Of a stretch of DNA of 34,965 nt, positions 1 to 34,965 are shown in pieces (position 1 is the stretch's first letter; every line of letters begins with the position of its first letter). Under the pieces are notes generated by a model that saw only the letters and a list, made by a program, of their open reading frames with translations, was not told where the DNA came from and searched no databases. Source of the stretch: a virus; IMG/VR virus record IMGVR_UViG_3300044646_000939, positions 1 to 34,965 of that record; one strand, written 5' to 3'. The translations under genes were made by a program, and so were the position numbers.

Positions 1-127
1 ATACGCGCCATCATCAGATTCATGCCTTGCCCCATTGTTTGAAGTGTACGCCACCGCAGCGCACCACGCCGCCGAGCAGATCACGGACGGTCGGATGCCC
101 GCAGCCGTAGCCCTGACCGTTCCACGG
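1..127. repeat. Left copy of 127-bp exact terminal overlap
   Basis: Bases 1-127 are identical to 34839-34965. The copy lies inside coding sequence: it covers most of a small Cys-rich gene and the 5' end of the Bbp19-like gene. Joining the ends restores both genes, so the contig is a closed circle of 34838 unique bases. The length equals a common maximum k-mer, so an assembly overlap is more likely than a true direct terminal repeat; read coverage would decide. Confidence 0.97.
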
Positions 128-184
128 GCAGAGCCAGACGCATCCCTGACACGCTTGCGGAGCCTGCCACTTTGTGTCACTCAC
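20..184 (-). CDS. Small Cys-rich, probably zinc-binding protein (54 aa)
   Basis: The GTG start overlaps the TGA of the upstream phosphoesterase gene (GTGTGAGTGA). The product has Cys at residues 12, 15, 19, 28 and 43 plus His30 and His47; the early CxxC and the later Cys/His suggest one small zinc site. There is no signal peptide or membrane segment. Its TGA overlaps an ATG of the Bbp19-like gene across the circle junction (ATGA), so the three genes look translationally coupled. The gene is also present, lacking its 5' end, at 34858-34965. I do not recognise the family; a virion-assembly or host-takeover role cannot be told apart from sequence. Confidence 0.75.
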   Translation of the reverse strand: MSDTKWQAPQACQGCVWLCPWNGQGYGCGHPTVRDLLGGVVRCGGVHFKQWGKA

Positions 185-1176
185 ACCTTCTCGCCCCGGA
201 ACCAGACCGCCCCGGCCTCGTAGACGGCGAGCTCGGGCTGCAGGAGCCGTCCATCTCGGAATGACAGCACCGCGAATCCCGACGCTGAGTTGGCGGGACC
301 GGCTTCGGTGTAGTTGAATTGCGGCCCGCCGACCTCGGCGAGGGTGCCGGTGTCGACCCCGTACCTGCGGCCCCGGTAGTCGGCCCACGCGGTGCAGCCG
401 AGCTTGTGCAAATGGCCGTGGACATAGTGGGTGCCGCTCTTCAGCACCGAGTTGTAGGCGCTATGGACGCCGCCGTTCAGCGGTCGGTGCCTGACCACCG
501 TCCACCCGTCCGTCTCGGCGTTGATGTGCAGCGCCCACCCAGCCCGCCAGCGCGGGAGGTAGTCGAGCAGGGTCGAGCCTGGTAGCCCCTCCGCCTCTGG
601 CGTGTTCGCGCTCCAGTAATTCTCAAACCGCGCGTCGTGATTGCCGATCGTGCGCACCAGCCTTGCCCGACCCGCCGCTCGCTCAATCTCGGCGCAACGG
701 TCTTGGACTGCGTGGAGCTCGTCCTTCAGCGTCGGCTGCTTCTCCCACATGATGCGGGCGTGTCGGCTGATGCGAGCGCCGTCGAGGATGTCGCCGTTGA
801 GCACCACGATGTCCGGTTTCAACGCCTTGATGAGACGCAACATGGCCTCGTGAGCCGGACTGACCATGCCGGGCCAATAGTGGCAGTCGGAGGCAACGAC
901 CACCGTACCGTTCCTGACCGTCTCCGCCATGTCCCGCTCGTACTGCTCCGCTCGAGCAGCCGCGGTCGCATCAAGCGCCTTGGCCTTGTCGATCGTCGGC
1001 CCCGAAGTCGGGCGGCTGCTGGTCGATGGCATGGCGATGCCGTGCTTCTTCTCGATCGTGCGACGGCGAAAGTACACCTGCCGAATGTCTATCTTTAGCG
1101 CATCAGCCACCTTACGCGCACTTCCAAAGCGCTTCCAAGCCTCGATGATCTGCTCGTCATCTACATACTTCGGCAC
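181..1176 (-). CDS. Calcineurin-like metallophosphoesterase (331 aa)
   Basis: The metallophosphoesterase signature is present in order: DxH at residues 97-99, GDxxD at 128-132, GNHD at 178-181, and a C-terminal GHxH-type block (HGHLH, 253-257). These are the family's two-metal ligands. Residues 5-45 form a basic segment resembling a helix-turn-helix (RKVADALKIDIRQVYFRRR), so the protein may bind nucleic acid before cleaving a phosphoester. The start is GTG, three bases after the stop of the peptidase-like gene. It sits between lysis and head genes in the late operon. Phages often carry such enzymes; the substrate (nucleotide, nucleic acid or protein phosphate) cannot be read from the sequence. 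Confidence 0.88.
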   Translation of the reverse strand: MPKYVDDEQIIEAWKRFGSARKVADALKIDIRQVYFRRRTIEKKHGIAMPSTSSRPTSGPTIDKAKALDATAAARAEQYERDMAETVRNGTVVVASDCHYWPGMVSPAHEAMLRLIKALKPDIVVLNGDILDGARISRHARIMWEKQPTLKDELHAVQDRCAEIERAAGRARLVRTIGNHDARFENYWSANTPEAEGLPGSTLLDYLPRWRAGWALHINAETDGWTVVRHRPLNGGVHSAYNSVLKSGTHYVHGHLHKLGCTAWADYRGRRYGVDTGTLAEVGGPQFNYTEAGPANSASGFAVLSFRDGRLLQPELAVYEAGAVWFRGEKV

Positions 1177-1179
1177 AAG

Positions 1180-1503
1180 TCACCCGGGGTTGCTATCGAA
1201 ACTGGTCAGGGCCTGCTGCAAGAGCGACCCGAAATTGTCCACGAACTTCTCGTCATACGAAATCTTGTGCTTCATCTCATCGAGCACGGCATGGACGAGC
1301 TCGTGACAAAACACCTGCTGGAGCTCGGTGTCGCCGAGGTCATTGCGCAAATCGATGCGGTGCGTCCCGGGGTCCCACATACCGACCGCCACCTTCGGGT
1401 GCCGCCACTTGGACAGCGGGACAATGCGAACCGTGATTCTGTGACCATGCAGGTGGAACTGGCGAGGTATGGCAAGCCGCTTATGGCGGTCTAATCTAGC
1501 CAC
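1180..1503 (-). CDS. Zinc metallopeptidase-like protein, HELVH motif (107 aa)
   Basis: A HExxH zinc motif (HELVH, residues 67-71) follows a beta-rich N-terminal half, and an acidic residue 14 positions later (Glu85 in YDEKFVDNF) is a candidate third ligand. This is the arrangement of small SprT/ImmA-like phage peptidases. The GTG start lies inside the end of the spanin pair, with GGGGAG upstream, so the 5' end overlaps both Rz and Rz1. No export signal is visible, so it probably acts in the cytoplasm. Its target is unknown: repressor cleavage or capsid maturation are both possible, and neither is shown by the sequence. Confidence 0.75.
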   Translation of the reverse strand: MARLDRHKRLAIPRQFHLHGHRITVRIVPLSKWRHPKVAVGMWDPGTHRIDLRNDLGDTELQQVFCHELVHAVLDEMKHKISYDEKFVDNFGSLLQQALTSFDSNPG

Positions 1504-1934
1504 CGCTGGAGCTCCCCGAGCCGTTCGGCGTCGCGCTCGCAGGCTGCGAGGTGAGCGGCAAGAGCTGCATCAACCGCTCCCGTGTCGCTGGACTCTCCGG
1601 AGGCACCATCAACCGGGGCGGCGGTGTCGTGACCGGGCAGGGGACAGGTTTGTGAGCGCAACCGCCGAGCGAGATCAGCACCGCGGCGAGTAGCCACATC
1701 GAGCTTCGCGTCAAGTTCACGCTCAACCCCCTCGCGCCTTCGCATGTCTGCTTCATATGCGGCCTGAGCCTCGCGCAGAGCCTTTGTAGCGGCCTGCTCG
1801 GACTTGACCATGTATTCAGACCAGTCTGCCCTGACCGCCGCTGCGCCAGCCTCGTGGCCGGAGCGGTAGGCCGTCAGGAACCCGAACCAGCCAGCAGCAA
1901 GCAGGGCGACGCCAACCGCCGCCCAGACCTTCAC
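1491..1934 (-). CDS. Rz-like inner-membrane spanin (147 aa)
   Basis: An N-terminal membrane anchor (about residues 3-22) is followed by a long Ala/Glu/Arg-rich helix (about 35-100) and a Cys-containing tail, the layout of an i-spanin. A lipoprotein gene is nested inside it in another frame, which is diagnostic of Rz/Rz1. The GTG start overlaps the holin stop (GTGA). In the known mechanism, i-spanin and o-spanin link inner and outer membranes across the periplasm and fuse them in the last step of lysis. This implies a Gram-negative host. Confidence 0.85.
   Translation of the reverse strand: MKVWAAVGVALLAAGWFGFLTAYRSGHEAGAAAVRADWSEYMVKSEQAATKALREAQAAYEADMRRREGVERELDAKLDVATRRGADLARRLRSQTCPLPGHDTAAPVDGASGESSDTGAVDAALAAHLAACERDAERLGELQRWLD
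1496..1720 (-). CDS. Rz1-like outer-membrane lipoprotein spanin, nested (74 aa)
   Basis: The gene lies wholly inside the Rz frame. From a GTG at 1720 the product begins with Arg, a hydrophobic stretch and a lipobox (ISLGGC), so the mature lipoprotein starts at that Cys. The mature part is short and Pro/Ser-rich (PCPVTTPPP), as in o-spanins. An ATG at 1756 would add 12 residues and give a 33-residue leader; I prefer the GTG because it has a GGGG-rich ribosome site and yields a normal 21-residue signal including the Cys. It pairs with the Rz product. Confidence 0.82.
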   Translation of the reverse strand: MNLTRSSMWLLAAVLISLGGCAHKPVPCPVTTPPPRLMVPPESPATRERLMQLLPLTSQPASATPNGSGSSSGG

Positions 1935-2110
1935 GCCTGCGGCTCGACCTTGCGCTTCGAGTACACCGACCAGACCGCCGCAACAATTGTGGCGGCAGCG
2001 CCACCTACAGCCGCCACGGTCTCGGCATCGGCAAGGCCGCGGCCAACGAGATAGCCGCCAATGGCAGCGATGACAGCACGGACGATTCCAGCAACTTGTT
2101 CAGCGGTCAT
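1931..2110 (-). CDS. Small two-TM holin (59 aa)
   Basis: Reading from ATG at 2110, preceded by AGGTGG, gives 59 residues beginning MTAEQVAGIVRAV. Two hydrophobic segments (about 8-28 and 32-48) flank a short charged turn (RGLADAE), and the C-terminus is basic (YSKRKVE). This matches small class II-like holins of the Pam3 gp28 type. It lies between the endolysin and the spanins, as expected in a lysis cassette, and its stop overlaps the Rz start. It should oligomerise in the inner membrane and time endolysin release. Confidence 0.83.
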   Translation of the reverse strand: MTAEQVAGIVRAVIAAIGGYLVGRGLADAETVAAVGGAAATIVAAVWSVYSKRKVEPQA

Positions 2111-2130
2111 GTTCCACCTCTTGAATACGA

Positions 2131-2553
2131 TTAATTGACACTCAACCGGACAGATTTGGCATCAGAATGTTGGAAATGCGGGTACTCGCGGAACCTTTTC
2201 CACCGACCCGCCCACTCGAGACCCGCAACCTCGCCAATCTTGCCCACCTTCTGCCACGCAGGATCGGCAGCGTTCCACACCGGCTTGCCGTTCGCGAGCG
2301 GCACCACATCGACCGCCAGACTCGCAGGCTTGCCGTTGAACCGGAAGTTGTGCATCGACCGACCCGGCGGCGCATTCGTCACCCGGCGACCAGCCTTCGT
2401 CCGCCCGATGGCGTACAGCTTGGCCTGCTCCTCGTCCGATCGGTAGGTACAGGTCACCAACAGGTCGATGCCCTCAAACGCCACACGCGCAAGGAAGTCC
2501 ACGACCAGCGGCTGCATCAACGGATGCAGGTCGGTAAGCTTCCGGCTGCTCAC
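2131..2553 (-). CDS. Endolysin, L-alanyl-D-glutamate peptidase (M15/VanY-like, 140 aa)
   Basis: From a GTG start overlapping the previous stop (GTGA), the product opens VSSRKLTDLHP and carries the M15 zinc ligands: SxH (His68), Asp82 in the AVD block, and His126 in REYPHFQ. These define LD-/DD-carboxypeptidase-type phage endolysins that cut peptidoglycan stem peptides. There is no signal peptide, so release needs the neighbouring holin. The spacing between SxH and AxD is longer than the compact SxHxxGxAxD form. A longer in-frame read-through upstream has no support and overlaps the preceding gene. Confidence 0.88.
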   Translation of the reverse strand: MSSRKLTDLHPLMQPLVVDFLARVAFEGIDLLVTCTYRSDEEQAKLYAIGRTKAGRRVTNAPPGRSMHNFRFNGKPASLAVDVVPLANGKPVWNAADPAWQKVGKIGEVAGLEWAGRWKRFREYPHFQHSDAKSVRLSVN

Positions 2554-2825
2554 TTGAAGAACACCAGCGTCGCGAGGATGCCGCCCATGCCGGTCAACAA
2601 GGCGAGCGCGATCTTGATGAGCAGATGCTGGATGCCGTCCACCCGCTTGTTGAAGTCCTGCCGGGAGTGCGCAATCGTCGTGCGCAGCTCGAGGTGATCG
2701 TCGCGCAGCCGCCCATAACGCTCGGCGCACACATCCTCGTGTGACCGCAACCGACCCTCAACCTCGCGCAATCGAGACGACCAAGCTTCGGGATTCGTCT
2801 CCAAGGTCTCGCCCTCGTAATACAT
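2550..2825 (-). CDS. Small coiled-coil/C-terminal TM protein in lysis cassette (91 aa)
   Basis: Residues 15-65 are charged and predicted helical; a hydrophobic segment (about 68-88) ends at a single Lys. This tail-anchored layout resembles XhlA-type haemolysin/holin accessory proteins. It is immediately upstream of the endolysin, which starts inside its stop codon. It may be a second holin, an antiholin or a holin partner; sequence alone does not separate these. Confidence 0.7.
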   Translation of the reverse strand: MYYEGETLETNPEAWSSRLREVEGRLRSHEDVCAERYGRLRDDHLELRTTIAHSRQDFNKRVDGIQHLLIKIALALLTGMGGILATLVFFK

Positions 2826-2828
2826 GGG

Positions 2829-4490
2829 TTATCCCAACACTTCTCGGCGCGGCGCGGAGGCGGCAATCTGCTCGGCCCTGGCAAACCGCTCCGCAGCCTG
2901 ACCCGCAAGCGGAGCCGCCGCGAGCAGCTGCTGCATCTGCGCGGCCTGCTGCTCTGCCATGTCCATAGCCTCGAGCTCCTCGTCCGTCCGCAGCGCCTTG
3001 GCCGGGACATTGTTCGCCTCGGCGATGACCTTGAGTGCCTGGTCAGCGTTGATGCGCCGCAACACCTTGATGTCACCCGACGCCTGCGCCACCGGCAGAA
3101 TCGCCTCGATGGTGCGCAAGATGCCCGCTGCTTCCTCGGATTTCATCAGCCGGGCAAGCGGCCCGGTGTACTTGGGCAGAATCTCGCCACCCGCCATCAC
3201 ATAGTCGAGCAGCATCGGGGGCGGCTCCGGCAATACACCAGACGCCGACAGCAGGTCCAGCTCGCGCTCAATGATGGGGCCGACAAACTCCGACTGCTGG
3301 CGACCCATCGTAGGCCCAAGCAGAGCGCCCTTCTCCTGCGCCCGCTGCATGACCTCGGTCGCCGTCATCACCCGCGGACTCTCCACGAGAATCTGAAACA
3401 GCGTGACGAGGAACGAATCGTTCACCGCCTTGCGCTTCTGGTCGGACATCTCCATGCCGATCGGCAGGTTGCCGCCCGTCATCAAGGGTTGAACCAACGG
3501 CGTACCGTCCTCTCGGAGGTAGCCGTAGTTCAGTGCATTGGGGCGTACCGAGAAAGCATTAAGGGCTCCCTCCTCGGACAGAATGAGCGGCGGGTCGACC
3601 ATGCGGTGCGCCATCCGAAGCATGGTCTTTTCCATCTCCTGCAGTGACTTGATGTCGGCCAGAGCCTCCATCGCAGGAGAACGCCCATAAATCTCTCGCG
3701 GGCCGGTGACATACCGACCGACCGCATACGGCATCGTCCGGTAGCCACCCTCAACAAGCAGCGTCTGACCCTCGCGGGCGACATACCTGGACATATACCG
3801 CATCCCATCGGGACCGGCCTTGCCGGACCTGTACTCATCGTTCGGCTTCACGCAGTGGATGAACTCAAACAGATCGTTCGCCCGAGCGCCGTCCGCAGCC
3901 TTGATGCCTCGCGGGAGGTTGTCCGCCCAGCCCGGCACCTGCATCGCTTGCCGCGCCGTCAACTGGAAGCAGCGGTACACCGTGTCCACCCGCCCCGTAT
4001 GGTCGAGATCGATGACGATCTCGGACAGCGGGATAGCGCGGTACCGCAGCGTCACGCCGGGAATCTCGTCAATGAAGAGCGCCGAGGTGCCAAACGCGCC
4101 AAGGCTCAGATAGCACTCGAACGCCTGACTCGCGAAGTTCGCGGTCGGCGCATATCGTTGCCGGAACAGCAGGTCACGCAGGGAATCGCACCAGCGCTGC
4201 ACCTGCACATTGTCATCGAGGTCCGGGATGCCCGTATGCAGCCCGTGCCACATCTGGGTCGCGGGGGTCAGCATCGAGTCCATCGCCGCCGCGAACCGGG
4301 GCAGAGCACGTTGCGCAGTCGAGTCAAATATCTTCTCCGACCGCTTCTCGCCCGGAGTACGCTGACCGGTCATCTCGGCCATCGACGGCCAGACCCGCTC
4401 AGCGACCTCCTGCCAGTGCTGCTCCCACGTCCCACGCGCACCCTTGAGCCGGTCGTACCCCTGCAGAACGTCTTGTGCGCGTGAGTCCAT
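2829..4490 (-). CDS. Portal (head-tail connector) protein (553 aa)
   Basis: This is a T7 gp8-like connector. The N-terminus (DRLKGARGTWEQHWQEVAER) and the early block with KIFDSTAQRALPRFAAAMDS are characteristic of the podovirus head-to-tail connecting family, and about 550 residues is the usual length. I chose ATG 4490 because GGGAG precedes it by six bases; an in-frame TTG at 4502 would add four residues. The dodecameric portal sits at the capsid vertex, conducts DNA during packaging and ejection and binds terminase. The C-terminus is Gln/Ala-rich helix. It follows a 49-residue gene by two bases. Confidence 0.92.
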   Translation of the reverse strand: MDSRAQDVLQGYDRLKGARGTWEQHWQEVAERVWPSMAEMTGQRTPGEKRSEKIFDSTAQRALPRFAAAMDSMLTPATQMWHGLHTGIPDLDDNVQVQRWCDSLRDLLFRQRYAPTANFASQAFECYLSLGAFGTSALFIDEIPGVTLRYRAIPLSEIVIDLDHTGRVDTVYRCFQLTARQAMQVPGWADNLPRGIKAADGARANDLFEFIHCVKPNDEYRSGKAGPDGMRYMSRYVAREGQTLLVEGGYRTMPYAVGRYVTGPREIYGRSPAMEALADIKSLQEMEKTMLRMAHRMVDPPLILSEEGALNAFSVRPNALNYGYLREDGTPLVQPLMTGGNLPIGMEMSDQKRKAVNDSFLVTLFQILVESPRVMTATEVMQRAQEKGALLGPTMGRQQSEFVGPIIERELDLLSASGVLPEPPPMLLDYVMAGGEILPKYTGPLARLMKSEEAAGILRTIEAILPVAQASGDIKVLRRINADQALKVIAEANNVPAKALRTDEELEAMDMAEQQAAQMQQLLAAAPLAGQAAERFARAEQIAASAPRREVLG

Positions 4491-4492
4491 CG

Positions 4493-4642
4493 TCACTCCC
4501 AAAGCAGGAAGTAGCCGTTCTCGAGCGCGAGATTGTCTCCGTTCTCGGCTACGAGGTTGCCGACAGGCTGGTCGTCACCCGTCCCGTCACGCCGCAGCGT
4601 GCGGTCAGCGGTCCGCTCCTGACTGCGCGGCCAAGTACGCAT
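4493..4642 (-). CDS. Small hypothetical phage protein (49 aa)
   Basis: ATG at 4642 overlaps the TGA of the upstream gene (TGATG), and the stop is two bases from the portal ATG. The product starts MRTWPRSQERTADRTL and ends with a repeated-looking block (LVAENGDNLALENGYFLLWE), a type of short C-terminal phrase found in small phage proteins beside structural genes. There is no membrane segment. Function unknown. Confidence 0.72.
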   Translation of the reverse strand: MRTWPRSQERTADRTLRRDGTGDDQPVGNLVAENGDNLALENGYFLLWE

Positions 4643-4929
4643 CAGAACCCCGGAGACGGGATACGAAGCGCCTGAGCGTAGACCGCTGTCGCCGTCGCGA
4701 TGTTGGCGCGAATCTCACCAGCGCCCAGCTCGAAGATGCCACCGCCAGCCGCAGTCAGAGTCACATCCGCGCCGACATCCTGCGCGGTGCCGTTCGGCCC
4801 CTTGCACTGCAGTTTCACGGTGCCGCCGCCGAAGGTTGCCTCAACGCGGAACTCGCCGCGACCACCCGGCCATGCGAACCACGAGCCAGTCGCGCTGGCG
4901 TTGGATACGAGTGTGATAGCCGTCGCCAT
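4642..4929 (-). CDS. Small beta-rich structural-type protein (95 aa)
   Basis: The product is rich in Ala, Gly, Thr and Val with alternating polarity (SWFAWPGGRGEFRVEATF, GGTVKLQCKGPNG), suggesting a compact beta-sandwich, and has no signal or membrane segment. It lies between the fibre-like protein and the portal. Small proteins of this kind next to portal genes are often minor virion components. I cannot assign a specific role. Confidence 0.7.
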   Translation of the reverse strand: MATAITLVSNASATGSWFAWPGGRGEFRVEATFGGGTVKLQCKGPNGTAQDVGADVTLTAAGGGIFELGAGEIRANIATATAVYAQALRIPSPGF

Positions 4930-4939
4930 AGACTCTCCG

Positions 4940-5668
4940 TTAGGCCGCTACGGCCTTGATGACTGCGAAAGAAAGGACCACGGCCTCCGAGAGGTTGCCG
5001 GCGGTCTGACAGTTGAACAGGGTGATGGAGCAGGAACCCGCAGCTACCGCGCCAGCACTCACCAGGTACGCACCCGCCGTGCCGCCGCTCTTCACGCTCA
5101 CCACCACCACATCGGTTGCCGCGATCGCGCTGTTCGTCAGCGTAAACGCTACCGGGGTCTGGTGCGCCAAGGTAGCCGCGTCCATCGTGATGGTGCCGCA
5201 AATCTTGTTGAGCGTGACGCCGGTTGCCTTGCTGGTGAGCTGCGTGACCACGCCACCCGCGCCGGTCGCATACCCCACCCCAGCAGTCGCCGAGTCGGAC
5301 TGCGCCGCGTTCTTGAAGGTCACCGCGCCCGTGAGGGTCGATGCGCCCGTGACAGAGAGGGTGCCGGCGGCCGTGACGTCGCCAGCTTTGGTCACTTGGA
5401 ACCGCGCTGCGCCACCGACCAGCAGGTTGATGAGCATCGAACCCGCAGCCGAGGCCGTGTCGGTCACGTCCATCTTGATGGCCGAGAAGGTCGTCGCGAC
5501 GTTGTTCCATGTCTGGATGAGGTCGGCCACGGATGCGCTCGTCAGCACTTTGCCGGTCACCTTCTTCGTCTCGCCAGCACTGGTGTCGACGATGGGCAAC
5601 ACATCGACCGCCGAATCGACATCGATCTGGGCAAGCGAGTTGAACTGACTGATGCGCTTCGTAGCCAT
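4940..5668 (-). CDS. Fibre/decoration-like structural protein (242 aa)
   Basis: Residues 1-50 (MATKRISQF ... VDVLPIVDTSAGETKKVT) match the opening of the second fibre-like protein at 15458-16303 (KISQL ... TEVLPIVQGGSTVKVS), indicating a shared virion-anchoring module. The rest is Ala/Thr/Val/Gly-rich beta sequence with short repeats (AGTLSVTGASTLTGAVTF). There is no catalytic motif. It stands beside terminase and portal rather than with the tail genes. It may be a secondary fibre, capsid fibre or decoration protein. Confidence 0.72.
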   Translation of the reverse strand: MATKRISQFNSLAQIDVDSAVDVLPIVDTSAGETKKVTGKVLTSASVADLIQTWNNVATTFSAIKMDVTDTASAAGSMLINLLVGGAARFQVTKAGDVTAAGTLSVTGASTLTGAVTFKNAAQSDSATAGVGYATGAGGVVTQLTSKATGVTLNKICGTITMDAATLAHQTPVAFTLTNSAIAATDVVVVSVKSGGTAGAYLVSAGAVAAGSCSITLFNCQTAGNLSEAVVLSFAVIKAVAA

Positions 5669-5862
5669 TAGCCGCCCAGAAGCTTGGTCGTCGCCACCCC
5701 ACCAGCCTGCTGTGTGCTAGGCGTGGACATCATCGAGGCCGCTCGACCACGACGCCGACGCAGGCGGGTCGATTCGATCTCGCGCTGCTTCGCCACGTCA
5801 GTCTCAGGCGGCGGGGGAGGTGCCTCAATCTTGGGCATCTTCGGCTTGAACAGACCAGACAT
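5668..5862 (-). CDS. Small basic Pro-rich phage protein (64 aa)
   Basis: ATG 5862 is preceded by GGAGG at five bases. The product opens MSGLFKPKMPKIEAPPPPP and contains a basic run (RLRRRRGRA). Short proteins with this Pro-rich opening are common near terminase and internal virion genes in podoviruses. The stop overlaps the ATG of the next gene. A minor virion protein is plausible but unproven. Confidence 0.75.
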   Translation of the reverse strand: MSGLFKPKMPKIEAPPPPPETDVAKQREIESTRLRRRRGRAASMMSTPSTQQAGGVATTKLLGG

Positions 5863-5892
5863 AGACACCTCCGACTCGATATTGGCGCGAGT

Positions 5893-7263
5893 CTATCCCA
5901 AGACGCTGTAATCTGCTACCGCCGCCCCAGCACGGGGCGCTCTGACCGTCCCACGGAACGGCCGACGACCCTTGGCAAGGTATCGCAGCGCGTCAGCATA
6001 GTGGCTCGTCCAGTCGTGCAACGGCCTGTCCTTGAACCGCTGGCCCTTCTCGTCGTACTCGCGCCGGTACTGCCGGATGGCGTCGATCGCCCGTGTCATC
6101 CGCGCTCGAGCATCGTCTGCCGTCTCGCCGGGGAACGGGTCGGGCGTGGCATTCCACTCAACCACCGGCAGCATCTGGCGCACCGCCTGGATGCCATCGT
6201 CCACCGCGTCAGCATCGAGGATGCGAGGCTTGAGCCCATACCCTGCCGCGGTCTCGAGGCGCGACTTGCCGCTACCCCACTCCTTCACCGCGCCATCGTG
6301 CGGCCAGATATGGTCGGCGTAGACGTAATCCATCGCGAGCAGCTTCTTGGCGTACCACTCGAGGCCGACGCCGGAGCCTTCCAGCACGTTGATGATGCGT
6401 ATTTTGTGACCGACGAACTGGTAGAACCAGACCACCGTCGAGTCGCCGATGCCGATGTCCCATGCCGTCCCGACCGGCTGGCCGATGATGTGCGGGTATG
6501 GCCCGATGCGCCCACCCTGATCGGCCGAGGTGATGGCGTCGCCGTAGTACGCACCCGGAATGGCCGCATCAAAGTCGCAGTAATACTCCTGCCGGATGAT
6601 GGCCTCGGCTTCCTTTTCACCGCGCTCGTTCTTCAGCTCCTTGCGCTCGCGCTGGATGGTGTCGAGCGGGATCGCCTTGGTGTCCTCGACCGTCAGCACC
6701 TGACCGAACCAGTCGGGGTCCTGCTGGGCGTACTCGACGAGCCGAGCAAAGTGATTGCGACCTCGAGGTGTCGAGATGAAGATGGCCCAGCCGTTGTTCT
6801 CCGCGAGGATGGGACGCAGGAACGCCCACGCATTGGGGTCGGCCATGGCGTACTCGGAGAACACCACGCCAACCGGAGGCGAGCCGACCAGCGAGTTGTA
6901 GTTATCCGAGCCGACTACCTGCCAGGTCGAGCCGTTCTTGAACCGGATGAACATGTCCTGTTCGCGGGTCGTCTCGCGCAGCTCGGCGGGGAATGCGTCG
7001 TCTATGCGCCGCCTGCCGGTGTGGGGGTTGACCGCATCCCAGATCGCTTTGCGCGACTGATTGGCCTGCGGGAGCATGTGCCAGATGCTACCCACCCGCA
7101 TCATGGCCGAGACCGCCGCCCAGTGCAGGCTGATGTCGTCCTTGCCCGATCGTCGATGCCACGACAGCGCGAGCCGCTTGCACCCACCTTCCATCGCACC
7201 CCATGCGGCCATCTGGTACGGACGCGGGAGCCAGCCGTTGGCCGGGAGCTCGATGTCAGGCAT
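5893..7263 (-). CDS. terL: Terminase large subunit (456 aa)
   Basis: The ATPase domain has a Walker A-like SWHRRSGKD (residues 34-42, the HRRxGKD form of phage terminases), Walker B VVFSEY with catalytic Glu137 and the STPRG coupling motif (164-168). The RNase H-like nuclease domain has AWDIGIGDS (Asp269, Asp274) and a C-terminal HYADALRY acid. The motor pumps DNA through the portal and cuts concatemers. The start overlaps the end of the small subunit gene by eight bases. Length is slightly short but both domains look complete. Confidence 0.94.
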   Translation of the reverse strand: MPDIELPANGWLPRPYQMAAWGAMEGGCKRLALSWHRRSGKDDISLHWAAVSAMMRVGSIWHMLPQANQSRKAIWDAVNPHTGRRRIDDAFPAELRETTREQDMFIRFKNGSTWQVVGSDNYNSLVGSPPVGVVFSEYAMADPNAWAFLRPILAENNGWAIFISTPRGRNHFARLVEYAQQDPDWFGQVLTVEDTKAIPLDTIQRERKELKNERGEKEAEAIIRQEYYCDFDAAIPGAYYGDAITSADQGGRIGPYPHIIGQPVGTAWDIGIGDSTVVWFYQFVGHKIRIINVLEGSGVGLEWYAKKLLAMDYVYADHIWPHDGAVKEWGSGKSRLETAAGYGLKPRILDADAVDDGIQAVRQMLPVVEWNATPDPFPGETADDARARMTRAIDAIRQYRREYDEKGQRFKDRPLHDWTSHYADALRYLAKGRRPFRGTVRAPRAGAAVADYSVLG

Positions 7264-7642
7264 CCGTCAGCCGCTTGACCGTGACCGTGAGACCGACATT
7301 CCCGCTGTGGTCGAGGTCGAGCTTGTCGCCGTAGCGCTTGGGCTTGAGCTTCGAGGCCACCCACTTGCGAGCGTCGACCATGATGCGCTTGTGGTTCGCG
7401 TCGATGTCGGGGTTGTCGGCGATTTCAACCAACTGGTCTGCGTGAGACTCAGCCTGAGCTTCCCGCGCGCGCGTGTATTTCTCCAAGAATCCCGGATGCT
7501 TAGACAGCCATCCGAACACGGTGGACATGGCTGGCATGTCGGCATCCTTACAGATGCGGTTGAGCGACTCCCCTATGGCGAGTCTTGAGCAGATGAGATC
7601 GACCACCTCATCGCCGTAGTCTGTGGGCCTTCCGGCTGGCAT
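7256..7642 (-). CDS. terS: Terminase small subunit (128 aa)
   Basis: Starting at ATG 7642 (overlapping the previous TGA), the product begins MPAGRPTDYGDEVVDLIC, followed by an HTH region (ESLNRICKDADMPAMSTVFGWLSKHP, about 26-51), a central helical part (EKYTRAREAQAESHADQL) and a basic C-terminal part (KLKPKRYGDKLD). This is the organisation of small terminase subunits that recognise packaging sites and recruit TerL. The adjacent terL gene supports it. Confidence 0.9.
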   Translation of the reverse strand: MPAGRPTDYGDEVVDLICSRLAIGESLNRICKDADMPAMSTVFGWLSKHPGFLEKYTRAREAQAESHADQLVEIADNPDIDANHKRIMVDARKWVASKLKPKRYGDKLDLDHSGNVGLTVTVKRLTDA

Positions 7643-7815
7643 CACTTCTTCGGCATGAGCCTACGGGCTGCCGCCCCCTTGCCTGCCTTCTGAGCCGCTG
7701 TCCGAGCCGTGCTCAGAGCGATGGCGATCGCCTGCTTCTGCGGTCGACCGGCCTTCATCTCGGCCGAAATGTTCCGGCTGATGGACTTCTGGCTGTAGCC
7801 TTTCGTCAATGGCAT
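7642..7815 (-). CDS. Small basic phage protein, DUF6496-like (57 aa)
   Basis: ATG 7815 opens MPLTKGYSQKSISRNISAEM; the rest is Lys/Arg/Ala-rich (AGRPQKQAIAIALSTAR). The pattern K/R-S-Q-K-x-I-S-x-N-x-x-x-E-M...GxPQKQAxAIAL is a recurrent small phage family. The stop overlaps the terS start (TGATG). Strong positive charge suggests nucleic-acid contact, but the role is unknown. Confidence 0.78.
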   Translation of the reverse strand: MPLTKGYSQKSISRNISAEMKAGRPQKQAIAIALSTARTAAQKAGKGAAARRLMPKK

Positions 7816-7816
7816 G

Positions 7817-8113
7817 TCACTTCCCCTTGTTGCGCTTACTGATCGCCGCTGCCTTGGACTTGGCGTCTTCCTTCGAGCTCGCGCCCCACGCCTTGAGAGC
7901 GAGGGCGAGGCGGGTCGGCTTGCCGCTGGCGTCCTTCATCGGCCCCGGCATACTGCCCATCCTGGCGAGGAAGGATGCCCGGCGAGGGTTGTCGCCTGAC
8001 TTCACCGGTGCCTTGAGGTTCATCCCCTCGGCCTTCGCTGACCGGCGACCGGCCTCGTTCAGACCGCCCTTCGGGTTCTGTCCTGCCTTACGCTGCCATG
8101 CCGAGGTCTTCAT
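7817..8113 (-). CDS. Small basic phage protein, DUF6321-like (98 aa)
   Basis: The product begins MKTSAWQRKAGQNPKGGLNE and contains KSGDNPRRASFLARMG and a C-terminal block TRLALALKAWGASSKEDAK. This pattern is typical of a short phage family often found near terminase. It is basic with no membrane segment. ATG 8113 overlaps the preceding TGA (ATGA), and the stop is one base from the next ATG. It may bind nucleic acid; no function is established. Confidence 0.8.
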   Translation of the reverse strand: MKTSAWQRKAGQNPKGGLNEAGRRSAKAEGMNLKAPVKSGDNPRRASFLARMGSMPGPMKDASGKPTRLALALKAWGASSKEDAKSKAAAISKRNKGK

Positions 8114-8343
8114 ACGATCTGTACATCTCCGGGTTCCCTTGGTCGGCCTCCGGGACCGCCTGGTACCGGTGCCGGTGTCGGTCCACCCAGCCCTGCGATC
8201 GCAACGCCGGTGCTCGCCCTGACCACGCGAGCCGCCCGAGCTGCAGCGCCGCCGAGCGATCCTCTTCCACCGCGCCGACGGAACGGGTCGAACCCTTCCC
8301 CCTCCTCGTCGGTGCCGTTGTCGCCGAGCAACTCTGCCTTCAC
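8110..8343 (-). CDS. Hypothetical Gly/Arg/Pro-rich protein (77 aa)
   Basis: GTG 8343 overlaps the upstream stop (GTGA) and the TGA overlaps the next ATG, so the frame fits the operon exactly. The product starts with an acidic stretch (TDEEGEGFDPF), followed by low-complexity Gly/Arg/Ala/Pro sequence. A second minus-strand frame, 8088-8270, ends NPEMYRSYEDLGMAA and also looks protein-like, so the true reading of the 3' half is uncertain. No family recognised. Confidence 0.5.
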   Translation of the reverse strand: MKAELLGDNGTDEEGEGFDPFRRRGGRGSLGGAAARAARVVRASTGVAIAGLGGPTPAPVPGGPGGRPREPGDVQIV

Positions 8344-8489
8344 TTGCGCTTCATTGCAGTCTTGACAGACTCTCTGAACGCCTTCGCGGTCGGCGCACCC
8401 TGCGAGCCGGGCTTGCGCATCTTCTCGCCGCTACCGGCCTTGATGCGCTCACGCTTGGCGTGGATGTTTGCGTACAAACCCGGCTTCAT
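8340..8489 (-). CDS. Small basic conserved phage protein (49 aa)
   Basis: The product opens MKPGLYANIHAKRERI and continues with GSGEKMRKPGSQGAPT, a highly recognisable short phage protein found beside other basic small proteins in many tailed phages. ATG 8489 overlaps the upstream TGA, and its own TGA overlaps the next GTG. Lys/Arg content is high; there is no membrane segment. Function unknown. Confidence 0.8.
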   Translation of the reverse strand: MKPGLYANIHAKRERIKAGSGEKMRKPGSQGAPTAKAFRESVKTAMKRK

Positions 8490-8662
8490 GCGGCCTCCTT
8501 CTCGTCAACACGGCGCACCTTCGCGCCACGGTAGAACTCGACCTTGGCCGGGGGCGGGGGCGGCTCCGGGTTGCACTCCAAACACCGCACCCACCCGCCC
8601 AGCCCGTCCGCAACCCATCCGCTGTTACCGCAGTTGAGACAGGTTGCGACAGAATCAGTCAT
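8486..8662 (-). CDS. Zinc-ribbon small protein (58 aa)
   Basis: From ATG 8662 the product has two CxxC knuckles (Cys8/Cys11 and Cys27/Cys30) separated by a Gly/Trp-rich loop, the pattern of a zinc ribbon, followed by a Pro run and a charged tail (KVEFYRGAKVRRVDEKEAA). I rejected a longer upstream extension because it has no support and precedes the knuckles with low-quality sequence. It may contact nucleic acid or host polymerase; this is inference only. Confidence 0.75.
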   Translation of the reverse strand: MTDSVATCLNCGNSGWVADGLGGWVRCLECNPEPPPPPAKVEFYRGAKVRRVDEKEAA

Positions 8663-8682
8663 GCCGCGAGTGTACCGCCAGA

Positions 8683-9006
8683 CTACCGCTGCGGCAACTC
8701 GTTGCGAATCAAGGGCAATGCGTCCTCGAGGCGCATGACAACTAGCCACCCCTTGCCGTCACCCCGGCAGGCGACGACCGGGGTATCACCGGGGCCGGAT
8801 GCCCGCACCGCCTGGTCGATCCACTCGTGGACCGCGATACCAGCCCGGCGCTTGACCTCCCACCTAAACCGACCGGTCGTGATGTCGTCGCCGCCGTCCC
8901 GTGCCTGTCCGATGTTCCGGCGCACCGCCCAGCCGAGCTGCTCACTCAGCAGGTTTGCCAGTTCCCGCTCACCAGCTGCGCCCTTACGTCTCTGACTTGC
9001 GCCCAT
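8683..9006 (-). CDS. PDDEXK-family nuclease / Holliday-junction-resolvase-like (107 aa)
   Basis: The layout matches small PDDEXK resolvases: a basic N-terminus with GERELANLL (Glu13/Glu15), GGDD at 38-41 and WEVKRR (Glu50-x-Lys52), followed by a helix (HEWIDQAV) and a beta strand (TPVVACR). These are the metal-binding acids and catalytic Lys of the fold. It could resolve branched DNA before packaging, consistent with a recombination-dependent phage. It overlaps the upstream HTH-like gene by 23 bases. Confidence 0.82.
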   Translation of the reverse strand: MGASQRRKGAAGERELANLLSEQLGWAVRRNIGQARDGGDDITTGRFRWEVKRRAGIAVHEWIDQAVRASGPGDTPVVACRGDGKGWLVVMRLEDALPLIRNELPQR

Positions 9007-9193
9007 GCTTCGCCCTCAGTTGGTGGTCGTAAATCTCAATCCCCCGCGTCATCGCGGCCCGGATCGTCGCCACACGGATGCCGAACTTACGCGCCAACTC
9101 CTTGTCGCCGGGGATAGCCCGCCGCGCCTCCCATACCTGCTTGATGAACTGGTACTGCTTAAACTTTATCTTGGGCGGTCTGCCTGTTCTCAC
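8984..9193 (-). CDS. Small HTH-like basic protein (69 aa)
   Basis: GTG 9193 overlaps the previous stop (GTGA). After RTGRPPKIKFKQYQFI the product has a helix-turn-helix-like stretch (GDKELARKFGIRVATIRAAMTRG, about 29-51) and a basic tail. GRPPK is an AT-hook-like phrase. It probably binds DNA; whether it regulates transcription or aids packaging or resolution is unknown. Confidence 0.72.
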   Translation of the reverse strand: MRTGRPPKIKFKQYQFIKQVWEARRAIPGDKELARKFGIRVATIRAAMTRGIEIYDHQLRAKHGRKSET

Positions 9194-9297
9194 GCCAGCG
9201 CCTCCACGATCGCCCAGCCCAGCAGCAGGATGCAGAAGCAGACGATGACGGCCTGCGTCAGCAGCTCGGCAAGCGCGGCCCACTTCTCCGGCGTCAC
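9190..9297 (-). CDS. Single-TM microprotein (35 aa)
   Basis: GTG 9297 overlaps the upstream TGA and its own TGA overlaps the next GTG, so it is locked into the operon on both sides. The product starts MTPEKWAALAELLTQA and then has one hydrophobic segment (about 17-33, containing VCFCILLLGWAIV). An inner-membrane microprotein is likely; function unknown. Confidence 0.68.
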   Translation of the reverse strand: MTPEKWAALAELLTQAVIVCFCILLLGWAIVEALA

Positions 9298-9632
9298 GAC
9301 TGCACCCCCTGCCGCGACTCCATCCAGCGCACCCAGGCATCGGTGAACCGAATCGCAAGACCGTCGTACTCGTACACTTCGCCGTCATCCCAGAACACAA
9401 ATACCGATTCGCCGTCGAGCCGCCAGCAGCCGGTAAGGTCAACCTTCCCGCCAGAACTGCGGGTGTAGGCAAACAGCATCTCGCGCTTACTGCACTCATT
9501 AGTCGTGCTCGCTGCCAGCACAATCTGCCCGCCTGCTTTGTTGGCGATGGTGCCGACGATGGTCGGCTTGTCGGCGGCAACGGCAACCGAAATAGCAGCG
9601 AGAAAGCCAATCAGCAATAATGAGCGCTTCAT
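9294..9632 (-). CDS. Exported hypothetical protein with signal peptide (112 aa)
   Basis: A classic signal peptide is visible: MKRS, a hydrophobic core (LLLIGFLAAISVAVA) and a likely cleavage after AVA at about residue 19-20. The mature part has two Cys (in NECSKRE and TGCWRL) that could form a disulfide in the periplasm, and several Trp/Tyr residues. Possible roles include superinfection exclusion or envelope modification. I do not recognise the family. Confidence 0.75.
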   Translation of the reverse strand: MKRSLLLIGFLAAISVAVAADKPTIVGTIANKAGGQIVLAASTTNECSKREMLFAYTRSSGGKVDLTGCWRLDGESVFVFWDDGEVYEYDGLAIRFTDAWVRWMESRQGVQS

Positions 9633-10183
9633 CGCTGTATCTCCTCCGCGCTGTACCAGTCATCCTGTCTGCGGAAACAAGTCGGCCACTCCAACTTGTC
9701 AACGAACGAGCGGTCCTCAATCAGCACACGATTGGTGGGCTGCGCCGTATATCGCCCATTCTGCAGCTGCAGGAAATAGAACTCCTTGCTCTGCGTAGGG
9801 GCGGCGCTGAACGCATCGCCTACCGGCACCAGCGTGAAGAGGTAGTGGCCCCCGTGCTCCTCGTCGCGCACCCTGGCACGAGCGTTCATCAACGACAGGT
9901 ACGGGTAGTCGATGAGCGAAAACTGCCACCCGTATGCGTCCCAAGTCTGCGCGTCGGCGGCCGTCCACTTGCTGTCGGTCTTGCGCGATGCGAGCTGATG
10001 CAGCGGCACATTCCGATATATCGCCCCGTTCTCGAACAGCACATGACAGCCGAACGCTCGGCCGGGGTAGGAAGTGATGCCGAACCAAACGCCCTGCAAC
10101 CAGTCGTGCTTGCCGATCGCGTCAGGCTCGACCCAGACATACTGGTGGGCGGGTAGCGCACCGGAATGGGTGTACAGGGTCAC
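9629..10183 (-). CDS. Hypothetical cytoplasmic protein, Trp/Tyr-rich (184 aa)
   Basis: The product starts MTLYTHSGALPAHQYVW and has many aromatic residues with beta-type patterning (GVWFGITSYPGRAFGCHVLF, HGGHYLFTLVPVGDAF). It is soluble, with no signal or zinc motif. Both ends overlap neighbours by four bases, indicating coupling. Proteins of this type occur in accessory parts of phage late operons; no function can be assigned. Confidence 0.72.
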   Translation of the reverse strand: MTLYTHSGALPAHQYVWVEPDAIGKHDWLQGVWFGITSYPGRAFGCHVLFENGAIYRNVPLHQLASRKTDSKWTAADAQTWDAYGWQFSLIDYPYLSLMNARARVRDEEHGGHYLFTLVPVGDAFSAAPTQSKEFYFLQLQNGRYTAQPTNRVLIEDRSFVDKLEWPTCFRRQDDWYSAEEIQR

Positions 10184-10464
10184 GGCGTATCCTCCAACAA
10201 GTCCTCAAGCGTAGCGATCGCGAGCTCGAGGTCCTCGTCGCTAATCTGCTCCTGGCGGTGCAACTTGCACCACGCGGGGTCCATCCGGCGCAGAGCGTCA
10301 CGCAACCCGCGCAGCATCGTCCACGCAGCATCGCCGCGACCGAGCAGCACATCTGCCTCGGTGCCAAAGCCATGCGCCCGTAGGCGTGTAACGGCTTGCG
10401 TTACATCCACCGTCAACGGCATCGCGTCAAGCTCTGCCATCGCCTCAAACACTTCGTCTTCCAT
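10180..10464 (-). CDS. Acidic hypothetical protein, first gene after putative late promoter (94 aa)
   Basis: The product starts MEDEVFEAMAELDAM and ends in a strongly acidic helix (DEDLELAIATLEDLLED); the centre is Leu/Arg-rich helical. ATG 10464 has AGGGGA five bases upstream and lies about 30 bases from the -10 of the promoter at 10496-10525. A small acidic first product could be a regulator or DNA mimic, but that is speculation. Confidence 0.72.
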   Translation of the reverse strand: MEDEVFEAMAELDAMPLTVDVTQAVTRLRAHGFGTEADVLLGRGDAAWTMLRGLRDALRRMDPAWCKLHRQEQISDEDLELAIATLEDLLEDTP

Positions 10465-10495
10465 GTCATTCCCCTATGTGTGTTAGGACGAATTG

Positions 10496-10525
10496 ACATT
10501 AGCATCGATGCAAAATGGATGTCAA
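10496..10525 (-). promoter_or_regulatory. Sigma70-type promoter with extended -10 and embedded palindrome
   Basis: On the minus strand TTGACA (10525-10520) is followed after 18 bases by TAATGT (10501-10496), which has an upstream TGn (extended -10). The spacer holds a perfect 10-base palindrome GCATCGATGC (10502-10511), a possible operator, and the outer TTGACAT/ATGTCAA arms are themselves an inverted repeat. It points at the 10464 gene and the rest of the leftward operon. Confidence 0.65.
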
Positions 10526-10526
10526 C

Positions 10527-10640
10527 TTATTTTCGCATCGACTCCTCGACGATGATCCAGATGATGCGGATGACAGCCCCGACCACCATCGCAAGCCACA
10601 CCGCAGCCAACGCCCCGAGCGCGAGGTCGAGGTCACCCAC
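10527..10640 (-). CDS. Single-TM microprotein (37 aa)
   Basis: GTG 10640 overlaps the end of the upstream gene by eight bases. The product (MGDLDLALGALAAVWLAM...) has one long hydrophobic segment, about 5-32, and ends EESMRK, so the N-terminus is probably out and the basic end inside. The TAA lies two bases before the -35 of the next promoter. Function unknown. Confidence 0.65.
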   Translation of the reverse strand: MGDLDLALGALAAVWLAMVVGAVIRIIWIIVEESMRK

Positions 10641-11169
10641 GCGACCGCTCCCGCAGCCGGGTTACACCGCGCTCACCGAACAGCGAGCGCACCATGCAGA
10701 GGATGCGCAGGTCACCAAGTGCATCGCCCGGAGCGACATTGCGCAGCAGCTCACCCGCCCGTTCGCGCAGCCATTCCATGCGCTCGAGGTGGCCGTGCTC
10801 TTCCGATCGCATCTGGTACCGCGCCAAGGTCGCCTCGACCAGGCGAAGCTTGCCGAGCGAGTCCGACACCCCGTGCTTGTTCCATTCGCTTGCGGCCCGG
10901 TCGCTGTCTTGCGTGAACCGAACTTGGTCTGCCGCGACCTGCATAGTGCTCTTCTGCGGCTTCTCGCCCGGAGCTGGCTTTTCCTTCTTGAGGTCGAACA
11001 GCCCCTGCCATTGATTGGCAATCGACTGGTCCACGACCGCCGCCTGGTCTGTCCCGTACCGCTGGAGCTTGATCTTCATCGCCTGTTCGCTGACCGGCTT
11101 GATGGGTTTCCTGATCGCCTTCCTAAAGGCTACCCACCTATCCCATGCTTCCTGATCTAACTCGTTCAT
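10633..11169 (-). CDS. Replication-protein C-terminal-domain-like protein (178 aa)
   Basis: From ATG 11169 the N-terminal 60 residues (WDRWVAFRKAIRKPIKP, MKIKLQRYGTDQAAVVDQSI, NQWQGLFDLK) match the pattern seen at the C-terminus of phage O/DnaT-type replication proteins (W..W..YR..I.KP...). The second half is charged helix (ARYQMRSEEHGHLERMEWLRERAGELL). It lacks a winged-helix N-terminus, so it is either a detached domain or a distinct small family. It may touch host DnaB or DnaC; this is inference from similarity I recall, not a search. Confidence 0.6.
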   Translation of the reverse strand: MNELDQEAWDRWVAFRKAIRKPIKPVSEQAMKIKLQRYGTDQAAVVDQSIANQWQGLFDLKKEKPAPGEKPQKSTMQVAADQVRFTQDSDRAASEWNKHGVSDSLGKLRLVEATLARYQMRSEEHGHLERMEWLRERAGELLRNVAPGDALGDLRILCMVRSLFGERGVTRLRERSRG

Positions 11170-11205
11170 GCATTCCCCGATGACTGATGGTGAATCCTGC
11201 ACGGA

Positions 11206-11228
11206 CTGTAGGCGGAATACGCCTACGG
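11206..11228. promoter_or_regulatory. Inverted repeat (hairpin or operator)
   Basis: GTAGGCG (11208-11214) and CGCCTAC (11220-11226) form a perfect 7-bp stem around a 5-base centre (GAATA), extendable by a G-T and a C-G pair. It lies in the 105-base gap upstream of the 11169 start and is flanked by near-repeats of GATGACTGA (about 11179 and 11246). There is no T-run, so it is not an obvious terminator. Confidence 0.5.
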
Positions 11229-11274
11229 CAGTTCGTACAGAAATTGATGACTGACGGAGCCACCCTGCTGTCGG

Positions 11275-11661
11275 CTACTTTTCCGGTTTCCCGGTGACAT
11301 TCGCGCTTCCCGACCAACGCCGCGCGCCCACAGGCTGTCCGCCCCGGTGTGGGTTTAAAGCACTCTGCGCGTAGTTTCCCCGACCAGAGATGCCCGAGCT
11401 GGGAGGCGGGTGGTTGACAGACCGTTCCCCTAGGTCTATCTTCACGACACCTCGACATGCAATCCGAGAGTAGGGCCATACCCCCGGCCCCGTCAAGCCC
11501 CCGCGAGGGGGTTTGTCGTTTCTGGCCTCCTCCACGGCCTCGCACAAGACATCAACCACTCCGCGCACCCACCGCCGCCGACGCGCCTTGATGCGACTCG
11601 CCTCCCGGCGAGACTCAAGGTTCGCCCAGTACCAGGCACGATGGTACGCAGCGCGACTCAT
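11275..11661 (-). CDS. Arg-rich hypothetical protein coupled to repressor gene (128 aa)
   Basis: ATG 11661 overlaps the repressor TGA (ATGA). The first 50 residues look genuine: YHRAWYWANLESRREASRI followed by KARRRRWVRGVVDVL, resembling the basic, aromatic region before HNH-type endonucleases. The rest is Pro/Gly/Arg-rich with no recognisable motif, and a rightward promoter-like sequence plus a terminator-like hairpin lie inside it. The 3' part may therefore be non-functional coding sequence or overlap a non-coding RNA. Confidence 0.5.
   Translation of the reverse strand: MSRAAYHRAWYWANLESRREASRIKARRRRWVRGVVDVLCEAVEEARNDKPPRGGLTGPGVWPYSRIACRGVVKIDLGERSVNHPPPSSGISGRGNYAQSALNPHRGGQPVGARRWSGSANVTGKPEK
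11414..11442 (+). promoter_or_regulatory. Rightward sigma70-like promoter antisense to the 11275-11661 gene
   Basis: A perfect -35 TTGACA (11414-11419) is followed by a 17-base spacer and TATCTT (11437-11442). A transcript starting near 11449 would meet the hairpin at 11494-11515 after about 45 bases. No rightward gene lies nearby, which points to a short antisense RNA or a chance match in GC-rich DNA. Confidence 0.45.
11494..11518 (+). terminator. Terminator-like GC hairpin
   Basis: GCCCCC and GGGGGT around GCGA, extended by flanking CAA/TTG, form a near-perfect 9-bp stem with a 4-base loop, followed by TTTGTCGTTT on the plus strand. The U-tract is weak. The stem is nearly symmetric, so it could also act on leftward transcription below the repressor gene. 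Confidence 0.5.
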
Positions 11662-11897
11662 GCGTCGACGGGCTTCGGGCGCAGACCGCTCTCGATCTTG
11701 CGGATCAGCCGCCTGGTCGAGCGCGACTGTTCACCAGCCTCCAGCTCCGCAACGACCTCGCCAGCGAGTTCGCGCAGCGCGTACCGCTCTGGTACCCCAA
11801 CCTTCGCCCACTTCGACACAGCCGCCCGGGTAACACCGAACCGCCGAGCGATCGCGCTCTGGTTGCCGTACTTCTCAATCAATACTTGGATATCCAC
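11658..11897 (-). CDS. Cro/YdaS-like HTH repressor (79 aa)
   Basis: GTG 11897 has AGGAG five bases upstream. The product opens VDIQVLIEKYGNQSAIARRF; residues 12-33 form a helix-turn-helix (QSAIARRFGVTRAAVSKWAKVG) of the Cro/YdaS type, with VPERYALRELAGEV after it as in Cro-like proteins. At 79 residues it lacks a CI-type cleavage domain. It faces the rightward operon across the control region, so it is the probable switch regulator, binding the TGTNNACA sites there. The basic tail (STRRLIRKIESGLRPKP) may add DNA contacts. Confidence 0.82.
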   Translation of the reverse strand: MDIQVLIEKYGNQSAIARRFGVTRAAVSKWAKVGVPERYALRELAGEVVAELEAGEQSRSTRRLIRKIESGLRPKPVDA

Positions 11898-11914
11898 GGA
11901 TGCTCCTGCTTGGT

Positions 11915-12004
11915 TGTAAACACTTGGAATCATGCCCTAAAAAAAAGTTGGCGACAAGTGTTGACATGGTTATTGCGGTCGGTCTATGCTTACAACCGTT
12001 GACA
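11915..12004. promoter_or_regulatory. Putative operators in divergent control region
   Basis: Three related 8-base sites occur: TGTTTACA (minus strand, 11922-11915), TGTTGACA (plus, 11959-11966) and CGTTGACA (plus, 11997-12004), each preceded by CAAN(T/C). The middle one covers the -35 of the rightward promoter, the third lies near its start point, and the first sits between repressor gene and its likely promoter. This is the geometry of Cro-type control of both directions. Confidence 0.6.
11961..11990 (+). promoter_or_regulatory. Rightward early promoter
   Basis: TTGACA (11961-11966) is followed after 18 bases by TATGCT (11985-11990). The expected start near 11997 gives a leader of about 29 bases to ATG 12026, which has GAGG upstream. 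It drives the recombination operon and overlaps an operator-like site, so it is probably repressed by the divergent HTH protein. An A8 run (11939-11946) lies upstream as a possible UP-like element. Confidence 0.7.
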
Positions 12005-12025
12005 CACACAACGAACGAGGACCAC

Positions 12026-12229
12026 ATGGACGCAACCCAAAACCTTATCGAATGGCTCTACATCCTGACCGCGATGGTCGGCGTGTTCGGCGTTGCCGCT
12101 GCCGCGCTCGGCATCTACGAATGGCTTCTGCGCCGCCGCAACAACGACCTCATGCCGCCCCCCGGTGGACGCGCCCGCATTTACCGCGCCGATCCCCCGT
12201 CTGTCAGCCGCTGGGGGAGCACACGATGA
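12026..12229 (+). CDS. Small single-TM protein, first gene of early operon (67 aa)
   Basis: ATG 12026 follows a GAGG site. The product has a short N-terminal part (MDATQNLIEW), a hydrophobic segment (about 11-33) and a basic cytoplasmic tail (YEWLLRRRNND ... GRARIYRAD). It is a probable inner-membrane protein made first after infection, which suggests envelope-level host takeover or exclusion, though nothing in the sequence proves it. Its TGA overlaps the next ATG. Confidence 0.75.
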   Translation: MDATQNLIEWLYILTAMVGVFGVAAAALGIYEWLLRRRNNDLMPPPGGRARIYRADPPSVSRWGSTR

Positions 12230-12501
12230 ACAACTACGACGCAACCGTGGCCGAGCGCCGCGCCGCTTTCTGGGACAGAATCAAGAAACACCAGCCGATT
12301 GCCGACGAGCACTTCTTCGGCGATGAGTGGCGAGCATTGACTGAGACCCGCACGATGGAGGCCGCCAAAGCCGCAGCCTTCCAGGTGTACCTCGTTCGAC
12401 TCAGCGTGTCCGATGAGTCTGACGAGGCCAGCAATCTGGACGAGATGCAGATGCAAACCTCTTCCGTCATGCACGACCTCCGACGAAAGGTGGCCGCATG
12501 A
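12226..12501 (+). CDS. Hypothetical helical protein (91 aa)
   Basis: ATG 12226 overlaps the previous stop (ATGA). The product starts MNNYDATVAERRAAFWDRIK and is charged and helical throughout, with an acidic segment (SVSDESDEASNLDEMQMQ). No membrane or metal motif is visible. It is coupled to the next gene by another ATGA. I do not recognise it. Confidence 0.75.
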   Translation: MNNYDATVAERRAAFWDRIKKHQPIADEHFFGDEWRALTETRTMEAAKAAAFQVYLVRLSVSDESDEASNLDEMQMQTSSVMHDLRRKVAA

Positions 12502-12806
12502 CTTACCAAAGCATGGCCGACCTTACCCGCGAGAACGCCGAGCTCCGCGCCCGCGTCTCGGTACTCGAGTCCGAGCGCCGACTGAACGCCGGTCGCAAGT
12601 ATGACCAGACCGACATGATCATGGCAGTCTCGTTCGCCAAGACGCTTGGCATGTCTTACCGCGAGCGCAACGATGCCATGATTCGCGCCCGTCACGAGCG
12701 CGACGCGGAATTCCGTACCCACTACATCCGCACCGCCCGTTCCGCGAACCGCTGGGTCGTCCAGTCCAAGCGTCAACTGCGCCGTGCGCTCGAGGTCTCA
12801 CCGTGA
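12498..12806 (+). CDS. Coiled-coil hypothetical protein (102 aa)
   Basis: Residues 7-28 (ADLTRENAELRARVSVLESE) have heptad Leu/Val spacing typical of a coiled coil. The following part is basic and helical (SYRERNDAMIRARHERDAEF, RWVVQSKRQLRRAL). A dimeric nucleic-acid-binding or adaptor role is plausible. It overlaps both neighbours by four bases. Confidence 0.75.
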   Translation: MTYQSMADLTRENAELRARVSVLESERRLNAGRKYDQTDMIMAVSFAKTLGMSYRERNDAMIRARHERDAEFRTHYIRTARSANRWVVQSKRQLRRALEVSP

Positions 12807-12934
12807 ACGACGACGATTCCTGGTGGCACCAGCTCGACCTCGAGATGCAGGAACGCGAGGAAGAGGAACGCATCGCAGCCTGCAACACCGCCCTATCTCT
12901 ACTGACACAGGAAGAAACGCATGAACCAGTCTGA
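12803..12934 (+). CDS. Acidic microprotein (43 aa)
   Basis: GTG 12803 overlaps the upstream TGA (GTGA). The product starts VNDDDSWWHQLDLEMQ and has a very acidic run (EREEEERIA). It overlaps the erf-like gene by 14 bases in a different frame. The start arrangement supports translation; function unknown. Confidence 0.65.
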   Translation: MNDDDSWWHQLDLEMQEREEEERIAACNTALSLLTQEETHEPV

Positions 12935-13457
12935 ATCGATCGCCGCCCTCGCAGCGGCACTTTCCAAGGCGCAGAGCGCCATCACCGGAGCCTTGAAGGA
13001 CAGCGCGAACCCGTTCTTCAAGTCCAAGTACGCCGACCTCGCATCGTGCTGGGATGCCTGCCGGTCGCAGCTCACCGCCAACAACCTTGCCGTCATCCAG
13101 ACGACCGAGATCGGCGAGACCGGGGCGGTCCTCGTGACCACTCTTGCGCACTCGTCGGGCGAATGGATGCGCGGGTACCTGCCCATCCTGAGCAAGGACG
13201 CCGGACCGCAGGGGCAGGGCTCGGGTATTACCTACGCTCGCCGGTACGCGCTTGCCGCCATCGTCGGACTCGCCCAGATCGACGACGACGGCGAGGCAGC
13301 ACAGGCCCGCGGCAAGAAGGAACCGACCCCGGACATCGCCAAGAAGGTCGCCGGGTGCCAGTCGGTCGCCGACCTGACCGCGCTCTTCCAGTCCCTGCCC
13401 GAAGCCGATCGCGCCGCCTCGACCGCCCTGTTCGCCGCCCGCAAGAAGGAGCTGTAA
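12921..13457 (+). CDS. erf: Erf-family single-strand annealing protein (178 aa)
   Basis: The ERF-domain core is clear: NPFFKSKYADLASCWDACR (about 30-48), a central beta region with HSSGEWMRGYLPIL, then the GSGITYARRYALAAIVGL block followed by DDDGEAA (about 100-125). Erf proteins form rings on ssDNA and anneal complementary strands. The gene directly precedes a YqaJ-type exonuclease, forming a Red-like pair. The C-terminal part (after 130) is a Lys/Ala-rich helical tail. In a phage with no recognised polymerase this pair is probably central to concatemer formation or circularisation. Confidence 0.92.
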   Translation: MNQSESIAALAAALSKAQSAITGALKDSANPFFKSKYADLASCWDACRSQLTANNLAVIQTTEIGETGAVLVTTLAHSSGEWMRGYLPILSKDAGPQGQGSGITYARRYALAAIVGLAQIDDDGEAAQARGKKEPTPDIAKKVAGCQSVADLTALFQSLPEADRAASTALFAARKKEL

Positions 13458-14065
13458 TGGAACAGCGCACACCCGAATGGTTCGCCAAGCGGCTCGGCAA
13501 GGTGACCGCTAGCCGGATAGCCGACCTGATGGCCAAGACCAAGACCGGCCCCGGTGCCTCCCGCGCCAACTACCTCGCGCAGTTGGTCACGGAGAGGCTC
13601 ACAGGAACGCCTACGGAGGGATTCCAGAGCCCCGCGATGACATGGGGTATCGAGCAGGAGGCCGCAGCACGAGCCGCCTACAGCGCCCGTATGGGGGTTC
13701 TGGTGGATGAGGTGGACTTCGTGGACCACCCCACCATGCAAGCCGGTGCATCCCCGGACGGGCTGGTGGGCGAGGACGGCCTCATCGAGATCAAGTGTCC
13801 GAACACCTCCACGATGTTGGAGTGGCTCGAGGACCGCACCATCCCCCAGAAGTACCGGCTGCAGATGCAGTGGCAACTTGCAGTCACAGGTCGCGACTGG
13901 TGCGACTTCGTGGCCTACGACCCCCGGCTCCCGGAGCACCTGCAACTGCTCGTGATTCGCGAACCGCGAAACACCGATCTCGTGGTCGAGATTACCCACG
14001 AGGTGAACCGGTTCCTCGCCGAGGTCGAGCGCAAGGTCGCCTTCCTCAAGGAGCTGCGCCTATGA
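13457..14065 (+). CDS. YqaJ/lambda-type exonuclease (202 aa)
   Basis: ATG 13457 overlaps the erf stop (TAATG). The YqaJ recombinase fold is seen as TASRIADLMAK (17-27), the WGIEQEAAARAAY helix (63-75), SPDGLV with catalytic Asp101, EIKCP (Glu111-x-Lys113) and YRLQMQWQLAVTG (133-145) with the conserved Gln. These residues form the metal site that resects 5' strands of double-stranded DNA. The resulting 3' tails are substrates for the Erf protein. Length is typical for the phage branch of the family. Confidence 0.92.
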   Translation: MEQRTPEWFAKRLGKVTASRIADLMAKTKTGPGASRANYLAQLVTERLTGTPTEGFQSPAMTWGIEQEAAARAAYSARMGVLVDEVDFVDHPTMQAGASPDGLVGEDGLIEIKCPNTSTMLEWLEDRTIPQKYRLQMQWQLAVTGRDWCDFVAYDPRLPEHLQLLVIREPRNTDLVVEITHEVNRFLAEVERKVAFLKELRL

Positions 14066-14289
14066 TCTCGCCCAACCTGACAACCGTCTGGTATGTCCAG
14101 CAGAGCGAAGACGGGTGGCGGGATGTCCCCGTCGATATCTTCCGCCGCCGCTGCGGGCCGGGAGCGCCAACCAATCCGTTTGACGACATCAACCACGCGC
14201 AGGCCGCGATGGATGAGCTCGCCGCACATTCCAACGACTTCGCGGAGTTCCGCATCGTTGGCCGACCCTTTCCCATCAAGCAGGAGTGA
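14062..14289 (+). CDS. Small hypothetical protein in recombination operon (75 aa)
   Basis: ATG 14062 overlaps the exonuclease TGA. The product opens MISPNLTTVWYVQQSEDGWRD and ends EFRIVGRPFPIKQE, a two-strand plus helix pattern (HAQAAMDELAAHSND) typical of small phage WYV... proteins. No catalytic motif. Function unknown; position suggests an accessory of recombination. Confidence 0.72.
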   Translation: MISPNLTTVWYVQQSEDGWRDVPVDIFRRRCGPGAPTNPFDDINHAQAAMDELAAHSNDFAEFRIVGRPFPIKQE

Positions 14290-14291
14290 CC

Positions 14292-14558
14292 ATGCCCCAC
14301 TACGACAACACCAACAGCGGACTGCTCGCCAGAAACGAGCGCAAGGAGTCCGAGAACCACCCCGACCTTACCGGGTCCATCAATGTCGGCGGCAAGGAGT
14401 ACTGGCTTTCGGCTTGGTCCAAGCGCGGCAAGAGCGGGAAGCTTGAGGGCAAGCCCTTCTTTTCACTCTCGGTTAAGCCAAAAGACGCCCAGCACGAGCG
14501 CCCCAAGACTCTTGCCGAGCAGAGCCCGGATGAATTTGCAGACGAGATACCTTTTTAG
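14292..14558 (+). CDS. SSB-like small protein with acidic C-terminal tip (88 aa)
   Basis: AGGAG precedes ATG 14292 by six bases, so this start is preferred over the GTG at 14286. The core (TGSINVGGKEYWLSAWSK ... FFSLSVKPKD) alternates beta strands as in small OB-fold-like phage proteins. The C-terminus reads DEFADEIPF, very close to the bacterial SSB tip (DDDIPF) that docks host repair and replication enzymes. It lies between exonuclease and NinB-like genes. I infer an ssDNA-binding protein that recruits host factors; the OB fold is not proven. Confidence 0.72.
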   Translation: MPHYDNTNSGLLARNERKESENHPDLTGSINVGGKEYWLSAWSKRGKSGKLEGKPFFSLSVKPKDAQHERPKTLAEQSPDEFADEIPF

Positions 14559-14971
14559 TGAACCGCATCTTCCCGAAAGGCACCACCCCTGACCAGATCG
14601 CTACGGCGATCTCGGTCATGGTGCGGTGGCTGGACCCCGGCAAGAGCTGGAAGGTCACGCTCGAGGAGTTCAAGCCGCGCCGGTCGTTGGCCCAGAACGC
14701 TTTCCTCTTTGGAGTCGTATACCCGTCCTTCATCGAGGGGGCCGGGGAAGCCCTGCAAGGCTGGGAAAAAAACGACCTGCACGAATTTATGATTGGAGAA
14801 TGGGCAGGCTTTGAAACCCTTACGCTTGGCGGCAAGACCATCCACAAGCCAATCCGACGCTCGTCCCAGCTCAACAAGCAGGATTTCAGCGACTACCTCG
14901 AGTTTCTATCCCGCCGCGCCGCCGAGCTCGGCATCGCGATACCCGAACCGTCCTATGGAGAACACACATGA
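14558..14971 (+). CDS. ninB: NinB-like recombination protein (137 aa)
   Basis: GTG 14558 overlaps the upstream TAG. NinB-type landmarks are visible: FKPRRSLAQNAFLFGVVYP (38-56), DLHEFMIGEWAGFETL (about 73-88), RRSSQLNKQDFSDYLEFL (about 100-117) and AAELGIAIPEPS near the end. In lambda NinB (Orf) binds ssDNA and SSB and helps load recombinase. Its neighbour with an SSB-like tip fits this. Length is normal for the family. Confidence 0.85.
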   Translation: MNRIFPKGTTPDQIATAISVMVRWLDPGKSWKVTLEEFKPRRSLAQNAFLFGVVYPSFIEGAGEALQGWEKNDLHEFMIGEWAGFETLTLGGKTIHKPIRRSSQLNKQDFSDYLEFLSRRAAELGIAIPEPSYGEHT

Positions 14972-15180
14972 CGCAGACCGAACACATCCGCGCCCACTTA
15001 CAGGCCGGACAGGACATCACCCCGCTTGAAGCCCTCGACCGCTACGGATGCTTCCGGCTCGCCTCGCGCATCGCCGAGCTTCGCGCCGAAGGGCTCGATG
15101 TCCAGACCCTGACCGATCGCCAGAACGGGAAGGCATACGCCCGGTACCGGCTGGTCGGACAGCTGCCGTTGCTGGCATGA
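14968..15180 (+). CDS. Small helix-turn-helix protein, HTH_39-like (70 aa)
   Basis: ATG 14968 overlaps the previous TGA. The whole protein is one domain: IRAHLQAGQDITPLEALDRY then FRLASRIAELRAEGLDVQT and a short wing (NGKAYARYRL). This is the small helix-turn-helix found in many phage recombination operons. It probably binds DNA, possibly as a regulator of the operon. Its TGA overlaps the next ATG. Confidence 0.82.
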   Translation: MTQTEHIRAHLQAGQDITPLEALDRYGCFRLASRIAELRAEGLDVQTLTDRQNGKAYARYRLVGQLPLLA

Positions 15181-15461
15181 ACCTGCGCAAGGAGGCACGA
15201 GGCCGCGGCTGCATGGTCCGGCTCCCCGGAGTTTGCAATCACAACAGCGAGACGGTCGTGCTCGCCCATGTCCGCCTCGCCGGAGTGTCCGGCATGGGCA
15301 TGAAGTCGGACGATCTCATCGGTGCCTGGTCGTGCTCATCCTGCCACGATGCCATCGATCGCCGAAGCCACGGCGACCTCGAGCGCGACTATGTACGCCT
15401 CGCCCACCTCGAGGGCATGGTCCGCACCATCGCCCAGCTCAGGAAGGAAGGTTCGGTTTAG
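15177..15461 (+). CDS. DUF1364 zinc/HNH-like protein (94 aa)
   Basis: The product begins MNLRKEARGRGCMVRLPGVC and contains VVLAHVRLAGVSGMGMKSDD and GAWSCSSCHDAIDRR. Cys12, Cys20, His31, Cys53, Cys56 and His57 fit the DUF1364 family, thought to form a zinc-stabilised HNH/treble-clef nuclease-like fold. In lambdoid phages it sits among nin-type genes, as here. It is the last rightward gene; its TAG overlaps the stop of the convergent fibre gene. Confidence 0.85.
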   Translation: MNLRKEARGRGCMVRLPGVCNHNSETVVLAHVRLAGVSGMGMKSDDLIGAWSCSSCHDAIDRRSHGDLERDYVRLAHLEGMVRTIAQLRKEGSV

Positions 15462-16303
15462 GGGCCAGCATCCCGCCACGAACCGCCGCTGTAGAAATAC
15501 AACTTGTTGTTGGTCGTGTTCACAACGATGGGGGCATAGCCGCTCTTGGCAGTCGGCGTTCCGGTCGGCGTACCCGCGCAGGTCGGGACATAAAGGAAGC
15601 CGTCCGTCGCGGTGGTGGCAACGCTGCCGGCACCAATCGTCGCGCTGCCGTTCGTGTCAATGGTCAGGCGGTCGGTGTTGCCGGGAGCATCGCTTGCGCT
15701 GATGCAGAATTGGTCGCTTGCGCTGTTGTCCACGCCGACGCTCCAATTGCGGACGCCGGAGATGGAAAGCGTCAGTTTGGGGTCGCCGCCGTTTGCGGAT
15801 GTCGTGTAGATGTCCGCACGCGAATCTGCGGTCGCGCTGCTGTTGTTTGCGTTGCCAAAATTGTAATTAACCCCGGTAGTCGCGGACGGCGCGGAGTTGA
15901 TGGCGTTATATGACCCCGTGATGGCAGAGGGGATGATATACAAACCGATGTCGCCAGATGCGTGCGTCCCGGTCAGACCGAGCGCCACCGTGTTCGTTGT
16001 GCCAGCAACTTGCAACTTGTAAGTTGGATTCACGCCGATGCCGAAATTCCCAGTAGAGGAAAATCTTCCGCGCTCTACTCCGTTCGACGCAAATCCAAGA
16101 GCGTTTGCAGCTGGGAGGAACATCCCGTTCTGCGGCACAGCCGATCCGGTTGCCACAAAAGCCGAACCACTGACACTTTTCCCGACTGTCAGATTGTCGA
16201 CGGAAACTTTCACCGTGCTGCCACCCTGCACAATCGGCAGAACTTCCGTTCCAGCGAGCGGCACTGTTGCGTCGGAAAGTTGAGATATTTTCTTGTCAGC
16301 CAT
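15458..16303 (-). CDS. Tail fibre-like protein with KISQL anchor (281 aa)
   Basis: Residues 1-45 (MADKKISQLSDATVP, TEVLPIVQGGSTVKVS) are an N-terminal module shared with the protein at 4940-5668. The rest is Gly/Ser/Thr/Asn-rich beta sequence (FSSTGNFGIGVNPTYKLQVAG, YKLQVAGTTNT) typical of phage fibres and ends with NNKLYFYSGGSWRDAGP, a common tip phrase. It follows the tail spike in the late operon. Composition is less GC-rich than the capsid genes, as for the spike. Receptor binding is likely. Confidence 0.8.
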   Translation of the reverse strand: MADKKISQLSDATVPLAGTEVLPIVQGGSTVKVSVDNLTVGKSVSGSAFVATGSAVPQNGMFLPAANALGFASNGVERGRFSSTGNFGIGVNPTYKLQVAGTTNTVALGLTGTHASGDIGLYIIPSAITGSYNAINSAPSATTGVNYNFGNANNSSATADSRADIYTTSANGGDPKLTLSISGVRNWSVGVDNSASDQFCISASDAPGNTDRLTIDTNGSATIGAGSVATTATDGFLYVPTCAGTPTGTPTAKSGYAPIVVNTTNNKLYFYSGGSWRDAGP

Positions 16304-16326
16304 TGGAATGCCTCACAAATAAAAAT

Positions 16327-19137
16327 TTATGCGTTGAAGTATGGAACTTTTCTTTCTGTTCCGTCAATGACGAGCGTCAAGTATCCTTCAGGAGTAACAG
16401 GCAATGCAGACGCACCGCCAGCAGCACCAACCGATGTGCTCAATTGCCCAGTGATATCCACCCCTTTACGAGCGGTATTCAAAATTGATCTCAAAGAGCC
16501 GTTCGCATTGGTCAGCGAGTTGCCGGTGATGTACTGACTGGAAATCGTGTTCCCAGCGCCGAACGTAAAGTTGCCGTTCACCAGGTTGTTCATCAACACC
16601 AAGGTCGAAAGTGTGATTGTAGAAGACGAAAAAGCAGAAACGGCCGTAGCGGTTCCGTCATTGTTCAGGAATACATTGTTGTTGATGACCATGTTTGAGA
16701 TGGTCGCGCCATTTCCACCAAGCAAGTTCCATGCGTCGGCGTTGAAAGTCGAATCGGTAAAGTTGTTCGCAATCAGAATCGATTGGACTGTGAGCGCCGA
16801 GTCTTCGACAACAATGTATGGCAACCTAGAGGCGGTGCCGAGCAGTCCTGTTCCTGCGGCGGCCGTGTCGGAGTTTATCATCTGATTCCCAACAATGCTC
16901 AAACTCGTGTATCCGTTGACATTCACGCGGCCGATCTGTCGGCAGCTGTCAAACACGTTGCCCGTCACAGACACCTTGTTGGGCCCTGCCAAGCCTGGAT
17001 TCGTATTCCAGTAAAAAGCCGCGTTCGCTCTTGAAATGTGGTTGCCGGCGAACACCCCTTGCTCACCATCGGTTCCGCCTTGAAAAAAGATGTGACTTGA
17101 AAATCCACCAAGGTCGGCGACGTTGTTTGCAATCAGTATCCGCTTTCCTTGTCCACCGGTCGCTCCACAAGAAATCGCCGCAAACGACGAAGATCCGGAA
17201 TGTACGCAGCTCGTCGAACAATGGAACACGTTGTCGGAAATGCTGACAACACTTGAGCCAGACTGGAACCCTACATAGGCGTTCGTGAACACGTTGTTCG
17301 AGATGCTCAACGTATCTGTGCGGCTGTTGCCCATGTTAATCCCGATAGTTATGTTCGCGGGATCTGATGCGTAAAACGTGTTCGACGAAATGACTAGGGT
17401 TTTCCCGAAGTTTGAAGCATTGCTTTGTGGTGCCAACGCGCAGTCCGTGAACACGTTCCCAGTGATGGAACATTCGACAATTTCTTGGACCTTAATCGAC
17501 CCAGTTGCTGCACATGCCAGAATGGTTCCGGTCGCTGGACTGGACAGGCCAGACGACACCGCATAAGTGAATGTCGTCGTCCCGGTCACGGTAACAGTTG
17601 CACTTGCCTGGTTGTATCCAGACGGTGTTGCACCACTGATCTGCATGTTGGTCCCGGTTACCAACCCATGCGGGACAGAAGTCGTCACGGTAGCGACTCC
17701 CCCAACTTGCGTCAGGGATGTCACAGAGAACTTGCGAGCAGCGGCCCCGTTGTCAACGATGTTGTCGCTGATCGTCATGCGAACCTTGCGATCCAATACG
17801 GCAGGATTCCGGTTGGCTTGCCTAACCCTAGTGCTCGAACGCATGATGTTATCGGAGAACGTCAGCCAACCATAAGAAAATCCACCGTTTGTCGGTCCTA
17901 CTGCATCGCAGGTGACGAACGCAAACCCATTGAAGCATCCTTCATCGCTGCACCCTCTGATGGCAACGTCACCAAACATCTCGAGATTTATGCAAGCACC
18001 GCCGAAGTTGCGAAAATGCACGTTTTCGATGACGCAATCCGTGACAGTGCTGATTGAGCGGACATCTTCATACGGATTCGCCGTGATAAAACTCTCTATG
18101 GTCGCGCCTGTGCGGAACGCGTTGGATGACCCAAGGATGCCGGACCTGTCAGTTTGTGCAGAAAAACTTCCGCCGGTTGCGTCAAGCGCTATCGTTTCGC
18201 TCGACCACTGCCCATCAATCACGCCATCTTTGATGATGATGTCGTTTCCAGCAAGAAAGAAAACAGGCGGATACTGGTTTGAAGCCCACCAAACTGCGCC
18301 GCCACCAGGCCCTGTAGTCGATCCTGCGCCACCTTCTGACGCGCTAGCCCAGTTCGTCAATGTAGGATCGCTCGCAGTAACAGGACGTTTCTTGATTATT
18401 GCCCCGTTCAGATTTACTACGGTATTTCCACGCACCTTGAGAGCGAACACCAAATAAGTGCCTTTCGGGAAATAGACTTCACCACCGATTGCTTGGTCAA
18501 GTGCCGATTGCACAGCCAGAGTGTCGTCAGAAACTCCATCGCCAACGGCACCGAAGTCCTTGACGCTCACCACATCGCGCAACTTCGAAGTCACGCTGCG
18601 AGCCACCGCGCCGGTGCCAGCCTGGATGAACACGTCGAGCGAGGAGTCCACGCCGACCGTCGCGGTAGGCAGACCATTGGCGTCGAACGAGAGGAACTTG
18701 CTCGCGCGCGTTGAGATGGACGGAATCTGTGCCGAGACGTCAGCGTCCGAGGCCGGGTACTTCAGCGAGCGCCCGGTCTCCTCGTCGAGCTGCTGCACCA
18801 GCATGGTCAGCTTGTCGAGCGCGGTCTCAAGACTCTCGGCCGGGAGCCGGTCGTTCGGCAGGAGGTCGGTCTCTTGCGTCGCCGCAGCGTTGCGCAGGAT
18901 GGTCAGGGTCGTACCGGCAGCAGGGGCGACCAGCATCGTCACCGTGCCGCCAGAGGTCACCCCGACACCCGCCACCGTGTAGTTGGTCGTCAGGGTCTGG
19001 ACGGTCTCGACGCCAGCCGAGGAGCGCAGGATGACCTGCAGATCGGCAGCCTCGAGGAAGTAGAACGGCACCGTAAAGACGGTCGTCGAACCGTTGCCGG
19101 AGTAACTGGCCTTGCTGGTCGTGGACGATACTGTCAT
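16327..19137 (-). CDS. Tail spike with T7-type anchor and pectate-lyase beta helix (936 aa)
   Basis: Residues 1-150 match the T7 gp17 N-terminal anchor (YSGNGSTTVFTVPFYFLEA, RNAAATQETDLLPNDRLPAE, LDEETGRSLKYPASD). At about 191-205 VKDFGAVGDGVSDDT begins a right-handed beta-helix of the pectate-lyase type with repeated SxNxF rungs (SGNVFTD, SNNVFTN, ISDNVF). Residues about 470-545 (VATVTTSVPHGLVTGTNMQIS) look like an extra beta domain inserted between rungs. The helix part is AT-richer than the anchor, a sign of receptor-module exchange. It probably degrades or binds host polysaccharide; no catalytic pair can be named from sequence. Confidence 0.88.
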   Translation of the reverse strand: MTVSSTTSKASYSGNGSTTVFTVPFYFLEAADLQVILRSSAGVETVQTLTTNYTVAGVGVTSGGTVTMLVAPAAGTTLTILRNAAATQETDLLPNDRLPAESLETALDKLTMLVQQLDEETGRSLKYPASDADVSAQIPSISTRASKFLSFDANGLPTATVGVDSSLDVFIQAGTGAVARSVTSKLRDVVSVKDFGAVGDGVSDDTLAVQSALDQAIGGEVYFPKGTYLVFALKVRGNTVVNLNGAIIKKRPVTASDPTLTNWASASEGGAGSTTGPGGGAVWWASNQYPPVFFLAGNDIIIKDGVIDGQWSSETIALDATGGSFSAQTDRSGILGSSNAFRTGATIESFITANPYEDVRSISTVTDCVIENVHFRNFGGACINLEMFGDVAIRGCSDEGCFNGFAFVTCDAVGPTNGGFSYGWLTFSDNIMRSSTRVRQANRNPAVLDRKVRMTISDNIVDNGAAARKFSVTSLTQVGGVATVTTSVPHGLVTGTNMQISGATPSGYNQASATVTVTGTTTFTYAVSSGLSSPATGTILACAATGSIKVQEIVECSITGNVFTDCALAPQSNASNFGKTLVISSNTFYASDPANITIGINMGNSRTDTLSISNNVFTNAYVGFQSGSSVVSISDNVFHCSTSCVHSGSSSFAAISCGATGGQGKRILIANNVADLGGFSSHIFFQGGTDGEQGVFAGNHISRANAAFYWNTNPGLAGPNKVSVTGNVFDSCRQIGRVNVNGYTSLSIVGNQMINSDTAAAGTGLLGTASRLPYIVVEDSALTVQSILIANNFTDSTFNADAWNLLGGNGATISNMVINNNVFLNNDGTATAVSAFSSSTITLSTLVLMNNLVNGNFTFGAGNTISSQYITGNSLTNANGSLRSILNTARKGVDITGQLSTSVGAAGGASALPVTPEGYLTLVIDGTERKVPYFNA

Positions 19138-19140
19138 CTG

Positions 19141-22100
19141 TTACTCCCTCGGCGGCCCGTAGAGGACCTCGTACATGAACTGCTGCGGACTCTCCGGGTT
19201 CCTCTCGTCGTTCAGAACATCCATCGTATACTCGCCGCTGATCCGTACCTGACGGGTCGGCAAGCCGAAGATGTACCCGCTCGTCTCGAACATATCCCAG
19301 CCAACCTCGTTGAACTCCCGGTTGCCAGCAAGAACATCCGAGGTCTTCGTGAATGTCTTGCCTACCTTCTCAATCGCCCCCGCTACCGGAGTCAACCGCC
19401 AACTCGGCTGGAACTTCATCTCACCTTCGCCAGCCAAGTTTATCATGCTTGCCTCGATGACACCGGAACCCTCCTTAAGGATGGGAATTGAGGCCAGAGG
19501 ATACAGCAGCATCTTGCGGATGGCCCACCAGGTCTCGTCCTCCTCCTCCTCCGGGCCGCGCCCCGCCAGAATCTCGCCCATCACGGCAGGCATGATGACA
19601 AGCGCCAGCATCCGGGCCACCGCCCGAGGCATGTCCTTGACCCGCCGGGTCGTCGCGCCGACATCCCGCATCCGGGCGTAGAGCACCGAGAACGGGGTGT
19701 AGTACATCGTCAGCAGTTTCATCAGCTCGTTGTCGCGCTGGACCGCCGCGAGGTCTTTCGCCCCCCCCGCACCCTGCGAGAGCCGCACCGCCCGGTCACC
19801 CGCCCGAATGGAATCTTCCTCGTTCAGCCCCTCGGCCTGCGCCTGCCGGTACGCGCCGAGCCATGTCGGTATGGTCACCTGCCGGTCAGCCATAGCGGTC
19901 AGGTAGAACGCCGACCGCTGGATGACCGCAAGCGGGCTGCGATCGCCCCGGAGCTTGCGGAGCGAGTCACGCACATCCCGGTCGATGTTGTCGGTGCGGA
20001 ACTTCATCTCGCCCGACCGATCGAACACGAACTGCTCGAGCGTCTCCCGGTGCGCCGACCACGGCCCAAACCGGTTGTAGTCGATAAGCGCCTGGGTGAA
20101 GAATCGGGGTTTCACGACATCGAGCGACGGGCCGATACCGGCAAACTGCGCCATCATCGTCGTCACCTTCCAACCCATCGTAACAATCGCCATGTTCGTG
20201 CGGAACTGCATGACGCCGCGCGAGATGGGATTCCCCGAGTGCAGGGTGTCAGCCCGGTCAGAGACCAGCACCTGCATCCACTTGGTGAACTCCTGATACC
20301 GCGCCTCGCCGAGCCGGTCGATCATGACCTGCTTGATCTCGTCATCCTTCAAGAGCTTGTTCAGCGAGAAGATGGCCTCGCGGTGCGAGATGTCCTTGAT
20401 GACCTTGCCGAGGTGACTCGTCAGCACCTGCTCGTAGTCGAGCCGCACCGGAGCCTTCAAGGTCTCGACGCGCTGCTTCGTGTACCCCTTGTCCGTCCGC
20501 GCCCGACCGTAGCCGTTCGCCATGAACTGCGCCACGGACTCGGTAGCCTCGGCCTGCTTGTCGCCAACCCCAGACAGCCGCGGGTCGTAGGCAAGCGGGA
20601 AGTACCCGCCAGCGTAATCGCCGAACCGAGTCTGCACCGTGCGGGCCTCAACCTTCGGCGGGGCGACGCCGGAGGTACGCTCCTCGAGCGCCTTGATGTC
20701 AGGCCACAGGGAGTTCACCGCATCCCAGATCCCCTGCACATAGTCCCAGTCCTCTTTCGCGAGCTTGGCGAGTGCATCATTGATGGTCGTGTCAGACCAC
20801 CCGTAGCCGTCCCGCAGGCGCTGGTAGTTGCCAGCGTTGCCCGTGTTGAGCGCCATCGAGATGAGCGTGTAGCGGGTGACCGGCGACTGGAGACCAGGCA
20901 GCACCACCGAGAAGGTGTCCTCCAGCGTGTCGCCCCAGCCCTTCGGCTGCTTCTCTGTCAGGTCTTGGATTCGCTTCGTGACCTGCGCGTGTAGCTCGTA
21001 CTCCTTCACCTGCGCATCGTTGGCAAGGTCGAACACAAACCGCGCCCACGGCCCGTTAATCTTGCCGTTATCCAGCCACTCAACCATCTGCTCGACCTTG
21101 AGGATGGCAGCGTCAAACCGCCGCCACGCCTTCGCACCACGCGCCAGCAATGGCTCGCCGACCGTGTTCGGGATGGCAAGTTCCCCAGTCGAGGCAAGCC
21201 GATCGGAGTCGGTCGCCGACTTGATGAGCTCGTCCTTGGTGTCTTGGAACTCTATCGCCGCCTGCTTGCGCAGGAGCTTGTCCTTGAGCTTGGCGATGTG
21301 CTCGATGTTGCGCACCGTGTCGTAGACCGCCCGCAGCTCGTCGACCGGAACGTCCTTGTAGTTGACCATCTTGGCCTCGTCCAAGAGGGCATCCGGCACA
21401 TTGACGATGAGCCCGAGCTGGGCCTGCTGCTCGGCAAAGTCCGCCAGCGCCTGACGCCGAGCCACCGCCCGCATCGATACCTGCCGGAACTCGTACTTCT
21501 CAAGGATGGCGTCGATCTGGTCAAGGTACCCGCCGCCAGCCTTCGCCAGCCGCTCGCGGGTCGCCTTCTTGTCGAACTTCCCGGCGTAGTTGTAGATGGT
21601 GTCGAGCTGGCGCTGCGCCTTCGTTGCCTCGACATACATGTAGTGATTCAGCAACTCGCGTTGCTTTTCGGTCGCAGCCGCCGCGTAATCCTTCCTCTTG
21701 ATGGCATCGAACGCCGCCTTCGACGCCCGACGCTCGGCGAGCAGGTACTTACCAGGCGAGATGTCCCGCGCCATCATCTGCCCGATGCGACCCGCTGCAG
21801 CGCGTTGGAACGCAGCCGGGTCTTCGATAGCAGACGCCACCATGTCAAGCCCAGCCCGGCGCTCCGCAGCCTCGGCTCGGCGTATGCCAGCCACAACCGG
21901 GCGCACCTGCCGCTGTAGGCGCTTGATCGCCTTGAGCTCGGCAGCGATGACCGTCGCCCGCTCGCTGTTGTGGACAGCCAGCATCGCCTCGTCGCCGATC
22001 GTGCCGTCCATCCGCATGTCGCCAAACTCGGTCGCCATCCGGTTGGCAACCTCGGCCTCGATGAGTTGCTTGCGCGGGCGCAGGTTGACAAGCGCCTCCA

Positions 22101-25100
22101 TCAGCGCCTCGCCACTCTCGAACCCGAGTATATCCGCAGCGACATCGACGGTCGTGCCGCCTTCCTTGGTGTAGACCTTCCGCACGGCTCTTGGCAGTCG
22201 CTTCAAGAACTCAGTCCCAAAGCGAGTCTCAAGAGCCTGCCGGGAAAGCTTGATGGGGGTGCCGTCCGGCGTGACACCTTCGGTCAGGATGGCCGCAGCA
22301 CGGTACGCGGGCGAGGCATCCACCTCTGCCGTCACCTTCTCCAACATCTTGGCGCGTTCGCCCTTCCACCACTTCTCGCGCTCGCGTGAATACTCGCGCA
22401 GCAGCTGCGCCTGCAGCTTCTCCTTCGCCCGCTCGTTCGCCCCCTCTGCCGTCTTCTTGTAGGCGGCAAACTCGGCCTCCGTCATCCCGGCGTCTTCCGC
22501 TGTCGAGAACAGGTCCTTGAGGTCGAGCTCGGAGTTCGCCGCCTCAATCTCTTGGTCGGTCGCGTAGATGCGGTCAAACACGCCACGAACCTCATCGTTC
22601 AGCGTGACATCGAGCCGGGTCAGGGTGCGATAGACCAGCGTCATCCATGCCCGCGCCCGCTGGAAGATACCGCGCAGGGCCGCGCTCGGAGCGTTGCCCT
22701 CCATCAGGTACGCCTCGTTCCCTCGCGCAAATATCTCGTGCTGGGCGACGCCGATCTCGGAGCGGTTCTTGACCTTGAACCACTTCATCAGGGTCTCAGC
22801 GTCGGCCTTGATTTGCGGACTCGCGTCAGGCCGCTCGGCAAGGTCGAGCAGCACTTCGAGGTAGAAGTGGCCGGTCTCGTGGATGAAGGTCGAGAGGTCG
22901 GCCTTCTCTAGGAGCCCGATGCGCACCTTGCGATCGGTGCCGAACTGGATGAACCCGCGCTTGTCGTCTGGGGAGACGGCTTGGAAAAATCTCTGGCTAC
23001 TATCCTGCTCAGAAATCAAACGCTCCCAAACTTGCTCCTGTATGGATTGGGACGCTTTAGTTCTTGTTTTTGTTTTGGCTGGAGCCGGGTAAGCCTTTCG
23101 CCATTGATATACAAGTTCCTCGGCTATTCCTTGCCGACGATATTTTTTATCAACAACCAAAGTGTCGCCAAAATTGTAACTAGCTACAACTTGTTTGCCA
23201 TCGTACACAGCAGCGCCATCTTCACTCATCCGAACTGTTAATCCATTCTTGAAAGATTGGACAGGAGCAGATTCAACAGTAGTAAGAGCAATCGGCTTTA
23301 AATTTGCAACATAGCGATTACTTGTGATTTTTGGAGACCCGAGAAATTGCTCCCTCGTCATTCCATTCCAAGTTGCTTTCTGCCCAAACTGCATACCGAC
23401 ATCGCCCATCCCCTCGCTCGCCTTCGCGATCAGCGCCTTGATGGTCGCGTTGTCGGTCGTCGTGATGTCAATGCCCTGCTGACCGAGGTATGTCTCAAGA
23501 CCTTCCAGCGCGTCAGCCAACTCAGCCAGACTTGCCTTCTCCTTGCCCGGCTGGAACACACCCTCACCGCGAATCTCACGGTCGAGCGCATCGAGGAAGG
23601 TCACCTCGGTTTCGCCAACATCGTACCCGGCCTCAAGCGCAATCTCCCGCGCCTGGTCGAACGTCATGCCCTTCTCGGACACCAGCGCCTTCTCACCCAC
23701 CCGGCGGTTGTCGCGGTCCCACAACTTAACATCCCGCGCCCCGAGCTCACCGCCCTGATCCTGCAAGCCACCGCGCTCGCGCAGGAACTCGGTCAGGGAC
23801 TTGCCGAAGATGTCGCGTCTGGTCGGGATATCCCCCGTCCGCAGCCGATCGATGAGCGGGTCGAGCGCCGCATCTATCCCCATCCGCGACTGCAAGATGT
23901 CCGGCAGGGGGGTGACCACGCTGAGACCGTACTGCTCATGCAGGGCGGCAGGGTCGATGCCGCTACGCTGCGCCAGAGCGTTTATGGCGCGTGAGTACAT
24001 GGTCGCGTATGTGTCAGCGGTCGCCCTGTCAAATCGCCCCAGAAGCTGCCCTAGGACGTCCTGCTTGATTGTGGCGATGGCGGGAGCCTCGGCATCGGTG
24101 CCTTCGGCCTCCATAGCCGCTTGAATCTCGGCCTCAACCTCCTTGCGGCGGGCCTCAAGCGCCTCCACCTCCCGCATGGTCAGGTCGCCCTGCGCCAGCC
24201 GGACGTCCTTCATCAGCCCGTTGTGGTGCTGGGTCGGGGCGAGCCGGGTCGCGTAGGTCTCGATGGGGATGATGACGTCGCTGCCGGTGGCGACCGCCTC
24301 GGCGTAGTTGGTCGCGCCGACTTCGTTGGCAATCTGCTCCGGGTCGACGTTCTGGCTCTGCCAGTACTGGGTGAACTGGTCGGCGGGGATGAAGACGTTC
24401 TCGACCGGACCCTGCTCCCGGATGCGGGCGACGTAGTCCTGGAACGTCTGCGGCAACCGCTCGCGGAGCTTCGACTCGCCCGCCGCCTCGCCGAGCGCCT
24501 GCATGAACTGCTGGGTCTGGTTGGCCTTGCGGACCTCCCGCACGTTGCTGACCGCAGAGATCGCCGAACCCGGCAGGCCGACACCAGCACCGCCGGCAAA
24601 CCCCGCCGCGCCGGACTCCAGCACCCGCATCAGGTCGCTGCCTGCCGCCTCCGGCGCGAACTCCTGCCCGCTGACGCCCTGCGCCAACTCGCGCCCGAGG
24701 ATGACCCCGAGCTCTTGCAGCGACTCGGTCACGCCCTCAACGCTTGCAGCCGTCAGCCACTTCTTGCCCGCCTGCGCGATGGCATTGCGGAAGGTCGGAC
24801 GCGCCAGCAGGGTCTTGATGGCCTCCCGAGAGCCTGCACCAACCAGCCGGTCGAGCCCCGGAATCATCTTGGCGAGCGCGATGTCGCCGACCGTCTCGAG
24901 GCCGGCATTCAACAGGCCCGCCGCAGCCGCAGCGCCGCGCGCGACCGCAGGATCGAGCAGCTGGCCGGACTCGTCCCGCATCTGCTCGTACTCGGCGAAC
25001 GCGAACCCGGCCTCGGCCTTGTAGTTGTAGACCGTTGTGGCGGTGATGAACCCTGCGCGACCGCCGAAGAAGAACCCACCGGGGACCGTGACAAGCTCCT

Positions 25101-25755
25101 CCGGCAGCGCCACCTGCGGACCCAGCTGACCGATGAGCGCCGCCGCGCCGGCACCGGCCACAGCGCCGGGAATCGCGCCCTTGACGCCCTCGCGCACCGA
25201 GGACACCAACTGGCGCGCGGTGTAGCCGGTCTGCCCGAGGAACCATGCAACCGGGTTGTCGCCGCGCTCCGGGGTCTTGCCCAGCGCCTGCATGTCGTTG
25301 AGCAGCTTGCGTCTCAATGCCTGTTCAGCGGGCGACATGAATTCGCCAGCAACTGCCCGCCAATTGAGCGGCTCCACCTGGTCCATGATGGAGGCTTGCT
25401 CGATGCCCTGCCCAGCAGCACGGAACGTCCGGTCGATGCGGGTCAGAACGCTGACATCGTCGCGCGCGACATCGGCCTGCTCCGAGAGGAAACTTGCGGT
25501 GACTGGCGAGTCTTTCACCAACCCGTCGTAGTCCACCCCGCCGAGGATGGCCTGACGCTCGATCTCCTTGCGATCGGCCCGCACGGTCTCCACAGGAACC
25601 CTGACCTTCTCGGCGAGCTTGCGAAGCTCGGCCTCGACATCCGGGTTGGTCTGCGCCGCGCCGTACATCGACGAGCGCAGCTCAGCGGCCTGCTCTTGGC
25701 GTATCAGCTCAAGGTACGGATTCTCCTCCTCTATGAGGCGGCGATAGTCCGTCAC
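19141..25755 (-). CDS. Giant internal/ejection polyvalent protein (2204 aa)
   Basis: At 6615 bases it fills 19% of the genome. Order: helical N-terminus with VRVPVETVRADRKEIE; hydrophobic Ala/Gly-rich segments at about 190-300; helical region; residues about 787-925 with a GNAT-like motif (VVDKKYRRQGIAEELVYQW) in an AT-rich patch; a zinc peptidase motif HETGH (about 959-963) in FIHETGHFYLEVLL; a long charged helical region (1080-1650); and an LPD38-like C-terminal part (GVMQFRTNMAIVTMGWK, YYTPFSVLYARMRDVG) with hydrophobic stretches. It stands where T7 gp16 does, so I infer a protein packed in the head and ejected into the envelope. No transglycosylase motif was found. Its ATG overlaps the previous stop. 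Confidence 0.85.
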   Translation of the reverse strand: MTDYRRLIEEENPYLELIRQEQAAELRSSMYGAAQTNPDVEAELRKLAEKVRVPVETVRADRKEIERQAILGGVDYDGLVKDSPVTASFLSEQADVARDDVSVLTRIDRTFRAAGQGIEQASIMDQVEPLNWRAVAGEFMSPAEQALRRKLLNDMQALGKTPERGDNPVAWFLGQTGYTARQLVSSVREGVKGAIPGAVAGAGAAALIGQLGPQVALPEELVTVPGGFFFGGRAGFITATTVYNYKAEAGFAFAEYEQMRDESGQLLDPAVARGAAAAAGLLNAGLETVGDIALAKMIPGLDRLVGAGSREAIKTLLARPTFRNAIAQAGKKWLTAASVEGVTESLQELGVILGRELAQGVSGQEFAPEAAGSDLMRVLESGAAGFAGGAGVGLPGSAISAVSNVREVRKANQTQQFMQALGEAAGESKLRERLPQTFQDYVARIREQGPVENVFIPADQFTQYWQSQNVDPEQIANEVGATNYAEAVATGSDVIIPIETYATRLAPTQHHNGLMKDVRLAQGDLTMREVEALEARRKEVEAEIQAAMEAEGTDAEAPAIATIKQDVLGQLLGRFDRATADTYATMYSRAINALAQRSGIDPAALHEQYGLSVVTPLPDILQSRMGIDAALDPLIDRLRTGDIPTRRDIFGKSLTEFLRERGGLQDQGGELGARDVKLWDRDNRRVGEKALVSEKGMTFDQAREIALEAGYDVGETEVTFLDALDREIRGEGVFQPGKEKASLAELADALEGLETYLGQQGIDITTTDNATIKALIAKASEGMGDVGMQFGQKATWNGMTREQFLGSPKITSNRYVANLKPIALTTVESAPVQSFKNGLTVRMSEDGAAVYDGKQVVASYNFGDTLVVDKKYRRQGIAEELVYQWRKAYPAPAKTKTRTKASQSIQEQVWERLISEQDSSQRFFQAVSPDDKRGFIQFGTDRKVRIGLLEKADLSTFIHETGHFYLEVLLDLAERPDASPQIKADAETLMKWFKVKNRSEIGVAQHEIFARGNEAYLMEGNAPSAALRGIFQRARAWMTLVYRTLTRLDVTLNDEVRGVFDRIYATDQEIEAANSELDLKDLFSTAEDAGMTEAEFAAYKKTAEGANERAKEKLQAQLLREYSREREKWWKGERAKMLEKVTAEVDASPAYRAAAILTEGVTPDGTPIKLSRQALETRFGTEFLKRLPRAVRKVYTKEGGTTVDVAADILGFESGEALMEALVNLRPRKQLIEAEVANRMATEFGDMRMDGTIGDEAMLAVHNSERATVIAAELKAIKRLQRQVRPVVAGIRRAEAAERRAGLDMVASAIEDPAAFQRAAAGRIGQMMARDISPGKYLLAERRASKAAFDAIKRKDYAAAATEKQRELLNHYMYVEATKAQRQLDTIYNYAGKFDKKATRERLAKAGGGYLDQIDAILEKYEFRQVSMRAVARRQALADFAEQQAQLGLIVNVPDALLDEAKMVNYKDVPVDELRAVYDTVRNIEHIAKLKDKLLRKQAAIEFQDTKDELIKSATDSDRLASTGELAIPNTVGEPLLARGAKAWRRFDAAILKVEQMVEWLDNGKINGPWARFVFDLANDAQVKEYELHAQVTKRIQDLTEKQPKGWGDTLEDTFSVVLPGLQSPVTRYTLISMALNTGNAGNYQRLRDGYGWSDTTINDALAKLAKEDWDYVQGIWDAVNSLWPDIKALEERTSGVAPPKVEARTVQTRFGDYAGGYFPLAYDPRLSGVGDKQAEATESVAQFMANGYGRARTDKGYTKQRVETLKAPVRLDYEQVLTSHLGKVIKDISHREAIFSLNKLLKDDEIKQVMIDRLGEARYQEFTKWMQVLVSDRADTLHSGNPISRGVMQFRTNMAIVTMGWKVTTMMAQFAGIGPSLDVVKPRFFTQALIDYNRFGPWSAHRETLEQFVFDRSGEMKFRTDNIDRDVRDSLRKLRGDRSPLAVIQRSAFYLTAMADRQVTIPTWLGAYRQAQAEGLNEEDSIRAGDRAVRLSQGAGGAKDLAAVQRDNELMKLLTMYYTPFSVLYARMRDVGATTRRVKDMPRAVARMLALVIMPAVMGEILAGRGPEEEEDETWWAIRKMLLYPLASIPILKEGSGVIEASMINLAGEGEMKFQPSWRLTPVAGAIEKVGKTFTKTSDVLAGNREFNEVGWDMFETSGYIFGLPTRQVRISGEYTMDVLNDERNPESPQQFMYEVLYGPPRE

Positions 25756-27398
25756 TTTGGCCGTCCTTTCAGCTTGAGGAAGAGCGCCCGGATGTTCTGG
25801 TCATTCACTTCCCTGCCGGTAGCGCGCAGCGCATCGATGATATCTCGCCGATCGGCATCAGGAATCACGACCTCTTGCTCAGGCGTGACCTCAAACAGCA
25901 TCACCTCATTGGAACCATACAATCTGCCACGGATTTCCACATTGGAGAACAGCTTGTCGATCAACATGTTCCGCTCCACGGGCGTCAACTTGCGACCCAA
26001 CGCCCGCTCCTCATCGGCAATATTCATGTCCAACATCGAATACGCCTGTGCAACACGCGTAGCCTGTTTCGTTCCCGGCTTCGGGCTGGGGTCAATGCCA
26101 ATCTCCGTCAGGCGCATGTTCATCCGCTGCGTCGTGGTCTGGATTTCCGTCTGCACTACCTCCGGCGCGTTCGTCAGATCCGCCTGCAACCGCGCCAGCT
26201 CCTTGAACTCCGTGTCCTCAAGCACACCACGCAGCGCCAGCAAATCGGTCTGCCTCAGCAACTGCGGGGTGGTCCGCAGTTTGTAATAGGTTCCCCAGTC
26301 GGTCTCGACCTTGCCAACGCCGCGCAGACTGTCCGCGTAGTTGCGAACCTGACCGATCTTGTCGCCGGGAATCGCCCTTCGCACCGACGCAGGCAGCGCG
26401 GCAAAATTGCCGCCGTTCGCATCCAGCATACCGATGGCACTAGCCACGGCCTCCTGCTGCGCCCGCTCACGGTCGCGCAACTTCGAGTTCAGTTGCGCCA
26501 ACGCCTCCTGCGTAGCGTCGTCGCGCACCCGCACATTGTCCCCGGCAATCTCGCGCACCTTCTGGCGCACCTCGGTCTCGCTCGGGATGCGACCGCCGAA
26601 CGACCCAATCACATCGTCCGCGATACGCGCAGACGCCCGCAGGTCGGTCTCGGTCGCCACCTTGCCCTCGAGCTCCACGAGCCGCGGAGCCTTGATGGTC
26701 GACCGGTTGCGGTCGATGTACTGCGCAGCAAACTCTACATCCCCAGAATCGAGCGCCGAATTGACCACCGCCGCGTGTATCTGATCCACATTGTCCATCT
26801 GCACCGCCAGCAGCGCGTCCCCGGTGATGCCGTTGCGGTCAGCCCAGAGCGCCGTGTTCGCCACGATGCGCCCGATGCTATCGTTCACCTTCGCCTGGTC
26901 GCGCCAGTTCAGCGCCGCCACATTGGTCTCAGTCTTGACCGTTCCCTCGTAGACGTTATCCCGGTACTGGTCGGTCTCGCGCAGAACATGCCGCATCAGA
27001 GAGTCATCGAACTCAGCCTTCGCCATCCCAGCGCGACGCCGGAAAAGGTCTTGCTGACGGGAATTCGGAAGTTCTGCCGCAACCTGCTCAATCACCTTGT
27101 CGAAGTCGCCCGAGTACCGCGTCATGAAATCCGGCGCAACCGCATCGGCCGCTTTCTTCGATGCAAACCCCGTCTCCGGGTTCATCATCAAGTCGGTCTG
27201 CCGGTCTCGCAGCTGGTTGAACGCATCCTCTACCCGCAACTGGTCGAGGTCTGCCGACAACTTCCCAAACGCCGTAGCACCACGCGCCACAGCCTCGGCA
27301 GTCTCCACCGCTTGAGTCCCCACAGCCGCAAGCCCGCGAGCGCTTGGAGTCGCGATGCGCGGGACAACCTGTTGGCGGTAAAACTCAAGCTTTGCCAT
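25752..27398 (-). CDS. Internal virion/ejection protein, gp15-like (548 aa)
   Basis: The product opens MAKLEFYRQQVVPRIATPS and is almost wholly charged helix, with long Ala/Glu/Gln-rich stretches (FGKLSADLDQLRVEDAFNQL) and no membrane segment or catalytic motif. Position between the gp14-like and giant proteins is that of T7 gp15, which forms part of the trans-envelope ejection tube. The C-terminal 100 residues (EERALGRKLTPVERNMLIDKL) are also helical. Function assigned from order and composition. Confidence 0.78.
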   Translation of the reverse strand: MAKLEFYRQQVVPRIATPSARGLAAVGTQAVETAEAVARGATAFGKLSADLDQLRVEDAFNQLRDRQTDLMMNPETGFASKKAADAVAPDFMTRYSGDFDKVIEQVAAELPNSRQQDLFRRRAGMAKAEFDDSLMRHVLRETDQYRDNVYEGTVKTETNVAALNWRDQAKVNDSIGRIVANTALWADRNGITGDALLAVQMDNVDQIHAAVVNSALDSGDVEFAAQYIDRNRSTIKAPRLVELEGKVATETDLRASARIADDVIGSFGGRIPSETEVRQKVREIAGDNVRVRDDATQEALAQLNSKLRDRERAQQEAVASAIGMLDANGGNFAALPASVRRAIPGDKIGQVRNYADSLRGVGKVETDWGTYYKLRTTPQLLRQTDLLALRGVLEDTEFKELARLQADLTNAPEVVQTEIQTTTQRMNMRLTEIGIDPSPKPGTKQATRVAQAYSMLDMNIADEERALGRKLTPVERNMLIDKLFSNVEIRGRLYGSNEVMLFEVTPEQEVVIPDADRRDIIDALRATGREVNDQNIRALFLKLKGRPK

Positions 27399-27401
27399 GT
27401 A

Positions 27402-27947
27402 TCACCTTGGGCCGATTCGCCGAGATGGTGCCGTTGTCATCGTGGTCGGCACTCGCCGCCCGGTCACCTGTACGCCGGTCAGCTGCGACGATCGCGGACT
27501 GCGAGAAGGCAGCGTACCACCCGCCCCGGCGTACCCGCCCATGCCAGCTGCCCCGGCTTGCAGGATGCCCTGCACCCACGACGGACGCGAGGCACGGGTG
27601 ATGCTAGCCTCGGTCAGCAATCCCTGCGCCTGCGTCTCGCCCTGATAGGCAAGGGACAGCGCATCAAGTTCAGCCGCGGTCGCCGCCTGCTTGTACACAT
27701 CGCCGAAGGTCACCGAGTCCAGAAGGCCAGCCTGACCGCCCGCAGCCCGCAGTTCACCGAACTGCCGCCGCGTCTCGCGCCCGAGCGCCTCAGTCTCAAG
27801 GCCAGCCTGCCGCCGAGCAACACCGGCCTCGACTTCAAGAGCCTGCGCTTGAGCCTTTCCAATGGCTCGCTGCTGGCCGGTAGCCATCAGAGATGACCCT
27901 GCCGATGCTGCCGCCGCCAACAACGCTATCGTTACCGGGTCTGCCAT
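27402..27947 (-). CDS. Internal virion protein, gp14-like (181 aa)
   Basis: The N-terminus MADPVTIALLAAAASAGSS is a hydrophobic Ala-rich helix, followed by a Gln/Ala/Glu-rich helix (RAIGKAQAQALEVEAGVARRQ) and a Gly/Ser/Arg-rich tail. This pattern is common to podovirus gp14-type proteins that insert into the outer membrane on ejection. It precedes the other two ejection genes. ATG 27947 overlaps the GNAT stop (TGATG). Confidence 0.8.
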   Translation of the reverse strand: MADPVTIALLAAAASAGSSLMATGQQRAIGKAQAQALEVEAGVARRQAGLETEALGRETRRQFGELRAAGGQAGLLDSVTFGDVYKQAATAAELDALSLAYQGETQAQGLLTEASITRASRPSWVQGILQAGAAGMGGYAGAGGTLPSRSPRSSQLTGVQVTGRRVPTTMTTAPSRRIGPR

Positions 27948-28372
27948 CAGAGTACCCTCGCGTACATATCCATATCTTGACCTCGCTGGAAGGCTCGCAT
28001 CCGGCCCTCATGTTCAAACCCAAGCATTCTTGCCCATCGGTGAGCTGGCATAAAGTCCGGCACTACATATGCCTCGACACGCTCAATCTCGCACCGCAGC
28101 AAAAACCGCAACACCGCCCGGTGCAACGGCCTCATGCTCCGGCCTGCGTCCCACGACAACAGCGCCCACGCTGAACCCCGCCCAGCCCAGAGGTTCACCA
28201 CCCCGGCGCAGCAGATGATCCGGTCATCGCGCCAGACCGTATAGCACGGCCCCGCCTCAACCAACTCCTGCCCGTAGCCGGGACGCCCGACAAAGGCAGA
28301 CAGGTACTCCTGCGAAGGCTGCAGCCGCAGCTCGTCAAGGTCAGCCGGTCGGAACTTGCGTACCTCAATCAC
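27947..28372 (-). CDS. GNAT-fold acetyltransferase-like protein, gp13 position (141 aa)
   Basis: The protein starts VIEVRKFRPADLDELRL, has a beta region (DRIICCAGVVNLW) and a C-terminal GNAT signature (AHRWARMLGFEHEGRMRAF ... DMYARVL). The usual acetyl-CoA loop QxxGxG/A is not clear (SWDAGRSMRPLHRA may stand in for it), so it could be a non-catalytic form. It lies between tail tube B and internal proteins, where many podoviruses encode a gp13-like GNAT. The start is GTG overlapping the preceding TGA. Confidence 0.8.
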   Translation of the reverse strand: MIEVRKFRPADLDELRLQPSQEYLSAFVGRPGYGQELVEAGPCYTVWRDDRIICCAGVVNLWAGRGSAWALLSWDAGRSMRPLHRAVLRFLLRCEIERVEAYVVPDFMPAHRWARMLGFEHEGRMRAFQRGQDMDMYARVL

Positions 28373-31230
28373 CCTTGCGTCTCCATCTCAGGGTAGAGCG
28401 CGATGACCGTCATCGGCAACGGCTGGTCAGTTACCACCCAGATTCGGCCGTCCGTCTCGTACCCGCCGCGGAACGCAAAGACATCGGTATCGCCCGTCAG
28501 CAGGGGCGGCACCTCGTCCATAAAATCGTTGTTCGTGCGGTACTGGATAAGGTCGAGGTTTGTCGGGCCAGAGCCCACCTTGCCGCCGAGACTCGCGTAG
28601 AGCCGCAGGCCAACCTTGTGAATGCGCTTGATCTTGGCCTGCGCCGTCCCGATGGATGACCCCGCCTCGATGCGCTGCGGAACCAGCGTCGAGGTGTACG
28701 GATATCCCACGGTCGCGCGCGCGGCAGGAAACGGCAGCGTCACCGTGCCGTCGGTCACCACCAAACCCGTCACTTCCTGACCGTCCGCCAGCGCCGAGAC
28801 CGTCTCGCCCTCGAGGTGATACAGGCCGCGCAGCTCCGTCGCCGTCAGCCGCCACTCGTTGAACGGCACATCGTCGTTGGGGAACACCGAGACGATGGTC
28901 GTGAGGACGGCCTCCTGGTCGATGTAGGAGGTGATGAGCGCCCGCGCGGTGCGCCACAGCTCGTTCACGGTATCGTAGTAGCGGTAGCGAATCTCGCGCC
29001 CAACATCGCCCGGCAGGAACACCGGGTCGTTGATGGCAATGAGCTCGAACGCCTCCGACTCGATGATCTCGTCCACCTCGGTCGCAATCTCAATCGACGA
29101 CAGCACCGTGACCTCAACTCCGGTCGAGCCGACAGTCTGGTATCCGTCGGCCAGAAAAAGGTCGGCCGCTACGATTGGGTTAAACTCCAGCGAGGCATCG
29201 AGATACCCGGCCCCTTGGATGTCCTCACCCTCTTCCAGCGACGGCCCGATGTACTCGATAAACCGCTGCGTGCGTTCCACATCAACCTCAATGACAAGCT
29301 GGTCCTCGCCCTCGGTCAGCAACCCGCCACCGGCCTCGAGCGCCAGCTCATACGGGAAGTCGCCCTCGATAGTGCGCGAGACAACAAGCCAGACATCATC
29401 AACGTCACCGGCAGGGCCGGAAATGACCTGCACAGCCTCGACCTTCGCGTCCTTGCCCGCGATAGGATGCTGGTGCCAGCCGTAGATGTTCTGCTCCCGA
29501 TCGTAGGTCAGCCCGATCAACCGCCCGTCACCGAGTACGCACCAGATGATGTCGTCCGGCTCCTTCTGGTACTCCATGTCCACGATGCCCGAGCGCGTAA
29601 TCTCGGGGTAGAGCACGTTCATGTCACGCGGCACCCAGGCATCCACTTGGATGTCGAACCGCAGCTCCATGATGCGCCGCCCACCCACGCGGGCGAAAAG
29701 CACCGCATCCTCGACCAGCACCGGCTCAAGCTCCATCGAGCCTTCCGCAGACTGCAGGTCGAACTTGACGTTCTCCGGGCCGAGCGGGGCGGTCGTCACA
29801 TTCTCGCGGATGGCGATCTCCGCACCCGCCGTGCCGACGATCAGCGCGTTGCCCGGGCGCATCCAGCGCACCTTGTCCACATTGCCGACCGCAAGCGTGA
29901 GATTCATCGCGTTGTCCGCCAGAATTTCACCCATAGTGTCCACAGCGTGTGAACCATAATCACCCGCTACCGAAGCGTAGACATCCTGCCCACCGCCCCA
30001 CCACAGCCGGTCGCGCCAGAACGCGGTCTTGTAGGGGTAGGCAGCGCCCATCCCTAGACCCCACGCACCTACACGGTAGTTACACGACGCCGAGGACAGC
30101 AGCTCAGTCGGAGCCACGCCCGGGCCGATGACATCCGCATCGACCTGCGTCGTGCTCGTCACCGCCGTGATCTTGAGGATGACATAGCCCGGGTGCAGGA
30201 ACTTCCACAGCACCCCCGTGTTGCCGTCATAGTCCTGCCCCTCCTCGTGGATGGGGCGAATCGTGCCGGTCGTCGCCGAATTCATCGCCTCGTAAAACTT
30301 GCCGGAGGACTTGCGGATGTTCCCCGCCGTGATGGACTTCGCCGTTTCCCATTGCGTCGTCGTGATGTTCACCGGCTGCAACCGCAGCAGCATTCCCACC
30401 GAGTTGTTGTCGAAGATGGCAGCGGCAGAGGTGACCGTCACATTTCCGCTCGTACCAGACAACGAGAAATTTACCTTCACGACAGGCTCACGCTGGAACG
30501 GGCCATCGGTCGGCGCATAGGCCGCGAACGACCAGCTCGTGTTCCCGGCGCGGGTTAGGGTGCGCGGCTCGTACCCTTCGCAGCCGATGTAAAGCACATC
30601 GCCCGACTGAGAAATCGACAGCGCCGAGGTTCTCTCGGCCGTGAACAGGTCTTCCTCGGCATACGGACTCGCGATGGTGTACACCCGCGCCACGTCGCCG
30701 TTGCCGTTATAGACACCATAGTTCGTTGTGTCTATAGCGCCGCCATCGATGTCGTAGAGCTCGAAGGTCTTTGCGCCAGCGTTGACGTTGGTGACCTTCA
30801 CGAATCGACCGTTCACCTCGCTCATCCCAGCAACCGCCGTGATGTACATCCAGTCCCCGTTAGACGGATCAGCGCCGACATAGGTCAGCACACCGGGGCT
30901 CGCCTGCGTGATGTTCGAGATGTCGAGCGGGTTTTCCAGCACCACACCGCGGTCGGTGTAGAACCGACAGTAGTAGTCGCCAAACTCGATGACATACGCC
31001 TGGTCGAAAGCAAACTCAAACCGCTGCAGCCATACCCGCTTGTCAGGGTACAGCGCCTGCAGGACGTACTTCGTCCCCGGGCAACGCTTCGCCGGTCCCT
31101 GCGCGGTCGGAATGAACCGCCGCATACGGAACGCACTCGAAGCGTACTTCTCGAAGTCCGTGCGGCCGCTCATCAACGGCCCGACCTCGCCGCCGTTGAA
31201 GTTGACGATGGCTGGATTAACGTTGGGCAT
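28369..31230 (-). CDS. Tail tubular protein B-like / nozzle protein (953 aa)
   Basis: From ATG 31230 (TGATG overlap) the N-terminus PNVNPAIVNFNGGEVGPLMSGR and RFIPTAQGPAKRCPGTKYV are characteristic of podovirus tail nozzle proteins (T7 gp12-type). The remainder is beta-rich with Gly/Asp/Thr loops (WGGGQDVYASVAGDYGSH, MRPGNALIVGTAGAEIAIREN). An in-frame start at 31251 would lie inside the upstream gene. It forms the distal tube through which DNA leaves. Confidence 0.88.
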   Translation of the reverse strand: MPNVNPAIVNFNGGEVGPLMSGRTDFEKYASSAFRMRRFIPTAQGPAKRCPGTKYVLQALYPDKRVWLQRFEFAFDQAYVIEFGDYYCRFYTDRGVVLENPLDISNITQASPGVLTYVGADPSNGDWMYITAVAGMSEVNGRFVKVTNVNAGAKTFELYDIDGGAIDTTNYGVYNGNGDVARVYTIASPYAEEDLFTAERTSALSISQSGDVLYIGCEGYEPRTLTRAGNTSWSFAAYAPTDGPFQREPVVKVNFSLSGTSGNVTVTSAAAIFDNNSVGMLLRLQPVNITTTQWETAKSITAGNIRKSSGKFYEAMNSATTGTIRPIHEEGQDYDGNTGVLWKFLHPGYVILKITAVTSTTQVDADVIGPGVAPTELLSSASCNYRVGAWGLGMGAAYPYKTAFWRDRLWWGGGQDVYASVAGDYGSHAVDTMGEILADNAMNLTLAVGNVDKVRWMRPGNALIVGTAGAEIAIRENVTTAPLGPENVKFDLQSAEGSMELEPVLVEDAVLFARVGGRRIMELRFDIQVDAWVPRDMNVLYPEITRSGIVDMEYQKEPDDIIWCVLGDGRLIGLTYDREQNIYGWHQHPIAGKDAKVEAVQVISGPAGDVDDVWLVVSRTIEGDFPYELALEAGGGLLTEGEDQLVIEVDVERTQRFIEYIGPSLEEGEDIQGAGYLDASLEFNPIVAADLFLADGYQTVGSTGVEVTVLSSIEIATEVDEIIESEAFELIAINDPVFLPGDVGREIRYRYYDTVNELWRTARALITSYIDQEAVLTTIVSVFPNDDVPFNEWRLTATELRGLYHLEGETVSALADGQEVTGLVVTDGTVTLPFPAARATVGYPYTSTLVPQRIEAGSSIGTAQAKIKRIHKVGLRLYASLGGKVGSGPTNLDLIQYRTNNDFMDEVPPLLTGDTDVFAFRGGYETDGRIWVVTDQPLPMTVIALYPEMETQG

Positions 31231-31832
31231 CAGAGCCTCACGGTCAGCCAAGTCGTGTCGGCGATAGACTCCGGTGGGTTCTCGATGGCGTTGCTCTTCA
31301 CCGCATCCATCACCGCCATCCGGTAATCGCGCAGCGCCGCGTTTTTCTTCGCGTCCGATTGCGTCAACGCCTCGCAGACGTTGTACGCCAGCAGCGCCGA
31401 AAACGCATCATCAAACGAAGGGTCAAACCGGGTCGTTTCCGTGATCCGCGCAAGATAGCGGATGTTGAGCTGGCCGCTGTCGCGCGTCAGTATCTTCCCG
31501 CCTTCGAGCACCCACTCCTGCCCACCGCTGCCGATGAGGTCAGAAAGGTCGGGCGACGGGAAGTAGGTACCCACTTGCAGAATACGCAGCAGGTCAGCCG
31601 GGGCGGTGTATTGGCTGGTAAAGTCGAAGAGCGGAGCCGCGACGTCAGCGGCCAGCTGCGCACGCTTCACGCAGAACCGCCAGTTGTAGGTCCGCTGCAG
31701 CTTGTCGCGCAGCATCCCATAGACGGCGTTCAGCTCACGCGCGGGCTTGGTGTTGTCCGAAAGCGCAGTGATGCGCAAATCGCCCAACTTCGTGAGCGCA
31801 AGATTGCAGATCGCGACGTCACTTGAAGCCAC
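31230..31832 (-). CDS. Tail tubular protein A-like adaptor (200 aa)
   Basis: The product opens MASSDVAICNLALTKLGD, the typical start of T7 gp11-like adaptors, with LNAVYGMLRDKLQRTYNW and FALLAYNVCEALTQSDAK-type helices. About 200 residues is the usual size. It forms a ring between portal and nozzle. The stop overlaps the nozzle ATG. Confidence 0.9.
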   Translation of the reverse strand: MASSDVAICNLALTKLGDLRITALSDNTKPARELNAVYGMLRDKLQRTYNWRFCVKRAQLAADVAAPLFDFTSQYTAPADLLRILQVGTYFPSPDLSDLIGSGGQEWVLEGGKILTRDSGQLNIRYLARITETTRFDPSFDDAFSALLAYNVCEALTQSDAKKNAALRDYRMAVMDAVKSNAIENPPESIADTTWLTVRL

Positions 31833-31850
31833 GGGCTCCTCCCGCAGCCG

Positions 31851-32042
31851 TTATGCCGGCGGCCAAGTATCCTGGGTGATGGCTTCCTTGATCGTGTCAA
31901 GCGCCAAGAGAACCTCGAGCTTGCTCATGCCGATGAGGTCCACCCGGACCTCGACATCGGTCGTAGCCGTGGATGCCGCGCCTTCCGTCACGTTGCGAAC
32001 ACCCTGCTCGCCCCGGTCGATTCCGTAGAAACGGTCTGCCAT
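31851..32042 (-). CDS. Small conserved head/tail-region protein (63 aa)
   Basis: The product (MADRFYGIDRGEQG ... DVEVRVDLIGMSKLEVLLAL) is a short soluble protein often found between decoration and adaptor genes in podoviruses. It follows a terminator-like hairpin at 32053-32088 by a short leader. No motif gives a function. Confidence 0.78.
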   Translation of the reverse strand: MADRFYGIDRGEQGVRNVTEGAASTATTDVEVRVDLIGMSKLEVLLALDTIKEAITQDTWPPA

Positions 32043-32052
32043 GTGCTTCTCC

Positions 32053-32088
32053 CAAGAAAAGGGGCGAGCCGGTTACCCAGCCCGCCCC
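32053..32088 (-). terminator. Rho-independent terminator after capsid genes
   Basis: On the minus strand GGGGCGGGC (32088-32080) pairs with GCTCGCCCC (32069-32061), one G-U pair, with a 10-base loop, followed by TTTTCTT. It lies seven bases beyond the stop of the 32095-32598 gene. It would cap high capsid-gene transcription and let some polymerase through to the tail genes, like T-phi after gene 10 of T7. Confidence 0.78.
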
Positions 32089-32094
32089 GCTTTA

Positions 32095-32598
32095 TTACGC
32101 CGCGTAACGACCGATGAGCTTCACCGTGCCGGTGGCGTCAGCGTCGCCGGTCAAGGTAAGGGCCACATCGTAGAACACCGACGGGTCGCTGGTAAGACCG
32201 AGGGCGTCCCACAGCTCCTTGCCAGAGTTCGCAATCGTGAACACCGCAGCTTCGTGCAGAACATCCACGCCGTTGAGCGCACCGTCCTTGAGGGACAGAG
32301 CCGAGGCGAAGAAGTCAGCATCCTGCACAGCGCCGCCATCCTTGGCGGTGCGATACAGGCCGATGTCAGCAACCGTCGTCGTGCCGATGTCCGGCGAGTA
32401 GATGCGCAGGTCCGTCATGACCGCATTCGAGGGAACGCGGAACATACGGTAGGTCGAGGCCGTCGTGTCACCAGAGGTGATAGCAACGGTCGAAACCTCA
32501 ATACGCTCGTAGCCACCATCAACCCGGGGGTTGTTGAGGACTGCGGGCGTCGCGTCTGCGTTGGTAACAAGGGTTGATTTAACTGCTACAACTGCCAT
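32095..32598 (-). CDS. Probable head decoration protein (167 aa)
   Basis: The gene lies directly after the major capsid gene and ends just before the terminator. The product starts MAVVAVKSTLVTNADATPA and is beta-rich (ERIEVSTVAITSGDTTAS, DVALTLTGDADATGTVKLIG). No enzymatic motif. Position, size and strong-expression context suggest a decoration or auxiliary head protein, common in podoviruses of this type. Confidence 0.75.
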   Translation of the reverse strand: MAVVAVKSTLVTNADATPAVLNNPRVDGGYERIEVSTVAITSGDTTASTYRMFRVPSNAVMTDLRIYSPDIGTTTVADIGLYRTAKDGGAVQDADFFASALSLKDGALNGVDVLHEAAVFTIANSGKELWDALGLTSDPSVFYDVALTLTGDADATGTVKLIGRYAA

Positions 32599-32612
32599 TT
32601 TCGTTTACTCCC

Positions 32613-33500
32613 TTATTCCGCGCAGAGGATGTCGACGACCTTCTTCTCTTCGGTGCGCGTAGCGCCGAAGGTACCCATCAGGTAGACCTGGAAGGGGTGC
32701 GAAGAGAGGTCACGACGCTGCGTGACGTTGGACACGATGTCATTCCACATGCCCAGGTGGACACCGGACGGCACCCAGACAGGGCAGCGACGGTGGCTCG
32801 AGGACGTCGGAAGACGCTCGGTGTGGATGAAGTTGATCCCGAGGAAGCGGGTCACCTTGCCATCCTGCAGCACCGGAGCATCGGTGTTGAAGTCGGCGTT
32901 GGTCACCTGCAGCTGCCCGAGGAGATCGTCGTGCTGCTCGGCGCTGATGGCGCAGTACGCCGGTTCAGCATCGAGGTCCACTTCGTTCTCCATCAGGATG
33001 CGACGGGCTTCGCGCAGCTTGTCCACCGTGAGGCCCACGTTGCCCGAGGCAGCGTAGTTCACAGCGACCTGCTGGTTGGAAGTGTCGAACACGGTGCTCG
33101 TGCCACCGGCCTCGCCGGTCTTGTTCGTGCCGAAGATGCCCGAGATGATGACATCATCGATCGCACGGCCCATCGCGTAGAGACCGTTCTGCGAGTAGGC
33201 AGACTGCGGGTCAGCGAGGAGACGGAGCTTGTCGAAGTTGTCGATCAGGTCAGCCCAGTCGAAGTCTTCCGGGAACACCCAACGACGGTTGTTCGGGGTG
33301 TTGACGGGGACGATCGGCTGGTAGCGGGTCGAGACAGCCCGGGCGCTGGTGGCACCGTACTGCGTCACGACCTCGGACGCCTTGCCCATGTATGAACCAG
33401 TCTGCACCGCCTGGCGCAGCTTGGAGCCCTTCTGCTGCAGAAGCAGCGAGATGTTCGTGCCGTACTGAACGGCATAAACTGATGCGATATTGTCGGCCAT
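32613..33500 (-). CDS. Major capsid protein (295 aa)
   Basis: The product begins MADNIASVYAVQYGTNISL and includes QTGSYMGKASEVVTQYGATSA, VFPEDFDWADLIDNFDKLRL and DVIISGIFGTNKTGEAGG, a pattern of podovirus capsid proteins of the phage_capsid (non-T7 gp10) type with an HK97 fold. AGGAGG stands five bases before ATG 33500. The gene is preceded by a 223-base structured leader and followed by decoration gene and terminator, all fitting very high expression. No protease gene is recognised beside it, so maturation cleavage is uncertain. Confidence 0.9.
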   Translation of the reverse strand: MADNIASVYAVQYGTNISLLLQQKGSKLRQAVQTGSYMGKASEVVTQYGATSARAVSTRYQPIVPVNTPNNRRWVFPEDFDWADLIDNFDKLRLLADPQSAYSQNGLYAMGRAIDDVIISGIFGTNKTGEAGGTSTVFDTSNQQVAVNYAASGNVGLTVDKLREARRILMENEVDLDAEPAYCAISAEQHDDLLGQLQVTNADFNTDAPVLQDGKVTRFLGINFIHTERLPTSSSHRRCPVWVPSGVHLGMWNDIVSNVTQRRDLSSHPFQVYLMGTFGATRTEEKKVVDILCAE

Positions 33501-33723
33501 GTGAGCCTCCTGAAAAAAGGTTGAACCTGTTCTCGGATGGCTTGTCCTTGCGGGGCCGAAATCCTTGCCCGATACGCTCGGGCCAAGCGACCGTCTTTCC
33601 GGTTGTCTTCGGGGCCTTGCGGATTACCCGGCCTCCGGTAAAGAGCCGGGAGGTTTGACCCTCCCGGCAACACACACAGAGGAAACGCAGACGGATGGTA
33701 CCCCGCCCATCTGCGAGACGCAA
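33501..33723 (-). promoter_or_regulatory. Structured 223-base intergenic leader of capsid gene
   Basis: No gene is seen here. It holds a perfect 9-bp hairpin GCCGGGAGG/CCTCCCGGC (33645-33668, loop 6), a 6-bp hairpin GCCCGA/TCGGGC (33567-33583), and direct copies of CCTTGCGG (33546 and 33615). On the minus strand the larger hairpin is followed by TCTTTACC, a weak terminator-like tail. I find no clear -35/-10 pair. It may be an RNA processing or stabilising site that raises capsid mRNA level. Confidence 0.6.
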
Positions 33724-34575
33724 CTACTCGTCAGTCAATCCCGGGTTCGCCATCCGGTTGAGAGTCATCATCTCCTCGATGGCGCTCTGCCGTACTCGCT
33801 GGTCAGGATGCATGTACCGCGCCATGAACTCCTTGTCAGCGAACATCGAGGCCACCTTGCTCTTGGCCTGCGACGGGTTCAGCGCACCCGAGCTCGGAGC
33901 ATCGCTACCCACGAAGTCGGCCTCGCGGAACTGAGCGCCGATTGCATGGAAGAGCTTCATCACCTTCGCGGTGCCAATCGCCCGCTCCATAGCGTCGAAC
34001 GAACCCTCATCGAGGCCAGCCTCCTTGCTGAACTTGAGCACGGCACGCTTTGCCAGCTCCTCGTTCTGCGAGGCAGCAGCGCCCCACTCGCCGCGCAGGG
34101 CAGCGTACTCGGCCTCCGATGCCTTGCTGAACGACTCGCCTTCAGCCTCCACCCGAGCCGCGGACGCATTGTTCCACCACTCTGCCAGACCCTTGGCCTG
34201 CTTCGTTGTCAGCCCGAGCTCGTGCAGCACCGGCGCGGCAGCGGTCGCGAACGAACCGTCATCGCCTTCCGGTACCGGTAGCTCGTACTTGTCTGGCGAC
34301 TCAGGTCGCCCGAGCCGGTTGTACACCGCGCTCCACCCGTCCGCGTCGTCGTCCGACTTGGGGGCGAGGATGGTCCTGCCCGCCTTGTCAGCGCCGAATA
34401 CCTTCTCGAGGTTCTGGTAGGAGAGCAGCGCATCGGCTGGCCCCTTCCATCCCTTCGCCTTCACGAGCTCACCCAACTGGGTGGAAGTGTTCGGATCGAT
34501 GCCCTCCGGGGCGTACCATGCCGGTGCCGGAGCAGCCGGGTTGCCTGCTGGTGCAGACCCTGTATCGTCACTCAT
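33724..34575 (-). CDS. Scaffolding protein (283 aa)
   Basis: The product is acidic and Ala/Glu/Lys-rich with low-complexity openings (MSDDTGSAPAGNPAAPAPA), a conserved-looking block (ELVKAKGWKGPADALLSYQNLEKVFGADKAG) and long helices (AEYAALRGEWGAAASQNEEL). It directly precedes the capsid gene. This composition and position are those of podovirus scaffold proteins, which shape the procapsid and then leave. The start overlaps the Bbp19-like stop by eight bases. Confidence 0.85.
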   Translation of the reverse strand: MSDDTGSAPAGNPAAPAPAWYAPEGIDPNTSTQLGELVKAKGWKGPADALLSYQNLEKVFGADKAGRTILAPKSDDDADGWSAVYNRLGRPESPDKYELPVPEGDDGSFATAAAPVLHELGLTTKQAKGLAEWWNNASAARVEAEGESFSKASEAEYAALRGEWGAAASQNEELAKRAVLKFSKEAGLDEGSFDAMERAIGTAKVMKLFHAIGAQFREADFVGSDAPSSGALNPSQAKSKVASMFADKEFMARYMHPDQRVRQSAIEEMMTLNRMANPGLTDE

Positions 34576-34861
34576 CTCGGTAGTCCTCTTGCAGATTGGT
34601 CAAGGTTCTCTCATCCAGGTGCAGCGCCTCGACAATCATCTGCACCGTCTCCTGTCGGCCGACCATGCGCCCGACTTGGAACATATCCACATTGGCTCCG
34701 GGTGTCGCCGGGGGCTTGCCGAGCCTCGCAAACCGCTTGAGGTGCGCCACCACGATGCGCCCATCCTCGGACAGGTCATTGCTCTGCGGGTCGAGGAAGA
34801 GCCGCTTGTACGCCCGACTGCGCCACAGCACCTGCCGGATACGCGCCATCATCAGATTCAT
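34568..34861 (-). CDS. Bbp19-like phage protein (97 aa)
   Basis: ATG 34861 overlaps the TGA of the Cys-rich gene once the circle is closed (ATGA); an ATG at 34873 would add four residues. The protein (MARIRQVLWRSRAYKRLFLDPQS, VVAHLKRFARLGK, GRMVGRQETVQMIVEALHL) matches the Bbp19 family named from Bordetella phage BPP-1, usually encoded next to scaffold or capsid genes. It is basic, helical and probably a minor head component. Its 5' end lies in the 127-bp overlap. Confidence 0.85.
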   Translation of the reverse strand: MNLMMARIRQVLWRSRAYKRLFLDPQSNDLSEDGRIVVAHLKRFARLGKPPATPGANVDMFQVGRMVGRQETVQMIVEALHLDERTLTNLQEDYRDE

Positions 34862-34965
34862 GCCTTGCCCCATTGTTTGAAGTGTACGCCACCGCAGCGC
34901 ACCACGCCGCCGAGCAGATCACGGACGGTCGGATGCCCGCAGCCGTAGCCCTGACCGTTCCACGG
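34839..34965. repeat. Right copy of 127-bp exact terminal overlap
   Basis: This is identical to bases 1-127. The minus-strand small Cys-rich gene appears here as a 5'-truncated copy at 34858-34965, its first codons being present only at the left end of the window (up to 184). One copy should be removed before any circular analysis. Confidence 0.97.

Follow-up and report, generated by a model that had tools for sequence, protein, structure and literature searches.

In the window, that is, the whole stretch of 34,965 nucleotides of viral DNA analysed here, a giant gene carries a GNAT-like cassette at a site where close relatives carry other domains. Judged from the dS values, the divergence of the flanking gene was shown to be much older than the entry of the cassette into this lineage. 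We think it probable that the cassette is a mobile protein domain in a dedicated cargo slot, carried by a polyvalent protein of a podovirus, and that its product is an injected effector released by the zincin at a tag. The features concerned are listed in Table 1.

Table 1. Features of the giant gene, its cassette and the neighbouring genes in the window
Feature	Position	Strand
Polyvalent / ejection-module protein, 2204 residues, phrog_9880, N-terminal LPD22	19141..25755	-
Zincin-like metallopeptidase (MPTase) region, DKRGFIQF onward	22546..22965	-
HETGH, HExxH metal-binding motif of zincin	22867..22881	-
FFQ, right slot-border tag, 6 residues ahead of KRGFIQF	22981..22989	-
GNAT-like cassette, residues 793-925, 42.6% G+C, C-terminal FFQ tag included	22981..23379	-
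RRQGIA, acetyl-CoA pyrophosphate-binding loop (R-x-x-G-x-[AG])	23122..23139	-
FGQ, left slot-border tag (hydrophobic-x-Q)	23380..23388	-
phrog_10475/1044 structural-lysozyme/endolysin-like protein	25752..27398	-
T7 gp14-like internal virion protein	27402..27947	-
phrog_4177 protein, weakly matching internal virion protein phrog_308	27947..28372	-

The comparison with relatives shows that a conserved N-terminal part is followed by the cargo slot and then by the zincin metallopeptidase, and that unrelated domains occupy the slot in different phages. The proposed mechanism is as follows. From the protein family and the gene context, we infer that the giant protein may be packaged in the virion and go into the cell with the phage DNA, where the GNAT cargo would acetylate a host protein early in infection. 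The tags would bound the cargo and the adjacent zincin would cut at Gln; that is, any domain placed between two tags would be freed as a separate effector.

The gene lies within a podovirus virion module that contains gp14-like and lysozyme-like genes, tail proteins and a tail fibre, and its own place is between the gp14-like/lysozyme genes and the tail fibre. The zincin region possesses HETGH and the conserved HExFARxxEAY with the downstream Glu. The domains are disparate: LPD22, the GNAT-like domain and the zincin occur in the window, and ART, PBECR5, RadC, DUF7178 and LPD3 occur in relatives. A literature search found no proteomics for this protein family, and in the BPP-1 and Ab31 papers the searched passages gave no data on the giant protein.

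The original prediction held that the cassette lies in a slot for swappable effector domains, and this was largely borne out by alignment of the homologues. We recovered 12 close homologues or fragments; their best segments are 82-93% identical, with a short fragment at 98%. In all homologues spanning the region, a conserved left flank with an F-x-Q tag at its end and a right flank KRG[FY]IQFG...STFIHETGH bracket a variable segment. It is only this segment that is exchanged among close homologues; relatives with flanks 78-96% identical have the slot empty or filled with other domains, and its length ranges from 3 (empty) to 1352. The GNAT-like cassette occupies the slot in the window, L002, L004 and L005, whereas L003 and L012 have a domain of 122 residues that belongs to no known family, L006 has DUF7178 (weakly matched also in L008/L010), L007 has PBECR5, and L009/L011 have a set of 1338 residues that includes RadC and DUF7178. 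Among more distant relatives, the slot holds PBECR5 in L021 and LPD3 in L062 and is empty in L022, L061 and L063; L018 combines ART-PolyVal with this GNAT in tandem, and L071 corresponds to L064 plus an ART cassette. Isolated relatives include Pseudomonas phage UFJF_PfDIW6, whose slot is empty, and Cobetia phage Carin1. Between the window and L003 the flanks are 92/96% identical and the cassettes are different; between L008 and L009 the flanks are 96/96% identical and the occupants have 437 vs 1338 residues; between the window and L004 the flanks are 84/91% identical and the cassette is the same. In the near-identical Xanthomonas phages CP2 and SAC (96.8% and 98.3% identity on the two sides), the GNAT is present and cleanly absent, respectively, and the difference is an in-frame 411-base insert with QGG at both ends. 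An origin by a diversity-generating retroelement was rejected, because the occupants are unrelated domains and not mutated copies.

Two occupants can be noted as candidate effectors: that of L003:5769-6176 (also in L012), whose best Pfam E value of 0.0015 is below the cut-off, and that of L053:6465-8012, which has no credible Pfam match. A second HExxH (HEVLH) is found upstream of the slot in the Xanthomonas phage proteins L024, L025 and L028. The last of these, from Xanthomonas phage Alcala, also has an ART-like stretch (VYHGG...FSTDPKYAEGY) that interrupts the zincin after HEMGH and ahead of the downstream Glu motif; CP2 and SAC lack this insertion.

The borders of the slot are marked by a hydrophobic-x-Gln tag, and from the sequence pattern we infer that this tag may be the cutting site of the zincin. 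We scanned the 24 residues ahead of the RG opening the zincin in 63 non-redundant zincin relatives. The tag was found in 58 of the 63 (20 expected), and the remaining 5 had none in the scanned stretch; the strict form [LIFVM][FYN]Q was found in 38 of 63, against 2.2 expected and at most 8 in shuffled linkers, with variable spacing to the zincin. Parallel control motifs with E, K or N in place of the Gln were not enriched in the same 63 relatives. In zincin proteins, every GNAT copy has the tag downstream, and also upstream except in CP2, where an adjacent upstream Gln stands without the hydrophobic residue. The edges of the GNAT copies in L038, L045, L047 and L049, which have no zincin, carry no tag; L039/L040 show only incidental downstream matches; and L042, whose truncated contig contains no zincin, has LEQ and LAQ.

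The tag also ends all 11 ART domains in proteins of this zincin class (S-T-[FL]-x-H-E-x-x-H), including ART domains upstream of other cargo with no zincin directly after. Among ART-bearing phage proteins at large, Gln stands at the fourth position of the ART tail in 9/9 of those scored that have this zincin class and in 8/57 of the others (p = 7e-7), in a comparison that is confounded by kinship of the proteins and leaves out L196 (without the tail Gln) and L177 (not scorable). Outside this zincin class, Ser is the commonest residue (28 of 57). In L133, L143, L145, L156, L170 and others without this zincin class, the ART tails are often [FY]S/KS (IRFSR, IRYS, ITKS), and these perhaps form another tag, one that a different protease would recognise. 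It is quite possible, if tentative, that polyvalent proteins in general are punctuated polyproteins, in which the tag ends the cargo and the S-T-[FL]-x-H-E-x-x-H zincin cuts, and others use other tags (often Ser). If this is true, domains travelling with the tag could plug in anywhere and be released automatically.

A somewhat doubtful alternative is that the tag is a flexible linker or a recombination seam that eases the exchange of cassettes, and no protease site. The tag is indeed located at the exchange seams, including the two QGG ends of the CP2 insert, and an unbiased test at BLAST module ends, in which the tag was found at 56 of 739 ends vs 41.9 at random (maximum 64), showed no clear enrichment. 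This is a negative result and counts against the cleavage reading, although ends that fall in diverged backbone are probably noise. The linker or seam reading is opposed by the codons of the tag, which vary among relatives while the residues persist, by the lack of enrichment of the E, K and N variants, and by the fact that the tag follows the zincin class across unrelated domains. In the AlphaFold2 model, FFQ lies in a low-confidence strand beside the zincin sheet, which speaks neither for nor against a substrate-like pose. Phage P1 DdrB, the processing of which is reportedly known, was dropped as a test of the tag, since it has a zincin of a different class (WHELGH), which makes it uninformative. 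One exact form of the tag, NILYQ, was not found in a full-text search of open-licence papers.

With regard to the cargo itself, the predicted acetyl-CoA-binding motif RRQGIA was located after VVDKKY. It corresponds to [QR]-x-x-G-x-[GA] after beta4, and R-x-x-G-x-[AG] is kept in 13 of 13 aligned homologues. The AlphaFold2 model is confident (pLDDT 88.9) and suggests a GNAT-like fold; the elements are in the order beta-beta-beta-beta-alpha-(beta)-alpha without recognisable beta6-beta7. The leading Foldseek matches were mostly GNATs but weak (best PDB E 0.13), and the BFVD match A0A6J5L8E8 (NAT_SF) had a probability of 0.96 and a TM of 0.42. All Pfam matches were to GNAT families, with E<=0.05 for 9 of the 13 members, and curated cut-offs were missed (PF13508, 20.2 bits vs 27; PF13673, 19.2 vs 23.6). 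Thus, because no Pfam model reaches its curated cut-off, the cassette looks like a minimal, divergent GNAT of about 110-125 residues. A pattern scan of 84,980 prokaryote genomes yielded no confirmed relatives of this GNAT, none were found in plasmids, and PADLOC gave no match. An ART neighbour in the same polypeptide, the mark of the ART-linked GNAT family 1 of Iyer et al., is absent from the window protein but occurs in the relatives L018/L041, L043 and L044.

The cassette could also be a fold of GNAT descent that is no longer catalytic and serves as a binding or spacer module, in line with the minimal fold and the weak family scores; we regard this as unlikely, given the retention of R-x-x-G-x-[AG] in all aligned homologues, the stand-alone copy included, and a cassette dN/dS below 1. 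As a precedent for an acting phage GNAT, Rac of phiKMV acts on RNA polymerase alpha (PMC7824862); it may be taken as such a precedent and is no evidence of the target here. The stand-alone copy, from a 212 kb phage (L045, 7914-8399), is a 162-residue version of this GNAT with a short N-terminal leader MKKNLTEEIKRMRELAGINEAK; the G+C of its locus is about 0.3. In the window, the 141-residue phrog_4177 neighbour also shows faint acyltransferase matches (PF00583, E 0.096; phrog_4470, E 0.074).

The cassette was originally recognised as an AT-rich, in-frame patch between GC-rich flanks. Exact recounting of positions 23101-23340 gave the same 98 G+C of 240. No stop interrupts the reading frame, and of all 240-base windows in the 34965-base record the lowest (96/240; mean 149, sd 12) fall within the patch. 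We set the borders by comparison with relatives, from just after FGQ through FFQ. Of the extent first proposed, about 139 residues (787-925), the C-terminal end at 925 was retained and the start moved to 793, giving 133 residues; HETGH lies just downstream, as described. The cassette (399 bases) has 42.6% G+C vs 64.6% in the remainder of its gene, and its third-position G+C is 0.378 vs 0.84 on either side. Every slot occupant in the close set is AT-richer than its own backbone, and the distant, BPP-1-like L048 is a second low-G+C case (0.485 vs 0.64). In CP2, the GNAT cassette has a G+C of 0.66, which is the phage's own; thus, the domain is not AT-rich as such, and the low G+C of the window copy is a mark of where that copy came from.

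The recent gain that had been suspected agrees with the dS values, which make the window cassette 4-5 times younger than its flanks (0.09-0.10 vs 0.40-0.54). Comparing the window with L004, the cassette dS was 0.086 and the flank values were 0.476/0.398; over L004 and L002 together, the ranges were 0.086-0.098 in the cassette and 0.40-0.54 in 900 bases on each side. Between L002 and L004, the values were 0.010 and 0.186/0.250. The Fisher test on raw differences, cassette vs flanks, gave p = 3e-8 and 1.5e-6. The flanks of the window are nearest to L003, which has the other cassette; those of L002, L004 and L005 are farther, yet the cassette is the same. For L003-L012 the cassette is just slightly younger than the flanks, and for L009-L011 it is more diverged than they are, meaning that exchange has not been uniformly recent. 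It is very improbable that the patch is an ordinary compositional fluctuation in an old segment that was inherited vertically and that relatives have lost: the same cassette does occur in three other contigs (of which L002 and L005 appear identical in the part compared), but the patch has the lowest G+C of the window, and both the cassette dS far below the flank dS and the unrelated replacements at the same site contradict this explanation.

Polyvalent proteins with GNAT and ART domains, and an MPTase proposed to separate the domains, were described by Iyer et al. 2017 (PMC5512222). The present protein resembles them in being large and multidomain, in its late-gene context, and in its zincin MPTase, LPD and effector-type domains (GNAT, ART, PBECR, RadC). 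Beyond that description, one site is exchanged among near-identical phages, the age difference is measured, and a candidate cleavage tag is offered; the LFQ motif is not mentioned in that paper. Thus, polyvalent proteins and zincin processing had already been proposed; what looks new is the evidence at population level, together with the tag. The cassette shares with the RimI-like GNATs of polyvalent proteins the acetyl-CoA loop, the beta4-alpha3 core and, in several relatives, the ART neighbour, but differs from them in its minimal size and in falling under every Pfam cut-off. With gp14-like and internal virion proteins encoded nearby, the setting is like that of the T7 gp14-gp15-gp16 ejection proteins, of which gp16 gets to the host cytoplasm (PMC8954989); unlike gp16, to which no family match was found, the giant protein is much larger and has cargo domains. 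As in polymorphic toxins and MuF, effector domains are exchanged on a constant carrier, but here the cargo is internal, upstream of the protease and followed by 1279 residues, and is not a C-terminal toxin.

These findings would mean that a phage protein, probably an ejected one, has been caught in the act of exchanging effectors at a defined site. The slot occupants, including the unassigned ones of L003/L012 and L053, could be searched for enzymes with early anti-host or counter-defence roles, and the tag makes the 2017 proposal of zincin release testable at a single residue. Among the relatives, Limnohabitans phage DC33 (L033, PQ492659) is filed under Inoviridae, yet it has a 39 kb genome and a podovirus-type giant protein, and this label looks wrong.
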